From the NCBI RefSeq assembly GCF_000426665.1, contig NZ_AUFU01000002.1, forward strand, positions 62,001-126,000: a stretch of 64,000 nucleotides of DNA, given 5' to 3'. A model generated the notes under the pieces. The model had not been told where the DNA came from. It made no database searches and saw only the letters and a list, made by a program, of their open reading frames with translations. Positions within the stretch are counted from its first letter, which is position 1; each line of letters opens with the position of its first letter. The position numbers and the translations under genes are program-made. Source of the DNA: Centipeda artemidis DSM 19719. Lineage in GTDB: Bacteria > Bacillota > Negativicutes > Selenomonadales > Selenomonadaceae. Shown piece by piece: positions 1 through 64,000 of the stretch.

Positions 1-856
1 GGTTAAAGGTCTTGATCAGATCCTGCTTGACCTTGAGGAAATGTTTGGAGATCGGCGTCATCGCCTGACGATCGAGCCCCGTGTCGCGCTCCGTCCCCTC
101 GAGCATAGCAACCATCGTCTCTGTGCACGGCTGCGACGTATCGCTCGAGAAGGGGGCAAGAGCCGTATCAATGATGTCGACGCCGGCTTCAACCGCCTTG
201 ATGTACGTTGCATGACCAAATCCGGACGTGCAGTGCGTATGCAGGTCAATGGGAATCTTGACGGCGGCTTTGAGCTTCGTGATAAGATCCTCAGCGACAT
301 ATGGCTTCAGAAGTCCCGACATATCCTTGATACAGACGGAATGGCATCCCATCTTTTCGAGTTCGACCGCCAGCTCAACGAACATTTCGTTGGTGTGCAC
401 AGGGCTGATCGTGTATACGAGACAGCCTTGGACATGCGGCTTTTCGGGACATTTGAGCGCGGCGCTAATCGCCACTTTCAGGTTGCGAATGTCGTTGAGC
501 GCATCGAAGATGCGGAAGACGCCGATACCGTGTGCAGAGGCTTTTTGAACGAACTTTTCTACAACATCGTTGGAATAATGATTATAGCCGAGCAGGTTCT
601 GACCGCGCAAGAGCATCTGGATCGGGGTCTTGAGGTGCTTCTTCAGAGTGTCCAAACGTTCCCACGGATCTTCATCAAGGAAACGCAGGCAAGAATCAAA
701 TGTTGCTCCGCCCCAAGCTTCAAGGGAGTTGTACCCGATGGCATCAAGCGCCTCAAGCTGCGGAAGCATATCCGAAATTCTCATGCGGGTTGCCAGCAGT
801 GACTGATGTCCATCGCGGAGCACAGTCTCAGTGATTTTTACAGGATTCTTTGACAT
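1..856 (-). CDS. oadA: Biotin-dependent carboxyltransferase (oxaloacetate decarboxylase alpha / pyruvate carboxylase B type), 3' end missing
   Basis: The open frame runs from an ATG at 856 off the left edge, giving 285 codons of the N-terminal carboxyltransferase TIM barrel. The start has a strong AAGGAGAG ribosome site. It begins MSKNPVKITETVLRDGHQS, and LRDGHQS is the family's N-terminal metal/active-site motif. Further on are CIKDMSG (the lysine that is carbamylated in this family) and the metal-binding LHTHCTSG. The family moves a carboxyl group between a keto acid and biotin. The biotinyl domain would lie beyond the window, so I cannot tell a Na+-pump OadA from PycB or a transcarboxylase 5S subunit. 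Transcription is from a consensus promoter at 916-944. The family is certain; the exact substrate is not. Confidence 0.88.
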   Translation of the reverse strand, partial: MSKNPVKITETVLRDGHQSLLATRMRISDMLPQLEALDAIGYNSLEAWGGATFDSCLRFLDEDPWERLDTLKKHLKTPIQMLLRGQNLLGYNHYSNDVVEKFVQKASAHGIGVFRIFDALNDIRNLKVAISAALKCPEKPHVQGCLVYTISPVHTNEMFVELAVELEKMGCHSVCIKDMSGLLKPYVAEDLITKLKAAVKIPIDLHTHCTSGFGHATYIKAVEAGVDIIDTALAPFSSDTSQPCTETMVAMLEGTERDTGLDRQAMTPISKHFLKVKQDLIKTFN

Positions 857-915
857 AAAAGAACACTCTCCTTGACTAAAAATCATAATCAAAAATTATA
901 TAACCCAACATCTAA

Positions 916-944
916 ATTATAGGATTAAACGGGAGCGTTGTCAA
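916..944 (-). promoter_or_regulatory. Consensus sigma-A promoter of the carboxyltransferase gene
   Basis: On the minus strand a perfect TTGACA (939-944) is followed by 17 nt and a perfect TATAAT (916-921). Transcription would start near 909, about 50 nt before the ATG at 856. The inverted repeat at 987-1022 lies about 45 bp upstream of the -35 box. Confidence 0.85.
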
Positions 945-986
945 TCATAAGTTATAAAATTCACATATCTTTATTCTATTTTTACG

Positions 987-1022
987 CTTAACTATCCATA
1001 ATGGTAATTATGGATAGTTAAG
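987..1022. promoter_or_regulatory. Perfect 15-bp inverted repeat, probable operator between divergent genes
   Basis: The arms 987-1001 (CTTAACTATCCATAA) and 1008-1022 are exact reverse complements around a 6-nt centre. No run of T follows on either strand, so it is not an intrinsic terminator. It lies between the minus-strand carboxyltransferase promoter and the plus-strand dehydrogenase gene. This fits a dimeric repressor or activator site acting on one or both. A weak plus-strand promoter (TTGTCA at 1049, 17 nt, TATTTA at 1072) lies just downstream. The regulator is unknown and is not encoded nearby. Confidence 0.55.
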
Positions 1023-1122
1023 AAGGAAGAACTTTAGAAAAGGATTTTTTGTCATTTTAGCGAATAGTTACTATTTAATGAACGGTATACGAATTTACTG
1101 CATATCGGAAAGGATTTATCAT

Positions 1123-2079
1123 ATGGAACTGCATCTTCTATCGTTTGTGCGATTGAATGACGAACAGATCGATCTTCTGCATCACGCGTCGCCCGGCTGC
1201 ACTGTCGTATGCGGGCGTCCGGAACAAACTGCTTCTGTGATGCCTGATGTCGATATACTGCTGGGATATGATTCCCAAATGGATATCGATACATTCCTCC
1301 AGCAGATGCCAAAGCTAAAATGGATTCATACCTTTAGCGCGGGTGTTGAGAAACTGATGGCCAACGAGGATTTTTGCCGATCGGATATTTTACTTACAAA
1401 TTCGCGCGGTATCCACGGGATCCCTATGGCAGAGCATATTCTTGGCACTATGCTCGCGTCGAGCCGCCGACTGATCGAGGCATGGGAAAATCAAAAAAAT
1501 CACCAATGGAAGCGTTTAACCTCTCCCGACGAACTCTACGGTAAAACAGCGGCAGTTATCGGACTTGGCAGCATCGGACGCGAGGTTGCAAAACATCTGA
1601 AAAATATGGGGATGCACGTCGTCGCCGTAAAACAAAAAGAAACAACCGAACCGTTTGTCGATCAGCTGCTTCCGATAGCACAGATTTCCGAGGCGCTCTC
1701 CTGTGCGGATTATGTTATTGTCACACTGCCGTTGACGCCTGAAACAACCAATATGTTTAATCAGGATGCATTCCGTCTCATGAAGAAAGATGCGTTTTTT
1801 ATCAATGTATCAAGAGGCGCCGTGGTAAACGAGAACGACCTTGTGGCAGCTCTTTCCTCCGGGATGATTTGCGGCGCTTCTCTCGATGTTTTCGCGGTAG
1901 AACCGCTGCCGGAGGATTCTCCGCTATGGGACGTTCCAAATCTATATATTACGCCGCATTATTCATCCGTTTCCCCAATGTATCTAGAGCGCTCTCTCAA
2001 GATCTTTCGCAGCAACCTGCAGATATTCCCGCAGCGTATCGGTATGATGAATGTCGTCGATAAGACACGCGGATACTGA
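1123..2079 (+). CDS. D-isomer-specific 2-hydroxyacid dehydrogenase family protein
   Basis: A 318-residue protein beginning MELHLLSFVRL. I chose the ATG at 1123 because GGAAAGGA lies 8 nt upstream; the in-frame ATG at 1078 has no ribosome site. It has the two-domain layout of the phosphoglycerate/glyoxylate dehydrogenase family. The NAD(P)-binding glycine motif GLGSIG lies near residue 145, the catalytic arginine is in NVSRGAVVNE, and the catalytic histidine is in YITPHYSS near the C-terminus. Such enzymes reduce 2-oxoacids with NAD(P)H in the cytoplasm; the substrate cannot be read from the sequence. It is divergent from the carboxyltransferase gene and shares the 987-1022 inverted repeat with it, which hints at joint control of keto-acid metabolism. 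It ends 3 bp before the convergent HD gene. Confidence 0.85.
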   Translation: MELHLLSFVRLNDEQIDLLHHASPGCTVVCGRPEQTASVMPDVDILLGYDSQMDIDTFLQQMPKLKWIHTFSAGVEKLMANEDFCRSDILLTNSRGIHGIPMAEHILGTMLASSRRLIEAWENQKNHQWKRLTSPDELYGKTAAVIGLGSIGREVAKHLKNMGMHVVAVKQKETTEPFVDQLLPIAQISEALSCADYVIVTLPLTPETTNMFNQDAFRLMKKDAFFINVSRGAVVNENDLVAALSSGMICGASLDVFAVEPLPEDSPLWDVPNLYITPHYSSVSPMYLERSLKIFRSNLQIFPQRIGMMNVVDKTRGY

Positions 2080-2082
2080 TCG

Positions 2083-2619
2083 TTAGTTCCGTGCGTCTGC
2101 CCGCTTCAAAATAGAAAGTACCGGATCATCTTCCGGTGCTTCTTTTTTTTGATGCTGCGCTACAATGATTGCTTCCCTATACCTCCCTATCATCCGAAGT
2201 TTCTCCGCACCAATTTCCGGGTGATGATAAGAAACATAAAAGGCGGTTCCAACCTTTCCGCAGATTCCACTCTTGTCTTTTTTTGAAACAAAGAACGGTA
2301 TCGTCGACGGAAAGAATCGGCGTGCAAGAACGGATAGAACTTTACCCCAAACATCCGTGGTCCCTTTTGTTTTCCCTATATCATGCAGTAACGCACAGCG
2401 AATGAGGAAGATATAGTCATCCGAGGATAAATGTCGCTCTTCTCGATAGATTTCCTTCGCGGTAAGCGCCACATGAAATGAATGAAACCGATCCGCAGGA
2501 TGCATCGCATAAAAAAGCTCCTGTTCATCATCGGTGAGATAAGATCTGACAAAGGTATGGGTACCTATGTCCATTTTCCCCCATATTGCCCAATAAAATT
2601 GTCGTATGCGCTGTATCAT
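2083..2619 (-). CDS. HD-domain hydrolase
   Basis: A 178-residue cytoplasmic protein with the HD metal-dependent phosphohydrolase fold. RFHSFHVALTAKEIY (about residues 44-58) gives the first histidine, CALLHDIGKTKG (about 90-101) the diagnostic HD pair, and VSYHHPEIGAEKL and IVAQHQKKE the later ligands. Family members hydrolyse phosphate esters of nucleotides; the substrate here is unknown. It starts 18 bp after yerC on the same strand, so the two are probably cotranscribed. Its last codons are antisense to the terminator of the convergent dehydrogenase gene. Confidence 0.8.
   Translation of the reverse strand: MIQRIRQFYWAIWGKMDIGTHTFVRSYLTDDEQELFYAMHPADRFHSFHVALTAKEIYREERHLSSDDYIFLIRCALLHDIGKTKGTTDVWGKVLSVLARRFFPSTIPFFVSKKDKSGICGKVGTAFYVSYHHPEIGAEKLRMIGRYREAIIVAQHQKKEAPEDDPVLSILKRADARN
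2116..2150 (+). terminator. Intrinsic terminator of the dehydrogenase gene, inside the convergent HD gene
   Basis: Arms 2116-2124 (AAGTACCGG) and 2133-2141 (CCGGTGCTT) pair over 9 bp with one G-T wobble, followed by C and eight T (2143-2150). It begins 37 bp after the stop of the plus-strand dehydrogenase and lies in the 3' coding part of the minus-strand HD gene. Confidence 0.7.
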
Positions 2620-2637
2620 AAGAAAGGCTCGTCGCAG

Positions 2638-2958
2638 CTACTCATAAGCTTCCTCTTTCTGCTCTTCGTGTGGAAATAGTCTGCTCAGGACAAGCGCATA
2701 TCCGTCGGCGCCATAGTTCAGACAGCGTTTCACACGGCTGATTGTCGCGGTGCTCGCGCCTGTCTGCGCAACAATCTCATCGTATGTCCCGCCTTCATAC
2801 AGCATATGAGCAACCTCAAGACGCTGGGCAATCGCCTTGAGTTCTGCAATGGTACATATGTCCTCAAAGAACCGATAGCATTCCTCTCGTGTATTCAATA
2901 AAACGGTCGCATCACATAGCTGATCAGTCAGATGATCTCTGAGTTTATGGTTCGGCAT
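2638..2958 (-). CDS. yerC: YerC/YecD family TrpR-like DNA-binding protein
   Basis: A 106-residue protein that I recognise as the YerC/YecD branch of the Trp-repressor fold. The region ICTIAELKAIAQRLEVAHML leads into the helix-turn-helix YDEIVAQTGASTATISRVKR (about 58-78), the TrpR-like segment. Family members are small putative regulators common in Firmicutes; no ligand is established here. The gene has its own promoter (3011-3039) and leads into the HD hydrolase. Confidence 0.85.
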   Translation of the reverse strand: MPNHKLRDHLTDQLCDATVLLNTREECYRFFEDICTIAELKAIAQRLEVAHMLYEGGTYDEIVAQTGASTATISRVKRCLNYGADGYALVLSRLFPHEEQKEEAYE

Positions 2959-3010
2959 ATTTATTCCCTCTTAAAAAATCATTTTGCACAATAACGCTTT
3001 ATTACGTCAC

Positions 3011-3039
3011 AATATAAAATGCTTCCTAGAAAAAGTAAA
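3011..3039 (-). promoter_or_regulatory. Promoter of yerC
   Basis: Minus-strand TTTACT (3034-3039), 17-nt spacer and TATATT (3011-3016). Transcription would start about 45 nt upstream of the yerC ATG. The call is by match to the housekeeping consensus only. Confidence 0.55.
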
Positions 3040-3064
3040 GCGTCACACGCCGCCATGAAAGCAG

Positions 3065-4018
3065 TCACGGAATAAAGTGCAGCTTGATATGCTCCGTATC
3101 CCCGTGCACCTCCGTTATATCGGACGGAACGGATATAACGACGCGTTTTCCTCCGCCCTCCGTTTCGCCATCCGAAATTTCCTGCACGGTACCGCTCAGT
3201 TTCATTCGGTCTAATTGATACTCTACCGGCTGTCCTAGATATATCCTATCTATTTCTTCTCCGATAATCTCTGTCTCAATCCATGGATTTTCTGCAAGGC
3301 GCACCTGCAGAAGAACCTCGCCCGTCTGTACGTGATCGCCAGGAATAACGAATAGTCTGGTTATCGTTCCCGCGTACGAAGAAACAATATCACTTGCCGC
3401 TGTCCCCTCTTTTGCTTTCTTTAATGTCTCTTCGGCGGCTTGGACTTGTCGCTTAGCTGCTTCGACAGTATTGGGATCGACGGTTATTTTTATCGGCGAG
3501 GACGATGAATAAGATGACGCACTTTTGATAACTTCGTAGTTTGCAATCGATTCGTCGCGTTTTGCGGCGCTGATCGCCCCCATTTCATAGAGGGCTTTCA
3601 TCCGCTCCATTCGTGTCTCTGCTTCGATGAGTTCATGATTGTTTTCGGTACTGCGGACACTGCTTGTCGTATTTCCAATAATACCGTTTTGAAGCTGTGC
3701 AAGATTGCTTTTTGATAAATCTACATTTTGCTGCAAACGTAAGATCTCTTCCTCGGTTATTTGGTTTCGAACAACCGCCAAAACCGTTCCCTCTTCGAGA
3801 AAACTCCCCTCCTGTGCCGTCATATCCTCTACCGTACCGCCGCTTGGGGAAAGTATATTTTCCGTGCGGTACATAAGACGTCCTTCGGCGATAAGTGTCG
3901 TATGATTATTTGTATCTGTTTGCATCATAATATACGCGATACCGCTCGCCAAGATACAAAGCGCTATGCAGAAGCGTCCCGTATATTTTTTTATATCGCT
4001 TGTAATATCGACATCCAT
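3065..4018 (-). CDS. HlyD-type membrane fusion / efflux adaptor protein
   Basis: A 317-residue protein starting MDVDITSDIKKYTGRF. The ATG at 4018 has AGAAAGGA 7 nt upstream, whereas the earlier ATG at 4051 lies inside the alaS terminator hairpin. A single N-terminal membrane segment (FCIALCILASGIAYIMM) anchors it. A lipoyl-like half follows (LSPSGGTVEDMTAQEGSFLEE), then an alpha-hairpin region rich in coiled-coil heptads, the second lipoyl half (SSYAGTITRLFVIPGDHVQ) and a beta-barrel. Such adaptors span the periplasm and pair with an ABC or RND transporter, but no transporter or outer-membrane partner is encoded beside it. It starts only 15 nt after the alaS terminator, so it may depend on readthrough. 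Confidence 0.75.
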   Translation of the reverse strand: MDVDITSDIKKYTGRFCIALCILASGIAYIMMQTDTNNHTTLIAEGRLMYRTENILSPSGGTVEDMTAQEGSFLEEGTVLAVVRNQITEEEILRLQQNVDLSKSNLAQLQNGIIGNTTSSVRSTENNHELIEAETRMERMKALYEMGAISAAKRDESIANYEVIKSASSYSSSSPIKITVDPNTVEAAKRQVQAAEETLKKAKEGTAASDIVSSYAGTITRLFVIPGDHVQTGEVLLQVRLAENPWIETEIIGEEIDRIYLGQPVEYQLDRMKLSGTVQEISDGETEGGGKRVVISVPSDITEVHGDTEHIKLHFIP

Positions 4019-4033
4019 CCTAAAATCCTTTCT

Positions 4034-4065
4034 AAAAAAGGCCGTCAGCATATGTGACAGCCTTT
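4034..4065 (-). terminator. Intrinsic terminator of alaS
   Basis: On the minus strand AAAGGCTGTCA and TGACGGCCTTT form an 11-bp stem with one wobble around a 7-nt loop, followed by six T. It lies 12 bp after the alaS stop and directly before the ribosome site of the HlyD-type gene. Confidence 0.8.
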
Positions 4066-4077
4066 CAAGAAACCATA

Positions 4078-6705
4078 TTAGTTGTTTGCCTGCCGCTGGA
4101 TTACGGAAATTGCCGCATCAAATGCCTGAGGAATGTTTTCGGGGGTCTTCCCGCCCGCCTGAGCCATATCCGGGCGACCGCCGCCGCCGCCGCCCACTTC
4201 CTTCGCGGCTTCTTTGATGATTTGTCCGGCATGAGCCCCGGCGCTCACTGCATTCTTATCCGCCTTAACAACGAGGCTAACCTTATCGTCAATGACCGCA
4301 GCAAGAATCACGATCCCATGATCGAGTTTCTCGCAGGCAAGGTCGGCGATGGTACGCAATTCGTCCATAGAATCAACATTCGCCTTACCGACGACGACAT
4401 GGAAGGCGCCGATCTCACGAACGGCCATTAAGAGTTTCTGTGCATCGGCTTTATCCCTAAACTCGGCAAATTGACGAAGCTGTTCCTGCATCGCTTTCCT
4501 CTCGTCAAGGAATTTATCGATTTGATAGGACAGATCTTCTGGTCTTGTTTTCAGCTTTGCGGATATTTCCTGTACAGTATGGTAGAGTGTCGCGGCATAG
4601 GAGAACGCCGCTTTCCCTGTAATCGCCTCGATACGGCGTACACCTGCGGCAACACCGAATTCTCCGATGATCTTAAAGAGTCCAATCTGCCCCGTATTGC
4701 CGACATGCGATCCGCCGCACAGCTCGATGCTGAACCCCGGAACGCTAACCACACGGACAATATCGCCATATTTCTCACCAAAGAGCGCCATGGCGCCCAT
4801 ATTCTTAGCATCCGCAATCGGCATCATGGAGATATCGAGATCGACTGAGCGCAAAATCTCTGCGTTCACCAATTCTTCAATATCACGGATCTGCTGTTCC
4901 GTGACAGGTTCAAAATTGGTAAAGTCAAAGCGCAGCCGATCCGGCGTTACCAAGGAGCCCGCCTGTTTGACATGTTCCCCCACGACACGTTGGAGTGCTG
5001 CCTGCAGAAGATGTGTCGCCGTGTGGTTGCGTGCGGAGGAGAGTTTTCGCTCCCGATTTACCGTGATGTCCACGCGGTCGCCGCGATGGATTTCTCCTTC
5101 TTCCACGTAAGCAATATGATAAATTGTCCCGTCGGGAAGTTTTTTCGCATTGCTGATCGAAATATATCCGAGATCGCTCCGCAGAACCCCCTCGTCTCCG
5201 ACTTGTCCGCCGCCCTCGGCATAGAACGGGGTTCTATCGAGGATGATGCCCGCGCTCTCACCGTCACGCAGAGAATCGACGATCTCGCCGTCACGCCAAA
5301 TCGCCGCGACAACGGCTTCTTTGGCAGTCGAATCGGAGCGAAGCGCACTCGTATCGATATTCGACAAATCCGGCACGGCAACTGCTTGATTCTCTGCACG
5401 CGCACTGCGCGCACGGCTTCGCTGGGCCTCCATCTCTTTGTCGAACTCCACGCCGTCAAGAGTGATGCCGTGTTCATGGAGAATTTCTTCCGTCAGTTCA
5501 CGCGGGAATCCATAGGTATCATAGAGTTTGAATCCGATGTCTCCCGGCAGAACGACCTTGTTCTCCTCTTTGAGACGATCAATCTCGCCATTCAGCAGTT
5601 CCATGCCCTGCGCAAGGGTCGACGCAAAACGCTCTTCCTCGACGCGGATCACACGTTTGATGTATTCTTGCTTTGCCGTGAGTTCGCTGAAATCAGGCGC
5701 GCCGCGGAAAATCTCAACGACGGCATCTACTGCACCGTCAAGAAACGGATCCGTAATACCAAGCATACGCCCGTGCCGGATTGCACGGCGCAGTGTGCGG
5801 CGCAGGACATATCCCCGCCCTTCGTTGGACGGCAGGATACCGTCCATGATCATGACGGAGATAGACCGCGCATGATCTGCGATTACCTTCAGCGAAATAT
5901 CTTTGCGCTTATCGCTTCCGTATGCAATGCCCGAAATCTTCGCCGCGTAAGCGATGATCGGATAGAGGAGATCCGTCTCGAAGTTCGTTTCTTTATTTTG
6001 CACAACGGACGCAAGCCGCTCCAGTCCGCAGCCGGTATCAATGTTCTTGTGCGCAAGGAGGTTGTATTCTCCCTCCTCGCTGCGATCGTATTGTGTAAAG
6101 ACCAAATTCCAAATTTCAAGGAAGCGGTCGCAGTCGCAGCCGACGCCGCAGGTAGGCTCTCCACAGCCGCGCCCTTCACCGAGATCGATATAGATCTCGG
6201 AGTCAGGACCACAGGGACCGGGGCCGATCTCCCAAAAATTATCGTTCAGAGGAACAATATGATCCGGCAGTAGCCCCGGCTGCTCCAGCCAAATGGCACG
6301 TGCCTCATTATCGTCGGGATAAATAGAGACCCAGAGCTTTTCCTTTGGGAGTTCTATCACTTCCGTTAAGAACTCCCATGCCCAAGGGATTGCCTCTTTC
6401 TTGAAATAATCCCCAAAGGAAAAGTTTCCGAGCATTTCAAAGAATGTCTGATGACGCGCCGTACGCCCGACATTCTCTATATCGCCGGTACGCACACAAC
6501 GCTGCGAAGTCGTAATACGTGGGCGCGGCGGTTTCATTTTTCCCGTGAAGAAGGGCTTGAGGGGCGCCATGCCGGCGCCGATTAAAAGAAGCGTCGGATC
6601 GTCTTCAGGGATCAGCGAATAACTCGCGAGACGAAGATGGTCTTTTTTTTCTGCGAAGAACCGGAGATAGGCCTCCCGCAATTCGTTACCGGTCATGTAT
6701 TTCAA
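4078..6705 (-). CDS. alaS: Alanyl-tRNA synthetase
   Basis: An 875-residue class II synthetase that charges tRNA-Ala. The catalytic domain begins MKYMTGNELREAYLRFFAEK. The editing domain carries the zinc ligands HTATHLLQ and CGGSHVGNTGQIG. The C-terminal C-Ala domain ends with a glycine-rich segment near AAKEVGGGGGGRPDMAQAGG. I place the start at the TTG at 6705, 9 nt after AGGAGG; the upstream in-frame GTG at 6714 abuts the Shine-Dalgarno and is unlikely. The length is normal for the family. It follows ftsK by 83 bp on the same strand. Confidence 0.97.
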   Translation of the reverse strand: MKYMTGNELREAYLRFFAEKKDHLRLASYSLIPEDDPTLLLIGAGMAPLKPFFTGKMKPPRPRITTSQRCVRTGDIENVGRTARHQTFFEMLGNFSFGDYFKKEAIPWAWEFLTEVIELPKEKLWVSIYPDDNEARAIWLEQPGLLPDHIVPLNDNFWEIGPGPCGPDSEIYIDLGEGRGCGEPTCGVGCDCDRFLEIWNLVFTQYDRSEEGEYNLLAHKNIDTGCGLERLASVVQNKETNFETDLLYPIIAYAAKISGIAYGSDKRKDISLKVIADHARSISVMIMDGILPSNEGRGYVLRRTLRRAIRHGRMLGITDPFLDGAVDAVVEIFRGAPDFSELTAKQEYIKRVIRVEEERFASTLAQGMELLNGEIDRLKEENKVVLPGDIGFKLYDTYGFPRELTEEILHEHGITLDGVEFDKEMEAQRSRARSARAENQAVAVPDLSNIDTSALRSDSTAKEAVVAAIWRDGEIVDSLRDGESAGIILDRTPFYAEGGGQVGDEGVLRSDLGYISISNAKKLPDGTIYHIAYVEEGEIHRGDRVDITVNRERKLSSARNHTATHLLQAALQRVVGEHVKQAGSLVTPDRLRFDFTNFEPVTEQQIRDIEELVNAEILRSVDLDISMMPIADAKNMGAMALFGEKYGDIVRVVSVPGFSIELCGGSHVGNTGQIGLFKIIGEFGVAAGVRRIEAITGKAAFSYAATLYHTVQEISAKLKTRPEDLSYQIDKFLDERKAMQEQLRQFAEFRDKADAQKLLMAVREIGAFHVVVGKANVDSMDELRTIADLACEKLDHGIVILAAVIDDKVSLVVKADKNAVSAGAHAGQIIKEAAKEVGGGGGGRPDMAQAGGKTPENIPQAFDAAISVIQRQANN

Positions 6706-6788
6706 TCTGGACACCCTCCTAAAAGCATCACGGCAAAATACTGGTTGAGCGTAAGTATAGCATAGAACTGAAGAAAATACACGCTGTT

Positions 6789-9383
6789 TTACATCACACT
6801 TTTTACGAGTTCACGCGCCTGCTCCGGCGTCATAAGAATCTCGCGCGGCTTGTTCCCGCCGGCGCTCGGACCTATGATGCGCAGCTCTTCCATCGCATCG
6901 ACGAGACGTGCCGCACGCGAATATCCGACACGGAATCGTCTTTGAATACTTGACGAAGATGCCTGCCCGGTCGATAGGACGAGCTCCACAGCTTCCGGCA
7001 GGAGCTTGTCCTGTTTCATAAGGAACTCGTCATCCTCTTCCGACTCGTTTTCCTTTGTCTCGTTTTCGATGAAGCTGACAAGCTCCTCATTCTCGTCAAT
7101 TTCCTGTCCCTGTGCGCGGATGAAGTCAAGCAGCATCTCGACTTCTTCATCGCTGATGAACGCGCCTTGAACGCGCAGCGGCTTCGAAACGCCCTGCGGC
7201 GAAAAGAGCATATCGCCTTTTCCAAGCAAGGTTTCCGCGCCTCCGCGATCTAGGATCGTACGTGAGTCGACTTGAGAAGACACGGCGAACGAAATCCTCG
7301 ACGGCAAATTCGCCTTAATGATGCCGGTGATGACGTTCACCGACGGACGCTGTGTCGCAAGGATCATGTGGATCCCCGCTGCACGCGCCTTTTGGAGAAT
7401 GCGGCAGATGGCGTCTTCCACATCACGCGGCGCAATCATCATGAGATCGGCGAGCTCGTCGATGACGATGACAATAAAGGGTATCTTTTCTTCCGCATAT
7501 CGGCGGTTGAACGTCTTAATGTCCCTAACGCCGTGATTGGCAAAAATCGTATACCGTTTCTCCATCTCCTGTACCGCCCAGTTGAGTACGGACGAGGCTT
7601 TTTTCGGGTCGGTCACGACCGGAACCATGAGATGAGGGATGCCGTTATAGTTCGACAGCTCGACCATCTTCGGGTCGATCAGGATAAATTTTACTTCATC
7701 CGGCGCCGCCTTAAATAGGATGCTTGAGATGAGTGTATTGATGCAGACAGATTTTCCCGATCCGGTTGCACCGGCAACCAGCAGGTGCGGCATTTTTCCA
7801 ATATCGGCAAAGACCGCCTGTCCTCCAATGTCCTTCCCTAGCCCGACGGTAAGCTTTGACTGTGCCTCTTGAAATTGTGGATTTTCCAAGACTTCTCTGA
7901 GCTGAACGCTCTCCAAGGTGCGATTCGGAATCTCGATGCCGATGGCAGCCTTGCCCGGCACAGGCTCGATACGCACAGAGGATGTTGCCAGTTGGAGCGC
8001 AATATCCTCCGCCAGATTTGTGATCTTGCTGACCTTGACACCGGGCGCTGGTTCCAGATCATAACGCGTGACCGCGGGACCGTGACAGGCGCTGATCACC
8101 TTTGCGTTGACGTGGAAGTTCTCTAGTGTCTGGTGCAAAATGTACGCATTCTCCTCAATCTCCTGCGCTAAAGATTCATTTTCCTGTTTGATATGCTTGG
8201 ATAAGATATGCGTAACCTTGGGCAGCTCATAGGCATTCTCCTTATGGTCGGGAGGCATTTCCACAGAGTTGCTTATTTGCGGCGGCTTCTTTGCCGACGA
8301 AGGAGCGGCAGGAGGTTCGGAGGGCGCATCAAGAGGAAACGGTGCAGCATCCTCCTCTATTTCTATCGCAGGTTCGTCAATATGAGAAATCTCTATCATA
8401 GGCGCAGACGTCGTATCTTCCTGATGGCCATACGGCAGAGCGACATCAATAGCTTCCTCGGACTGCGCGTTATCTTCCGCGTACCGGATGGGAAATATCG
8501 AAGGAACAGTATGATCCGCTTCCTCTTCTTCCGCTGTAACGGGGATTAGCGGCTCGTACGGAGCTTGTGCTTGTATTTCCGCTTTTTGTTCCCGCTCTTC
8601 AAGAGCCGGCACGTCAAGCGTTTCGATTGCTTCCGGAACAGGCTTTTCCGGCAGATTTGCGCCAAAGACTTCATCGGGCATGTCCGCTTCCGCAAAGAGT
8701 GTGTCATTTGCCTGATTATACGGAACGGATGCGCGCACGTCGCTGACGATATTTGCGGCTTTTTCTTCGATTTTTTCGCTGACGGCACTCATCTTTTCAT
8801 AGGTCGCACTAACGGCTGTTCCGGCGGCTGATGCGCCTTTTTTTGCCTGCTCTTTTGTGTGGATATAGCCGGAAGCGAACGACCACGTTGTTGATAAAAG
8901 AACGGAGCCTAGAATGATCGTCGTGAGCAGGATGATAGATCCGTCCACACCAAAGAATTTCCGCAGCACGAGGAGCACGCTCCCACCGAGCAGTCCCCCG
9001 CCGTCTGCAAGGCTTTGAGGCAGTATCTCCTCACCGACGGGAATGACAAAATGATGCCATGCCGCAAGGATTGATATAAATAAGCCTATGACACCAAAAA
9101 AACGCTTCGTATATAATAAGCTGCGATGATGCAAAATATACTGTATGCTGACAAGCCCAATGACCAAAATTGCAAAGGCCGCGCCCCAGCCGAATAAATA
9201 TCGAAATATATTTGCAAAAAAGATACCGACAAAACCGACATTCCAACCGAGAAGCCCAACGCCTGAGAGTACGGCAAATGTGAGAAGTATAAGCCCGACA
9301 AATTCATACTTTCGTCCTGAATCGTTCGCCGGAGAACTTCCGCGGGCTTTCGGCGATCGACGACCGGGACTTCGTTTTTTCAA
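6789..9383 (-). CDS. ftsK: DNA translocase FtsK/SpoIIIE
   Basis: An 864-residue inner-membrane ATPase that pumps chromosome DNA through the division septum. Four or so hydrophobic segments fill the first 170 residues. A long acidic, proline-rich linker follows (about 190-400). The motor domain has Walker A GATGSGKSVCINTLI and Walker B IVIVIDELADLMM. The C-terminal winged helix (SSSSIQRRFRVGYSRAARLVD) is the part that reads KOPS-type sequences. I take the TTG at 9383 as start: it is 7 nt after GGAGGG, while the ATG at 9398 overlaps the Shine-Dalgarno itself. A 19-bp perfect hairpin (9400-9442) lies directly upstream. Confidence 0.95.
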   Translation of the reverse strand: MKKRSPGRRSPKARGSSPANDSGRKYEFVGLILLTFAVLSGVGLLGWNVGFVGIFFANIFRYLFGWGAAFAILVIGLVSIQYILHHRSLLYTKRFFGVIGLFISILAAWHHFVIPVGEEILPQSLADGGGLLGGSVLLVLRKFFGVDGSIILLTTIILGSVLLSTTWSFASGYIHTKEQAKKGASAAGTAVSATYEKMSAVSEKIEEKAANIVSDVRASVPYNQANDTLFAEADMPDEVFGANLPEKPVPEAIETLDVPALEEREQKAEIQAQAPYEPLIPVTAEEEEADHTVPSIFPIRYAEDNAQSEEAIDVALPYGHQEDTTSAPMIEISHIDEPAIEIEEDAAPFPLDAPSEPPAAPSSAKKPPQISNSVEMPPDHKENAYELPKVTHILSKHIKQENESLAQEIEENAYILHQTLENFHVNAKVISACHGPAVTRYDLEPAPGVKVSKITNLAEDIALQLATSSVRIEPVPGKAAIGIEIPNRTLESVQLREVLENPQFQEAQSKLTVGLGKDIGGQAVFADIGKMPHLLVAGATGSGKSVCINTLISSILFKAAPDEVKFILIDPKMVELSNYNGIPHLMVPVVTDPKKASSVLNWAVQEMEKRYTIFANHGVRDIKTFNRRYAEEKIPFIVIVIDELADLMMIAPRDVEDAICRILQKARAAGIHMILATQRPSVNVITGIIKANLPSRISFAVSSQVDSRTILDRGGAETLLGKGDMLFSPQGVSKPLRVQGAFISDEEVEMLLDFIRAQGQEIDENEELVSFIENETKENESEEDDEFLMKQDKLLPEAVELVLSTGQASSSSIQRRFRVGYSRAARLVDAMEELRIIGPSAGGNKPREILMTPEQARELVKSVM

Positions 9384-9399
9384 TGAGAATCCCTCCATA

Positions 9400-9442
9400 C
9401 TTGACTATGCCTCCATCTTTTTGAGATGGAGGCATAGTCAAG
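9400..9442 (-). repeat. Perfect 19-bp inverted repeat just upstream of the ftsK ribosome site
   Basis: Arms 9400-9418 (CTTGACTATGCCTCCATCT) and 9424-9442 are exact reverse complements with a 5-nt loop. It lies between the mtaD stop (9484) and the ftsK start (9383). The minus-strand transcript has no U-tract after it, so an ordinary terminator is unlikely. The distal arm carries GGAGG a few bases before the real Shine-Dalgarno, so the structure may affect ftsK translation or mRNA ends. Confidence 0.6.
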
Positions 9443-9483
9443 TGAAATATCTCTTCATCAAATGTGATCGGAGCATGTGCGCA

Positions 9484-10761
9484 CTATTTTGTCAAGCGAT
9501 CCGCCGTGCGCTGTGCTTCGTATAAAATACGCTCTTCATCCAGTGTCTTGAGTTCTCTATTTTCCATGAGAATTTTTCCGTTTACGATCACCGTATCAAC
9601 GGATGAGGATTTTCCGGAATAGGCAAGGAGTGAGACCGGATTGTAACACGGTGTCCACTCTGCACCGTGCATGGAAAAGAGGGCAATATCCGCCTTCTGC
9701 CCCGGCACTAGTTGTCCGACATCCTTTAACGAAAGTGCCTGCGCCCCGTATTCCGTTCCCATCTTGACCGCCGTGAGCGCAGGGACTGCAAGCGGATCGA
9801 GTGTATCCACTTTATGCAAAAGCGCCGATAACTGTACCTCGTCTAGCATATCCAAGTTGTTGTTGCTGGAAGCGCCGTCGGTTCCGAGAGCCACGCAGAT
9901 CTCTTCTTTTAGCATCCGAGGAACAGGCGCGATACCGCTGGCAAGCTTCATATTGCTGCCGGGATTATGGGCGATACGGATATTGTGTTTCTTGATGATA
10001 GAGAAATCCTCATCATCAAGATGCACGCAATGTGCGGCGATCGTCCCGTTTTCAAAGAGTCCCGTGGATTCCACATGTGCAAAGGGGCGCTTTCCATAGT
10101 CTTTGAGGCAGGACTCTACTTCCCCCACAGTCTCGGACATGTGTATGTGTATTTCGGCGCCGAGCTGCTGTGCGCGCTGTGCAATCTTTTTGAGATAGTC
10201 CGGCGGGCAGGTATATAGGGCATGTGGGCCAAACATCACGGTGATGCGCCCGTCCGCGGCTCCATGATAGGTCTCATAAAGCGCGGCGTTTTCCTCCAGC
10301 TTCTTATCCGCATCGGGCGCAACGCCAATCAGACCTCTCGCGAGAACGCCGCGCAGACCGGAAACCTCCGTCACCTCGGCGACACGATCCATATCGGGAC
10401 CGTACATATCCGCAAACGCCGTCGTCCCACTGCGAATCATCTCTACTGCGGCAAGCATAGCGCCCCAATAAATATCGTCGGAATGCAGTTTTGCCTCGAT
10501 TGGCCAAATCATTGTCTGAAGCCAGTCCATCAGCTTCATATCGTCCGCATAGCTGCGGAGGAGTGTCATTGAGGCGTGGGTATGCGCATTGACCAATCCC
10601 GGGATTGCAAAGTGCCGTGTCCCGTCGATTGTTTTGTCCGCATGAAAATCATGCGGCACGTCGCCCATCGAAAGAATACGGTCATCCGCAATCGCGATAT
10701 TGAGCGTCGGCGTTGTCCCGTCCGGCAAAAGAGCAGCAACGTCTTTAATCAGTATATTCAC
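9484..10761 (-). CDS. mtaD: 5'-methylthioadenosine / S-adenosylhomocysteine deaminase (amidohydrolase)
   Basis: A 425-residue cytoplasmic amidohydrolase. Metal and active-site motifs are NAHTHASMTLLRSYADD (about 59-75), HIHMSET (about 210) and LGTDGASSNN (about 290). They match the MtaD/TrzN-like family that deaminates adenosine-derived thioethers to their inosyl forms. It lies 11 bp downstream of ahcY, the SAH hydrolase gene. That context strongly favours SAH/MTA over guanine or atrazine-type substrates. It is probably the last gene of the pnp-cobO-ahcY-mtaD run. Confidence 0.87.
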   Translation of the reverse strand: MNILIKDVAALLPDGTTPTLNIAIADDRILSMGDVPHDFHADKTIDGTRHFAIPGLVNAHTHASMTLLRSYADDMKLMDWLQTMIWPIEAKLHSDDIYWGAMLAAVEMIRSGTTAFADMYGPDMDRVAEVTEVSGLRGVLARGLIGVAPDADKKLEENAALYETYHGAADGRITVMFGPHALYTCPPDYLKKIAQRAQQLGAEIHIHMSETVGEVESCLKDYGKRPFAHVESTGLFENGTIAAHCVHLDDEDFSIIKKHNIRIAHNPGSNMKLASGIAPVPRMLKEEICVALGTDGASSNNNLDMLDEVQLSALLHKVDTLDPLAVPALTAVKMGTEYGAQALSLKDVGQLVPGQKADIALFSMHGAEWTPCYNPVSLLAYSGKSSSVDTVIVNGKILMENRELKTLDEERILYEAQRTADRLTK

Positions 10762-10772
10762 GGGGCGCCCCC

Positions 10773-12017
10773 TTATGCCAATCCGAGATATTCTTTTTGT
10801 TCCGCGGTCAATGTGTCGATGGAGATACCAAGCGAATTGAGCTTGATATTGGCGATCTCGACATTGATCTCCTCGGGCATCAGATGAACGCCTTTTTTCA
10901 TCTCTTTCCCATGGCGGAGAAGATGCAGCGCGGAGAAGAACTGCACACCGAAGGAAAGATCCATAATCTCTGCCGGATGTCCGTCCCCCGCAGCGAGATT
11001 CACGAGGCGTCCCTCCGCCAGTAAGTAGAGACGTCGCCCGTCGGGCTGGACATATTCTTCGATATTGTCTCGTACTGTTTGATGGGATACGGATTCTGCG
11101 GCGAGCTCCGGTATATTGATTTCAACGTCGAAATGTCCGGAATTCGCCATCATTGCGCCGTCTTTCATCGCGGCAAAATGATGTTTGCGAAGAATGTCTT
11201 TGTTTCCGGTCAGTGTCAGGAAAATATCGCCGACCTTCGCGGCTTCGTCCATCGGCATCACATAGAATCCGTCAAAAACGGCTTCGATTGCCTTGATCGG
11301 ATCTACCTCCGTAATGATGACGTTAGCGCCGAGTCCGCGCGCACGCATTGCACCGCCCTTGCCGCACCAGCCGTAACCGGCGATAACGACGGTTTTTCCC
11401 GCGATGACAAGATTCGTCGTCCGCATAATGCCGTCCCAGGTGGACTGTCCGGTTCCGTAACGGTTGTCAAACAGGTATTTGCAGTATGCATCGTTTGCCG
11501 CAATCATAGGAAATTCGAGCTTGCCCTGCCGCTCGAGTGCATAGAGACGATGCACTCCGGTGGTTGTCTCCTCAGAACCGCCGATGAGCGTCGGCAGCAG
11601 CTCCCGACGAGTAGTATGAAGCATATCCACCAAGTCGCCGCCATCGTCAATGACAATGTCGGGCTTGATATCGAGCGCCTTATTGAGGAACACGGAATAT
11701 TCCTCATCGGTGCATCCATGCCATGCAAATACGTGAACGCCTTCTTCGACGAGTGCGGCTGCAACATCATCCTGCGTCGATAGGGGGTTGCTGCCGGTCA
11801 CGGCAACCTCCGCTCCCGCATGTTTGAATATCGTTGCCATATAAGCGGTTTTTGCCTCAAGATGAAGCGTAATTACCATCTTAATGCCTGCGAAGGGCTT
11901 TGAAACAGAATACTCCTTATCCGCAGCCGCCATCACCGGCATGAAGCGTTTCACCCAGTCGATCTTTGCGTGTCCGGACGGCGCTAGTTTAATATCGCGA
12001 ATCATAGATTCCATCAT
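10773..12017 (-). CDS. ahcY: Adenosylhomocysteinase (SAH hydrolase)
   Basis: A 414-residue NAD-dependent enzyme that splits S-adenosylhomocysteine into adenosine and homocysteine, removing the product inhibitor of methyltransferases. The NAD site is GYGWCGKGGAMRARGLGA (about 215-232). The C-terminal signature HPAEIMDLSFGVQ is clear. At 414 residues it is the shorter form of the family. AAGGAGA precedes the ATG. It follows cobO by 20 bp and precedes mtaD by 11 bp, so SAH can be handled by hydrolysis or by deamination from the same transcript. Confidence 0.95.
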   Translation of the reverse strand: MMESMIRDIKLAPSGHAKIDWVKRFMPVMAAADKEYSVSKPFAGIKMVITLHLEAKTAYMATIFKHAGAEVAVTGSNPLSTQDDVAAALVEEGVHVFAWHGCTDEEYSVFLNKALDIKPDIVIDDGGDLVDMLHTTRRELLPTLIGGSEETTTGVHRLYALERQGKLEFPMIAANDAYCKYLFDNRYGTGQSTWDGIMRTTNLVIAGKTVVIAGYGWCGKGGAMRARGLGANVIITEVDPIKAIEAVFDGFYVMPMDEAAKVGDIFLTLTGNKDILRKHHFAAMKDGAMMANSGHFDVEINIPELAAESVSHQTVRDNIEEYVQPDGRRLYLLAEGRLVNLAAGDGHPAEIMDLSFGVQFFSALHLLRHGKEMKKGVHLMPEEINVEIANIKLNSLGISIDTLTAEQKEYLGLA

Positions 12018-12037
12018 GCGGTCTCCTTCTATTTCCT

Positions 12038-12607
12038 TTAATTCTCAATCCCTTTTCGTGCAGGGATTCCCCGCTCATAATAATGCCGCACTTCCTTCAT
12101 CTCCGTGATGAGGTCGGCGCGATCCAGCAGCCACTGTGGGGCATTTCGCCCCGTACAGACGAGTTCGGTTTCAGGAGGAAGAATTTCCAAAAAATGCTCC
12201 ATCTGCTCTTTTTGCAGTACACCAAACGCCAGTGCGACATTGATCTCGTCTAGGATAACGAGTTGATACTCCCCAGTTGCGGCAGCATCTGCCGCACGGC
12301 GCAGGCCTTCCGAGAGCAGCGCGACATAATCCGCCGGCGGATGTCCTTTCGGAAAGATAACAACGCTGTCCCCAAACGCTTCTTTGGTTTTTTCATCCAT
12401 CATACCGTCTTCGGCGATAAAGAAAGGTTTTCCCGTTGTTTCAAGTGTCATATGTGGGAGTGTACGCAGCAACCCCTGCTCGCTGTAAGCAAGGCTCTTC
12501 ATAAACTGCATCAGATAGACCTTGTGTCCTGCGCCGAGCGAGCGAATCGCCAAACCGATGGCGGCAGTCGTCTTTCCCTTCCCGTTTCCCGTATAGACCT
12601 GAATCAT
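12038..12607 (-). CDS. cobO: Cob(I)alamin / corrinoid adenosyltransferase, first copy
   Basis: A 189-residue enzyme of the BtuR/CobO/CobP (CobA-type) family, which transfers the 5'-deoxyadenosyl group of ATP to Co(I) corrinoids. The P-loop is [12 protein letters not shown] at the N-terminus. The Walker-B-like [11 protein letters not shown] (about 119-129) and [20 protein letters not shown] near the C-terminus are family signatures. The start overlaps the pnp stop by 4 bp (ATGA), so it is translationally coupled to pnp. A divergent second copy lies at 19508-20047. No other cobalamin gene is nearby. Confidence 0.92.
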
Positions 12608-14676
12608 GAGAGCAGTACCTTATGGCTGACGTTGATGCGCCCCTTCTCGTCAATTTCAATGACCTTGACCTGCAGCTCGTCGCCGATATGCACAACGTCC
12701 TCCACGCTCTCTACGCGATGCTTTGCGAGCTGGGAGATGTGGCAAAGCCCCTCTTTCCCGGGGAGAAGTTCTACAAAAGCGCCGAACTTCAGGAAGCGTG
12801 TCACGCGGCCGGTATAAATCTCCCCAACTTCAACGTCGCGAACGATGTTCTCGATCATCTTGCGCGCTCGATCCATTGCCTCGGTATTCGGAGAGGTGAT
12901 AAATATGTTGCCATCCTCATGGATGTCGATGTCAACTCCTGTCTCGTCGATGATTTTACGAACGACCTTGCCGCCGCTGCCGATGACGTCGCGAATCTTG
13001 TCCACGTCAATAGTGATCGTCTCCACGCGCGGCGCGTACGGAGAGAGTTCTTCCGCAGGCTTATCAATGCATTCCAGCATCTTGCCAAGGATAAATGCGC
13101 GCCCCTCCTTCGCCTGTGCCAAAGCGGAGGCGAGAATATCCCTCGTGATGCCCGCGATCTTGATATCCATCTGAATCGCCGTAATGCCCTTTGCCGTTCC
13201 CGCAACCTTAAAGTCCATATCGCCGAGTGCGTCTTCCATGCCTTGTATATCCGTCAGAATGGAATAATCGTCGCCGTCCCTGACGAGCCCCATAGCGACA
13301 CCGGAAACAGGGCGCTTAATCGGAACGCCGGCGCACATCAGTGAGAGCGTACTGCCGCAGACGCTGCCCATCGAACTCGATCCATTCGACTCCAAAATCT
13401 CTGAAACAAGACGTATCGTATAGGGGAAATCCTCAATGGATGGAATCATCGGGAACAGGGCGCGTTCAGCAAGCGCACCGTGTCCGATTTCACGGCGTCC
13501 CGGGCTGCGCATAGGGCGCGCTTCACCGACGCTGTATCCCGGGAAATTATAATGATGCAGGTAGTGTTTCGTGGTCTCAGGTCCCAAACCGTCGATGATC
13601 TGCTCGTCGCCGATAGAACCGAGCGTCGTTACCGTGAGCACCTGTGTCTGACCGCGTGTAAAAAGCCCGGAGCCGTGCGTCCGCGGTAAAATTCCGACCT
13701 CACAGCTCACAGGGCGCACCTCATTGAGCGCGCGCCCATCCGGACGTATCTTTTCGTGCGTAATCATATGGCGCACGATGCTCTTTTCAATCTTGTAGAG
13801 AATTTGCGAAATCTCTTTTGCCTGCTCCGGATATTCAACGATAAAGTGTTCCATCGTTTCGGACTTAATCGCCGCAATATCGGCATCTCGTCCGAGTTTA
13901 TCCTCGTTGCGGGTGGCGGCGTCAAGACGCTCCTCCGCATAAACGCGGATCTTTTCCTCAAGTTCTTCGGAGACGGCAAAGATCGCCGGAATTTGTTTTT
14001 CCTTTCCGCAGACGCTTTGCATATTTTTCTGAAATTCAACCAAACGGCGGATCTCGGCATGTCCGAACAGGATAGCGTCTAAGACGATCTCTTCGGACAG
14101 CTCATTTGCGCCCGCCTCGACCATCATGACCGCATCATAAGAACCGGCAACCGTGAGGTTCAGCTCCGAGACGGCGCGTTCCTCCTCCTTTGGATTGATC
14201 ACGAACGAACCGTTAACATAGCCGACGCGCACACCCGCAATCGGTCCCATAAAAGGAATATCGGATACGGTCAGCGCGCAGGATGCGCCGAGCATTGCGG
14301 CGATCTCCGGCGGATTATCCTGATCGACAGAGAGCACCGTTGCGACAATTTGAACATCGTTTCGAAAACCTTCCGGGAACAGCGGACGAATGGGGCGATC
14401 AATCAATCGTGCGCAGAGTACCGCATCGTTGCTGGGACGACCTTCTCTCTTAATGAAGCCGCCGGGAATTTTGCCCGCCGCATACATTTTCTCCTCGTAG
14501 TCCACGGTCAAAGGGAAAAAATCGACGCCCTCTCTTGGCGCACTCGATGCGGTCGCCGTGACAAGTACGACCGTATCGCCATAACGCACCAATGCGGCGC
14601 CGTTTGCCTGCTTTGCCATTTTTCCGTGCTCTACGATTATATTTCGTCCGCCCAGTTCAATTTCGAAACTCTGCAT
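12604..14676 (-). CDS. pnp: Polyribonucleotide nucleotidyltransferase (PNPase)
   Basis: A 690-residue 3'-5' phosphorolytic exoribonuclease of the degradosome. Two RNase PH domains flank an alpha-helical linker. The first opens [23 protein letters not shown]; the second carries [26 protein letters not shown] domain ([18 protein letters not shown], about 563-580) and an S1 domain ([20 protein letters not shown]) end the protein. It lies downstream of rpsO, the usual bacterial order, with the rpsO terminator between them. Confidence 0.98.
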
Positions 14677-14758
14677 ACATTTATCCTCCTAGGTCTCTCA
14701 CATGCATTACATGACAAAAGCATTCGACAAAACATCTTAGAATCCTTTTCCCTATAGC

Positions 14759-14780
14759 AAAAAAGCGGGGAAATCCCCGC
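14759..14780 (-). terminator. Intrinsic terminator of rpsO
   Basis: On the minus strand GCGGGGA and TCCCCGC pair around a 2-nt loop and are followed by six T. It lies 22 bp after the rpsO stop, upstream of pnp. Confidence 0.85.
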
Positions 14781-14802
14781 CCTTTCACCTCCGCATAAGC
14801 TG

Positions 14803-15069
14803 TTACTTACGCAGATTGAGCTTTGTTATGATAGCGCGATACCGCTCAATGTCCGTTTTGTAAAGATAGCCGAGCAGACGGCGGCGATGTCCGACCATCT
14901 TCAGAAGTCCGCGGCGCGAATGATGATCCTTTTTATGTTCTTTCAGATGTTCGGTGAGATACTGAATGCGCGCCGTCAATACGGCAATCTGCACCTCCGG
15001 CGATCCGGTATCACCCTCATGAATTGCATGTTCCTTAATGATTTCCTGTTTTTTTCCCTGCGTAAGCAT
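14803..15069 (-). CDS. rpsO: 30S ribosomal protein S15
   Basis: An 88-residue primary 16S rRNA-binding protein of the small subunit. It starts [20 protein letters not shown] and has the S15 core [20 protein letters not shown] and [20 protein letters not shown]. The ATG at 15069 follows GAGGAGG, so the upstream in-frame extension to 15105 is not used. Length is normal. It is followed by a terminator and then pnp. Confidence 0.98.
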
Positions 15070-15153
15070 ATAAAATCCTCCTCTAAAATATTGACCGATG
15101 ACCAAGAAAACGTCGGATTAATCGTTATCCGAGTCACGGCTCTATGACGTCGT

Positions 15154-16113
15154 TCATATTACCATAGAAATATTTTCTTGTAAATGAAAAATTTCCGCTA
15201 TCACGCTGATAGACGTTTTTTTGTCGCGCTCGATCTGTGCTTTCAGTTCCTCTGCTGAAGAGAATCGCCGCTCCTCTCGTATGCGCGCGTGAAACGATAC
15301 GGTGAGCCGATCTCCGTACAGATCCTTCGAAATATCAAAGATATGAACCTCAAGGCGCCGCCTGCAGCCGCCGAAGGTCGGATTATTTCCGATGTTGGCA
15401 ACGCCCGCATACCGATCCGTTCCATGCACAACGGTTACCGCATACACACCGTTTGGCAGGCTCTCGTTCTCGTCCTGCAGTTCGATGTTCGCCGTTGGAA
15501 AGCCAAGCAGGCGTCCGCGCGCCTCGCCGTGAACAACTGTCCCTATGATAGAAAACGGATACCCAAGATACTCGTTGACCTTGGCAATATCCCCATGTTG
15601 AATAAGTCCGCGAATGCGTGTGCTGCTGATAGGCTCTCCGTCACGGATCACCGGATCGCATACGAGCGCCCTGAATCCGTAACGCTTCGCCTCTTGACGC
15701 ATGAGATCAGGTGTGCCGCGCCCAAATCTGCCAAATGTGTAATTTTCTCCGATCACAACGTATTGTGGTGCACAATATTGATGCAGCAGTGCAACAAAAT
15801 CTGTGGCATCCGTTTTGGCGAAATTTGGCGTAAACGGGATCTCCACCAAGACATCAACACCGAGACGCTTTAAAATCTTTCGCCGCAGAACATCACTGCC
15901 GATGAGACGCGGACTTCTTTGCGGGTCTACCACGGCACGCGGGTGATTCAAGAAGGAAAAGACAAGCGTCGTTCCGCCGATCTCCCGTGCGCGGCGCGCC
16001 GCCGTTTTGACGATGCGTTGATGCCCTAAGTGAATGCCGTCAAACATCCCCAGTGCCATAACGATGCGCGGATATAATGCGTGAAATTCTATGAGTTTTG
16101 TATAGCATTCCAT
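15154..16113 (-). CDS. ribF: Bifunctional riboflavin kinase / FAD synthetase
   Basis: A 319-residue cytoplasmic enzyme making FMN and FAD from riboflavin and ATP. The N-terminal nucleotidyltransferase carries ALGMFDGIHLGHQRIV (about 19-34) and the adenylylation motif SSTRIRGLIQHGDI. The C-terminal kinase domain has GFPTANIEL and GVYAVTVV. It lies 41 bp downstream of murB on the same strand, with rpsO following. Confidence 0.96.
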   Translation of the reverse strand: MECYTKLIEFHALYPRIVMALGMFDGIHLGHQRIVKTAARRAREIGGTTLVFSFLNHPRAVVDPQRSPRLIGSDVLRRKILKRLGVDVLVEIPFTPNFAKTDATDFVALLHQYCAPQYVVIGENYTFGRFGRGTPDLMRQEAKRYGFRALVCDPVIRDGEPISSTRIRGLIQHGDIAKVNEYLGYPFSIIGTVVHGEARGRLLGFPTANIELQDENESLPNGVYAVTVVHGTDRYAGVANIGNNPTFGGCRRRLEVHIFDISKDLYGDRLTVSFHARIREERRFSSAEELKAQIERDKKTSISVIAEIFHLQENISMVI

Positions 16114-16154
16114 TACAAAGAAACATACTCCTAATCATATACACAGTGATACTG

Positions 16155-17066
16155 TTACGGCTCCCCAATGATGCGCAGTTCGGGCACAAGGCGCACCGCA
16201 TGCCGCGCATAAACGCGTTCCTGTACCACCGCAATCAGACGCTGCACATCGTTTGCCGTCGCGCCCCCAATATTTACAATAAAGCCCGCATGTTTGCGTG
16301 ATACCTGTGCACCACCGACCGTGAATCCCTTTAATCCCGCCTCGTCAATGAGCGTGCCGGCAAAGTATCCGGGGGGACGCTTGAACGTGCTTCCCGCGCT
16401 CGGGTATTCAAGCGGCTGCTTGCTCTTGCGCCGCCCGTTCAAATCGGTCATCTTCTCCAAAATATCGGCAGGATTCCCCGGCATCAAATGCAGCCGCACT
16501 TCACAAATCGCTTCCTCGCGCTCGTGAAATATACTGTGGCGATAATCAAAGTCCAACTCATGCGCTGCATAGGAACGGATTTCTCCTGCGGCTGAGACCG
16601 TTTGCACTCGGGTTACGATAGATTTCATCTCCCCGTCATAGGCGCCCGCATTCATAAAGATTGCGCCGCCGATGCTGCCAGGGATTCCGGCGGCGAACTC
16701 CATTCCAGTCAGACCCTGCCGCTGTGCAAAAGCGGCGGCATCTTTCAGCAACGCTCCTGCGCCCACAGTAATGTCTGAGCCGGATACAACGATGCTGCCC
16801 ATCGTATGATTGAACCGGACGACCAGTCCTCGAATCCCACCGTCACGTACCAATATATTAGAGCCGTTTCCCATGAGTGTGATCGGCTCGCCATATGATT
16901 TTGCCGCTTGGATAATCTTCTGCACCTCATCGATAGAAGCGGGATAAAACAGCATATCGGCAGGTCCGCCGATGCAAAAGGTCGTATGGAATCGCATGGG
17001 TGCGTTGATGAAGAGCCGCGACGGATCAAATGTCTTATGACAGAAATCGATAAAATCCTTGTTCAT
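16155..17066 (-). CDS. murB: UDP-N-acetylenolpyruvoylglucosamine reductase
   Basis: A 303-residue FAD enzyme that reduces enolpyruvyl-UDP-GlcNAc to UDP-MurNAc in peptidoglycan precursor synthesis. The FAD-binding PCMH region shows LMGNGSNILVRDGGIRG and GMEFAAGIPGSIGGAIFMNAG. The catalytic part has SAGSTFKRP, the short type II form with GSxFK. It follows trmL by 15 bp. Confidence 0.97.
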   Translation of the reverse strand: MNKDFIDFCHKTFDPSRLFINAPMRFHTTFCIGGPADMLFYPASIDEVQKIIQAAKSYGEPITLMGNGSNILVRDGGIRGLVVRFNHTMGSIVVSGSDITVGAGALLKDAAAFAQRQGLTGMEFAAGIPGSIGGAIFMNAGAYDGEMKSIVTRVQTVSAAGEIRSYAAHELDFDYRHSIFHEREEAICEVRLHLMPGNPADILEKMTDLNGRRKSKQPLEYPSAGSTFKRPPGYFAGTLIDEAGLKGFTVGGAQVSRKHAGFIVNIGGATANDVQRLIAVVQERVYARHAVRLVPELRIIGEP

Positions 17067-17081
17067 CTCATTCTTCCCTTC

Positions 17082-17570
17082 TCATGGTTCCGCGGAAAAT
17101 CCGATACCGACACATTGCAGCACAGAAAAGTTATTTTGCCGTAGTGCTTCATAGGCAACAACGGCGACGGCATTGGATAAATTCAGAGAGCGCGCCCCCG
17201 ATGCCATAGGGATGCGGATTGTTCGGTCTCGATGGGCGGCGAGCAAATCATGCGGGAGCCCTGCGCTCTCTTTGCCGAACACCAAGACCGCATCCGGCGG
17301 ATATGCAACGTCACAATGTGTCCGAGAAGCCTTGGTTGAACAAAAGTAAAACGTACGGTTTGGGTACATCTCCAAAACTTCGTCAAAGCGGTCGTGATAA
17401 TGCACCGTCACCAAATGCCAATAATCCAACCCCGCACGTTTCAAATATTTATCGTCCGTTGAAAAGCCAAGTGGTCTGACAAGATGAAGCTCTATGCCCG
17501 TGCCGGCACATAACCGCGCAATATTTCCGGTGTTCCCCGGGATCTCCGGCTCTACGAGAACAATATGCAC
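17082..17570 (-). CDS. trmL: tRNA (cytidine/uridine-34 2'-O)-methyltransferase TrmL
   Basis: A 162-residue SPOUT methyltransferase that modifies the wobble ribose of tRNA-Leu in its characterised relatives. It starts with GTG (MHIVLVEPEIPGNTGNIARL). The SAM-binding knot motifs are VLVFGKESAGLP (about 91-102) and MASGARSLNLSNAVAVVAYE near the end. It heads a trmL-murB-ribF run with a promoter at 17616-17644. Confidence 0.95.
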   Translation of the reverse strand: MHIVLVEPEIPGNTGNIARLCAGTGIELHLVRPLGFSTDDKYLKRAGLDYWHLVTVHYHDRFDEVLEMYPNRTFYFCSTKASRTHCDVAYPPDAVLVFGKESAGLPHDLLAAHRDRTIRIPMASGARSLNLSNAVAVVAYEALRQNNFSVLQCVGIGFSAEP

Positions 17571-17615
17571 CCGCCGTATCCCCCCTTACGATATAATCTT
17601 ACAAAATGCACCGTT

Positions 17616-17644
17616 ATTATATCGAATCAACGCAATAAAAACAA
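17616..17644 (-). promoter_or_regulatory. Probable promoter of the trmL-murB-ribF run
   Basis: A minus-strand TATAAT (17616-17621) has TTGTTT 17 nt upstream (17639-17644), overlapping the T-tract of the ilvD terminator. Only the -10 is a good match. Confidence 0.45.
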
Positions 17645-17672
17645 CCCACAGGAGGCGTACCTCCCGTGAGTT
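17635..17672 (-). terminator. Intrinsic terminator of ilvD
   Basis: On the minus strand AACTCACGGGAGG and CCTCCTGTGGGTT form a 13-bp stem (two wobbles) around a TACG tetraloop, followed by GTTTTTATT. It begins 11 bp after the ilvD stop. Confidence 0.85.
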
Positions 17673-17683
17673 GGAATTGATTC

Positions 17684-19336
17684 CTAGCTTAACACGGCGC
17701 CGGTATTTGCCGACGATGTGAGCTTTGCATAGCGTGCGAGATAGCCGGTCTTGATCTTCGCCTCCGGCTTTACCCAGCGTGCGCGCCGCGCTGTAAGCTC
17801 TTCGTCGCTGACCTCCAGCTCCAATTTGCGGTTTGGAATATCAATCGTGATCATATCCCCATCCTCGATGAGCGCGATGGGACCTCCCGCCATCGCCTCG
17901 GGAGAGATATGTCCGACGCAGGCGCCCTGACTTGCACCGCTGAATCGTCCGTCGGTGATCAGACCTACCTTGAGCCCCATACCGGTGATGACTGCCGTCG
18001 GATTCAGCATCTCCTGCATCCCCGGACCGCCTTTCGGACCTTCATAACGGATGACGACAACGTCCCCGTCGTGAATTTTCCCTGCCATGATGGCGTTGAC
18101 GCCTTCTTCTTCCGAACTGAAGCACTTGGCCGTTCCGCGATAGGTGAGCATATCGTCGGCAACGGCGGACGCCTTCACAACGGCGCAGTCGGGCGCAAGA
18201 TTCCCCCGCAGAATCGCGAGCCCACCTTGCGGGCGATAGGGATTATCCACACTGTGAATTACCGTCGGATCGAGAACTCTTGCGTGTTCGATTCGCTCGC
18301 CTATCGTTCCGGTGACCGTCAGCGCGTTGAGATGAATCAAATCTTTTTTCGCTAGCTCGTGCATAACGGCGGAGATGCCGCCCGCTTCATTAAGATCCTG
18401 CATGTGATGCGTTCCCGCGGGGCTGAGTTTCGTGATATAGGGCGTCCGTCTGCTGATTTCATCAAAGAGCGGCGGAGGCAGTTCGATGCCTACCTCGTGG
18501 GCGATCGCCGTCAGGTGCAGCACGGTGTTGGAAGAGCCGCCGATGCCCATATCCACCGTAATGGCATTCTCAAACGCTTCCTGCGTCATAATATCGCGCG
18601 GGCAGATTCCCTTGCGGACGAGGTCGAGGATGACAGCGCCCGCATGTTTTGCGAGGAGACGCCGCTCGCCCGTGTAGGGCGCAGGAATCGTGCCATTCCC
18701 GGGAAGTCCCATGCCGAGTACTTCCGTTAAGGAGTTCATCGTATTTGCAGTGAAGAGTCCGGAGCACGACCCGCAGCTTGGACACGCACTGTTTTCGATC
18801 TCCGTCATTTCGCTCTCGTCCATTTTTCCGGCGGCATACATGCCCGCCGCTTCAAATGCCTGACTGACGCTAATATCCCTGCCGCGATAGCGTCCCGCGA
18901 GCATGGGGCCGCCGCTGACCAGAATTGCCGGGATATTGAGCCGTGCCGCAGCCATGAGCATCCCCGGCACGACCTTGTCACAGTTGGGGATGAGCACCAA
19001 GCCATCAAAACCGGAAGCCATCGTCACAGCCTCTATGGAGTCCGCGATGAGTTCGCGGCTGGCAAGAGAATACTTCATGCCCGTATGCCCCATGGCAATG
19101 CCGTCGCAGACACCGATGGAGGGAAACTCAATCGGCGTGCCGCCCGCAGCTGCCACGCCCAGCTTTACGGCTTCCGTAATCGTATTCAGATGAAAATGCC
19201 CCGGAATGATCTCATTAAATGAATTGCATACGCCGATGAGCGGCTTTCCAAGATCCTCGGCACCATACCCGTTTGCATGAAATAATGAGCGGTGCGCACA
19301 GCGTGTCGCCCCTTTTTTTACCACGTCGCTTCTCAT
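17684..19336 (-). CDS. ilvD: Dihydroxy-acid dehydratase
   Basis: A 550-residue Fe-S dehydratase that forms the 2-oxoacid precursors of valine, leucine and isoleucine. Cluster and metal cysteines lie in [14 protein letters not shown] and [20 protein letters not shown]. The C-terminal [20 protein letters not shown] is a family signature. It stands alone with its own promoter and terminator and no other ilv or leu gene beside it. Confidence 0.97.
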
Positions 19337-19412
19337 ATCATCTCTCCTAATTCTAAATAAAGTTTATGGCGATCAACGGTCATCATAAACGAAGTATAAA
19401 CACATGACTGAG

Positions 19413-19441
19413 ATTGTAGCGCATTATACTCTTTTTTTCAA
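19413..19441 (-). promoter_or_regulatory. Promoter of ilvD
   Basis: Minus-strand TTGAAA (19436-19441), 17-nt spacer, TACAAT (19413-19418). The start point would be near 19407, leaving a leader of about 70 nt. The leader holds a GTTTATG/CATAAAC inverted repeat (about 19361-19389). I see no T-box or leader peptide rich in branched-chain codons. Confidence 0.65.
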
Positions 19442-19507
19442 TAGCTAAAGTATCATAAAGAAATTTATGAATCGTGGCATAGTGTGGTACACCTATGTTA
19501 TAATGAT

Positions 19508-20047
19508 CTAAAATTCTATGCCGCGCTGAGCCTTGATCCCCTTTTGATAGGGGTGCTTCACGAGATGCATTTCGGTGACAAGATCGGCGCGGTCAATCAG
19601 TTCTTCCGAGGCGTTTCTTCCCGTAAAGATGAGATGGGTCTGCTCCGGGCGTGCACTTAGAATTTGCTCCAATTCCTCTTGACGGATCAGACCGAACGAA
19701 TAGGCATAGTTAAATTCGTCCAAGATGATCATGTCCCATGTGCCGCCCGATATTTCATGCAGCGCGCTTTGCAGGAGCTCTTCTGCGGCACGACGGTGTT
19801 CCTCCGCATCTTTATTTCCTTTGCGTGTGAATCCGAGACCGCCTTGACGGATTTCGATGCGGCCGTCGGCGGCGCTTAACGTTTCTATTGCCTTTAGCTC
19901 ACCATACGTCCAGCTCCCTTTGATGAACTGCAGGATCAAGACACGCATCCCGTTTCCCCATGAGCGTATCGCCATGCCGAGCGCAGCCGTTGTTTTCCCC
20001 TTTCCTTCGCCTGTATGAACGATGACAAGTCCTCTTCGATTATCCAT
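19508..20047 (-). CDS. cobA: Cob(I)alamin / corrinoid adenosyltransferase, second copy
   Basis: A 179-residue second member of the BtuR/CobO/CobP family. The P-loop is [20 protein letters not shown] and the Walker-B-like stretch is MIILDEFNYAYSFG (about 106-119). The C-terminal LIFTGRNASEELIDRADLVTEM matches the copy at 12038-12607. The ATG at 20047 follows GAGGTG by 6 nt, so I do not use the GTG at 20056. It is divergent from the SGNH hydrolase gene, with 46 bp between the starts. Confidence 0.92.
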   Translation of the reverse strand: MDNRRGLVIVHTGEGKGKTTAALGMAIRSWGNGMRVLILQFIKGSWTYGELKAIETLSAADGRIEIRQGGLGFTRKGNKDAEEHRRAAEELLQSALHEISGGTWDMIILDEFNYAYSFGLIRQEELEQILSARPEQTHLIFTGRNASEELIDRADLVTEMHLVKHPYQKGIKAQRGIEF

Positions 20048-20093
20048 ATGTATCACCTCATGATTGAATAAAAAATTGATATACGGTGGTTTT

Positions 20094-21716
20094 ATGAAGC
20101 ATTATATTTTTTTTACGGCAATTATTTTCCTCGTTTCCATGATGTGTATTTTCTTCATTGAAAAAAAAGATGTCCTAAGCCTCAAACAAATCGATATAGC
20201 GACAAGTATCCGTGAGGAGCATGGAGAAAGTATACTCACGTGGGAACGCATCCCCTACCCTTGCTATTATCGTGTGGACACCTACATCAAAATGACCGGA
20301 AAAATATCGAATGAAACAGTCTACCAGCGGGTCAAGTCAGAGTTCACAACAACGCCCTCCTATCATATCACTTCTGCACCGATTCCATTTTACTACCGTA
20401 TTACCGCTTACGGAATGTTTGGCGCGGTGACCTCCCCGTCGACGCCAAAATCAAATCCATATTTCGAAGCCGTGTTCCCCATTCATATCAGCAAATACCC
20501 CGAATCGTCCCCCGCCAGTCTCATGCCGTTTCTCATATGGCACAGTATGGCAAACGCCGTCTTATACGAAGTCGAATTTCTTTCCGCCCCTCCCGAAAAA
20601 GATGGCGGGATTGCATTATCCAAGACCAAGCACCTGAGCAGTACACAGGGCGTCTTCACGAACGGAATGCAGGCAGATCTGCGCAAGTTCCAGTCCTACG
20701 GGACAATCTATTGGCGCGTGCGCGCATTGGGGCTCAAACATGAGCCTATCGGCGAGTTTTCACCGGCGGAGCCGATTGTACTCAGCGGCGAAGAGGAACT
20801 TCCAAATCGCCCCATTCCAAATACATTTGATCAGGTGATGAACTTCCGGCAGCCGCTTTATCCCGTGTATCAGTGGATTCCGCTCAACGGCGTAACGCGT
20901 TACGAAGTAGAACTGCTCTCAACACGTCCTGTCAATGACCACGGCACCGAACCGGATCCAAGTCAAGTATGGTCGGCAGAGACCGTATCTGCCAATGCCG
21001 TCTATGACGAATATCCGCGCCCCTACGCCGGGATTTACTACTGGCGCGTACGCGGACTCGACGCACAGGGCAAGACGGTCGGTACATGGTCGGATATCGC
21101 ATCTTTTACAGTGGAAGCACCGCACAATCATCGTCTGTACGCCGCCGCACTCGGGGACAGCATCACACACGGCGGCGGTGCAATCTCAAACTCCCCGGCA
21201 CTCCTCGAATACAGCTATACCACCTACCTCCCGTTCGAGTGCTTGAATCTCGGGCGCAGCGGCGATACCGCGCATACAACCTTGGAACGCTTTGAGCAGG
21301 ACGTACTGCCCGCCCATCCGGAGAACCTGTTGATCCTCACGGGGTCAAATAGCCTGCGCGCGGATACGACAAGTGCGCAAGACATTATCCGGGATCTTGA
21401 CGCCATACAAAGAAAGTGTATCGCCCATGATATTCGCCCCGTTTTCCTCACGCTGCTTCCGCTGAATCCTGAGCGCATTACGCTTTCATTCCAATCTGAA
21501 ACGGATCCTCTGTGGCATTTGAAGCTCAATGCCGTCAACACATGGATTCGTGCACAGCGATACCATATTGATATGGAGCCGTTTTTCTATGATGCCTCAA
21601 ACGGGATCCTGAGCCCCCTGCTCTCAACCGACGGCCTGCATCCGGATATTGACGGGAAGCGCATGATGGCGGAAGTGATTTTGCAGCATTTAGATGACCT
21701 GACACCGCAGGAATAG
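20094..21716 (+). CDS. Membrane-anchored SGNH/GDSL hydrolase with repeated fibronectin-III-like region
   Basis: A 540-residue protein. The N-terminal hydrophobic stretch YIFFTAIIFLVSMMCIFFI is an uncleaved signal anchor, so the rest should face the periplasm. Residues about 60-340 hold repeating beta-type modules that each end in a similar strand: YWRVRALG near 215 and YYWRVRGLDAQG near 325. They resemble fibronectin III-like domains. The C-terminal SGNH esterase has block I ALGDSITHGGG, block III ILTGSNSL and block V STDGLHPD with catalytic Asp-His. The substrate is unknown; ester removal from cell-surface polysaccharide is a guess. I took the ATG behind GGTGG, not the upstream TTG at 20064. 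Confidence 0.8.
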   Translation: MKHYIFFTAIIFLVSMMCIFFIEKKDVLSLKQIDIATSIREEHGESILTWERIPYPCYYRVDTYIKMTGKISNETVYQRVKSEFTTTPSYHITSAPIPFYYRITAYGMFGAVTSPSTPKSNPYFEAVFPIHISKYPESSPASLMPFLIWHSMANAVLYEVEFLSAPPEKDGGIALSKTKHLSSTQGVFTNGMQADLRKFQSYGTIYWRVRALGLKHEPIGEFSPAEPIVLSGEEELPNRPIPNTFDQVMNFRQPLYPVYQWIPLNGVTRYEVELLSTRPVNDHGTEPDPSQVWSAETVSANAVYDEYPRPYAGIYYWRVRGLDAQGKTVGTWSDIASFTVEAPHNHRLYAAALGDSITHGGGAISNSPALLEYSYTTYLPFECLNLGRSGDTAHTTLERFEQDVLPAHPENLLILTGSNSLRADTTSAQDIIRDLDAIQRKCIAHDIRPVFLTLLPLNPERITLSFQSETDPLWHLKLNAVNTWIRAQRYHIDMEPFFYDASNGILSPLLSTDGLHPDIDGKRMMAEVILQHLDDLTPQE

Positions 21717-21726
21717 AATGGCAAAA

Positions 21727-21758
21727 GCAACATGATCCTAGATCACGTTGCTTTTTTT
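21727..21758. terminator. Bidirectional terminator between the SGNH hydrolase gene and queA
   Basis: GCAACATGATC (21727-21737) pairs with GATCACGTTGC (21741-21751) with one imperfect pair. Seven T follow on the plus strand and four on the minus strand. The queA stop codon (21743-21745) lies inside the hairpin. Confidence 0.8.
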
Positions 21759-22783
21759 CTGCCTTGAATCAGCATCGCATCCCCAAAAGAAAAGAAACGA
21801 TACCCCTCATCAACGGCTTTTTTATATGCATTTAATATAAACGAATGCCCGGCAAACGCGCTGATAAGCATGATCAGCGTAGATTTTGGCAGATGAAAGT
21901 TCGTTATGATTGCATCCACTACCTTAAACCGGTAACCCGGATAAATAAAAATATCCGTCCACCCGCTTGTCGGGCGAATTTCACCGGTCTCCCCCGCGGC
22001 TGATTCGAGCGTTCGAATGGACGTTGTCCCTACGGCAACGATACGACGACCTTCCGCTTTCGCCCGCCGGATGATCTGCGCCGTTTCTTCCGGAATGGCA
22101 TAATACTCACGGTGCATGACATGATTTTCAATCGTCTGCTCCTGCACCGGGCGGAACGTCCCCAATCCGACATGAAGGGTAACAAAACCGAATATAACAC
22201 CTTTTTCCTTGAGACGTACTAAAAGTTCTTCAGTGAAATGAAGCCCTGCCGTCGGCGCGGCTGCAGACCCGCGTTCCCGGCTGTATATGGTTTGATACCG
22301 ATCCGCATCGGAAAGTTTTTCCCGGATGTACGGCGGGAGCGGCATCTCGCCCAATCGATCTAAAATCTCTTCAAATATTCCTTGATAAATGAATTTTACA
22401 ATACGACCGCCAAAATCCGTATGCGATATGATCCCACAGGAAAGCTCTTCACCGAACCGGATACGATCTCCTATGCGCGCCTTTTTGCCGGGCTTTACCA
22501 AGGCCTCCCACCGGTCTCTGTCGATTTGCCGGAGTAAAAGAACTTCCACCTTTGCACCGGTTTTATCGCGTGCACCGATCAGCCGTGCCGGAATCACGCG
22601 CGTATCGTTAAATATCAGGACGTCCCCCGGCTGCAATAATACGTCCAGTTCATAAAAATGCCGATGTTCGATTGTCTGTTCCGCAGGATCGAGCACCATG
22701 AGGCGCGACGCATCCCGCGGTTCGAGCGGTGTTTGTGCAATACGCTTCTCGGGTAAATCATAGTCAAAATCAGAAATATCCAT
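21743..22783 (-). CDS. queA: S-adenosylmethionine:tRNA ribosyltransferase-isomerase
   Basis: A 346-residue enzyme that transfers the ribosyl part of SAM to preQ1 in tRNA, forming epoxyqueuosine. It begins [20 protein letters not shown]. Family motifs are [43 protein letters not shown] and [19 protein letters not shown]. It ends the ruvCAB-queH-spoIID-queA run, 15 bp after spoIID. The next step, reduction of epoxyqueuosine, is probably done by the queH product in the same run. No tgt follows it. Confidence 0.97.
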
Positions 22784-22798
22784 ATGATATATGCCTCA

Positions 22799-23950
22799 TC
22801 AGTATAATTTCTCTACGGAAACGCCGGTATAATAGTAACGCAGGATCTCTTTGTAATTCTTTCCACGCTCCGCAAATGCCTCGGCGCCCCACTGAGACAT
22901 GCCAAGACCGTGGCCGGAACCGTATCCGTTAAATTCTACCGTCAACTTTTGCGTCCGAACGTTGAACAGTGTGCTTGGAAGCGCAAATAGGGAGCGTATT
23001 TTATTGCCGCCAAGGACGACGTTCCCCTTATCTCCGATGATGCGCATGGTCAACACACGTCCCGCGTGACTGCGGTCTCCTTTCCCATTGCCAATCTGGA
23101 GGCGGGAGAGCTTAATCTCCTTGAGGTTCCCTATTTTTCTGCCGGTTGATTCTATTTTTTGGACAAAGAGCGCCGATGTTATGGATCGATTCCATGGGAG
23201 TGTCTGAGCGCGGGCTTCGGGAACTGCTCTGAGATACGGCACATAACTTCCCCATACGTTTTCACTCGACTCCGTCATGCCGCCGGAATCCGTATGAAAC
23301 AGAGCGTCAGCAATTTCCCCTTGATAAAATAAAACTTCCCCGTACGTCGCGTCAACGGCATCGGTAGAAGCCTTTGCCTCGGCGTTCATCCCCTCGTATA
23401 CTTGGCACTCAGGGGTATTGCAGAGATCATAGCCGTCCGCACGGTGCCGCCCCCTATTTTTGAGCGCAAAGGTGCGTGCCGCAACACTCTGCGCGCGCAG
23501 TGCCTCGCTCCTCCACGAGGCGGGCATTTCCTTCGGGACGACCCCGTATAGATAGTCCTCAATCAAAACGTTGTTGACGACAGTCATTCCCGCCTTCTTG
23601 AATAAGGTGATATATCCGCGATAAGGGCTTCCATCGACCTCCACAAAGCCGCTTCCGGAAGGCTGAACAATCAGTCGATCTGATTTTTGTTCTGTGCCGT
23701 TGACCCAAAAAGCGCCGCTTTTTTCCTCAACGACAAGTTTTTCCCCCATCGGCACGATGAGAAACGGATCGTCTTCAAGCGTCCTATGGACATAAAGCAC
23801 GGTATTCCTGCCCGTGACGGTAACGATATGCCGTTCACTCATAATGCCGACCGTGAGTTCCGGTTGGAGCGAAGCGTTCGTTCGATGGAGCGGAATGAAC
23901 ACCGACGCAAAAAAAATTAGGAACATCAAAATACGTTTGCACTGCGCCAT
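22799..23950 (-). CDS. spoIID: SpoIID/LytB-domain protein (putative lytic transglycosylase)
   Basis: A 383-residue exported protein with a signal peptide (RILMFLIFFASVFIPLHRTNA). The SpoIID domain shows IEDYLYGVVPKEMPASWRSE with the catalytic glutamate region, then LRAQSVAARTFAL, and ends GSGHGLGMSQWGAEAFAERG. SpoIID cuts glycan strands in the peptidoglycan of engulfing sporulators; homologues also occur in non-sporulating relatives. Whether this organism sporulates is not shown by the window. It lies between queH and queA. Confidence 0.9.
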   Translation of the reverse strand: MAQCKRILMFLIFFASVFIPLHRTNASLQPELTVGIMSERHIVTVTGRNTVLYVHRTLEDDPFLIVPMGEKLVVEEKSGAFWVNGTEQKSDRLIVQPSGSGFVEVDGSPYRGYITLFKKAGMTVVNNVLIEDYLYGVVPKEMPASWRSEALRAQSVAARTFALKNRGRHRADGYDLCNTPECQVYEGMNAEAKASTDAVDATYGEVLFYQGEIADALFHTDSGGMTESSENVWGSYVPYLRAVPEARAQTLPWNRSITSALFVQKIESTGRKIGNLKEIKLSRLQIGNGKGDRSHAGRVLTMRIIGDKGNVVLGGNKIRSLFALPSTLFNVRTQKLTVEFNGYGSGHGLGMSQWGAEAFAERGKNYKEILRYYYTGVSVEKLY

Positions 23951-23972
23951 TTCGCTCCCCTGCTTTCTTTAA

Positions 23973-24575
23973 CTATGCCTGTGCCAAAAGGCGGAGACGT
24001 TTCTTCTCTTTATTTTCCTTGCGCTGCATCTTGCGCAGCGTACGGCTGTACCGCTCTTCCTCGCTAAAAATACATCCACAGTAGGATTGACGGTAGAGCC
24101 CCATGTCTTTGCTGATGTCGATTCCTTCCTGCCAGCCGACGCGGAAATCCTCGTAGTAGAAGGAAATACCGTACATGTTCGCATAACGCTGCGCCGTTTC
24201 GCGCATGAGTTCGTGCTGCTGATAGATGCTGTAAAACAGTGTGGAGGTAAACGTGTCAAAGCCGTGTTCCGCCGCATAACGCACGGCATTCTCCAGTCGC
24301 CACGTGTAGCACATACGGCAGCGCCCCAGTCTCGTATTCTCTGCCGGCAGGGCTTTCTTTAGAAAATCTCGTATGCGGTATTCGCGATCCGCGACAAAGT
24401 CCATATGTGACATCGCCGCAAATTTCTCAGCGTTCTGCAGACGCTGATCCCATTCCGTATAGGGGTGGATATTGGGATTAAAAAAATACCCCGTCGGCTC
24501 GATCCCCTCTTCGCGAAGTTTTTTCAGCGGATAACAGGAGCAGGGTCCGCAGCACATATGCATCAAAAGATTCAT
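23973..24575 (-). CDS. queH: Epoxyqueuosine reductase QueH
   Basis: A 200-residue cytoplasmic protein of the QueH (formerly DUF208) family, an Fe-S enzyme that replaces QueG in the last step of queuosine synthesis. It starts MNLLMHMCCGPCSCYPLKKL; the CCGPC motif is typical. GRCRMCYTWRLE (about 79-90) and YCGCIFS (about 165) supply further cysteines. It begins 1 bp after the ruvB stop, so the two are tightly coupled. Together with queA it gives two queuosine enzymes in one operon. Confidence 0.93.
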   Translation of the reverse strand: MNLLMHMCCGPCSCYPLKKLREEGIEPTGYFFNPNIHPYTEWDQRLQNAEKFAAMSHMDFVADREYRIRDFLKKALPAENTRLGRCRMCYTWRLENAVRYAAEHGFDTFTSTLFYSIYQQHELMRETAQRYANMYGISFYYEDFRVGWQEGIDISKDMGLYRQSYCGCIFSEEERYSRTLRKMQRKENKEKKRLRLLAQA

Positions 24576-24576
24576 G

Positions 24577-25611
24577 TTAGAGCAGTTCTCCTTGCCGGTA
24601 ACCGTTTTCCGGATAAGCGATTTTCATGTGTTCGTATCCGCCGCGTGTGACGATACGGCCGCGCGCCGTCCGCGCAATAAAGCCGAGCTGTATGAGATAC
24701 GGTTCATAAACGTCTTCGATGGTTTCGGGCATCTCGCTCAGCGCGGCGGCAAGCGTTTTGAGTCCGACGGGTCTCCCTGAAAATTTGGTAATCATCACTT
24801 CGAGCATCGTGCGATCTTTATTCTCCAGTCCCTGTTCATCGACCTCGAGGGCTGTGAGCGCAGCAAGCGTCGTTTTGTGAGATATGATGTCTTCTCCCGC
24901 GACTTGCGCGATATCGCGCACGCGTTTGAGAATACGATTTGCCACACGTGGCGTACCTCTGGAACGGCGCGCAATCTCAAGCGCACCCTCGTGTTCAATC
25001 GTCACAGATAGGATCTCCGCCGTTCGCTCAATGATGAGGAGAAGCGCCTCCGGCGTATAGTATTCGAGCCGTGCCTGAATTCCAAACCGATCGCGCAGCG
25101 GCGCAGAGAGCGCTCCCGTCTTTGTCGTCGCGCCAACCAGCGTAAACGGAGCGAGATCCAGCCGGATGGAACGAGCGCTCGGCCCTTTGCCAATGATAAT
25201 ATCGATGGCATGATCCTCCATCGCCGAGTAGAGTATTTCCTCAACATGATGGGACAGTCTATGAATCTCATCGATGAAGAGCACATCATGATCCTGCAAA
25301 TTGGTCAGCAGAGAGGCAAGATCGCCCTGACGCTCAATCGCGGGTGCCGAGGTCTGGCGAAAGTTCGCCCCCATCTCGTTCGCTATGATGCCGGCGAGCG
25401 TCGTCTTTCCAAGCCCCGGAGGACCGTAGAGAAGAACGTGATCAAGCGCTTCCCCGCGCGACAATGCGGCTTGAATAAACTTGGACAGATTATCCTTTAT
25501 TTTGTCCTGCCCAATGTACTCGCTGAGACGGCGCGGGCGCAGACTGTATTGCCAACCGTCGGTACTTTGTTCTTCGAATGAGACGAGTTCCTCCTCATTG
25601 CGTATATCCAT
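24577..25611 (-). CDS. ruvB: Holliday junction branch-migration helicase RuvB
   Basis: A 344-residue AAA+ motor that drives Holliday-junction migration with RuvA. Walker A is [17 protein letters not shown] (about 60-76), Walker [12 protein letters not shown] and sensor 1 [12 protein letters not shown]. The C-terminal winged helix ends in [16 protein letters not shown]. It follows ruvA by 26 bp. Confidence 0.98.
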
Positions 25612-25637
25612 AGATCTCTCCCCTCCCTCCTATATCG

Positions 25638-26234
25638 TTAGAATCGCTGCAGAACGGACAGCGCATATCGCACCAATTCTTCCGTACTTTGATAGTCCGT
25701 CTTTCCCTGAAAGACCGTTTGAATTTCGTTTTGCTGAAACCCTAAACTTATCAGAGCTTCCGTAGCTTCCACAAGCATGGAATCCGAGACATCGGAGACA
25801 ACGGCGCTCGTATCATCCACACCTGTATCGGCATAAGCACCGAATTTATCCTTAAGCTCTAAGACAAGGCGTTCCGCCGTTTTCTTGCCGATGCCCGGTA
25901 ATTTTGTAATGCCCTTGACATCCTTTTTGTGAATCAACCGATAAAAATCGTGAGGTGTCACCTCAGAAAGAATACTCTGCGCGCCTTTGGGTCCGATGCC
26001 GGAGATACCGATGAGGTGCTGAAAAAGATCGTATTCCTCCTGCGAGAAGAACCCGTAGAGGAGGATCGCGTCCTCACGCACATGCGTATAGATATAGAGA
26101 AGTGCCTCTTCCCCCTGAGCAATATGTGCGCAGGTTTTTCTCGAGACAAACACACGATACCCCACATCATGTACATCGAGCAAACAATGGTCAACGGCGC
26201 TGTGCACGACAGTCCCGCGCAAGAACCCTATCAT
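25638..26234 (-). CDS. ruvA: Holliday junction DNA helicase subunit RuvA
   Basis: A 198-residue tetramer-forming protein that holds the four-way junction. It starts MIGFLRGTVVHSAVDH with an N-terminal OB fold. Helix-hairpin-helix motifs LIGISGIGPKGAQSIL and LPGIGKKTAERLVLELKDK follow. The C-terminal domain III binds RuvB. It lies between ruvC and ruvB. Confidence 0.98.
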   Translation of the reverse strand: MIGFLRGTVVHSAVDHCLLDVHDVGYRVFVSRKTCAHIAQGEEALLYIYTHVREDAILLYGFFSQEEYDLFQHLIGISGIGPKGAQSILSEVTPHDFYRLIHKKDVKGITKLPGIGKKTAERLVLELKDKFGAYADTGVDDTSAVVSDVSDSMLVEATEALISLGFQQNEIQTVFQGKTDYQSTEELVRYALSVLQRF

Positions 26235-26246
26235 ACGTCTCTCCCA

Positions 26247-26741
26247 TTAAATACGATTGCGCCACGCAATACTATCCACACAATACGCCGTACAAATCGC
26301 AACGGCAAGCGCATCCGCCGTATCATCCGGATACGGCGGCTCCGGCAGATGGAGCAATTTCGTCACCATATAGATGACCTGTTCTTTGGTCGCTTTCCCA
26401 TATCCGGTGACAGCCTGTTTTACCTGCAGCGGCGTGTGTTCGACGATCGGGATATCGTTCTTTGCCGCCGCAAGGAGTGCGATACCGCGTGCCTGCCCCA
26501 CGGGGATTGCCGTCGTTACGTTGCGATTGAAAAATAGCTGTTCTATTCCTATGGCGGACGGGCGATGCTCCTGTATGAGGTTTTCGAGCTCTGTGTAAAT
26601 CTTGAGCAGACGCCGTTCCGGCTGCATTTTAGACGGTGTCGTAATCGCACCGTACGCGTGCGGAACGAGGCGGCTGCCTATCTGCTCTACAAAACCGTAA
26701 CCGCAAATCGCCGTCCCCGGATCTATTCCAAGAACCAACAT
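26247..26741 (-). CDS. ruvC: Holliday junction endodeoxyribonuclease RuvC
   Basis: A 164-residue resolvase of the RNase H fold. The acidic residues are visible in MLVLGIDPGTAICGYG (Asp7), AIGIEQLFFNRN (Glu) and HLPEPPYPDDTADALAVAIC (C-terminal Asp pair). It lies 12 bp before ruvA and follows yebC and its terminator. Confidence 0.98.
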   Translation of the reverse strand: MLVLGIDPGTAICGYGFVEQIGSRLVPHAYGAITTPSKMQPERRLLKIYTELENLIQEHRPSAIGIEQLFFNRNVTTAIPVGQARGIALLAAAKNDIPIVEHTPLQVKQAVTGYGKATKEQVIYMVTKLLHLPEPPYPDDTADALAVAICTAYCVDSIAWRNRI

Positions 26742-26752
26742 ATTCCGTCCCT

Positions 26753-26785
26753 AAAAAAGTGCAGACGATATGTCTGCACTTTTTT
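26753..26785 (-). terminator. Intrinsic terminator between yebC and ruvC
   Basis: A 14-bp perfect inverted repeat (six A, then GTGCAGAC; 5-nt loop; GTCTGCAC, then six T) lies just after the yebC stop at 26790. Transcription into ruvC would need readthrough or another promoter; I see no convincing promoter in the 48-bp gap. Confidence 0.85.
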
Positions 26786-26789
26786 CTCC

Positions 26790-27515
26790 TTAATCCATCT
26801 CATAGTTGCTGTATACGTTCTGCACGTCGTCATTGTCTTCCAGTGCATCGATGAGCGTCTGCATCTTCTCCGCATCTTTTTCCGAGAGGCTGACCATCGT
26901 ATCCGGCACCATTGTAACCTCCGCCGACACGGTTTCAATGCCCTTGTCTCCAAGCGCCGTTTCGATGGACTCGAAGGCGTCCGGCGCCGCTACAATCTCG
27001 AATACATCGTCCTCTGCGCGCATATCCTCCGCGCCCGCCTCCAAGACGAGTTCCAACAGTGCGTCCTCGTCGTCAAAAGAGTCTTTTTCGACGATAAACA
27101 CGGCTTTTTTCTTAAACATCCATGCAACGCAGCCGTCCTGTCCAAGATTTCCGCCGTACTTCGAGAAGAGATGTCGCACGTCCGCTGCTGTACGATTGCG
27201 GTTGTCGGTCAGAATATCGAGGAGAACCGCGGTGCCGCCGGGACCGTATCCCTCGTACACAACTTCCTCGTAATTGCTCCCCTCCGTAGCGCCGAGCCCC
27301 TTTTGGATGGCACGGTTGATGTTATCCTTCGGGATATTGTTTGCTTTTGCTTTCGAGAGCGCAAGTTTGAGACGCATATTCCCCGTGGGATCACCGCCGC
27401 CCATACGCACGGCGATCGTGATCTCTCTGCCGATCTTCGTCGTGATTTTGCCGCGGATGGCGTCGTTTGCGCCCTTTTTACGCTTTATATTCGCCCACTT
27501 TGAATGTCCTGACAT
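26790..27515 (-). CDS. yebC: YebC/PmpR family protein
   Basis: A 241-residue cytoplasmic protein opening MSGHSKWANIKRKKGANDAI, the hallmark of the family, with GGDPTGNMRLKLALSKAKANNIP shortly after. Members have been described as transcriptional regulators and, more recently, as factors acting on ribosomes stalled at polyproline. It is commonly found upstream of ruvC, as here. Confidence 0.95.
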   Translation of the reverse strand: MSGHSKWANIKRKKGANDAIRGKITTKIGREITIAVRMGGGDPTGNMRLKLALSKAKANNIPKDNINRAIQKGLGATEGSNYEEVVYEGYGPGGTAVLLDILTDNRNRTAADVRHLFSKYGGNLGQDGCVAWMFKKKAVFIVEKDSFDDEDALLELVLEAGAEDMRAEDDVFEIVAAPDAFESIETALGDKGIETVSAEVTMVPDTMVSLSEKDAEKMQTLIDALEDNDDVQNVYSNYEMD

Positions 27516-27533
27516 GAAATAGCTCCTTCTCTA

Positions 27534-28742
27534 TCAACCAATTACTAGTTTATAGTGCTTCTTTTTTCCTTTTTTCAGAAACGCCTCACCGTTGGAGAAA
27601 TCGGCATCCCCGAGCACATAGTGTTCGTCGGACACGCGCAGGTCGTTGAGCGTGACACCGCCCTGTTGTATCAAGCGGCGCGCTTCGCCCTTCGAAGCAA
27701 ATACGCCGCCGCGCGTGAGCACATCGACCAGTTTTTCGCCCGCGGCGCAGACAACTTTCGGGACATCCTCCGCCGCGCCGCCGCTGAAAAGAGCCTGCGC
27801 CGTGCTGCGCGCCTGCGCGGCAGCCTCTGCGCCGTGTACGATTTTCGTTGCTTCGTAGGCAAGGATTTCCTTCGAGCGATTGATTTCAGCGCCCTCTGCC
27901 GCGGATAAGCGGCGCACCTCATCCATTGGGAGATAGGTGAGCAGGGACAGACAAGTCTCCACATCGGCATCGTCTATGTTGCGCCAATACTGATAGAAAT
28001 CATACGGCGAAGTTTTTTCCGCGTCAAGCCATAATGCACCGCCCGCAGTTTTTCCCATCTTCGTCCCGTCACTCTTTGTGAGGAGTTTGTTCGTGAGACC
28101 GAATACCGTTTTACTGCTCTTGCGGCGGCAAAGCTCGACGCCCGCAATGATGTTCGACCACTGATCGTCGCCCCCCATTTGCAGCCTGCAGCCGTAACGG
28201 CGGTTGAGTTCGAGGAAGTCGTACGCCTGCATGATCATATAGTTGAACTCGAGGAATGTCAGCCCCTTTTCCCAGCGCTGCTTATAGCTCTCGGCGGCAA
28301 GCATACGGTTGACAGTGAAATGTGCGCCGACATCGCGCAGAAGTTCAATATAATTGAGACTGCGCAGCCAATCTCCATTATCCACCATAATCGCACGGTC
28401 CTCTGTAAAGTCGATGAAGCGCGCGATTTGTTTCTTGAAGCACTCGCAGTTATGGCGAATGGTCTCGTCGGTCATGACTTTGCGCATATCCGTGCGTCCG
28501 GACGGATCACCGACGGTTCCCGTGCCGCCGCCCACAAGACAAATGGGGCGATGCCCCGCCTTCTGCAGATGCGACATCGCCATCAGGGCAATAAAATGAC
28601 CGGCGTGAAGGCTGTCCGCAGTCGGATCAAAACCAATGTAAAAAGTGACCGGTCCTTCCGCCATGAGTTTACGCAGCGCCTCTTCATCCGTGCATTGTGC
28701 AAGAAAACCTCGTTCCTTTAGAATATCGATCGCATTTTGCAT
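27534..28742 (-). CDS. tyrS: Tyrosyl-tRNA synthetase
   Basis: A 402-residue class I synthetase. The HIGH-equivalent is [15 protein letters not shown] (about 43), and the KMSKS-equivalent is [10 protein letters not shown] (about 232-241). The tyrosine pocket contains [12 protein letters not shown] and [11 protein letters not shown]-terminal S4-like RNA-binding domain ([15 protein letters not shown]) is present. It sits 18 bp from each neighbour, between the PBP1A gene and yebC. Confidence 0.97.
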
Positions 28743-28760
28743 ATAGACCCCTCTATCGCT

Positions 28761-30881
28761 TTAGTTTCTGCCCTTTTCTACCCCGGCGCCCCTCGTCGGA
28801 ACCTCGTCGGAAGCAGACGGGGCACTGCTCGGAGACCGTGGTTCAGAGGCAGACCTATCCTTATTTGTTTTTTTTCTCGTTTTTTCATGATTTTTATCTT
28901 TATTATCCGAGGTATCCTTGTCGTCCTTATCTTTGTCCTTTTCAGAGTCATCATTCAAATCATCTAATTCGGACGCAGGCTTATACGATGCACTCCCCTC
29001 AAAGCTGCGTACAGGCAGGCGTTCATGTGCCTTAAGCATAAACGCGCGCCAAATCGCAGCAGGAGTTGTCCCCCCCGCCATGCCGTGCAGGTCGCTCACA
29101 CTGTCGTTCCCAATCCAAACGCCCGCAACAAGATCCGGCGTATAGCCGATAAACCATGCGTCGTGATAATCGCTCGTCGTTCCCGTCTTTCCCGCTGCCG
29201 GTCTGCCGATATTCGCGCCTGTACCGGTACCGCTCCGAATAACATCCGAGAGCATATTAGTCATGGTCGCGGCGTTCGCCGCAGAGATGACGCTCTTTTC
29301 TTGGCGTGTTTCCTCTTCCAATACCTTTCCCGTACGAGAGACAACTCGCAGCACAGCAACCGGCTCCACATGAATACCGCGATTAGCAAACGTCCCGAAC
29401 GCACTGGTCAGCTCGAGAGGTGTAACGCCGCGCGTCATGCCTCCGAGCGCGGTCGCTAGGTTGCGATCATTCGTTGCACCATCTAGAACAAAGGTCGATA
29501 TTCCCATTTCCTGCGCATAATAAATGGCTTTATCAATTCCTATATCCTGCGCGATACGAACGGTTGGTACATTTAGTGACCAACGCACAACATCGCGCAA
29601 ACGTACTTTACCGGAAAATTTGCGGTTATAATTCTGTGGCTCCCACCCGCCTACCTTGAGCGGTTTATCCTCAATCACCGAATCCGGCGTATATTTGTTT
29701 TCAAGTGCGGCGGCGAACACGAACGGCTTAAACGCCGATCCGGGCTGGCGCACCGCCTGTGTCGCACGGTTGAACTGATCTGTTCCGCGCCCGCCGACCA
29801 TGGCTTTGATGTAGCCCGTATGGGGATCGATGGCGACCAACGCCCCCTGTGGCTGCACGATGCCGTTGGCATCGGTGAAGTAGGTCGGCAGGTTTTGCAT
29901 CGCGTTCTCGGCAGCCGCCTGCATATCCATATCGATCGTCGTATAGATCTTTAGCCCGTCTTTATAGATGGCGTCGTCCCCATATTTTTCAACAAGGAGC
30001 TGCAGCACATAGTCTACGAAATAGCTTGCCGCCCTAACGCCGTCATTGGAAACTTTAGCGATCGCAAGATCTTCTTTTTTCGCCGCGTTTGCCTCACTGT
30101 CGCTGATATAACCGTACTTCGCCATTTGATCGAGGACAACAGCTTTGCGCTGCTTTGCCGCTTCTAAATTGTTGAGTGGTGAATAGTAATTCGGACTTTT
30201 GGGAATGCCGGCAAGCATGGCGCATTCGTTGAGCGTCAGATCCTTGACGTCCTTCCCGAAATACGTCCGCGCGGCTGCCTGGACGCCATAGGCACCCTGC
30301 CCAAAGTATATTTGATTCATATAGAGCTCAAGGATTTCCTGCTTCGTATATTGACGCTCCAGCTGAAGCGCCAAAAACATTTCCTGAACCTTGCGCTTCA
30401 GCGTGCGATCCTGCGTCAAATAGGCATTTTTAGCAAGCTGCTGCGTAATCGTAGAGCCGCCCTCCGTGACGGTACGCCCGCGAATATTCGCCCAAACCGC
30501 ACGCACGATGCCGCGTGGATCGATGCCCGCATGGTCGTAGAAGCGATTATCCTCAACCGCGACAAACGCATTTTGGAGATTCTTCGGAATATCGTTGATA
30601 CTCACCGGCATACGATTTTCTGCCGCATGTATATTAGCGATCTCGTTGCCGTTGATATCATAAATCTGAGACGAAGCGGGCGGCACAATATCTTCCGCTA
30701 AATTCTGTTTTGTGTTCAAACTTGCCGTGAGAAAACCGCAGCCGACACCGATCACCATCACAAACAAAATGAGTCCTATAACAAGGATTGTCTTGCCTAG
30801 GATAGAGCCTGTACTTGATTTACGCGAATTTCCTTTTGCTGTCTTCTTCATAGGTGCCTTTTTATCCGGCTGTTTATCCAT
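28761..30881 (-). CDS. Penicillin-binding protein 1A (bifunctional transglycosylase/transpeptidase)
   Basis: A 706-residue class A PBP with one N-terminal membrane anchor (ILVIGLILFVMVIGVGC). The GT51 domain shows VAVEDNRFYDHAGIDPRG and GGSTITQQLAKNAYL. The transpeptidase domain has SAFK (in RQPGSAFKPF), SLN (in VRWSLNVPT) and AGKTGTTSDYHDAW. It builds and crosslinks peptidoglycan outside the membrane. The last 60 residues or so form a low-complexity tail of Asp, Lys, Glu and Ser. I start at the ATG at 30881, 6 nt after AAGGAGAG, rather than 30923. A TATAAT at 30912-30917 is a plausible -10. Confidence 0.95.
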   Translation of the reverse strand: MDKQPDKKAPMKKTAKGNSRKSSTGSILGKTILVIGLILFVMVIGVGCGFLTASLNTKQNLAEDIVPPASSQIYDINGNEIANIHAAENRMPVSINDIPKNLQNAFVAVEDNRFYDHAGIDPRGIVRAVWANIRGRTVTEGGSTITQQLAKNAYLTQDRTLKRKVQEMFLALQLERQYTKQEILELYMNQIYFGQGAYGVQAAARTYFGKDVKDLTLNECAMLAGIPKSPNYYSPLNNLEAAKQRKAVVLDQMAKYGYISDSEANAAKKEDLAIAKVSNDGVRAASYFVDYVLQLLVEKYGDDAIYKDGLKIYTTIDMDMQAAAENAMQNLPTYFTDANGIVQPQGALVAIDPHTGYIKAMVGGRGTDQFNRATQAVRQPGSAFKPFVFAAALENKYTPDSVIEDKPLKVGGWEPQNYNRKFSGKVRLRDVVRWSLNVPTVRIAQDIGIDKAIYYAQEMGISTFVLDGATNDRNLATALGGMTRGVTPLELTSAFGTFANRGIHVEPVAVLRVVSRTGKVLEEETRQEKSVISAANAATMTNMLSDVIRSGTGTGANIGRPAAGKTGTTSDYHDAWFIGYTPDLVAGVWIGNDSVSDLHGMAGGTTPAAIWRAFMLKAHERLPVRSFEGSASYKPASELDDLNDDSEKDKDKDDKDTSDNKDKNHEKTRKKTNKDRSASEPRSPSSAPSASDEVPTRGAGVEKGRN

Positions 30882-31329
30882 CGTGCTCTCCTTGTGGGTA
30901 GTAACGACTCCATTATAATACAAAGTATTTCATCGTATCGTATTTCATAAGGCAAAAATCTCCTTATTATAAATTTACATGACACAATACTTATTATACC
31001 AATACACGCCGTAATTTCAATAGGATAATTAACAAAGACATCAGGCGCTGTCTTTGCAAAACTTAATGGAACCCATATAACAAAACAGGACTGTTCCGCC
31101 AACATGATTGGACTTAGGAGAACAGCCCTATTATTTTGACCTAAAGTATCGGTAATGCTTTAGTTTGCCGAAATATACTCATAGACCAGTACATTGAACC
31201 TATACACCGCATTGCTGCAGATATTAAGATATCCATCTAGAAAATGATCTTTTACCGTACTTGTTACCCGATTTTAGAACATATTACATCATGAGATTTT
31301 CATTGTCAAGGCAGTGTATAGTTCCGAAT
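30882..31329. other. AT-rich region of about 450 bp with no confident gene
   Basis: This stretch between the PBP1A gene and the two-component system is much more AT-rich than its neighbours. It contains the PBP1A upstream region (-10 TATAAT at 30912-30917) and a hairpin at 31088-31128 that could end the two-component operon. Two short minus-strand frames look protein-like: one contains PLSFAKTAPDVFVNYPIEIT, the other LDGYLNICSNAVYRFNVLVY and stops near 31160. I could not assign either. They may be remnants of a decayed gene or chance. Confidence 0.5.
31082..31128 (-). terminator. Possible terminator downstream of the two-component operon
   Basis: On the minus strand GGGCTGTTC and GAACAGTCC pair over 9 bp with one wobble across a long 23-nt loop, followed by TGTTTTGTT. 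The long loop and interrupted T-tract make it weak. Confidence 0.35.
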
Positions 31330-32148
31330 TTATATCATGGTAGATACATCCTGTTTTATTTCCAAGCCTTGCTTTTTACAGTGTTTCATGAAGTCGGTCG
31401 GTGATTCGCCCGCATATTTTTTGAACACGGTGCAAAAGTTTTTATAATCGCCGAATCCGTTCTGCTCGGCGACCTCATAGACTCGGTAGATGCCTGTGGC
31501 GAGCTGCCGCGCCGCCATGTAGAGCCGCTGACGCGTAAGAGCTTCGCCGAAGGTCTGATGCGCGGCTTCTTTGAATTTGCGGCTGAGGTAGCTGGCGCTG
31601 ACGCCGAACTCGTCGGCAAGCCGCTCGATGCTGAGCCGTTCGGCAAACGACTGCCGGATGCGCTGCATGGTCTGCCGCACATAGGGGTTCATTCCCTCGT
31701 CGGCAAGCCAGTCCTGCCACGGCAGGGGCGCGACGGGAAGCGCGACGGGAAGCGGGACGCCGGGAGCGTCGTCTTCCTGTACGCCCGCCGTCAGTTTTTC
31801 CATGAGTTTTGCGAGTTCGCGCTCGTCGACCGGTTTGAGCAAATAGTCCGCGGCGTCAAGACGGATCGCTTCGCGCGCATAGGTAAAGTCGCTGTAACTG
31901 GTAAAGAATACGAGCGCGCCCAGAATTCCCTCGGCGCGTGCCGCGCGCGCCATCTCGATGCCGTCCATGCGCGGCATCCGAATGTCGGTCATCACAATAT
32001 CGGGATGCAGGCTGCGTATCATCTCAAGCCCCGCGCGCCCGTCCGCGGCATCACCGACAACGACGCATCCCATACCGCTCCAGTCGATCGTATCGACGAG
32101 TCCGCGGCGGATGATCTCCTCATCCTCTACGATGAGCACTTTGCGCAT
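31330..32148 (-). CDS. Response regulator, YesN type (receiver plus AraC-family DNA-binding domain)
   Basis: A 272-residue regulator. The receiver domain begins MRKVLIVEDEEIIRRGL (acidic pocket), has the phosphoacceptor in HPDIVMTDIRMPRMDG (Asp about 55) and the lysine in YLLKPVDE. The C-terminal AraC/XylS double helix-turn-helix shows FGVSASYLSRKFKEAAHQTF and GFGDYKNFCTVFKKYAGESP. It starts 24 bp after the kinase gene. In Firmicutes such YesMN pairs often control carbohydrate uptake, but no transport gene is nearby, so the target is unknown. Confidence 0.92.
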   Translation of the reverse strand: MRKVLIVEDEEIIRRGLVDTIDWSGMGCVVVGDAADGRAGLEMIRSLHPDIVMTDIRMPRMDGIEMARAARAEGILGALVFFTSYSDFTYAREAIRLDAADYLLKPVDERELAKLMEKLTAGVQEDDAPGVPLPVALPVAPLPWQDWLADEGMNPYVRQTMQRIRQSFAERLSIERLADEFGVSASYLSRKFKEAAHQTFGEALTRQRLYMAARQLATGIYRVYEVAEQNGFGDYKNFCTVFKKYAGESPTDFMKHCKKQGLEIKQDVSTMI

Positions 32149-32172
32149 CGTTCCCCCTCCTTTGCTCCGCTG

Positions 32173-33831
32173 CTAAATCCGTGCCGGACAGCGCATCTCG
32201 ACGCGCGTTCCGCACCCCGCAGGGCATGTGATCCGCAGGCCGTATTGATCGCCGTAGAGGAGCTGAATCCTCCGGTGGACGTTGTGAACGCCCGTATGGA
32301 TGGAGGTATTCTCTCCGCTTTTGAGCATTTCCTGCAGGCGCGCGAGCTTCTCCGGCGCAATGCCGGAACCGCTGTCCGCAACGGTAATCACGAGCAGGTT
32401 CCCCTCTTTTTCCGTATGCACGCGAATCCGTATGACGCCGGTTTCATCCGCTCCGTATTTGATGGCGTTTTCCACAACGGGCTGCATGATGAGCTTCGGC
32501 ACGCGGCACGGCAGTGTTTCGGGCGCGATCTCCTCCTCGTAGGAGAGCTGCGTGCCAAAACGGCGGCGCTGAATCCGCAAATATCCCGCGAGATGATCTA
32601 AGTCCTCTTCCAAAGGAACATTGGTCACGCGCTCAATGCTGTATCTGAGGAGCGCCGACAAATCCATGACCATATCGACCGCCTCTGCGGGAGCAAGTCG
32701 TATCATGTATTTGATATTTTCCAGCGTATTGAAGAGAAAATGCGGGTTGAACTGCGATTCGAGCTGCCGCAGCTCTGAGACGACCTTCGCGCGCGTCTGC
32801 TCTTCGTTGAGCCGCAGCAGCTCTTTGATGCTGTCCACGGTTCTGTTGTAGGAGTTTGCGATCTCTTCGAACTCGTTGCCCGTCCTGATGTCGAGCCGGT
32901 GATTCAGACGCCCGCGGCGCACCTCATGAAACGCCTTCATAATCTCCTCGGCGGCCTTTGTCTTCCCCGTCGTCTCACGGCGGACGCGCATCAATATCGC
33001 GGGTGTCATGACAATGAGTACGCCGAGCAGGATCAGGGCACCGACGACATACTGCCACAGGACGTGGGCAATCGGTGTGAAGGCGTAGACGCGGAACGCA
33101 CCGCCGAATATATCCCGATGGGTTGCATAGAAGAGGCTGTCCTTGATATCCACGATGCCGTCCGCACCGCGCAGTTCGGCGCTGATTTTGTCAAAGTTCT
33201 CCGAACGCAGCTGCGGCAGGGTCGAGAACGGCGCATAGCCGTACGCGTCCACAATTGCCCAGTGCGTATCGGGCGGCAGCTCCGGCGACATAAATGCCGC
33301 CTGCGGCAGGACGAGCGCGGCGTATCCCGTCACACGTCCGTCCTCCCAAAACGCGTGCCCGACGACAAGGTTCCATTCCTTTTCCCCCGCGCGCACGAAC
33401 TCAACGACAGGCGCGCTCTCCGTGCGCATCCGCCGCAGGATTCCCCACGGCGTACGAAAATACGGCGGGGACGCCGTGTAGTTCGTAAATATGGTCTGCC
33501 CGTCGGCGTCGAGGAGGTAAAAATACGGGTGATCGGCACGGCGATTCACAATCGCGTAAAAATCGCTGTAAAACGCGCGCTGCGCTTCCCCGCCGACATG
33601 CGCATCCGTGATCGAGAGCCGCGTCATATCGCTCACGCGGTCGATGTAATCGGTGACGGTCTCGCTGAAGATCTGCGCCGTGAGGTCGCGTATCTCTCCG
33701 TTGCGCCGAACGACGCTCCACTGCCAATTGAATATGCCCCACGCAACGCAGAGAAGCGCAACGACCGCGACCGGTACAAAGGCGTATCGTATCAGCGCCT
33801 CGCGCACCTCATCCTCTAGTCTCCGCCGCAA
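32173..33831 (-). CDS. Sensor histidine kinase, YesM type (LytS/HisKA_7TM-like his_kinase family)
   Basis: A 552-residue membrane kinase. It has an N-terminal membrane segment (YAFVPVAVVALLCVAWGIF), an extracytoplasmic sensing region of about 230 residues, and a second membrane segment (YVVGALILLGVLIVMTPAIL). A HAMP-like linker comes before the phosphoacceptor helix QFNPHFLFNTLENIKYMIRL. The HATPase domain has VVENAIKYGADE and VADSGSGIAPEKL. It starts at a TTG 9 nt after AAAGGAG. The signal is unknown; the sensing domain shows no recognised fold by eye. Confidence 0.9.
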   Translation of the reverse strand: MRRRLEDEVREALIRYAFVPVAVVALLCVAWGIFNWQWSVVRRNGEIRDLTAQIFSETVTDYIDRVSDMTRLSITDAHVGGEAQRAFYSDFYAIVNRRADHPYFYLLDADGQTIFTNYTASPPYFRTPWGILRRMRTESAPVVEFVRAGEKEWNLVVGHAFWEDGRVTGYAALVLPQAAFMSPELPPDTHWAIVDAYGYAPFSTLPQLRSENFDKISAELRGADGIVDIKDSLFYATHRDIFGGAFRVYAFTPIAHVLWQYVVGALILLGVLIVMTPAILMRVRRETTGKTKAAEEIMKAFHEVRRGRLNHRLDIRTGNEFEEIANSYNRTVDSIKELLRLNEEQTRAKVVSELRQLESQFNPHFLFNTLENIKYMIRLAPAEAVDMVMDLSALLRYSIERVTNVPLEEDLDHLAGYLRIQRRRFGTQLSYEEEIAPETLPCRVPKLIMQPVVENAIKYGADETGVIRIRVHTEKEGNLLVITVADSGSGIAPEKLARLQEMLKSGENTSIHTGVHNVHRRIQLLYGDQYGLRITCPAGCGTRVEMRCPARI

Positions 33832-33904
33832 ACGCTCACGCTCCTTTGCCGTACGATACGAAAATCACCGGATGATTTATCGTTTTTTATTATAACAAAA
33901 AGAT

Positions 33905-33975
33905 TCTTGAAAGAGAAGTAAAGCACACAACAAAAGAGAGCGTCCGCCGTAACAGCGTCCGCCCTCTTTGTTTTT
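33905..33975. terminator. Possible terminator between lysS and the kinase gene
   Basis: An imperfect hairpin (AGAGAGCG near 33935 with CGCCCTCTTT near 33959-33968, enclosing a repeated GCGTCCGCC) is followed on the plus strand by GTTTTTTTATT and on the minus strand by TTTTGTTG. It follows lysS by about 25 bp, so it probably ends the lysS operon, though the better T-tract is on the plus strand. Confidence 0.45.
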
Positions 33976-33992
33976 TTATTTGTCGGTAGAAA

Positions 33993-35504
33993 TCACTCCG
34001 CAAGCGGCTTCATCGTCGGGAAGAGGAGCACGTCGCGAATGGAGGGGCTGTCCGTGAGCAGCATAACGAGGCGGTCGATGCCGATGCCGAGCCCCCCCGT
34101 CGGCGGCAGTCCGTACTCAAGCGCCGTCACATAATCGCGATCCATGACATGCGCCTCCGCATCGCCCGCTTCGCGCTGAGCGAGCTGATCTATAAACCGC
34201 TGTTCCTGATCGATGGGGTCGTTCAGCTCGGTGAATCCGTTGGCGAGCTCTCGCCCGTAGACGAAAAATTCAAAGCGATCCGTGATGCGCGGATCGTCCG
34301 GATTGCGCTTCGCGAGCGGTGAAATCTCCGTCGGATGCCCGGTGATAAAGGTGGGCTGGATCAGCGTCTCTTCCACCTTTTCCTCAAAAGCGGCGTTGAG
34401 GATTCCGCCGATGCCGTGCCGCTCTTCGAACGGGACGCCGATCTCCTTGGCCATGGCGCGCGCCTCGTCCACAGTCGTGCAGGAGAGGAAATCCCTGCCC
34501 GTGGCTTCGCATACCGCGTCGTTCATGCTGACGGTGCGCACCGTGCCGAGATCGATCTCGACGCCCTGATACGTGATCTTCGTCGTACCGAGCACATCCT
34601 CTGCCGTGCGGCGCACGATCCCCTCCGTGATCTCCATGAGGTCGCGGTAGTCGCCGAACGCCTGATAGATCTCGATGGAGGTGAACTCCGGGTTGTGCCG
34701 GACGTCCATGCCCTCGTTGCGGAAGATGCGCCCCATCTCATAGACGCGGTCGAGCCCGCCGACGATGAGACGCTTCAGGCTGAGCTCCGTCGCGATACGC
34801 AGATAGAGGTCGATGTCGAGCGCGTTGTGGTGCGTGATAAAGGGGCGCGCCGCCGCGCCGCCTGCGATCGTCGAGAGCACGGGCGTCTCGACCTCGAGGA
34901 AGTCGCGCTCATCCAAATAGCTGCGGATAGACCGGATGATCTTCGCGCGCTTGCGGAACGTATCGCGCACCTCGTAATTGACCATGAGATCGAGATAGCG
35001 CTGTCGGTAGCGCGTATCGACGTCTTTGAGCCCGTGAAATTTTTCCGGCAGCGGGCGCAGGGACTTGGAGAGCAGGTCAAAATCCTCGACGCGGACGGTG
35101 ACTTCGCCGCGCCGCGTCTTGAACACGACGCCGCGGATGCCAATGATGTCGCCGATGTCGAGACGTTTGAACTCCTCTTTGTACTTTTTCTCGCCGAGGA
35201 CGTCCTGCTTAAAGTAGATCTGTATGTTCCCCGTGCGGTCGTTGAGCGTGGAGAACGATGCTTTGCCGTGCCCGCGGATCGCCATCAGACGCCCTGCGAT
35301 GCGCACCTCGCCCCCCTCCTCGTCCTCGCCGAGGCCGTCGTACTGCGCGCGGATCTGCGCCGCGTAGTCCGTGACCTCGAACCGGTGTCCGAACGGCGCG
35401 ACGCCCATCTCACGGAATGCGTCCATCTTTTCGCGGCGCACGCGCATCATCTCATTGAGATCCTGCTCCTGCACCTCAGCCATCTGCGCTCTCTCTTCTT
35501 CCAT
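33993..35504 (-). CDS. lysS: Lysyl-tRNA synthetase (class II)
   Basis: A 503-residue class II synthetase. An N-terminal OB-fold anticodon domain ([21 protein letters not shown]) leads to the catalytic domain with motif 2 [20 protein letters not shown] and motif 3 [19 protein letters not shown] start at the ATG at 35504, 6 nt after AAAGGA; an in-frame GTG at 35519 overlaps the greA stop. It is the last gene of the long apeB-to-lysS run. Confidence 0.97.
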
Positions 35505-35515
35505 AGGTGTTCCTT

Positions 35516-35986
35516 TCACTTCTTGATGTCGACGATCTTATACCGGATCATGCCCGCAGGGGCGTTCACGTTGATGACTTTGCCTATTTTCTGCCCGAGG
35601 AGCGCCATGCCGAGCGGCGATTCGTTAGAAATCTTGCCCTCGTCCGGATCCGCCTCCGTCGAGCCGACGATGAGGAAGGTCTCGTCCTCATCGAACTCGA
35701 GATCCTTGACAGTGACGCGGCTTCCGATCGTCACGGATTTTCCGTCGCCCGCCTTGATGATGTCGGAGTTGCGGATTTTATTTTCGAGTTCCTGAATTTC
35801 TCCCTCGAGAAATGCCTGCTCGTTTTTCGCGTCGTCATACTCGGAGTTCTCGGACAGATCGCCGAGGGCGATCGCCGCCTTGAGCCTCTCCGCCACTTCG
35901 ATGCGGCGGACACTTTTCAGATAGTTAAGCTTTTCGACGAGTTTATTGTACCCGTCCTCCGTCAGCATGACCTTCTTTTCCGTCAT
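35516..35986 (-). CDS. greA: Transcription elongation factor GreA
   Basis: A 156-residue factor that rescues backtracked RNA polymerase. The N-terminal coiled coil ([20 protein letters not shown], with acidic [14 protein letters not shown] at its tip) inserts into the secondary channel. The C-terminal FKBP-like domain ends [27 protein letters not shown] precedes the ATG. Its first 44 nt overlap the 3' end of the GIY-YIG gene, and lysS follows directly; greA-lysS is a common pair. Confidence 0.97.
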
Positions 35987-36299
35987 TCAAAATTCTCCTT
36001 TGCTCTGCGTCTTCCGTGTTGATATGTGACAGCAGCGCCGCCATATCGGCACGACGCTCTCCTGCGCGGACGAGTGAGAGACGCTCACTGCGCCGCATTT
36101 TTTTGATTTCGTATTCTCTCTTTTGCGCTTCTTCCTTGGTTGAAAATGCTTCCGCATACACGAACTTCACCGGACGGCGCGCTCTCGTATACTTTGAGCC
36201 GGTGCCGTCGTTGTGCGCGGCGAGCCGCCGCCGGAGATCGTTCGTCCACCCCGCGTACAGACTATCGTCCGCACAGGCGAGGAGATATGCATAGTTCAT
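35943..36299 (-). CDS. GIY-YIG nuclease-superfamily protein (UPF0213 type)
   Basis: A 118-residue protein. The N-terminal [20 protein letters not shown] is the GIY-YIG strand pair, followed by the conserved arginine region LRRRLAAHNDGTGSKYTRAR and then a glutamate near STKEEAQKREYEIKKM. Small single-domain members are widespread; their function is mostly unknown, with DNA nuclease activity inferred. The start codon overlaps the cyclophilin stop (TAATG). The last 14 codons overlap greA in another frame. Confidence 0.82.
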   Translation of the reverse strand: MNYAYLLACADDSLYAGWTNDLRRRLAAHNDGTGSKYTRARRPVKFVYAEAFSTKEEAQKREYEIKKMRRSERLSLVRAGERRADMAALLSHINTEDAEQRRILNDGKEGHADGGRVQ

Positions 36300-36913
36300 T
36301 ATTCCGCGTCTTTGAGCGTGATTTTTTCGATAACGACGTCATGCACGGGGCGGTCGCCGTAATTCGTCGGCGTATGCCCGATCTCGCGCACAACGTCCAT
36401 GCCCTCGACGACCTTGCCGAAAACGGCGTGATGATTGTCAAGCCACGGCGTCGGCGCCAGCGTGATGAAGAACTGACTGCCGCCCGTATTGGGGCCTGCG
36501 TTCGCCATCGAGAGGACGCCCTCGTCGCTGTGTTTGAGCTCCGGGTGGAACTCGTCGGGGATATGATAGCCGGGGCCGCCCGTCCCGTTGCCGCTCGGAT
36601 CGCCGCCCTGAATCATAAAGCCGTCGATGACGCGGTGAAAGATCAGACCGTCATAGAAGCCTTTCTCTACGAGATCAATAAAATTCTTTGTGGTAATCGG
36701 CGCTTTATCTTCAAATAGTTCGACCTCAAAAGTTCCCTTGTTGGTCGTAAAAACTGCAATACGGTTTGCCACGATTCCGTTCTCTCCTTTTCCTTTATCC
36801 TGATCCAAAAGCATATTGAACGACATCCCCGCACTGCCGCTGTGCGCCGCAAAAAATATGCCGCCAATCACAACGACGAGACAGAGTGCAAGGATATAGA
36901 AATACTTCCCCAT
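36299..36913 (-). CDS. Cyclophilin-type peptidyl-prolyl cis-trans isomerase with N-terminal anchor
   Basis: A 204-residue protein starting [20 protein letters not shown], a single membrane anchor or signal peptide. The cyclophilin domain follows, with [20 protein letters not shown], the FHRVI catalytic arginine, and [21 protein letters not shown]. It probably assists protein folding in the periplasm. I start at the ATG at 36913, because an upstream extension would overlap the MBL-fold gene; GAGGGGG lies 11 nt before it. Confidence 0.9.
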
Positions 36914-36948
36914 TCTACCGAAAGCCCCCTCATATTTCAATACATATT

Positions 36949-37671
36949 TCAAAAAGATTGTGTTTCCCCCGAAATACGCGGCGACCACACGGGAATCTCC
37001 CGCCCCGGCAGGAAGAAATCCGCCGGCGGCTGCCACACGGGATAGCCGACCGAGTGCATAGTAACGAGAGCATCCGGATAGGTCTCGGCGCAAAACTCCT
37101 TCGCCCCGCGATCCATCGAGGTCTCAAGACGCCCGTCCACAGGGAAGAACGCGAGGTCGAACGACAGCCCTTTGAGCCGCTTCATCTGCTTGCGGAATCC
37201 GTTTTCTGCGAGCTTGCGGTTCTCTGCGGTATCGCCGATCCAATCCCACCAGTTGAAATCGCCCGCATGGAAGATTCTGCGCCCGCGCGTCTCAACGAGG
37301 AACGACGTCCCCTCGTCGGTCGAAGAGAACGACGTGACGGCGATCGTATCGTCGTGCCACACGTCGTAGATCGGCATCCAGACAACCTTGTCCCGCGGGA
37401 TGCGGGCAGCCCCCGGCACGTTCCGGATGTCCTTACTGAGGATGTAGCGCGTCGCCTCCGCTGCAAACTGTGCGATATGCGGGCTGAAATGATCAAAATG
37501 CGCGTGCGACGACAGGAAATATACCTTCGTATAGCCCCCTTTTTCGATCGCCTGCGGAACGACGCCCGCGGGATCGTCAAAGTCGTCAAAGATGAGCAGT
37601 ACGTTGTCCACGCGGACGAGGAATCCGCTGTTGAGCAAATAGGTCACGTCGATCGTGTGTGCATCCGCCAT
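36949..37671 (-). CDS. Metallo-beta-lactamase-fold hydrolase
   Basis: A 240-residue cytoplasmic protein of the UlaG/YycJ-like MBL group. The metal motif [12 protein letters not shown] (about 55-66) and a later [12 protein letters not shown] fit a two-metal site, and [11 protein letters not shown] near the end gives the last histidine. The substrate cannot be told. The ATG at 37671 lies behind AAAGGAAG and 5 bp after the yitT-like stop. Confidence 0.82.
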
Positions 37672-37676
37672 ACGCT

Positions 37677-38600
37677 TCACTTCCTTTCGTGTTCGCGTTC
37701 ATCGTCGTCCTCGTCGGAGGCGGACGCATCGTTTTGATTGATGCGCCCGAAACCGCGCCCCATGACCTCGTTCGCGGACATGATGATGACGAACGCATGA
37801 GGATCGACGTTATGAACGATGAATTTGAGTTTTCCCACCTGCGTCGTTCCCACCGCGACAAAGACAACGTTGCGTTCCCTGCGCGTATATGCCCCCTGCC
37901 CGTGCAGGAAGGTGACGCCGCGGTGCATCTCATCGATGATGTTCTCCGCGATTTCGCGGTATTTGTCCGAGACGATGAGCACCGCCTTGCGGTGGTTGAA
38001 CCCCGCGACGATCTTATCGACGACCGTCGCGTTGATGAACATATAGATGAGCGTGAACATTGCGGGCGCCATGCCGAACAGGAACGCCGCGATGAGCATG
38101 ATGAGACAGTTCATCGCAAAGAGCACGCCGCCCATATGCAGGTCGTAGTATTTCCGAACGATGGCGGCGAGGATGTCAAATCCGCCCGTACTGCCGTTCA
38201 TGCGGAACACGAGTCCGTAGCCGAGTCCCGCAAACACGCCGCCGTATACGGTCGTCAGCATCATATCGCTGACCGGCGCATACGCGTTCAGCGGGCGCGT
38301 GAGGTCGAGAAACGCCGAGAAGATCGCCGTGCCGATGATGATGTCGACCGTATAGCTCCGCCCCATCAGTTTCCACGCCATAAAGAGGAGCGGGATATTG
38401 TAGAGAAACGTCTGTATACCGATCGGCAGTCCGAAGAGGTAGTAGACGATCATCGCGATGCCCGTTGCGCCGCCCGTGAGCAGATGCGCGGGAATCAAGA
38501 AGAGGTTGATGGCGGAGCTCGCGATGAGACAGCCGAGCGCGATGCCCATGTATCGCATCGCGCGGTGTCCAAGGACACGCATATGCACATGGTGCATCAT
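37677..38600 (-). CDS. YitT-family membrane protein (DUF161 + DUF2179)
   Basis: A 307-residue integral membrane protein with about five or six hydrophobic helices in the first 200 residues, with typical glycine-rich loops (LLTGGATGIAMIVYYLFG and MNGSTGGFDILAAIVRKYYD). A cytoplasmic DUF2179 domain follows (YREIAENIIDEMHRGVTFLH). The C-terminus is acidic and hydrophilic. The family is common in Firmicutes but functionally undefined. It overlaps the preceding secreted-protein gene by 4 bp. Confidence 0.87.
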   Translation of the reverse strand: MMHHVHMRVLGHRAMRYMGIALGCLIASSAINLFLIPAHLLTGGATGIAMIVYYLFGLPIGIQTFLYNIPLLFMAWKLMGRSYTVDIIIGTAIFSAFLDLTRPLNAYAPVSDMMLTTVYGGVFAGLGYGLVFRMNGSTGGFDILAAIVRKYYDLHMGGVLFAMNCLIMLIAAFLFGMAPAMFTLIYMFINATVVDKIVAGFNHRKAVLIVSDKYREIAENIIDEMHRGVTFLHGQGAYTRRERNVVFVAVGTTQVGKLKFIVHNVDPHAFVIIMSANEVMGRGFGRINQNDASASDEDDDEREHERK

Positions 38601-39244
38601 TTCGCATATCCTCCGAGCCGCACGGGCTGCTCCTTCGGCAGCGCGGACACATCGATGTTCTTTGCCGCGATGAAGTCGCTGCCGAGATCGAGCACATCGG
38701 CGGCGTCATCGTTCGCAAGCGCCATCTCATCCGCCTCCTCGTCGCTGAGCGGCAGCATCGTGATGCGCGCCGCCGTGAGGAATCCGCCCTCGGGATCAAG
38801 GTTCAGCACGAGATGCCAATGGGGATGCGACGGATGCGCATAAACGTAGCAGGTATTATCGTCGAGCATCTGCCGGGACGCCTTGCCGTACGTCTTAAAG
38901 ATATAGCCGGTTGTCGCGCCCCGCCGCACATTTTTCCGCAAGCGGTATTGATCCCCGGAGAGCGCAATATCCGCGACGCGTCCGCTCCCCACCGCAACGG
39001 AGACGGTCACATCGCCGTAGGTGCAGGCGCTCAGGCGGACACCGCGCACATAGACCGTCTTTTCAAAAGATGGCGCGCCCCATTTTTCACGCAGCATTTG
39101 CTCCGTATCCCCCAAGGATATGCCCCGGTAGGAGAAGTCGCCGTCCTCCACACCACCCTTCGCCTGCGCGGGCGCGGCGCAAAAAAGAACAAGTACGCAC
39201 ATGACAAGGAGACAACGGCCGTATTGTTTGAAACTATCCTGCAT
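38597..39244 (-). CDS. Hypothetical exported protein, SmpA/BamE-like by eye
   Basis: A 215-residue protein with a clear signal peptide (LLVMCVLVLFCAAPAQAKGG). The mature part contains ISLGDTEQMLREKWGAPSFE, a pattern of G-D-T-x(4)-L-x(4)-G-x-P like that of SmpA/OmlA-type domains, which monitor or bind outer-membrane partners. It then shows a second copy-like stretch, TTGYIFKTYGKASRQMLDDN. I do not recognise a named family. A similar layout occurs in the protein at 51841-52473. It is embedded in a housekeeping run, between the M29 aminopeptidase and yitT-like genes. Confidence 0.6.
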   Translation of the reverse strand: MQDSFKQYGRCLLVMCVLVLFCAAPAQAKGGVEDGDFSYRGISLGDTEQMLREKWGAPSFEKTVYVRGVRLSACTYGDVTVSVAVGSGRVADIALSGDQYRLRKNVRRGATTGYIFKTYGKASRQMLDDNTCYVYAHPSHPHWHLVLNLDPEGGFLTAARITMLPLSDEEADEMALANDDAADVLDLGSDFIAAKNIDVSALPKEQPVRLGGYAK

Positions 39245-39260
39245 CGCTCATACCTCTGCA

Positions 39261-40493
39261 TCAGAATGCGAAATTCCCCTGCTCCATCACGCGGATCGTC
39301 CGCCCGTCGCGCGTGCGTCCTACGACGGAGAGATCCTCCGTACCGATCATAAAGTCCTCGTGGACGATGGAGTCGTTCACGCCCGCACGGCGGAGTTCGT
39401 CCTCCGTCATATCCTCGCCGCCCCTGATGCAGGTCGGATACGCCTTGCCGAGTGCAAGGTGACAGGAAGCGTTCTCGTCGAAGAGCGTGTTGTAAAACAG
39501 GATATTGCTCCGCGAAATTGGAGAATCATACGGCACGAGCGCAACCTCGCCGAGGAACGACGCCCCCTCGTCCGTCTCGATCAGCTTCTTTAGATGCTCC
39601 GCGCCGCGCGACGCCGTATGATCGACGACTTTTCCGTCGCGGAAGGTCAGCCGTATATCATAGATCACGTTGCCGTTAAAATGGAGCGGCTTTGACGCCG
39701 CCACCGTCCCGTTCACGCCGCCGCGCTGCGGGAGCGTGTAGACTTCCTCCGTCGGCATGTTCGCGGCAAAGAGCACGCCGTCCGCCGAATGCTCCGCGCC
39801 GCCCATCCAGAGATGCCCTGCGGGGAGCGCAACGCGCAGATCCGTCCCGAGGCCGTTCGTATAATGCAGTTCTGCAAAATCGCATTGATTGAGAAACGCC
39901 GCGCGTTTTTGCAGCGTATCGATGCGCTCTTTCCACACCGCCACAGGATCGTTCTCCGGCGTAATGCGCACCGCCTTTAGAATCTCCTCCCAAAGCCGCG
40001 CGACGGCAGTCTCCTCCGCCGCCTCCGGGAACACCTTGCGCGCCCACGCGGGCGTCGGCATCGAGACGACACACCATGTATTGCGATTGCTCATCAATCG
40101 ATTGCGGTAGTCGGCGAGGGCTTTTCCCGCTGAGAGCTGCGCCGCCGTCAATTTCTCGGGCGCAATATCGGAAAAAATATCCGGATCGCTTGCCGCGATG
40201 GAGATGAACGCCGCGCCGTGCCCCGCATGATCGTCGTAAAAGAGTTTGCGCCACGCGGGGAACTCCTTAAATCGCTCCACGGGCGCGTTTTGATAGCGAA
40301 TGCGCTCGAGCTCCTCGTCGCTCCAATGCACGGCGACGTCGTACGCACCCGCGGCGAACGCCTCCGCCGAGAGCGCGCGGACGAACGCCGCGCATCCGAT
40401 TGGCGCACGTATCATGAGCGGCTGATCCTGCTGCAAATTGACGCCGACGCGGACGACAAGAGCCGCGTATTTCTTCAGAATATCCTCTCTCAT
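39261..40493 (-). CDS. M29-family aminopeptidase (AmpS/thermophilic aminopeptidase type)
   Basis: A 410-residue metallo-aminopeptidase. It starts MREDILKKYAALVVRVGVNL. Family features include FPAWRKLFYDDHAGHGAAFI, the acidic GVLFAANMPTEEVYTLP and, near the end, CHLALGKAYPTCIRGGEDM and HEDFMIGTEDLSVVG carrying the metal ligands. I start at the ATG at 40493, 6 nt after GAGG and 1 nt after the dtd stop. It removes N-terminal residues from peptides in the cytoplasm. It follows dtd and another aminopeptidase, apeB. Confidence 0.9.
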   Translation of the reverse strand: MREDILKKYAALVVRVGVNLQQDQPLMIRAPIGCAAFVRALSAEAFAAGAYDVAVHWSDEELERIRYQNAPVERFKEFPAWRKLFYDDHAGHGAAFISIAASDPDIFSDIAPEKLTAAQLSAGKALADYRNRLMSNRNTWCVVSMPTPAWARKVFPEAAEETAVARLWEEILKAVRITPENDPVAVWKERIDTLQKRAAFLNQCDFAELHYTNGLGTDLRVALPAGHLWMGGAEHSADGVLFAANMPTEEVYTLPQRGGVNGTVAASKPLHFNGNVIYDIRLTFRDGKVVDHTASRGAEHLKKLIETDEGASFLGEVALVPYDSPISRSNILFYNTLFDENASCHLALGKAYPTCIRGGEDMTEDELRRAGVNDSIVHEDFMIGTEDLSVVGRTRDGRTIRVMEQGNFAF

Positions 40494-40494
40494 C

Positions 40495-40938
40495 TCACAC
40501 CTCATCCGTATCAAACAGGAGCGTAACGGGACCGTCGTTCACCGAGGAGACCCGCATGTCCGCGCCGAACACACCGCATTCCACCGGCACATCATGCGCC
40601 CTCATGCACGCGATGAATTTCTCATACAGAGGGATCGCCGTCTCCGGTTTCGCCGCGTGAGAAAAACCGGGACGCCGCTTTTTCAGATCGGCATACAGCG
40701 TGAACTGAGAGACGATGAGCACGCTGCCGCCGACGTCCGCAAGCGCGAGATTCATCTTGCCCGCCGCATCGGAAAAGACGCGCAAATGCACGATCTTCTC
40801 CGCGAGACGCGCCGCGTCCGCCTCCGTATCCTGCGGCGCAATGCCGAGGAGAATCAAATACCCGCGGTCGATTTGACCGCGCACCTCGCCGTCGATGCGG
40901 ACATCCGCCGCATTGACCCGCGTCACCACCGCGCGCAT
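40495..40938 (-). CDS. dtd: D-aminoacyl-tRNA deacylase
   Basis: A 147-residue enzyme that hydrolyses D-amino acids from tRNA, protecting translation. It begins [20 protein letters not shown]. The two signatures are [20 protein letters not shown] (about 70-89) and [12 protein letters not shown] near the C-terminus (the Gly-cisPro region). It lies between apeB and the M29 aminopeptidase gene. Confidence 0.96.
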
Positions 40939-41001
40939 GTGACCGCCTCCCTTCCCGTCGTAATGTGCTCCATTATAACACGTTCGCCGCGCACTGTCCT
41001 C

Positions 41002-42288
41002 TCATGTGGAAAAAAAGGCGGTGAGCAGACGTGTCAGCGCATATTGATCGCGCATCCCCATCGTCTCGCGCGCGGAATGCATCCCGAGAATCGGCACGCC
41101 GACGTCCATGGTCTTCATCGGGAGGAGTGTCGATAGGATCGAGCCGAGCGTCGCTCCGCCCGGCGCATCCGAATGATTCGTAAATACCTGATGCGGGATG
41201 TCCTCACGCATACAGATGTCCTGCACCGCCGCGAACGCCTCGGGATCGCACGCATAGGACTGACTCGCGGCGACCTTGAGCACGACGCCGCGGTTCAGCA
41301 GCGGACGATTCGTCGGATCCGCCTTTTCGGGCGCATTCGGGTGCAGCGCATGGGCGACGTCCGCAGAGATGCAGAACCCGCCGAGCGCCGCGCGCAGGTA
41401 TTCGTCCCGCGAGAACCCGAGCGCCAAATAAATACGCTCCAGCATCATGGACAGCGCCAAAGAACCCGCGCCCTGCTTTGTTCTGCTGCCGACCTCCTCG
41501 TTGTCAAAGAGCGCGGCGACGGAGACGCCCTCCGCCGGCGCCTGCGCGATCGCGTCAAAGCACGCCTTCACCGACGAGAGATTGTCGAGCCGCGGCGCGG
41601 AGAGGAACTCCTCACCCGATCCCACAAAACAGCCGCGCTCTGCCGGATAGACGTTCAAATCGTAGGAGAGGATATCCTCCGCGCGCACGCTAAGATGCTC
41701 CGCCAAGAGCGCGTGCAGCTTTTTCCCGTCGTCCGCCGCATCCCCCGCCCCATCCGATTGGAACAGCAGCGGCAGGAGGTCTTTTTGCGGCTTCAGCTCG
41801 ACGCCCTCGTTCACCTTGCGGTTCATGTGGATCGCGAGGTTCGGAATGACGGCGAGCGGCCGCCGAAAATCCACAAGGCGCAGCGCCGGATGAAAGGCGC
41901 CCGCGCCGCGCAGCGTAACCGCGCCCGCGATGGAGAGCGGGCGATCGAGCCATGTATTCCGAATCAGTCCGCCGTAGGTCTCCACGTTGAGCCTTCCGTA
42001 TCCTGCATCGCACATGACAGGATTCGGCTTGATGCGCAGACAGGGGAAATCCGTATGCGCACACGCCATCCGCAAGAGACCGCGCGGATTTTCCCCCACG
42101 GAGACGACAACCGCCCCCGTTCGAAAGAGCGGCAGATAGAATGTTTTGCCCAGGCGAATGCGCTCTATCGTGTCGTTCGTGATCCGCTCCCATGCGGGAT
42201 TGGGATTTTGCGCCGCGTGATATGGCGAGGGCGCGGCATCAATAAACTCTATCAGCTCTTCTGCGCAGGCTCTCTCTGCTGCCGTCAT
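41002..42288 (-). CDS. apeB: M18-family aspartyl aminopeptidase
   Basis: A 428-residue zinc aminopeptidase. Motifs are MACAHTDFPCLRIKPNPV (first His), NVYPAERGCFVGSGEEFLSA, ALFDNEEVGSRTKQGAGS (catalytic Glu pair) and FTNHSDAPGGATLGSIL. I start at the ATG at 42288, behind GAGAGGAG. A longer in-frame reading to 42480 would translate the tRNA-Pro gene and its terminator and is rejected. It is the first protein gene after the tRNA and heads the run to lysS. Confidence 0.93.
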   Translation of the reverse strand: MTAAERACAEELIEFIDAAPSPYHAAQNPNPAWERITNDTIERIRLGKTFYLPLFRTGAVVVSVGENPRGLLRMACAHTDFPCLRIKPNPVMCDAGYGRLNVETYGGLIRNTWLDRPLSIAGAVTLRGAGAFHPALRLVDFRRPLAVIPNLAIHMNRKVNEGVELKPQKDLLPLLFQSDGAGDAADDGKKLHALLAEHLSVRAEDILSYDLNVYPAERGCFVGSGEEFLSAPRLDNLSSVKACFDAIAQAPAEGVSVAALFDNEEVGSRTKQGAGSLALSMMLERIYLALGFSRDEYLRAALGGFCISADVAHALHPNAPEKADPTNRPLLNRGVVLKVAASQSYACDPEAFAAVQDICMREDIPHQVFTNHSDAPGGATLGSILSTLLPMKTMDVGVPILGMHSARETMGMRDQYALTRLLTAFFST

Positions 42289-42318
42289 AATGCGCTCCTC
42301 TCTCTGTGCTATAAACAG

Positions 42319-42346
42319 AAAAAGACCCGCCCATCGGCTGGTCTTT
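42319..42346 (-). terminator. Terminator of the tRNA-Pro gene
   Basis: On the minus strand AAAGACC-A-GCC and GGC-G-GGTCTTT pair around GATG, followed by a T-run. It lies 17 bp after the tRNA CCA and before apeB. Confidence 0.75.
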
Positions 42347-42362
42347 GTACTCCGAAAATAAA

Positions 42363-42439
42363 TGGTCGGGATGACAGGGTTCGAACCTGCGGCCTCATCG
42401 TCCCGAACGATGCGCGCTACCAAACTGCGCCACATCCCG
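42363..42439 (-). tRNA. tRNA-Pro (anticodon CGG)
   Basis: A 77-nt cloverleaf: acceptor CGGGATG pairs with CATCCCG, the discriminator is A, and the CCA end is encoded. The D arm contains GGCGCAGTTTGGTAGCGC. The anticodon arm is CATCG-TTCGGGA-CGATG, giving CGG (codon CCG). The T arm has GGTTCGAACCC. All stems are intact. Confidence 0.96.
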
Positions 42440-42541
42440 ACAACGATAGTTATTTTAGCAACTTTTGAAAGAAAAATCAAGTGCTAACTGCAAGAAAAAA
42501 GAGGAAATTTCCCGTCGGTTTACACGAACGCATCGCGCCCC

Positions 42542-42910
42542 TCATCCCTCGATGGGATAGTAATCCACCGGCAAGGGCGCAAGGATACCGACGAAAACGA
42601 AGTCCTCCGTTCCTGTATTGCGCATTCCGTGGCATGCGCCTTTCGCCGAGACGATAACGTCGCCCTTCGCGATCGGTTCTTCCTGCCCCGGCGCGGGATA
42701 AAATACGCCCGTCCCCTGCACGCAGATCCATATATCGTCCGCCTGCGCATGCCCATGTGTCTTGATTTCCTGCCCCGGCTTCAATACCCAAACGACACCG
42801 CTCGTCGATGCCGTGCTGTAGATCGTCGTCCGCGTCGCCGTCTCCCCCGCCTTTGCCACATCCGCCAAGTGAACCCGGCGTGCCGAGAACGCTGTTCCTG
42901 CTTCAATCAT
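42542..42910 (-). CDS. Cupin-domain protein
   Basis: A 122-residue single cupin. The first motif is KPGQEIKTHGHAQADDIWIC (histidines and acidic ligand, about 44-63), and the second CHGMRNTGTEDFVFVGILAP (about 92-111). The fold binds one metal; its function here (sugar isomerase, storage, sensing) is unknown. It is monocistronic with a near-consensus promoter. Confidence 0.8.
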   Translation of the reverse strand: MIEAGTAFSARRVHLADVAKAGETATRTTIYSTASTSGVVWVLKPGQEIKTHGHAQADDIWICVQGTGVFYPAPGQEEPIAKGDVIVSAKGACHGMRNTGTEDFVFVGILAPLPVDYYPIEG

Positions 42911-42934
42911 TTTGAAACACTCCTTTAATCATAG

Positions 42935-42963
42935 ATTTTAGAATACCAAACTATGCTTGTCAA
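42935..42963 (-). promoter_or_regulatory. Promoter of the cupin gene
   Basis: Minus-strand TTGACA (42958-42963), 17 nt, TAAAAT (42935-42940). The -35 lies at the end of the T-rich tail of the narI terminator. Confidence 0.75.
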
Positions 42964-42996
42964 TTAAAATATCCGCCGCTCCAAAGAAGCGGCGGA
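42961..42996 (-). terminator. Terminator of the narGHJI operon
   Basis: TCCGCCGCT and AGCGGCGGA form a perfect 9-bp stem with a 7-nt loop, followed on the minus strand by TATTTTAATT. It lies 11 bp after the narI stop. On the plus strand a longer T-tract also follows. Confidence 0.65.
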
Positions 42997-43007
42997 CACC
43001 AATTTTT

Positions 43008-43673
43008 TTATTTTTTACGATAGATGATCGGGCTGCGTCCGAGGTACTCAAACGGTGCGCTCAGGCAGTGCACGAGACGTGTGAACGGAAAGAGAATCGC
43101 GACTGCCATCCAACAGAACATGTGAATGCGGAACATGAGCGGCACATTCTCCATGTATTCAATCTGCGGGTTCAGCATGAGTACGGAGCGGAACCACGGC
43201 GAGATGGTCTCGCGGTAGTCAAATCCGCCCTGCACAGCGTTGAGCATCGTCGATGCGCAGCCGGTGAAGATCGCGGCAAAGAGGAAGAGATAGAGCCACT
43301 TGTCCATCGTCGAGGTGTTCACCGCCATGCGGTCTTTGCCAAAGCGGCGGATCAGCAGCAGGATAAAGCCGCCGAAGAACAGCAGTCCTGCGGGGGCACC
43401 GCCGCCGAGGGCGATCATGTGGTAGAGATGTTCGTTGATGCCCACCGCCTCCGTTATAAATTTCGGGATGAGCACGCCGATGACATGACCGCCGAACGCC
43501 ATGACGAGCCCCAAATGGAACATGGGCCCCGCGATCTTGAGGTCGCTCTTCGAGAGGAACTGACTCGACTTCGTTGTCCAGTTGCGTTCGAACACCGTAT
43601 AGCGCACGATTGTCCCCACGATGAGGAACGTGAACGCAATATAGGGGAGCACTCCCCATGCGAATTGTTTCAT
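43008..43673 (-). CDS. narI: Respiratory nitrate reductase gamma subunit (cytochrome b)
   Basis: A 221-residue membrane cytochrome b that takes electrons from quinol and anchors NarGH. About five hydrophobic helices are visible. The four haem-ligand histidines are His53 (MFHLG), His63 (GGHVIG), His184 (FRIHMFC) and His202 (RLVHCLS). Their 10- and 18-residue spacings equal those of E. coli NarI (56/66 and 187/205). The start overlaps the narJ stop by 4 bp. Confidence 0.96.
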   Translation of the reverse strand: MKQFAWGVLPYIAFTFLIVGTIVRYTVFERNWTTKSSQFLSKSDLKIAGPMFHLGLVMAFGGHVIGVLIPKFITEAVGINEHLYHMIALGGGAPAGLLFFGGFILLLIRRFGKDRMAVNTSTMDKWLYLFLFAAIFTGCASTMLNAVQGGFDYRETISPWFRSVLMLNPQIEYMENVPLMFRIHMFCWMAVAILFPFTRLVHCLSAPFEYLGRSPIIYRKK

Positions 43674-44206
43674 GATGCGGACCTCCCTATGAGACTTGCG
43701 GCTTCGGTGAGCACGACGTCAATCAAAAACGCATACGGGAGCTTTGCCTCGATCAGCCGATCCCGCAGGAGCTCCATCTTTGGACGCACCTGCGAAAGGA
43801 TATACTCGGCACGCTCCTCGGGTACCGCCGCCGCAAGCTCTAGGATCGCCGGCAGATAGTCCGGCAGCTCGCGGTCAATATCGAATCCGCTGTCAAGGAA
43901 GAGCTGCTTATACGCGAGCATCTCCTCGGACTGCTTCCCAAAATCCGTGCGGTTATGCGTCGTGAGGTAAAGATTCGTGTTCTGTGAAAAGTCAAAGGTA
44001 CGCACATAGGCGTCCTCGAACTCCCGGCGATCGCTCTCCACCACATACTCAAAGAACTCCGTCAGTACTTCGCGCGTCTGCGGACGCTCCACTTCGCGCG
44101 CCGCTTCGGCGTAATCGAGCAGATTCGTCCACCAATCCTCGGTGGGATATTCGAAAAGATACGCCGTGAGCATCAGTTCTTTTTGGATGCGGTTTGCCGT
44201 CTCCAT
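43670..44206 (-). CDS. narJ: Nitrate reductase assembly chaperone NarJ
   Basis: A 178-residue cytoplasmic chaperone of the TorD/NarJ family that inserts the molybdenum cofactor into NarG. It begins METANRIQKELMLTAYLFEY. The typical segment YVRTFDFSQNTNLYLTTHNR lies in the middle. The ATG at 44206 lies 9 nt after GGGAGG and shares one base with the narH stop (TGATG), so I do not use the upstream 44227 start. Confidence 0.93.
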   Translation of the reverse strand: METANRIQKELMLTAYLFEYPTEDWWTNLLDYAEAAREVERPQTREVLTEFFEYVVESDRREFEDAYVRTFDFSQNTNLYLTTHNRTDFGKQSEEMLAYKQLFLDSGFDIDRELPDYLPAILELAAAVPEERAEYILSQVRPKMELLRDRLIEAKLPYAFLIDVVLTEAASLIGRSAS

Positions 44207-45627
44207 CAGCAGCATCCTCCCGGACATGCATAGCCTGTCGTTCCTTGCAGTTCGCGCAGTTTCTCATCCGCAACGCCCGCGACGCCTGCGGGGATGTTGA
44301 ACCGATCCCTGCGTTTGGCAAGGCCGAGCAAGCGGTACATCGCGTCATAGGTCTCTATCGGGAATGCGAGGCTTTCGGGAACGGCATCGCCCGTCTGTTT
44401 TGCGCGCATGACAGCGCGGAGTTCGAGCATGACGTGCAGGACGCGCTCGATCGCCGCCGTGTCCCCCGCCGTGAGGAGCTGCGCGAGGTATGCCACGGGG
44501 ATGCGCATCTCCGCCGCCCCGGGGAAGAATACCTCCTCCTCCACGCGCCGCGCAATGGGGCTAAGGGGCGGGACATACCAAATATTCGGGAGTGTGCGGT
44601 ACTCCGGATGGAGCGGGAACGCAAGCCGCCATTCCCTGATGAGGCGGTACGAGGGCGAATCCTGCGCCGCACGAATCCAGCGCGGCGGAATGCCCGCCTC
44701 CTTTGCCGCCGTAACAACCTGCGGATCGTTCGGGTCACAGATGACCTCCATGAGCTTATTGTAAATCTCTTTCGGATCCGTGACGCTCGCGGCTTCCTTC
44801 ACGCGGTCGGCATCGTAGAAGATGACGCCGAGGTAGCGCATCCGCCCGACGCAGCCGTCGCTGCACACCGTCGGCAGACCGTTCTCAAGACGCGGGAAGC
44901 ACAGCGTGCATTTCTCCGCCTTGTTCGTCTCCCAGTTGTAGTAAATTTTCTTATACGGGCAGGACGGTACACAGTGCCGCCATCCGCGACAGCCGTCCTG
45001 CGAGATGAGGACAACGCCGTCCTCATCGCGCTTGTAGATCGCACCCGAAGGGCACGCTGCAACGCACGCAGGGTTGAGGCAGTGGTTGCAGAGACGCGGG
45101 AGATGCTTCATAAAGATGTCGTGGAACTCGAGCGTGATCTCCTGTCCGATTTTTTGCAGGTTGATGTCGCGGCGTGCCGACTGCCCGTCCGCGAGGTCGT
45201 CCTCCCAGTTCGGCCCCCACTTGATCTCCATCCGCTTCTGCGTGATGAGCGAGCGCGGGCGCGCGACGGGCTGATGATTCTTCCGCTTGGAGTGGAGGAG
45301 CGTCTCGTAGTCGTACGTCCACGGCTCATAGTAATCGTCCATCTCAGGCTGCTGCGGATGGTAGAACAGCTTGGCAAGACGGCTGACCATCGAGCCGGTC
45401 GCGAGCGAGAGCTTGCCGTCCTTCAGCGTCCAGCCGCCCTTCCACTTCTCCTGGTTCTCCCATTCTTTGGGATAGCCGATGCCCGGCTTTGTCTCGACGT
45501 TGTTGAAATACATGTACTCCGCGCCGCGGCGGTTCGTCCACACATTCTTGCACAGGATGGAGCAAGTGTGGCAGCCGATGCATTTGTCGAGATTCATGAC
45601 CATCGCAATCTGCGCTTTAATCTTCAA
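44206..45627 (-). CDS. narH: Respiratory nitrate reductase beta subunit (Fe-S)
   Basis: A 473-residue Fe-S electron-transfer subunit. The first cluster motif, Cys16-x2-Cys19-x2-Cys22-x3-Cys26 (CIGCHTCSILC), has E. coli numbering. CNHCLNPACVAACPSG forms the second. In CRGWRHCVPSCPYKK a tryptophan replaces one cysteine, as expected for the 3Fe-4S cluster of NarH. It starts at TTG, 9 nt after GGAGG, and overlaps the narG 3' end by 11 bp. Confidence 0.97.
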   Translation of the reverse strand: MKIKAQIAMVMNLDKCIGCHTCSILCKNVWTNRRGAEYMYFNNVETKPGIGYPKEWENQEKWKGGWTLKDGKLSLATGSMVSRLAKLFYHPQQPEMDDYYEPWTYDYETLLHSKRKNHQPVARPRSLITQKRMEIKWGPNWEDDLADGQSARRDINLQKIGQEITLEFHDIFMKHLPRLCNHCLNPACVAACPSGAIYKRDEDGVVLISQDGCRGWRHCVPSCPYKKIYYNWETNKAEKCTLCFPRLENGLPTVCSDGCVGRMRYLGVIFYDADRVKEAASVTDPKEIYNKLMEVICDPNDPQVVTAAKEAGIPPRWIRAAQDSPSYRLIREWRLAFPLHPEYRTLPNIWYVPPLSPIARRVEEEVFFPGAAEMRIPVAYLAQLLTAGDTAAIERVLHVMLELRAVMRAKQTGDAVPESLAFPIETYDAMYRLLGLAKRRDRFNIPAGVAGVADEKLRELQGTTGYACPGGCC

Positions 45628-48600
45628 GCCAATCTACCTCCTCCATGCGGCGCACGACGACATACGAGTCGCGCTGATTTCCCGTCGGGCCGTAGTAGTT
45701 AAATCCGTAGCTGAGCTGCCCGTAGCCGCCGATGAGGTGGGTGGGCTTCATGTGGATATGCGTCGGCGTGTTGTGGGTTCCTGCGCGTGTGCCCGAGATC
45801 TTCGACCCCGGGACGTTGATGTGGCGATCCTGCGCATGGTGCATGAACACCGCGCCCTGCGGGATGCGCGGCGAGACGACGACACGCGAGGCGACGACGC
45901 CGTTGCGGTTATAGAGTTCGATCCAGTCGTTGTCCTTCACGCCGATCTCCGCCGCGTCCTTCTCGCTCATCCACACGCTCTGTCCTCCGCGGAACATCGT
46001 GAGCATCTGCTGCGCGTCGAAGTACATGCTGTGCGTACTCCACTTGTTATGCGGCGTCAGATATTTCAGCGTGATTTCTTTCTGCGTCCCGTTCAGGGAT
46101 TTGTTCATCGGACGAAAGTCGAGAATCGGGCGGTAGATCGCCTGCGCCTCGCCGAACTCGCGCATGACCTCGTGATCCATGTAGAAATGCTGCCGCCCCG
46201 TCAGCGTACGGAACGGAACGAGTTCCTCCACGTTGGTCGTAAACGGCGTATAGCGGCGGTTCTGATTGCTGCCCGTAAAGGTCGGCGCCGTGATGGTCTG
46301 ACGCGGCTGCGCAATGACTTTATCATAGGTAAAGCGATCTTCTTCGCGATCCTTTGCGAGGCGGACGAGATTCGTCAGCCCCGTGCGCTTTTCGACCGCT
46401 TCCCACGCGCGCACCGCCGTGCGCCCGTTCGTCGTCGGCGACATCCCGAGCACCGCCTCGATCGCCTGCCGCGCCTCGTAGATGGAGGGCATCCCGTAGG
46501 AAACATAATCTTTGTTCTGGATCACGCCGTTGCGCGCGCGCACTTCTTCGTAGTCTTCCGCCGAGTCCCACGTGTTACCGTGGCTCGCCGTCTTGCCTGC
46601 GGCGTTCGGACCGAGCGCGATCCACTTTTCGTAGAGCTTCGTGTAGTCGATGATATTCTGCGCGATATTCGGCATCGTCTTGCCGGGGATCGGCTCGCAC
46701 TCGCCCTTGCTCCAGTCGCGCACGATGCCGTCCGGCTGTGCCAGCTCGGTCTCGTTATCATGTCCAAGCGGCGTTGCCACAACGTTCGTGTAGGGCTTGA
46801 GGTTTGCTTCCTTGGCAACCTTTGATACCGTCTCCGCAAGCGTGCGGTAGATGTCCCAGTCCGTTCGCGACTCCCAGAGCGGATCGACCGCAGGCTGGAA
46901 CGGATGGACAAAGGGATGCATATCCGTAGAGGAAAGATCTGTCTTTTCATACCACGTTGCCGTCGGCAGAACAATGTCGGAATAGAGCGCGTTGCCCGCC
47001 ATGCGGAAATCGAGCGCGACGAGGAGGTCGAGCTTGCCCTCGAGCGATCCGCCCGGCTGCGCCAGCTCCTCCTTCTCCCGCCATTTGATTTCCCGCGGGT
47101 GTTCTTTCGCATCTTCCTCTTGGAAAATGCTATTCTCCGTGCCGAGGAGATATTTCAGGAAGTAATCGTTGCCTTTTGCCGACGAACCGAGCAGATTACA
47201 GCGCCAGACAAAGAGGTTGCGTGGGAAATTCTCGGGAGCGTCCGGATCCTCCCATGCGAATTTGAGGCTCTTGTCCTTGAGGCTCTTGACGATGTAGTCC
47301 TTGACCCCGTCAAGTCCTTCGCCGCCTGCGGCGGCGGCTTCGTCGGCGATCTGCTGACCGCCCTTGTTGAACGTCGGATAGGCGGGCGCCCAGCCAAGAC
47401 GCGCCGCGAGGATTGCATAGTCGCCGGGATGCGTATAGCGCGCCGTTTCGTTCGGCGCCGCAAGTGCGTCTGCCTGGATCTCGTCGCTGCGCCACTGATT
47501 CGTCGCAAAGTAATAGAACGACGTGGAGTTGAGCAACTTCGGCGGTCCCTGCCAGTCCGAGCCCGACATGATGCGCGCCCAACCTTCGTTCGGGCGCAAC
47601 TTCTCCTGCCCGACGTAATGCGCCCAGCCGCCGCCGTTGCGTCCCTCACAGCCCGTGAAGAGCAGGAGGTTGATGATCGTGCGGTACACGACATCCGCAT
47701 GGAACCAGTGGTTGATGCCGCCGCCCATGATGATCATGCTGCGGCCGTTCGTCTTGATCGCGTTGTCCGCAAGCTCGCGCGCCGTATGGATGACGAGTTC
47801 AGGCGAGATGCCCGTGTACTTCTCTTGCCACGCGGGCGTATAGGGCGTGTCGTCCTCATAGGAGCCGGCGCTCTCGCCGCCGAGACCGCGGTCGATCGCA
47901 TAGTTCGCAAGCGTGAGGTCGTAGACCGTCGTCACGAGCACCTCCCCGTGCGCCGTCTTGACGCGGCGTACGGGGAGCGCGCGCGTAAGCGTCCGCTTTG
48001 CGCGGTCGTTGCCGAAATACGGCAGCTCGACCTTGACCGTATCCGTGCGATCGTCCCACACGGAGAGACGCGGGCAAATCTCCGCACCCGTGTCGCGGTT
48101 TTCTTCTTTGATATTCCATTTTTCCTGCGTGCTCCAACGCTCGGCAAGCGTCCCGTTCGGGATGACGATCTCGCCGGTTTTGTCGTCGACGACGTAGTAG
48201 CGGAAGTCCGCGTGCTTTTCATCGCGCCCCATGTCGCGCGAGCTGAGCATACGCCCGGGAACGTAGCCGCCGTTTCGCTCCTCGATGCGCACGAGAAACG
48301 GGAAATCCGTATACTTGCGTGTATACTCGAGAAAGAACGGCACCGTTTTATCGATATAGTATTCCTTCAGGATCACATGCCCCATCGCCATCGCCATCGC
48401 GGAGTCGCTGCCGACCTTCAGCGAGATCCATGTGTCGGCAAACATCGACGACTCGGCATAGTCCGGCGCGATGGAAACGACCTTCGTCCCTTTATAGCGT
48501 ACCTCCGCCATGAAATGGGCGTCCGGCGTCCGCGTCAGAGGCACGTTCGAGCCCCATGTGATGAGATAGCCCGCGTTGTACCAGTCGCTCGACTCCGGCA

Positions 48601-49309
48601 CATCCGTCTGCTCGCCCCAGATCTGCGGACTCGCAGGCGGCAGATCGGCGTACCAGTCGTAGAACGAAAGCCCCACACCGCCCATGAGCTGCATGAAGCG
48701 AATGCCCGCCGCATAGCTCAGCATGGACATCGCAGGGATGACCGAGAACCCGAAGATGCGGTCGGGGCCGTAGGTGTACGCCGTATAGAGTACCGAGGAC
48801 GCGATCAGCTCCGAGACTTCTTCCCACGTTGCGCGCACAAAGCCGCCCATCCCGCGGGCTTCCTTATATTTCTTCTGCTTCACAGGATCGGAGGCGATGC
48901 TCTTCCACGCGTCGAACGCCGTCTTGTGCTTGGCGCGCGCCTCGCGCCACAGCACTGCGAGTTCGCCGCGCATATAGGGATATTTTACGCGATGCGGGCT
49001 ATACAGATACCACGAGAACGTCGTCCCGCGCGGACAGCCGCGCGGCTCAAAATCCGGCATATCCGGCGCGGTCTCCGGATAGTCCGTCGCTTGGTTCTCC
49101 CACGCGACGATGCCGTTCTTCACATGCACATTCCAGCTGCACGAGCCGGTACAGTTCACGCCGTGCGTCGTTCGGACAGTCTTGTCGAACGACCAGCGGT
49201 CGCGGTACATGTTCTCCCAGTCCCGTCCGCCCTCGTGCATCTCCTGATGCCCGTCTGCGGATACCGATGTGGGGACAAGATACTTGAACTTCTGAAAAAT
49301 ACTATGCAC
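45617..49309 (-). CDS. narG: Respiratory nitrate reductase alpha subunit (Mo-bis-MGD)
   Basis: A 1230-residue catalytic subunit that reduces nitrate to nitrite. The FS0 cluster ligands His49, Cys53, Cys57 (HGVNCTGSC) and Cys92 (RGCPRG) fall at exactly the E. coli positions, as does the molybdenum ligand Asp222 in FYDWYADLPPASPQ. No twin-arginine signal is evident; the N-terminus is MHSIFQKFKYLVP, as in cytoplasm-facing NarG. The start is GTG, 8 nt after AGGAGG. The Fnr box and -10 lie upstream at 49378-49420. Confidence 0.98.
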   Translation of the reverse strand: MHSIFQKFKYLVPTSVSADGHQEMHEGGRDWENMYRDRWSFDKTVRTTHGVNCTGSCSWNVHVKNGIVAWENQATDYPETAPDMPDFEPRGCPRGTTFSWYLYSPHRVKYPYMRGELAVLWREARAKHKTAFDAWKSIASDPVKQKKYKEARGMGGFVRATWEEVSELIASSVLYTAYTYGPDRIFGFSVIPAMSMLSYAAGIRFMQLMGGVGLSFYDWYADLPPASPQIWGEQTDVPESSDWYNAGYLITWGSNVPLTRTPDAHFMAEVRYKGTKVVSIAPDYAESSMFADTWISLKVGSDSAMAMAMGHVILKEYYIDKTVPFFLEYTRKYTDFPFLVRIEERNGGYVPGRMLSSRDMGRDEKHADFRYYVVDDKTGEIVIPNGTLAERWSTQEKWNIKEENRDTGAEICPRLSVWDDRTDTVKVELPYFGNDRAKRTLTRALPVRRVKTAHGEVLVTTVYDLTLANYAIDRGLGGESAGSYEDDTPYTPAWQEKYTGISPELVIHTARELADNAIKTNGRSMIIMGGGINHWFHADVVYRTIINLLLFTGCEGRNGGGWAHYVGQEKLRPNEGWARIMSGSDWQGPPKLLNSTSFYYFATNQWRSDEIQADALAAPNETARYTHPGDYAILAARLGWAPAYPTFNKGGQQIADEAAAAGGEGLDGVKDYIVKSLKDKSLKFAWEDPDAPENFPRNLFVWRCNLLGSSAKGNDYFLKYLLGTENSIFQEEDAKEHPREIKWREKEELAQPGGSLEGKLDLLVALDFRMAGNALYSDIVLPTATWYEKTDLSSTDMHPFVHPFQPAVDPLWESRTDWDIYRTLAETVSKVAKEANLKPYTNVVATPLGHDNETELAQPDGIVRDWSKGECEPIPGKTMPNIAQNIIDYTKLYEKWIALGPNAAGKTASHGNTWDSAEDYEEVRARNGVIQNKDYVSYGMPSIYEARQAIEAVLGMSPTTNGRTAVRAWEAVEKRTGLTNLVRLAKDREEDRFTYDKVIAQPRQTITAPTFTGSNQNRRYTPFTTNVEELVPFRTLTGRQHFYMDHEVMREFGEAQAIYRPILDFRPMNKSLNGTQKEITLKYLTPHNKWSTHSMYFDAQQMLTMFRGGQSVWMSEKDAAEIGVKDNDWIELYNRNGVVASRVVVSPRIPQGAVFMHHAQDRHINVPGSKISGTRAGTHNTPTHIHMKPTHLIGGYGQLSYGFNYYGPTGNQRDSYVVVRRMEEVDWLED

Positions 49310-49377
49310 CCCAAAGCCCTCCTAAAGTTTTGCGGATACCGACAGCGATGAAATCCGATCCACCACTCCTTAATTGT

Positions 49378-49420
49378 AGTGTAACAAAAAAAAATCGCCT
49401 TTCCTGTGACATATCTCACA
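49378..49420 (-). promoter_or_regulatory. Fnr-dependent promoter of narGHJI
   Basis: The minus strand carries TGTGA-GATATG-TCACA (49405-49420), a perfect Fnr/Crp-type palindrome. A -10-like TACACT (49378-49383) starts exactly 37 nt from the start of the box, which puts the box centre at -41.5, the class II activator position. There is no -35 match, as expected for activated promoters. An overlapping TACAAT at 49373-49378 is an alternative -10. Confidence 0.75.
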
Positions 49421-49430
49421 AAAAAGGCGT
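49395..49430 (-). terminator. Terminator of fnr, formed around the narG Fnr box
   Basis: On the minus strand CGCCTTT and AAAGGCG pair, with the TGTGA/TCACA palindrome as an inner stem, followed by nine T after an A (49386-49394). It follows the fnr stop by about 40 bp. Confidence 0.7.
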
Positions 49431-49467
49431 TATTATCAATTTTTTCTATCTCACCTATCAAGTTTTT

Positions 49468-50145
49468 TTATTCAATGATGCAATCCTCTGCGCCGCAGCT
49501 CTCACAGCGCACCTCCCGGCGCAAATATTCCATATTCCGCAGAAAGATAAAGCTGCCGCGATAAGCGATGATACCGTCGCGCTTCATCTCGCTCAGCAGC
49601 CGGTTCAGGCTCTCTCGCGACATCGCCGAATAATCCGCCAGCTCCTGATTCGTCATCTCCAATGGAATCAAGACCCCGCCGTCCTCCTCGCGCCCGTAAC
49701 TGTTCGCCATGCGAATCAGCGTCGAATAGACGGCGCCCTTTTTCCCATAGAGGAGCAGGTCACGGAATTTATGATGCTGCTTTCGCATGTGTTTCGCCAT
49801 GATCTTGAGCATATTGACGGCAAGCTGCGGATGCTCCTCGAGGCTGTGCTCAAGCACAGGGTACTCGATCGCGTAGACTTCCGCCGCCGTCTTTGCGATG
49901 GCATCAAAAATATAGACACGGCGCTTTTGATAGAGCGGCAGCTCCCCGATGACGCTTCCCTGATGCGCGAGCCGGAGCGAGAGGACACGCCCCGAATCGG
50001 CACTTTTGGAAATACGGATTTGACCGCTGTGAACGAAGTAAAAATACTTCGCCGCGCCGCCCTCGTGAAAAAGGTATTCGTTTTTATGCAGTGATACGAT
50101 TCTTCCCGGTACTTCATAAAACGGCTGTACCAACGCATCCGGCAT
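49468..50145 (-). CDS. fnr: Fnr, oxygen-sensing Crp/Fnr-family regulator (Bacillus type)
   Basis: A 225-residue regulator. A cNMP-like beta-barrel (LHKNEYLFHEGGAAKYFYFV) leads to the dimer helix and a C-terminal helix-turn-helix, TNQELADYSAMSRESLNRLL (about 165-184). The tail has Cys214-x2-Cys217-x4-Cys222 (CESCGAEDC). B. subtilis Fnr binds its [4Fe-4S] cluster with three C-terminal cysteines in this same spacing plus Asp141; here Asp129 in KFRDLLLYGKKG lies at nearly the same distance (85 against 86 residues). The N-terminal cysteines of E. coli FNR are absent. I start at the ATG at 50145, 6 nt after GGAGGA. Boxes on both sides suggest it activates narG and narK. Confidence 0.88.
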   Translation of the reverse strand: MPDALVQPFYEVPGRIVSLHKNEYLFHEGGAAKYFYFVHSGQIRISKSADSGRVLSLRLAHQGSVIGELPLYQKRRVYIFDAIAKTAAEVYAIEYPVLEHSLEEHPQLAVNMLKIMAKHMRKQHHKFRDLLLYGKKGAVYSTLIRMANSYGREEDGGVLIPLEMTNQELADYSAMSRESLNRLLSEMKRDGIIAYRGSFIFLRNMEYLRREVRCESCGAEDCIIE

Positions 50146-50186
50146 GTCCATTCCTCCAAAAAGTCTTCGCATTCAGATGGCAGTAT

Positions 50187-50229
50187 TGTGAGAAACATCA
50201 CATACAGATATAGTTTTTCGTTATATACT
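50187..50229 (+). promoter_or_regulatory. Fnr-dependent promoter of narK
   Basis: TGTGA-GAAACA-TCACA (50187-50202) is followed by TATACT (50224-50229) starting exactly 37 nt from the start of the box. The box centre is therefore at -41.5 relative to a start at 50236. The geometry equals that of the narG promoter. The box also lies 42 bp upstream of the divergent fnr start and could affect fnr itself. Confidence 0.8.
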
Positions 50230-50294
50230 CATAGCTATGAATAAGGGGGGGTGCACCCGCGCTTCCCCGCGAAATCATAAAGGAGTGTTGTAAA

Positions 50295-51617
50295 TTGAGC
50301 GCACAAGCGTATACCTCGCGCAGCGAAATTTTGGCGCATTGGAATCCGGAGGATACGGATTTTTGGAAGCGTTACGGCGAGCGCATTGCCAAGCGCAACC
50401 TCTACACATCGACGTGGGCGCTGACCCTCGCCTTCGTTGCATGGACGATGTGGGCAACGATTGCCGCACAGCTCAATCAGATCGGATTCCACTTTACTGA
50501 TAACGAAATCTTTACACTCGCAGCTCTTCCGGGTCTCGTCGGCGCGACGGGACGGCTCGTCTACACCTATATGCCCGCCATCGTCGGCGGCCGCAACTGG
50601 ACGCTCTTTTCCACCGCACTCCTGCTGATCCCGCTCATCGGACTCGGCAACGCCGTCACCAACACCGCGACGACCTATGACGAATTCGTCGTGCTCGTCG
50701 CCATGATCGGTATTGCGGGCGCGAACTTCTCCTCGTCGATGGCAAATATCGGTTTCTTCTTCCCGAAATCAGAGAAGGGACTTGCGCTCGGCATCAACGC
50801 CGGCATCGGCAACCTCGGCGTCTCTATCATCTACCTCACCGCGCCGTTCCTGCTCGGCATGGGCTTTGGCGGACTCTTCGGTGCGCCGCTCATCAATGCT
50901 GCAGGAAAAGAGGTCTATGTGCAGAGCGTCTGCTATTTCTGGGCAATCCCGACCGCGCTGACGCTCGTCCTCGTGTGGCTCTTCATGGACAATCTGCCCA
51001 TCCCGCGCCAAAGTCCACGAAGCATGATGTCCATCTTTGGCAATAAACACACATGGCTGATTACAGTCATCTACACCTGCGGCTTTGGTTCCTTCATTGG
51101 TTACTCCGCCGCCCTGGCACTGCTCCTCAACCGTGAGTTCCCGGAGATTTCATTCGCCTACGGCGCGTTCCTCGGCCCCTTCATCGGCGCGAGCGTACGC
51201 CCCATCGGCGGCTGGGCGGCGGACAAGCTCAACAGCGGCTCCATCGTCACCTTTGGCGGACTCGTACTTATGCTCGTCGCCTGCATCGTCACCGTTCTCG
51301 CCATCGAGATGCATAATTTCGCCCTATTCTTCGGCGCTTTCCTCGTCCTCTTCTTCTCGACGGGCTTCATCAACGGTGCTTCGTTCCGCATGATTCCCTT
51401 CGTCTTTGAGAATCCGGTACATGCTTCACTCGTCACGGGCTTCACCGCGGCGATCGCCGCCTACGGCGCTTTCTTCATTCCGAAACTCTTCGGCTACTCC
51501 TATGCCACATACCAGAATGTCGCGCCCGCGTTCTACTACCTTATCGGATTCACCGTCGTTACCATCATCATCACGTGGGTGTTCTACGCCCGCAAAGGTT
51601 CCGGCATCAAGTGCTGA
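50295..51617 (+). CDS. narK: Nitrate/nitrite transporter NarK (MFS)
   Basis: A 440-residue inner-membrane transporter of the nitrate-nitrite porter family, with about 12 hydrophobic helices. Signature stretches are GGRNWTLFSTALLLIPLIGL and AGANFSSSMANIGFFFPKSE, with the Ala/Gly-rich GINAGIGNLGVS. It begins at TTG, 9 nt after AAAGGAG. It brings in nitrate and/or exports nitrite for the adjacent NarGHI. It is divergent from fnr and has its own Fnr-type promoter and a terminator. Confidence 0.95.
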   Translation: MSAQAYTSRSEILAHWNPEDTDFWKRYGERIAKRNLYTSTWALTLAFVAWTMWATIAAQLNQIGFHFTDNEIFTLAALPGLVGATGRLVYTYMPAIVGGRNWTLFSTALLLIPLIGLGNAVTNTATTYDEFVVLVAMIGIAGANFSSSMANIGFFFPKSEKGLALGINAGIGNLGVSIIYLTAPFLLGMGFGGLFGAPLINAAGKEVYVQSVCYFWAIPTALTLVLVWLFMDNLPIPRQSPRSMMSIFGNKHTWLITVIYTCGFGSFIGYSAALALLLNREFPEISFAYGAFLGPFIGASVRPIGGWAADKLNSGSIVTFGGLVLMLVACIVTVLAIEMHNFALFFGAFLVLFFSTGFINGASFRMIPFVFENPVHASLVTGFTAAIAAYGAFFIPKLFGYSYATYQNVAPAFYYLIGFTVVTIIITWVFYARKGSGIKC

Positions 51618-51641
51618 CCTCCTCCGGATATGCATAACGGG

Positions 51642-51678
51642 AGCTGTGATACCTGCACAAAAGGTATCACAGCTTTTC
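51642..51678 (+). terminator. Intrinsic terminator of narK
   Basis: AGCTGTGATACC (51642-51653) and GGTATCACAGCT (51663-51674) form a perfect 12-bp stem with a 9-nt loop, followed by TTTCTC. It lies 25 bp after the narK stop. Confidence 0.75.
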
Positions 51679-51793
51679 TCGTGCACAATAGTATTACGGC
51701 AAAATTGACAGCGCAATACTATGAACGAGATATAATAGAATTATACGACAAAGACTCCTCTATGGCAACTGCACAGGATCGATGAAATTCAAT

Positions 51794-51823
51794 AAAAAAG
51801 CCGTACCGATGTATTGGTACGAC
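51794..51823 (-). terminator. Intrinsic terminator of the exported-protein gene at 51841
   Basis: On the minus strand GTCGTACC and GGTACGGC form an 8-bp stem (one wobble), followed by six T. It lies 17 bp after the stop codon. Confidence 0.75.
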
Positions 51824-51840
51824 ATTATTTCACTGCCACT

Positions 51841-52473
51841 CTATAGCCCTAAGTCTCCCATTTTTATCTCCTCGACGCGGCCGTGCTCCATCTCGAAGGC
51901 GATGCCCACGGTAGGATCGTCCTCAGAGAAGTAAATATAGTCATCGCCGTAAACAAGACAGGGCTCTCCATAAATGTTACGCAGCGCGTCAACCGAGGTG
52001 CCGATCCCCACGCCCTTCCCAGAGACAAGCGTGCTGTGCGATGAAATCTTCACCCGGCGCACGGTGCCGTCTACAAAGTGAACGGTCAGACCGTTCGCAT
52101 ATTCATAGGTGCGAACATCCTTGCCGGGATACCGCTCGCTCCGTTTCGTCTCCATCCCCTCGGGGCTGCCGCAGCGCGCGCGGACATCCGTCTCCGGCGC
52201 CGCATAGGAAATATCGCCGAGCACGAGTCCGTCCGGTGTGAGGCGCGAGACCGCTGCCTTCGTCTCTTTACGATGTACGCGCAGACTCTCTGCTTCGCGC
52301 TGCACGGCATCGTCTGCCGAGAGCGTTTTCTCCACGTCCGCGCGAGCAATCGCCGCGGCGCGATGCACTCCGCCCGGAGACGGCACGGCGCGGTTCTGAT
52401 AAAAGATATAATGGGCGGCGAAGCCTGTCAAAGCGGCAACGGCAATAAACGCCGCACACCTTTGCATGTTCAA
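51841..52473 (-). CDS. Hypothetical exported or anchored protein, SmpA/BamE-like by eye
   Basis: A 210-residue protein with an N-terminal hydrophobic segment (CAAFIAVAALTGFAAHYIFY). The C-terminal half has two copies of a short pattern: LGDISYAAPETDVRARCGSP and VGIGTSVDALRNIYGEPC, each G-x-S/T-x(n)-L/V-x(n)-G-x-P-like, as in SmpA/OmlA folds. Each is followed by a strand such as YEYANGLTVHFVDGTVRRVK. I do not recognise the family. It resembles the protein at 38597-39244 in architecture only. It is monocistronic with its own terminator; TATAAT near 52524-52529 may be its -10. Confidence 0.6.
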   Translation of the reverse strand: MNMQRCAAFIAVAALTGFAAHYIFYQNRAVPSPGGVHRAAAIARADVEKTLSADDAVQREAESLRVHRKETKAAVSRLTPDGLVLGDISYAAPETDVRARCGSPEGMETKRSERYPGKDVRTYEYANGLTVHFVDGTVRRVKISSHSTLVSGKGVGIGTSVDALRNIYGEPCLVYGDDYIYFSEDDPTVGIAFEMEHGRVEEIKMGDLGL

Positions 52474-52540
52474 AAGCGTTCCTCTTCCCTGTTCCCCGAT
52501 TGATACAGACTATAAGATGCGCCCATTATAACGAGAGACG

Positions 52541-52614
52541 CTGAAAGCCCTCTGAATACTTTCTTTCAGAGGGCTTTCAGATGATAAAAGGAGCCGCCGT
52601 ACAGATCTGTACGG
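52541..52614 (-). terminator. Two hairpins downstream of the pyruvate:ferredoxin oxidoreductase gene
   Basis: A perfect 18-bp palindrome, CCGTACAGATCTGTACGG (52597-52614), lies 39 bp after the stop and is followed on the minus strand by CGGCTCCTTTTATC. A perfect 16-bp hairpin with an 8-nt loop follows (52541-52580), without a T-run. The first is a weak terminator; the second may stabilise the 3' end. Confidence 0.5.
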
Positions 52615-52653
52615 TGCCCCCTCTCCTTAGCGCAGCGGACGAAGTCTTTTGAT

Positions 52654-55600
52654 TTACGCTTTGCCCGCGAGTTTCTTGTAGCTGTTGTAACGTGTCTCCG
52701 CGTCCTTCTGCGTCTTTTCAAAGAGCGCCTCAGCCGCCTCGGGGAAGCTGCTCTTCAGACTGATGTAGCGGTTCTCGCCCATAAGGAACTCTTGGAACTT
52801 CGAGAAATCCGGCTCCTTGGAGTCAAGACTGAACGGATTCTTACCCGTATCCACGAGCTGCGGATTGTAGCGATAGTTTGCCCAGTAGCCGCACTCAACG
52901 GCGAGCTTGCCCTCGAGCTGTGCGCAGCCCATGCCCTTGCGGATGCCGTGGTTGATGCACGGCGAATACGCGATGATGAGGGAGGGGCCGGGGTATGCTT
53001 CCGCTTCGCTGATCGCCTTGAGCACCTGATTCTGATCGGCGCCCATATCCACCTGTGCGACGTAGACGTAGCCATAGGAGATCGCCATCATGCCGAGATC
53101 CTTCTTCTTCGTCTTTTTGCCCGTCGCAGCGAACTCCGCGATGGCGGCCGCAGGCGTGGACTTCGACGCCTGTCCGCCCGTATTGGAGTAAACTTCGGTG
53201 TCGAACACCATGACGTTGATATCCTCGCCCGATGCGAGCACATGGTCGAGACCGCCGTAGCCGATGTCGTATGCCCAGCCGTCGCCGCCAAAGATCCACT
53301 GCGAGCGCTTGACGAAGTAGTCATTATCGCTGTAGATGCGGCAAAGGAGCTCATCGCTTCCCTTCTCCGCCTCGAGGAGACTCTTGAGCGCGCTCGCACG
53401 GTCACGTGTACTCTCGCCCTCGTCACGCTTGTCGAGCCATGCCTGCATCGCTGCGCGCAGCTCCTCGGAGCCTTTCTGCGCTTCGATCGCTTCGATCATC
53501 GCGGATGCAAGCGCTTCGCGGATGGACTTCGTACCGAGATGCATGCCGAGACCGTACTCTGCATTATCCTCGAACAGGGAATTCGCCCATGCGGGTCCCT
53601 GTCCCTGCGCATTCGTCGTGTATGGCATGGCGGGTGCGCTCGCGCCCCAGATGGAGGAGCATCCCGTTGCGTTTGCGATCAGCATCCGATCGCCAAAGAG
53701 CTGTGTGACGAGCTTTGCATACGGTGTCTCGCCGCAGCCCGCACACGCGCCCGAGAACTCAAAGAGCGGTTTTTCAAACTGCGATCCGATGATGGTGGTC
53801 TTCTTCATCGGCGTATTCTTGATCGAGACTTTCTCCACATCGACGCCAAAGTCGAAATACTTCTGCGCATCGCGGAGTTTGTCATCGAGCAGGGTCATAT
53901 CGAGCGCCTTGCCCGGGCAGACCTGCGCGCAGTTGCCGCAGCCAAGGCAGTCGAGCGTGGAGACCGCAATCGTGAAATTGAGGTTCTGCGCCTTGCCGGG
54001 CTTCGACTTGATGGACTCAAATCCCTCGGGCGCCGCCGCAAGCTCCTCATCGGTCGTGAGCACAGGACGGATGGAAGCATGCGGGCAGACGAGTGAACAC
54101 TGGTTGCACTGAATGCACTTCTCCTTGTTCCAGACAGGAACGGAGATCGCTGTACCGCGTTTTTCGTACGCCGTGCCGCCGAGCGGGAACGTGCCGTCCT
54201 CCATGCCGGTGAGATCGGAGACCTTGAGCTTATCGCCCTCCTGACGGTTCATGACGTTCTGGATCTTCGTGATGAACTGCGGCGTCCGCGGGTTGACCTC
54301 TACCTCTTCGTCAACGGCATCCTTCCACGCCGCAGGAACGTCAACGCGGTGCAGGGACTCGATGCCGTGATCGATCGCACCGTTATTCATGTTGACGACC
54401 TTCTCGCCCTTGCTCCCGTAGGAGGAAACAACCGCATCCTTGAGGTACTTTACAGCATCCTCGATGGGGATGATATTAGCGAGCTTGAAGAACCCCGACT
54501 GCATGACCATGTTAAAGCGTCCGCCGAGACCAAGCTCACGCGCGATCTGAACCGCGTTCACCGTGTAGAACTCGATCTCGTTCTGCGCGATATAGCGCTT
54601 CATCGATGCAGGCAGATGTGTATTCAGCTCCTCGTCGCTCCAGACCGTATTGAGCAGGAACTTGCCGCCCTTCTTGAGACCCGCGAGGAGGTCGTACTGA
54701 CGGACATAGGACTGCTGCGAGCAGGAGATGAAATCCGCCTTATTGATGAGGTACGGACTGATGATGGGTGATTTGCCAAAACGCAGATGGCTCATCGTGA
54801 TGCCGCCCGACTTCTTCGAGTCGTAGGCAAAATACGCCTGCGCATACATATCCGTCTTGTCGCCGATGATCTTGATCGCGCTCTTATTCGCGCCGACCGT
54901 ACCGTCCGAACCAAGCCCCCAGAACTTGCACGCCGTCGTCCCCTCTTTCGTGAGGTTGACGTCGCCGTGGATCGGCGTAAGGCTGCGATGCGTCACGTCG
55001 TCCTCGATGCCGAGGGTAAAGCCGTGGATCGGATCGTCCTTCTTCAGCTCCTCATAGACCGCAAAGACCTGATCCGGCGTCGTGTCCTTGCCGCCGAGAC
55101 CATAGCGGCCGCCGACGATGACGGGGTTCATGCCCGAGCTGTAATACGCCGCCTTGACGTCGAGGTACAGCGGCTCGCCGATTGAGCCGGGCTCTTTCGT
55201 GCGGTCGAGCACGGCAACCTTTTTCACCGTCTTCGGCAGATACTTGAAGAAATGCTCGAGCGAGAACGGCCGGAAGAGATGGACGGAGAGGAGACCGACC
55301 TTCTCACCCTGCTTGTTCAGGTACTCCGCGACCTCCTCCGCCGTCTGACAGATCGAGCCCATCGCGATGATGATGCGGTCGGCATCGGGCGCGCCGTAAT
55401 AATCAAAGAGATGATGTTCGCGCCCCGTGATCTTCGCCATCTGCGCCATCGCTTCTTCGACGAGCGCCGGAATGGCGTCGTAATACTTGTTGACCGCTTC
55501 GCGTCCTTGGAAGTAAATATCGGGGTTCTGCGCCGTACCGCGAATGACCGGATGCTCGGGGTTGAGCGCGCGGCGGCGGAACGCGTTCACCGCATCCCAG

Positions 55601-56187
55601 TCGAGGATCTTTGCGAGATCGTCGTACTCCACGACCTCGATCTTCTGAATCTCGTGGGACGTACGGAATCCGTCAAAGAAGTTGATGAACGGAATGCGCC
55701 CCTTGATCGCGACGAGATGCGCGACGGCAGCGAGATCCATGACCTCCTGCACGCTCGACTCTGCGAGCATCGCGACGCCCGTCTGGCGCGCCGCCATGAC
55801 GTCCTGATGGTCGCCAAAAATATTCAGCGAGGAGGCTGCAATCGCGCGTGCGCTCACATGGAACACGCCGGGCAGCAGCTCGCCCGCAATTTTATACATA
55901 TTTGGAATCATGAGCAGGAGTCCCTGCGACGCCGTGTAGGTCGTCGTGAGCGCCCCCGCCTGAAGCGAACCGTGCACTGCTCCTGCCGCGCCCGCCTCGG
56001 ACTGCATCTCGATGAGACGTACCTTCTGCCCGAAAATATTCTTCATACCCTTTGCGGCGAGACCGTCCACATGCTCCGCCATCGGCGAAGACGGTGTGAT
56101 CGGGTAAATCGCCGCCACATCCGTAAAGGCATACGAAATGTAACCGGCGGCTGTGTTGCCGTCCATCGTCTTCATTTTTTTCGCCAT
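52654..56187 (-). CDS. nifJ: Pyruvate:ferredoxin (flavodoxin) oxidoreductase, single-chain
   Basis: A 1177-residue enzyme that oxidises pyruvate to acetyl-CoA and CO2 with ferredoxin or flavodoxin as acceptor, central to anaerobic carbon flow. It has the full domain order: N-terminal domain (GNTAAGYISYAFTDVAAIYP), transketolase-like middle, and two 4Fe-4S motifs CIQCNQCSLVCPHAS and CLGCGNCAQVCPGKA. The TPP domain follows, with GACAGCGETPYAKL and GDGWAYDIGYGGLDHVLASG, then SNTGGQASKSTP. The length is normal. It is monocistronic with a long leader from a good promoter at 56348-56376. Confidence 0.97.
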   Translation of the reverse strand: MAKKMKTMDGNTAAGYISYAFTDVAAIYPITPSSPMAEHVDGLAAKGMKNIFGQKVRLIEMQSEAGAAGAVHGSLQAGALTTTYTASQGLLLMIPNMYKIAGELLPGVFHVSARAIAASSLNIFGDHQDVMAARQTGVAMLAESSVQEVMDLAAVAHLVAIKGRIPFINFFDGFRTSHEIQKIEVVEYDDLAKILDWDAVNAFRRRALNPEHPVIRGTAQNPDIYFQGREAVNKYYDAIPALVEEAMAQMAKITGREHHLFDYYGAPDADRIIIAMGSICQTAEEVAEYLNKQGEKVGLLSVHLFRPFSLEHFFKYLPKTVKKVAVLDRTKEPGSIGEPLYLDVKAAYYSSGMNPVIVGGRYGLGGKDTTPDQVFAVYEELKKDDPIHGFTLGIEDDVTHRSLTPIHGDVNLTKEGTTACKFWGLGSDGTVGANKSAIKIIGDKTDMYAQAYFAYDSKKSGGITMSHLRFGKSPIISPYLINKADFISCSQQSYVRQYDLLAGLKKGGKFLLNTVWSDEELNTHLPASMKRYIAQNEIEFYTVNAVQIARELGLGGRFNMVMQSGFFKLANIIPIEDAVKYLKDAVVSSYGSKGEKVVNMNNGAIDHGIESLHRVDVPAAWKDAVDEEVEVNPRTPQFITKIQNVMNRQEGDKLKVSDLTGMEDGTFPLGGTAYEKRGTAISVPVWNKEKCIQCNQCSLVCPHASIRPVLTTDEELAAAPEGFESIKSKPGKAQNLNFTIAVSTLDCLGCGNCAQVCPGKALDMTLLDDKLRDAQKYFDFGVDVEKVSIKNTPMKKTTIIGSQFEKPLFEFSGACAGCGETPYAKLVTQLFGDRMLIANATGCSSIWGASAPAMPYTTNAQGQGPAWANSLFEDNAEYGLGMHLGTKSIREALASAMIEAIEAQKGSEELRAAMQAWLDKRDEGESTRDRASALKSLLEAEKGSDELLCRIYSDNDYFVKRSQWIFGGDGWAYDIGYGGLDHVLASGEDINVMVFDTEVYSNTGGQASKSTPAAAIAEFAATGKKTKKKDLGMMAISYGYVYVAQVDMGADQNQVLKAISEAEAYPGPSLIIAYSPCINHGIRKGMGCAQLEGKLAVECGYWANYRYNPQLVDTGKNPFSLDSKEPDFSKFQEFLMGENRYISLKSSFPEAAEALFEKTQKDAETRYNSYKKLAGKA

Positions 56188-56347
56188 CTTACTGCTCCCT
56201 TCCTAAAAGAGAAATATTGATACATTTCCCCATCAGTTTGAAATATAATCCACAGTAGTATAGAAATATATGACCTTGCAAACTCTTCTGATAACAAGAA
56301 TCAGAAAAAATATCTATGAAGGCACACTCCTCCTATACTTTTCGTTT

Positions 56348-56376
56348 ATTATACAACGGAAAAACGCCCTTGTAAA
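56348..56376 (-). promoter_or_regulatory. Promoter of the pyruvate:ferredoxin oxidoreductase gene
   Basis: Minus-strand TTTACA (56371-56376), 17 nt, TATAAT (56348-56353). Transcription from near 56341 leaves a leader of about 155 nt before the ATG at 56187. The leader includes a small TCTGAT/ATCAGA hairpin and an AGGAGG not followed by a long ORF. No Fnr box is seen. Confidence 0.65.
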
Positions 56377-56454
56377 CACGATAGACTTTCTCAAACGTAG
56401 AACCGACGCCGTTTATCCATTGTTTTTTATGATGAAATCATCTATAAATCCTAT

Positions 56455-56484
56455 CAAAAAACGAGCCGCCGTCAGCAGCTCGTT
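56455..56484 (-). terminator. Intrinsic terminator of the corA operon
   Basis: On the minus strand AACGAGC and GCTCGTT close a hairpin with an inner GC-rich part, followed by a run of T. The stop codon of the small gene (56472) lies inside it. Confidence 0.75.
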
Positions 56485-56696
56485 CGTCCAAGCAAAGGAT
56501 GTTCCGTTGGTCTCAGATCCCGCACGCGGATGAGACGCAGCGCTTCGTCGAGGTCGATGTCCGCGCGACCCGTCTCCGTTTCGTATACATAGACAGGCGT
56601 CTGCGCGCCGACCTCACTGCCCGGCATATATACATACTCGGCAGTCCGTTTGTCGCCAAAGATGATGCCCCGCAGGAGCTGTTCCTCGCGTATCAA
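56472..56696 (-). CDS. Small conserved-looking hypothetical protein coupled to corA
   Basis: A 74-residue acidic protein with no signal peptide or membrane segment. It begins MIREEQLLRGIIFGDKRTAE and ends RPTEHPLLGRTSC. The TTG start overlaps the corA stop (TTGA) and lies 7 nt after GGAGGG within corA, so translation is likely coupled. No family is recognised. Its position suggests a link to metal transport, but that is only context. Confidence 0.6.
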   Translation of the reverse strand: MIREEQLLRGIIFGDKRTAEYVYMPGSEVGAQTPVYVYETETGRADIDLDEALRLIRVRDLRPTEHPLLGRTSC

Positions 56697-57646
56697 AACA
56701 TATCCCTCCGCCAGAGCAGGTACACCGCGCCCGTCGACACGAGCGACGCAATGACGACAACGCGCACAAATCCGTAGGGATCGTCCGTAAACGGCACGGG
56801 CACATTCATCCCGAAAAAGCTTGAGATCACCGTAGGAATCGCGAGGATAATCGTGATCGCCGCGAGAAATTTCATCACGAGGTTCAGATTGTTCGAGACG
56901 ATCGACGAGAACGTATCCGCGAGCCGCGCAAGGATCTTGCTATACATCTCGACCATCTCGCGCGCCTGTTTGTTCTCGATGATGACGTCCTCAAGCAGAT
57001 CCTCGTCCTCTTCGTACATCTTAATGATATGATGCACCGACGTATTCGTCCGAAGGCGCATCAGCCGGTCGAGCACCGCGCCGTTCGAGCGCAGCGCCGC
57101 GTTGAAATACGTCAGACCTTTTTGGAGCTGCAGGAGACGCAGAATCTCGCTGTTCTTCATGTCGTGGCGCAGGCGATCCTCGATCTCCTCGGAGAGCTTG
57201 CTGATCTGACGCAGATAGCGCAGATAGAACACGTCCGATTTATAGAGAATCTGAAAGAGAAACCGCGTCCGCTTGTAGGTGCGGAACAGCTTTGCCGTGC
57301 GCTCGTTGAACTCCGCCATGACGGGCGTTTCTTCGAGACAGACCGTAATCACGTGCTCGTCCGTGAGGATGATCGCGAGGGGCAGCGTGTCATAGCTGTC
57401 CTCTCCGCGATAGACCGGGACATTCGTCAGGATCATGACCGAATCGTCCTCAATGTCCGTATGCGACCGCTCCTCGTCGTCGAGTGCGGACCGCAGGAAA
57501 TCGGGGTCAACCTCCGTGAGCGTGCTGACCACCTTCAGCTCGTACGGCGTCGGATTCACGATGTTGATCCACGCGCCTTTGCTGAGCGTCTTGAGGGACA
57601 GCTCCTGCAGCGGTCCCGATTCCATGGATTTATAAATTTGCAGCAA
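56693..57646 (-). CDS. corA: CorA-family magnesium/divalent cation transporter
   Basis: A 317-residue membrane channel. A long cytoplasmic alpha/beta and helical domain precedes two C-terminal helices; the first ends with the diagnostic YGMN-type motif FFGMNVPVP (about 272-280). The conserved helix region EDEDLLEDVIIENKQAREMV is present. It starts at a TTG 9 nt after AGGAG (MLQIYKSMES). A leader of about 155 nt with a short ORF precedes it. Confidence 0.9.
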   Translation of the reverse strand: MLQIYKSMESGPLQELSLKTLSKGAWINIVNPTPYELKVVSTLTEVDPDFLRSALDDEERSHTDIEDDSVMILTNVPVYRGEDSYDTLPLAIILTDEHVITVCLEETPVMAEFNERTAKLFRTYKRTRFLFQILYKSDVFYLRYLRQISKLSEEIEDRLRHDMKNSEILRLLQLQKGLTYFNAALRSNGAVLDRLMRLRTNTSVHHIIKMYEEDEDLLEDVIIENKQAREMVEMYSKILARLADTFSSIVSNNLNLVMKFLAAITIILAIPTVISSFFGMNVPVPFTDDPYGFVRVVVIASLVSTGAVYLLWRRDMF

Positions 57647-57680
57647 GGGAGAGCGCTCCTTTCCGAACCGCCCTCCTCCG

Positions 57681-57761
57681 TCAATGCGAAATCAAATCTG
57701 CGGAGCGAAGAGAGGACGGATATTGTCGATGCGATTTCGGTTGCAAAGGTGTGTCGTCCAT
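57681..57761 (-). CDS. Possible 26-codon leader ORF upstream of corA
   Basis: ATG at 57761 lies behind AAGGAAG and encodes MDDTPLQPKSHRQYPSSLRS and six more residues, ending in TGA at 57681. It lies between the corA promoter and the corA start, and its 3' part runs into the proximal arm of a GC-rich hairpin. It resembles the layout of regulatory leader peptides of Mg2+ transporter genes, but no homology is claimed. Confidence 0.4.
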   Translation of the reverse strand: MDDTPLQPKSHRQYPSSLRSADLISH

Positions 57762-57808
57762 GCTCTTCACTTCCTTTCAAAATATACGCGCTCAAATTGA
57801 CCGAATGC

Positions 57809-57837
57809 ATTGTAGCGCAAAAGCACGCGCTTGTCCA
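57809..57837 (-). promoter_or_regulatory. Promoter of the corA operon
   Basis: Minus-strand TGGACA (57832-57837), 17 nt, TACAAT (57809-57814). The start would be near 57802, about 155 nt before corA. Confidence 0.65.
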
Positions 57838-57873
57838 GCGTGGGGAGCGAAAATCTTCTCCGCGCGCGGCGGC

Positions 57874-58980
57874 TCAGACGTTGAAGCGGAAATTCACCAC
57901 ATCGCCGTCCTGCATCACGTAGTCCTTACCCTCAAGACGCACCAGCCCCTTGTCGCGCGCCGCCGCGACGCTGCCGAGCGAGACGAGATCGTCATAGCTC
58001 ACGATCTCCGCGCGGATGAAGCCGCGCTCAAAATCCGTATGAATCTTGCCCGCCGCCTTCGGCGCGGTCGTGCCGCGCGTGATCGTCCACGCACGGCACT
58101 CGTCCTCGCCCGCCGTCAGGAACGTCTGAAGTCCGAGCAGCGCAAATGCACCGTGGATGAGACGGTCAAGACCGCTCTCCTTGAGTCCGAGATCCTCAAG
58201 GAACACCGCCGCTTCCTCAGCGTCGAGCTCCGCGATCTCCTCCTCCAGACGCGCCGACACCGTAACGACCTGCGCACCCGTGCGCGCCGCATACTCCTTC
58301 ACCGTTTTCACATGTGGATTCTCCGCGTCGGCGGTTGCCGCCTCGTCCTCGCCGACATTCGCGACATAGAGGATCGGCTTGCGCGTGAGGAGATTCAGAT
58401 CACGCAGGAGCGCCTGTTCTTCCTCCGAAAGCTCCGCTTCGCGCGCGGGACGCCCCGCGTCGAGCACGGATTTCAGGCGTTCGAGCGCCGCGGCTTCCGC
58501 CTTTGCCTCCTTGCTCCCCGATTTCAGCAGCTTCGTCACCTTCGCCGCGCGCTTTTCCACCGCCTCAAGATCGGCGAGACACAGCTCCGTCTCGATGATG
58601 TCGATATCGCGCAGCGGATCGACAGCCCCCCCCACATGCGTGATGTCCGAACTCTCAAAGCAGCGCACTACATGCGCGACCGCATCCACTTGGCGGATGT
58701 GCTCAAGGAACTTATTTCCTAACCCCTCGCCCTTCGACGCGCCCTTCACAAGCCCCGCAATATCGACAAACCGCACGCTCGCAGGCGTCGTTTTTTTAGA
58801 ATGATAGAGATCCGTCAGCGCCGTCAGGCGCGCATCCGGCACCGCCACCACGCCGACGTTCGGCTCGATCGTGCAGAACGGATAGTTCGCCGCCTCCGCG
58901 CCCGCCTTCGTAATCGCGTTGAACAGCGTGCTCTTGCCCACATTCGGCAGACCGACAATACCGACCTCAAGATTGCTCAC
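57874..58980 (-). CDS. ychF: Redox-regulated ATPase YchF (Obg family)
   Basis: A 368-residue P-loop protein that binds ATP more than GTP and associates with ribosomes. It begins MSNLEVGIVGLPNVGKSTLF (G1), with RFVDIAGLVKGASKGEGLGN (G3) and KPILYVANVGEDEA in place of NKxD. The C-terminal TGS domain includes GTTAPKAAGKIHTDFERGFI. The GTG at 58980 lies 6 nt after AAGGA and is preferred to 58998. Confidence 0.96.
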   Translation of the reverse strand: MSNLEVGIVGLPNVGKSTLFNAITKAGAEAANYPFCTIEPNVGVVAVPDARLTALTDLYHSKKTTPASVRFVDIAGLVKGASKGEGLGNKFLEHIRQVDAVAHVVRCFESSDITHVGGAVDPLRDIDIIETELCLADLEAVEKRAAKVTKLLKSGSKEAKAEAAALERLKSVLDAGRPAREAELSEEEQALLRDLNLLTRKPILYVANVGEDEAATADAENPHVKTVKEYAARTGAQVVTVSARLEEEIAELDAEEAAVFLEDLGLKESGLDRLIHGAFALLGLQTFLTAGEDECRAWTITRGTTAPKAAGKIHTDFERGFIRAEIVSYDDLVSLGSVAAARDKGLVRLEGKDYVMQDGDVVNFRFNV

Positions 58981-59044
58981 AGGGATTCCTTCTTTCACCG
59001 GATTTTATTTCAAAGTACGTTATTTTAATGAATATGCTTGTTAT

Positions 59045-59073
59045 GTTATACCAAAAAACACCGAGAACGTCAA
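59045..59073 (-). promoter_or_regulatory. Promoter of ychF
   Basis: Minus-strand TTGACG (59068-59073), 17 nt, TATAAC (59045-59050), about 60 nt upstream of the start codon. Confidence 0.6.
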
Positions 59074-59226
59074 TCTTCGCGCGTTCTTATGCGATATATG
59101 AACACATATCTATACAAAAGTTGCATTTGATACTTTTCTTTTTTGAAAGATGTGTTATAATCGGAATAACTTGAAGGATTTTCCTTCTACGATCGCTTTA
59201 TGTTTCCCATACAGGAGGTTTATATT

Positions 59227-59442
59227 ATGGCTATCACCAAGGATATGAGCATCATCGACATCGTTCAGCAGTACCCCGACACCGTGGACATCCTCATGAA
59301 CGCGGGCATGGGCTGCCTCGGCTGCGCGGCGGCGCACTTCGAGAACATCGAGCAGGGCGCGATGGCGCACGGCATCGACATCGACGCGCTCATCGACGCG
59401 CTCAACGAGTCCATCGGCGAGCCGGCGGCTGCGGCACAGTAA
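59227..59442 (+). CDS. DUF1858-domain protein
   Basis: A 71-residue protein with the DUF1858/ScdA-N-like fold. MAITKDMSIIDIVQQYPDTV is followed by the MNAGMGCLGCAAAHFENIEQ segment with its Cys-x2-Cys pair. The domain is often found with hybrid-cluster or iron-sulphur repair proteins, so a role in nitrosative or redox stress is plausible, but no such gene is adjacent. AGGAGG precedes the ATG. A -10 TATAAT is at 59156-59161 and a terminator follows. Confidence 0.85.
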   Translation: MAITKDMSIIDIVQQYPDTVDILMNAGMGCLGCAAAHFENIEQGAMAHGIDIDALIDALNESIGEPAAAAQ

Positions 59443-59460
59443 AATACATACGAAAATAAT

Positions 59461-59499
59461 GCCCCCATGAGGACAGGTTGTTCTCATGGGGGCGTTTTC
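59461..59499 (+). terminator. Intrinsic terminator of the DUF1858 gene
   Basis: GCCCCCATGAG (59461-59471) and CTCATGGGGGC (59483-59493) form a perfect 11-bp stem with an 11-nt loop, followed by GTTTTCT. Confidence 0.8.
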
Positions 59500-59513
59500 T
59501 ATATCTGTAAAAA

Positions 59514-59636
59514 TCATTGCGGCTGATGCAGAAAGAGTGCTTTTCCCTCCGGCGTTTCGCAGACCAAATCGCAGTTCGCCGACAGCAGATTGCCGGCAAG
59601 GACATAGTTGGCCGCTCTGCACCAGTCACGGATCAT
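59514..59636 (-). CDS. Possible 40-codon small ORF overlapping the trmD 3' end
   Basis: ATG at 59636 to TGA at 59514 encodes MIRDWCRAANYVLAGNLLSA followed by NCDLVCETPEGKALFLHQPQ. It overlaps the last 11 bp of trmD in another frame. Its composition (balanced residues, normal codons, frame extending protein-like upstream) looks more real than the surrounding shadow frames. No good ribosome site is seen and I know no family. It could be a small coupled gene or a fragment of a lost one. Confidence 0.3.
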   Translation of the reverse strand: MIRDWCRAANYVLAGNLLSANCDLVCETPEGKALFLHQPQ

Positions 59637-60396
59637 CGCCTCGTCGAATCCGAGGCAATAAGCGATATTCCCGGCACTCTAAAAACGCGCGCTCCTCCTC
59701 CGTGAGTTCCGTCCTCTCTAAAAGCTCCGGGCGGCGCCGGAGGGTTGCGAGGAGGGACATGCGGCGGCGCCAGCGCGTGATCTCGGCGTGGTTGCCGGAG
59801 AGGAGGACATCGGGGACATCCCTCCCCTCGAAGGAGCGCGGGCGCGTGTACTGGGGATAGCCGAGCAGTCCGTCATAGAAGGAGTCCGTCGGCGCGGACG
59901 TGTCGTCGCCGAGAACGCCGGGCAGCATCCGCGCGGTGGCGTCGACGAGGAGCATGGCGGGGATCTCTCCGCCGGTGAGTACGAAGTCGCCGACGGAGAC
60001 GAGGCGGTCGGCGAGGTCGTAGATGCGTGCGTCGAATCCCTCATAATGTCCGCAAATCAATATGAGCTGCTCGTAGGCGGCGAGTTCTTTTGCGGTCTCC
60101 TGCGTGAACACATCGCCGGCGGGGTCAAGGATGATCGTGCATCGCCCCCCCTCGTATGCCGCGCTCTCCTCCCTGACAGCGCGGACGGCGGCGTACATCG
60201 GCTCAGGCTTTAAGACCATACCCGCGCCGCCGCCGAAAGGGCTGTCGTCGACGTGGCGGTGCTTATCCGTGGAGTAGTCGCGAAAGTTCGTATAGTGTAT
60301 GTCCAAGATGCCGCGCGCCGCCGCTCTGCCGATGATGCTGCTGCTAAAAACGCCCGCGAACATTTCGGGAAAGAGCGTGACCAGATCGATCCTCAT
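59626..60396 (-). CDS. trmD: tRNA (guanine-37 N1)-methyltransferase TrmD
   Basis: A 256-residue SPOUT enzyme that makes m1G37 and so maintains the reading frame. It begins MRIDLVTLFPEMFAGVFSSS. The knot motifs are LILICGHYEGFDARI and SVGDFVLTGGEIPAMLLVDA. The ATG at 60396 has AGAGGA upstream; the longer in-frame extension runs through non-coding, low-quality sequence. It is not in the usual rpsP-rimM-trmD-rplS order. A TATAAT at 60431-60436 is the likely -10. Confidence 0.96.
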   Translation of the reverse strand: MRIDLVTLFPEMFAGVFSSSIIGRAAARGILDIHYTNFRDYSTDKHRHVDDSPFGGGAGMVLKPEPMYAAVRAVREESAAYEGGRCTIILDPAGDVFTQETAKELAAYEQLILICGHYEGFDARIYDLADRLVSVGDFVLTGGEIPAMLLVDATARMLPGVLGDDTSAPTDSFYDGLLGYPQYTRPRSFEGRDVPDVLLSGNHAEITRWRRRMSLLATLRRRPELLERTELTEEERAFLECREYRLLPRIRRGDDP

Positions 60397-60550
60397 ATGC
60401 GTTCCTCTTCTTCCGTTGATGATGCACACTATTATATCATAAAGACGGCGGCGTGCCGCGCACATTTTTTCCGAAACGGCTACAGAAAATCCGCGCTTTG
60501 CGTTATAATAAGAGCATCGACAACGTACCCGAAGGATTTGGAGCAGTTTT

Positions 60551-61351
60551 ATGGACATCAATCTCGCCTTATTCAACACGAACATCGGTCGACAAAAGCC
60601 GGAGAATATCGTTCACAGCGAAGCCGCCTGCCCGTTCTGCGAGCCGGACAAGCTCACAGGCATCATCGAGACGGACGGCGACATCATTCTGCTGAAAAAT
60701 AAATACAATGTCCTTGAGGGCGCGGATCAGTTCGTGCTCATCGAGGGCAGTGAATGCTGGGCGGACATGCCGGACTATACGCCCGAACACATGCACCGGC
60801 TCATCGCGTTCGGCATGAGACATTGGGCGCGTCTGCGGCGGAGCGGGAAGTACGAGGCGGTGCTCTTCTTTAAGAACTACGGTCATTATTCGGGCGGGAC
60901 GATCCGCCATCCGCACATGCAGCTCGTGGGCTTCCCTCATTTGCAGACGCAGCTTCTCTTTCGCCGCAGCGATTTCGAGGGTCTCAAAGTCGCGGAAAAG
61001 GACGGCGTGACGCTGAGTCTCTCCGCAGAGCCGCGCGTCGGCTTTTGGGAGCTGAACATTGTCCCGCGCGACGCGTCGGACACGGATACGATCGCGGACT
61101 ATATTCAAATCGCGGTGGATTTCCTGATGCATCGCTTTCATCGGCGGCTGGACAGCTACAATATCTTTTTCTACAACGACGGCGAGGAGATCTTTGTGAA
61201 GGTACTGCCGCGCTTTGCCACGTCGCCGATGTTCGTCGGCTACAATATCCGGCTCGTGCCGTCGAATCTGGAGGAGATGTGCGCGCGCATCCGGTCGATT
61301 TACTTTATGGACAGAGAGAACGGGAGTCTCCATGACAGAAGAGCAAAATGA
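60551..61351 (+). CDS. GalT-like HIT-superfamily protein (DUF4931)
   Basis: A 266-residue protein related to galactose-1-phosphate uridylyltransferases. The N-terminal Zn-type pair is AACPFCEPDKLTG. The nucleotidyl-transfer motif His-Pro-His-x-Gln is GGTIRHPHMQLVG (about 117-129). It is shorter than true GalT. The substrate is unknown. A TATAAT at 60504-60509 may be its -10. It overlaps the downstream transglycosylase gene by 20 bp, indicating joint translation. Confidence 0.8.
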   Translation: MDINLALFNTNIGRQKPENIVHSEAACPFCEPDKLTGIIETDGDIILLKNKYNVLEGADQFVLIEGSECWADMPDYTPEHMHRLIAFGMRHWARLRRSGKYEAVLFFKNYGHYSGGTIRHPHMQLVGFPHLQTQLLFRRSDFEGLKVAEKDGVTLSLSAEPRVGFWELNIVPRDASDTDTIADYIQIAVDFLMHRFHRRLDSYNIFFYNDGEEIFVKVLPRFATSPMFVGYNIRLVPSNLEEMCARIRSIYFMDRENGSLHDRRAK

Positions 61352-62246
61352 GCAGTCTCCGCCGAAGCGGCGGCGTCGAAAGAGTACGGGAACAAAAGGG
61401 ACAAAAGGCACAAAGAAACGCACCGCGCGGCGGAAAAGCACATCCAAGAAACGCACGGGACTGCTGTGTCTGATCCTCGTCCTCCTCGTATTCGTCCTCT
61501 GCGCCGGCACGTTCCTCTTCTTCCCGCGCACTTGGCAGGGCATCGGTCTGTTGCTGCCGGATGCCGAACGGCAAAAGCCCGCAAACGAGCTTCACGAGAT
61601 CTATGAGCCGGATGCCGGGGAGCGCATCATACGCGTGCTGTTCATCCGCCGCGCGATCGAAGCTCGTCTGAACCGTTCGGACTACGTTCCCATCGACCGC
61701 ATCGCGCCCGACCTCGGGCGTGCGGTCGTCGCGGTGGAGGATCGCCGCTTTTACACGCACATGGGCTTCGACGCGACGGGCATGGCGCGCGCGGCGCTCG
61801 TCAACATTCAGAACGGGCGCATCGAGGAGGGCGCGAGCACGATCACGCAGCAGCTCGTCAAAAATCTTTTCCTCGCCAACGATCAGACCTTCACGCGCAA
61901 GGCGGAGGAACTGCTGCTCGCGCTCGACATCGAACTCGCGTACACAAAGCCCGAAATTCTCGAGATGTATCTGAACGTCGTCTACTACGGCGCGGGGTTC
62001 TACGGTGTGGGCGCGGCGTCGGAGGGATACTACGGGAAATCCCCCGACGCGCTCGACCTCCCCGAGGTGTCGATGCTCGCGGGCATCCCGAACGCGCCGT
62101 CAACGCTCTCCCCCTTCGTCGATTTCATCGCGGCAAAAAAGCGCCAAGCGATTGTGCTTGACGCTATGGAGTCGCAAAACTATATTGATCGTCGCACGGC
62201 GGAGGATGCGAAGATTCAGCCGCTCATCCTGCGCCCGAAGCCGTGA
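61332..62246 (+). CDS. mtgA: Monofunctional biosynthetic peptidoglycan transglycosylase (GT51)
   Basis: A 304-residue protein with a very basic N-terminal cytoplasmic tail (about 40 residues of Lys, Arg, Thr and Ser) and a single anchor (LLCLILVLLVFVLCAGTFLF). The GT51 domain shows AVVAVEDRRFYTHMGFDATG with the catalytic Glu, then EGASTITQQLVKNLFLAN and EILEMYLNVVYYG. There is no transpeptidase domain. It polymerises lipid II at the outer face of the inner membrane. The ATG at 61332 overlaps the preceding gene; it ends 2 bp from the convergent radical-SAM gene. Confidence 0.9.
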   Translation: MTEEQNEQSPPKRRRRKSTGTKGTKGTKKRTARRKSTSKKRTGLLCLILVLLVFVLCAGTFLFFPRTWQGIGLLLPDAERQKPANELHEIYEPDAGERIIRVLFIRRAIEARLNRSDYVPIDRIAPDLGRAVVAVEDRRFYTHMGFDATGMARAALVNIQNGRIEEGASTITQQLVKNLFLANDQTFTRKAEELLLALDIELAYTKPEILEMYLNVVYYGAGFYGVGAASEGYYGKSPDALDLPEVSMLAGIPNAPSTLSPFVDFIAAKKRQAIVLDAMESQNYIDRRTAEDAKIQPLILRPKP

Positions 62247-62248
62247 AA

Positions 62249-64000
62249 CTAGCGGTCGATGAGCGCCCGCCCCTCGGAGAACAGCCCGATGCGCGTCACA
62301 TACGCCTCGCCGGGATCGATGGGCAGGTCAAAGTCCCGTGCCATGAGCGTGAGGATTTCGATCGGCTTGACACTGCCCGCAGGCGTGACGACGAGATTCA
62401 TCCAAAAGGTGAGCCGACCGCCCTCTATGCGGACAGTGACGGGAGACTTTAGATATGCCTTTGTCTCGATCTCGCGTTTTTTCTTCGGTGTAACGCGGTA
62501 CCACACGGCGATCTCGGCTTCGTTGTAGCGGCGCACGCTCTCCTCTATGGGCGCGGCATCCCCCGCATAGGCGACGGCGATGCGATAGCGTGCCTCGTCG
62601 ACGTCCGCCATGAGCGCCTTGTGCTTGCCCTCCAGCATCCGCAGGCGAATCATGTCCGCCCCCACGGGCAGGTGCCGGCGCAGCCGCGTCATCACCTCGG
62701 CGCCGGGGAGCGCTTCCGTCATCTCAAAATCGACGTATTCGGCATCGCTTGCCGCGCCGAGGGAGAGCGCGGAGGCGAATGCCACCTTCATATGCGGATT
62801 GAACCCCTCGGAATACGCCATTGGCAAATGCGCGCGCCTGCACGCCCGCACAAAGAGATTCGCATAGTCGAGATGAGAGACGTAACGCAACTCCTCTCCC
62901 TTCGTAATCAGTCCCCGATAGGTCGTCAACGTACGCTCCTGCGGGGGATTTTTTACGTTCGTTTCGTCGGTCTGCGCCGCAGTCGGCAAAACTTCTGCGG
63001 GCGCCGCTTGCACCTCCTCTGCCGTGCGCTGCTGCTCCACCGCCGCGTAGTCGACAATGTTGACGCCGAGTGTCGGACAGATGCCGCAACCTGTGCAGTG
63101 CGTGCGGCGGCAGTCGACCGTGAGCGAGGCGGCAAGCGCCTTTTGCCACTCCTGCCGGAGGAACCGCTCGAGCACTCCTGGGGACGTGTGCGCCCACGGC
63201 AGCGGCTCGCCGATCGTACGCGTCCGCCTGCTGAAATACGTCCAGTCGATGCCGCAGGTCTCGAACGCGGCAAAATAGCGTGCGTCGTCGAAGAGATCCG
63301 ACCAGCCGTCGAACTTCGCGCCGTTTCTCCACGCCTCATAGAGCGCGGGCGCAAGGCGGCGGTCGCCGCGCGCAAAGACGCCCTCGATGACGGAAAGCCG
63401 CGCGTCGTGGTAGTGGAACGAAATGGAGCGATCCGTGATATGCTCCTTGAGGAGCTGCTGCCTCCGTTGGAATTCCTCGATGGAAAGCTGACCGAACCAC
63501 TGGAACGGGGTATAGGGCTTCGGGACGAAGCAGGAGACGGAGACCGTCACCTTGACACCGCGCCTGCCACGAATCTCCGTGTAGAGATCGACGACCCTTT
63601 TTGCAAGGCGCGCGATGCCGATGATGTCCTCGTCCGTCTCGGTCGGCAGCCCCATCATGAAGTAGAGCTTCACCTGTTTCCACCCGTGTCGGAACGCCGC
63701 GCCGCACGCTTCGATGAGGTTTTCCTCCGTGACGCCCTTGTTGATCACGTCGCGCAGCCGCTGTGTCCCCGCTTCGGGTGCGAACGTCAGCCCCGACTTT
63801 CTGACCTGCTGCATCTTGTGTGCGAGATCGATGGAAAAACTGTCGATGCGCAGCGACGGCAGGGAGAAGCTGATCTGCTCGCCGCGGTAATCGTCCATGA
63901 GATCGTCGACGAGACGTCCGAGGCACGAATAATCCGCCGAGGAGAGCGAGGTGAGACTCATCTCATCATATCCCGTCGCCTCCGTGAGTCCGTGCGCCAT
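62249..64000 (-). CDS. Radical-SAM protein fused to DUF2344, N-terminus beyond the window
   Basis: The visible 583 residues hold the C-terminal part of a B12-binding/radical-SAM-type protein (TIGR03960-like). LTFAPEAGTQRLRDVINKGV and KLYFMMGLPTETDEDI are core motifs; the CxxxCxxC cluster motif lies off the edge. A cysteine-rich linker, CRRTHCTGCGICPTLGVN, is followed by a DUF2344 domain (TKGEELRYVSHLDYANLFVR, MAYSEGFNPHMKVAFASALS). The fused form is common in Firmicutes, often beside ribonuclease G; here the next gene is convergent mtgA. Function is unknown. Confidence 0.85.
   Translation of the reverse strand: MAHGLTEATGYDEMSLTSLSSADYSCLGRLVDDLMDDYRGEQISFSLPSLRIDSFSIDLAHKMQQVRKSGLTFAPEAGTQRLRDVINKGVTEENLIEACGAAFRHGWKQVKLYFMMGLPTETDEDIIGIARLAKRVVDLYTEIRGRRGVKVTVSVSCFVPKPYTPFQWFGQLSIEEFQRRQQLLKEHITDRSISFHYHDARLSVIEGVFARGDRRLAPALYEAWRNGAKFDGWSDLFDDARYFAAFETCGIDWTYFSRRTRTIGEPLPWAHTSPGVLERFLRQEWQKALAASLTVDCRRTHCTGCGICPTLGVNIVDYAAVEQQRTAEEVQAAPAEVLPTAAQTDETNVKNPPQERTLTTYRGLITKGEELRYVSHLDYANLFVRACRRAHLPMAYSEGFNPHMKVAFASALSLGAASDAEYVDFEMTEALPGAEVMTRLRRHLPVGADMIRLRMLEGKHKALMADVDEARYRIAVAYAGDAAPIEESVRRYNEAEIAVWYRVTPKKKREIETKAYLKSPVTVRIEGGRLTFWMNLVVTPAGSVKPIEILTLMARDFDLPIDPGEAYVTRIGLFSEGRALIDR

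Follow-up and report, generated by a model that had tools for sequence, protein, structure and literature searches.

Oral bacteria reduce nitrate, and the locus described here raises the question of which regulator controls the nitrate genes of a Selenomonas-like member of this group, and from which sites. In the window, a stretch of 64,000 nucleotides within an analysed genome of 2.35 Mb, the minus strand carries fnr, narG, narH, narJ and narI in that order, and narK is divergent from fnr. The original prediction held that two Fnr promoters of the same geometry flank fnr, so that sensor and targets would form a self-contained, compact module. An Rfam scan of the entire window returned one tRNA and nothing else. 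The genes concerned are the following:

43008 to 43673, minus strand: narI (TIGR00351 above cut-off)
43670 to 44227, minus strand: narJ (TIGR00684 above cut-off)
44206 to 45627, minus strand: narH (TIGR01660 above cut-off)
45617 to 49309, minus strand: narG, nitrate reductase alpha (TIGR01580 above cut-off)
49468 to 50145, minus strand: fnr, Bacillus-type Crp/Fnr regulator with C-terminal CESCGAEDC, start ATG at 50145
50295 to 51617, plus strand: narK-type nitrate/nitrite MFS transporter (best models NarU/NarK, below their cut-offs; MFS_1)

The start of fnr was set at this ATG because GGAGG stands 7 nt before it. Its product passes the Pfam cut-offs of PF00027 (cNMP_binding), PF13545 and PF00325, indicating a cNMP-binding domain and a Crp-type HTH, and passes none of the NCBIfam cut-offs. 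The enteric Fnr model reaches 42.1 bits against a cut-off of 228 and the three cysteines of the protein are C-terminal, which sets it apart from enteric FNR. The terminal CESCGAEDC has the pattern CX2CX4C, and its Cys215, Cys218 and Cys223 are invariant in all eight aligned Fnr proteins, as are Asp130 and the stretch R178-E179-S180-L181-N182-R183. The same three elements (CX2CX4C, Asp and RE...R) are found in five of five Bacillota copies, taken from three genomes, at 33-42% identity. According to the available text of PMC3520743, the ligands of the Bacillus Fnr cluster are CX2CX4C and an Asp; this spacing stands in its discussion, and its background gives a last spacing of 3 for B. cereus. 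As far as the available texts go, B. subtilis Fnr carries a C-terminal cluster with CX2CX4C plus Asp (PMC3520743, PMC8139620), and its cysteine pattern is the one seen here. D130 precedes the first cysteine by 85 residues, against 86 by the numbering given in part of PMC3520743 (Asp141, B. subtilis), a comparison of numbers and not of aligned residues. R and E at the two recognition positions (R180 and E181) correlate with site positions G3 and A6, and an orthologue of B. subtilis Fnr was assigned a CRP-like motif, according to the available portion of PMC1274295. The identification of the protein as a putative Bacillus-type Fnr is well supported by its cysteines, its recognition-helix residues and their conservation.

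This Fnr is 56-58% identical to those of its genus mates, which include Selenomonas infelix, S. noxia (G085), S. flueggei and Centipeda periodontii (G116), and the Fnr proteins of the mates are 82-100% identical to one another. The corresponding values are 85-88% and 86-100% for narK, and 90% (over the compared stretch) and 92-100% for narG. A xenologous origin of fnr was considered: when 27 chosen rows were placed on a tree, the clade uniting this copy with those of the mates was not rejected (p-AU 0.11), so that the divergence of fnr may reflect either replacement or fast evolution.

The elements of the two predicted promoters are:

49378 to 49383, minus strand: narG -10-like hexamer TACACT, 21 nt from the box; predicted start 49371
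49405 to 49420, minus strand: narG Fnr box TGTGAGATATGTCACA, perfect TGTGA-N6-TCACA, centred at -41.5
50187 to 50202, plus strand: Fnr box TGTGAGAAACATCACA between narK and fnr, perfect TGTGA-N6-TCACA, centred at -41.5 of narK
50224 to 50229, plus strand: narK -10-like hexamer TATACT, 21 nt from the box; predicted start 50236

On re-reading the sequence, both boxes, both 21-nt spacers (GGAAAGGCGATTTTTTTTTGT at narG and TACAGATATAGTTTTTCGTTA at narK) and both hexamers proved exactly as originally described, and a box position of -41.5, computed from the sequence, leads to the same two starts that had been proposed. The narG hexamer has two mismatches to TATAAT. With the box at -41.5 relative to the -10 and the start, sequence and conservation place both predicted promoters in class II. 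At class II promoters of E. coli FNR the activator is centred at this same position, and sites of B. subtilis Fnr also lie at -41.5 positions. The cysteines of E. coli FNR are N-terminal and its site is TTGAT-N4-ATCAA, whereas here the cysteines are C-terminal and the site is TGTGA-N6-TCACA.

A genome scan for this site, suggested along with the original prediction, yielded three perfect boxes, two of them at this locus, as opposed to none in the reversed control. When TAnnnT at 21 nt was also required, the narG and narK boxes were the only ones genome-wide, again with none in the reversed control. When both intergenic stretches were shuffled by mononucleotides, 200,000 times each, perfect boxes appeared at a frequency of about 1.2e-4. 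If one mismatch is allowed, the window still holds only two boxes (both perfect), a count that is not unusual, being reached by 33 of 100 shuffles. Conservation in the genus is the strongest evidence for the predicted boxes and is decisive. The genus survey covered 14 genomes, with fnr in 13 and narG in 13, and one genome (G008) is without both. All 13 genomes having narK/fnr carry upstream of narK a perfect box that is followed at 21 nt by TAnnnT, and the same holds for narG in 13 of 13 genomes having it. In the genus, TANNNT occurs also at 16 nt (12/13) and at 29 nt (10/13) from the narG box and at 23 nt (9/13) from the narK box; these other offsets at narG make the choice of the 21-nt hexamer ambiguous within the genus. 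At narG we chose 21 nt because other genera favour it and because the window fits 21 alone among 16, 21 and 29. Those other genera, which belong to the same family, contributed 32 loci; a box with no more than one mismatch is present at narK in 17 of them and at narG in 6, and TANNNT stands at 21 nt from six of the six narG boxes (next best offset, 1/6) and 13 of the 17 narK boxes. The other 15 loci yielded no such narK box, partly because narK or its upstream DNA is unreadable there. The count comprises L069-L100, that is 32 of 42 loci; L101-L110, mostly copies from genus mates, were left out, and with them L102 and L109, which are not such copies.

Both narGHJI and narK are very likely direct targets of a Bacillus-type Fnr that activates them from class II sites. 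From the boxes, their spacing and conservation, the hairpin described below and the gene identities, all read in the sequence, we infer an Fe-S cluster, binding, activation and termination, as follows. The product of fnr would be a [4Fe-4S] Fnr of Bacillus type, which binds both TGTGA-N6-TCACA boxes when oxygen is absent; bound Fnr would activate narGHJI and narK from -41.5; and the DNA of the narG box, transcribed as the end of fnr, would form the hairpin of the fnr terminator, with the T-tract serving as promoter spacer. We give this reading, including the double role of the narG box, a probability of roughly 0.85. In B. subtilis, narGHJI is under Fnr according to the available text of PMC8139620, and narGHJI is a predicted Fnr target here too. 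The same text has B. subtilis fnr co-transcribed with narK, whereas in the window the two genes point away from each other and the end of fnr falls within the narG promoter.

What the original prediction overlooked is that the predicted terminator of fnr has the narG box at its core. This terminator consists of two parts:

49386 to 49394, minus strand: T9 tract of the terminator, within the narG box-to--10 spacer (from sequence)
49396 to 49429, minus strand: predicted intrinsic fnr terminator hairpin with 14-bp stem and 6-nt loop, the narG Fnr box forming its apex; -21 kcal/mol

The stem of 14 pairs, six of them GC, is followed by ATTTTTTTTT, in which one A separates the stem from nine T, and this is the sequence pattern of a predicted intrinsic terminator. 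The hairpin has a z of -5.7, and none of 200 shuffles was equally stable. The stem reaches nine pairs (G-T allowed) past the narG box, compared with 0-3 pairs in 48 other boxes, namely 13 narK boxes of the genus (that of the window included), the 12 other narG boxes of the genus, and 17 narK and six narG boxes of other genera. Since the T-run sits in the spacer between the box and TACACT, termination there would place the end of the fnr RNA some 15-23 nt upstream of the predicted narG start. In none of the 12 genus mates is the narG box covered by a terminator-like stem, and the overlap at narG is therefore peculiar to this genome among those examined. In five loci of other genera, narG lies right behind fnr (L002, L003, L006, L013 and L024), and there, judged by eye, the T-run hairpin is separate and upstream of the box; the locus L021/L093, with two small frames between fnr and narG, was excluded from this group. 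As a palindromic operator is already half a hairpin, a terminator built on the narG operator, with fnr and narG adjacent, would save space, and this saving is most likely the meaning of the overlap. A literature search of partial coverage turned up no recognised example of operators inside terminators arranged in this way. DNA uptake sequences in terminator stems are a case of a recognition sequence doubling as part of a terminator; here, in contrast, the second signal would be an activator site belonging to the promoter of the gene that follows.

A similar architecture was found at mop (molbindin), reached via perfect sites in G107 and G116 and located in the window's own genome at C15:51127. 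The gene is present in 13 of the 14 genus genomes and was not found in G085; that of G120 was reported as two overlapping pieces (L176/L177). Each of these 13 genomes has a palindrome 57-62 nt upstream of the mop ATG (GTGA-N6-TCAC in 11, ATGA-N6-TCAT in two). TANNNT follows it at 21 nt in 12 of them; in the genome of the window the distance is 22 nt. The mop hairpin beats all 200 shuffles in 11 of 13 genomes, the own genome included (z -5.4 to -8.5), and is weaker in G078 (z -2.4) and absent in G116 (z -0.3). At least four consecutive T stand behind the box in nine genomes, all among these 11; a co-oriented gene ends just upstream of the palindrome in 11 of 13, and eight of 13 sites pass a stricter stem-plus-T test. 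Among species the outer stems vary in sequence and keep their complementarity, as seen in single folds, on which the claim of a mop hairpin is based. A consensus fold of the 13 hairpins retains eight pairs, two of them with two-sided changes, and its alignment fails to line up stems of unequal length. The own genome has 38 GTGA-N6-TCAC places, against 12 in the reversed control. A first, lax stem count over them was replaced by a stricter one, by which only narG and mop combine a stem of at least 10 pairs, T's behind it and TANNNT at 21-22 nt. In the own genome, the mop palindrome and the terminator-like hairpin around it, directly before mop, fall within C15:50980-51333 (L175/L212). Another of the 38 places, with TATCAT at 21 nt, overlaps the beginning of a gene that by eye encodes an NADH-dehydrogenase-like flavoprotein (L049/L196, C6:63612-63654).

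The picture of a self-contained compact module stood only in part. The predicted Fnr identity, the class II geometry and the two targets are supported; against it, narG lies apart from fnr in 12 mates and mop has a similar box. Whereas this genome and all 12 fnr-bearing mates have fnr right beside narK and its box, narG is adjacent to fnr in none of the 12. The fnr-narG distance is about 7-8 kb in four mates, about 13 kb in one and 0.3-1.5 Mb in five, and in two the genes are on separate contigs; in three of the four mates at 7-8 kb, those that were read, narGHJI lies on the far side of narK. The narG box is retained in the mates although the surroundings of narG differ. The narG of G085 (L065) was reported with an in-frame TAG. 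On the fnr side of the narK box, TANNNT occurs at 21 nt in 11 of the 12 mates (L027-L038). Spaced in this way on both sides, one box could drive narK and fnr in those mates. This fnr-side -10 is missing in the window, where the position reads GACTTT and the box lies 41 nt from the fnr ATG.

Matches with up to two mismatches numbered 16 + 16 places, versus 11 + 8 in the reversed control, so that they were not accepted as members of the regulon. A candidate of the own genome before a moeA-like operon (L145, C1:239673-239715; one mismatch, TATAAT at 21 nt) was unproven: 11 mates have no box with at most one mismatch there, and for the twelfth (L162) no start of the gene could be located. This operon and a gene that by eye is moaC-like are divergent. 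G107 and G085 have perfect class II matches near a gene that by eye is enolase-like; these had no clear same-strand target and were set aside. A stretch of the own genome resembling a CRISPR array lies at about C4:53150-53570 (L048), where the translation repeats the same words and is partly masked.

The genome encodes four proteins that pass the HTH_Crp_2 cut-off, Fnr and three other Crp/Fnr proteins, and the boxes might be read mainly by one of the others, with Fnr in a minor role. The protein at C3:49556, with the helix AREVVSR, could read TGTGA too. Moreover, G008 retains the mop palindrome and hairpin without fnr or narG, so that a protein other than Fnr could read the mop box; if the box is read in that genome, something else must read it, and the palindrome might be kept there as a terminator alone. 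However, the joint absence of fnr and narG in G008 and the place of fnr beside narK and its box in every fnr-bearing genome argue against another main reader, which we consider improbable.

Two further explanations concern the overlap at narG. The palindrome might persist only as a terminator, with narG expressed by read-through from fnr. The 14-bp stem with its T9, the imperfect narG -10 and the common direction of fnr and narG would agree with this. Yet terminators have no need of the letters TGTGA and TCACA, a strong terminator opposes read-through, and the box keeps its perfect sequence and its exact 21-nt distance to TACACT, like the boxes of the 12 mates, which no hairpin covers; we regard a mere terminator as very improbable. 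Conversely, the hairpin might not work as a terminator, the flanking complementarity having arisen by chance, as could be supposed from its occurrence at narG in a single genome and from the A between stem and T-run. Nine pairs beyond the box where 48 others have at most three, the T9 that follows, and the shuffles that never fold as well make such a coincidence just as hard to accept. We thus keep to an Fnr site that would double as the fnr terminator.

A more speculative idea is that operator, terminator and spacer are fused so that the polymerase ending fnr, released 15-23 nt upstream of the narG start and beside a box that can be occupied by Fnr, would need active Fnr to be handed on to the promoter of narG, the synthesis of the sensor priming its main target. 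We consider this unlikely. It builds on a possibility stated in the available text of PMC6978322, that a sense promoter near an intrinsic terminator may be fed by the polymerase that has just terminated; single-molecule work has described re-initiation at nearby promoters (PMC6978380, in its available part). Here the activator site would lie inside the terminator, and the available portions of these two reports mention no such site. If the idea were true, the fused element would be a recurring device and not an accident, given the comparable layout at mop in most of the genus.

At the sequence level, this locus is a clear case of a Bacillus-type Fnr circuit in Selenomonas-like mouth bacteria. 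The circuit is of a known kind; the narG arrangement is non-standard, unusual and worth an experiment. With two unrelated genes of a single genome each preceded by an activator site within a predicted intrinsic terminator, these bacteria would offer a natural test case for retained polymerase feeding an adjacent regulated promoter, the possibility raised in the available text of PMC6978322.
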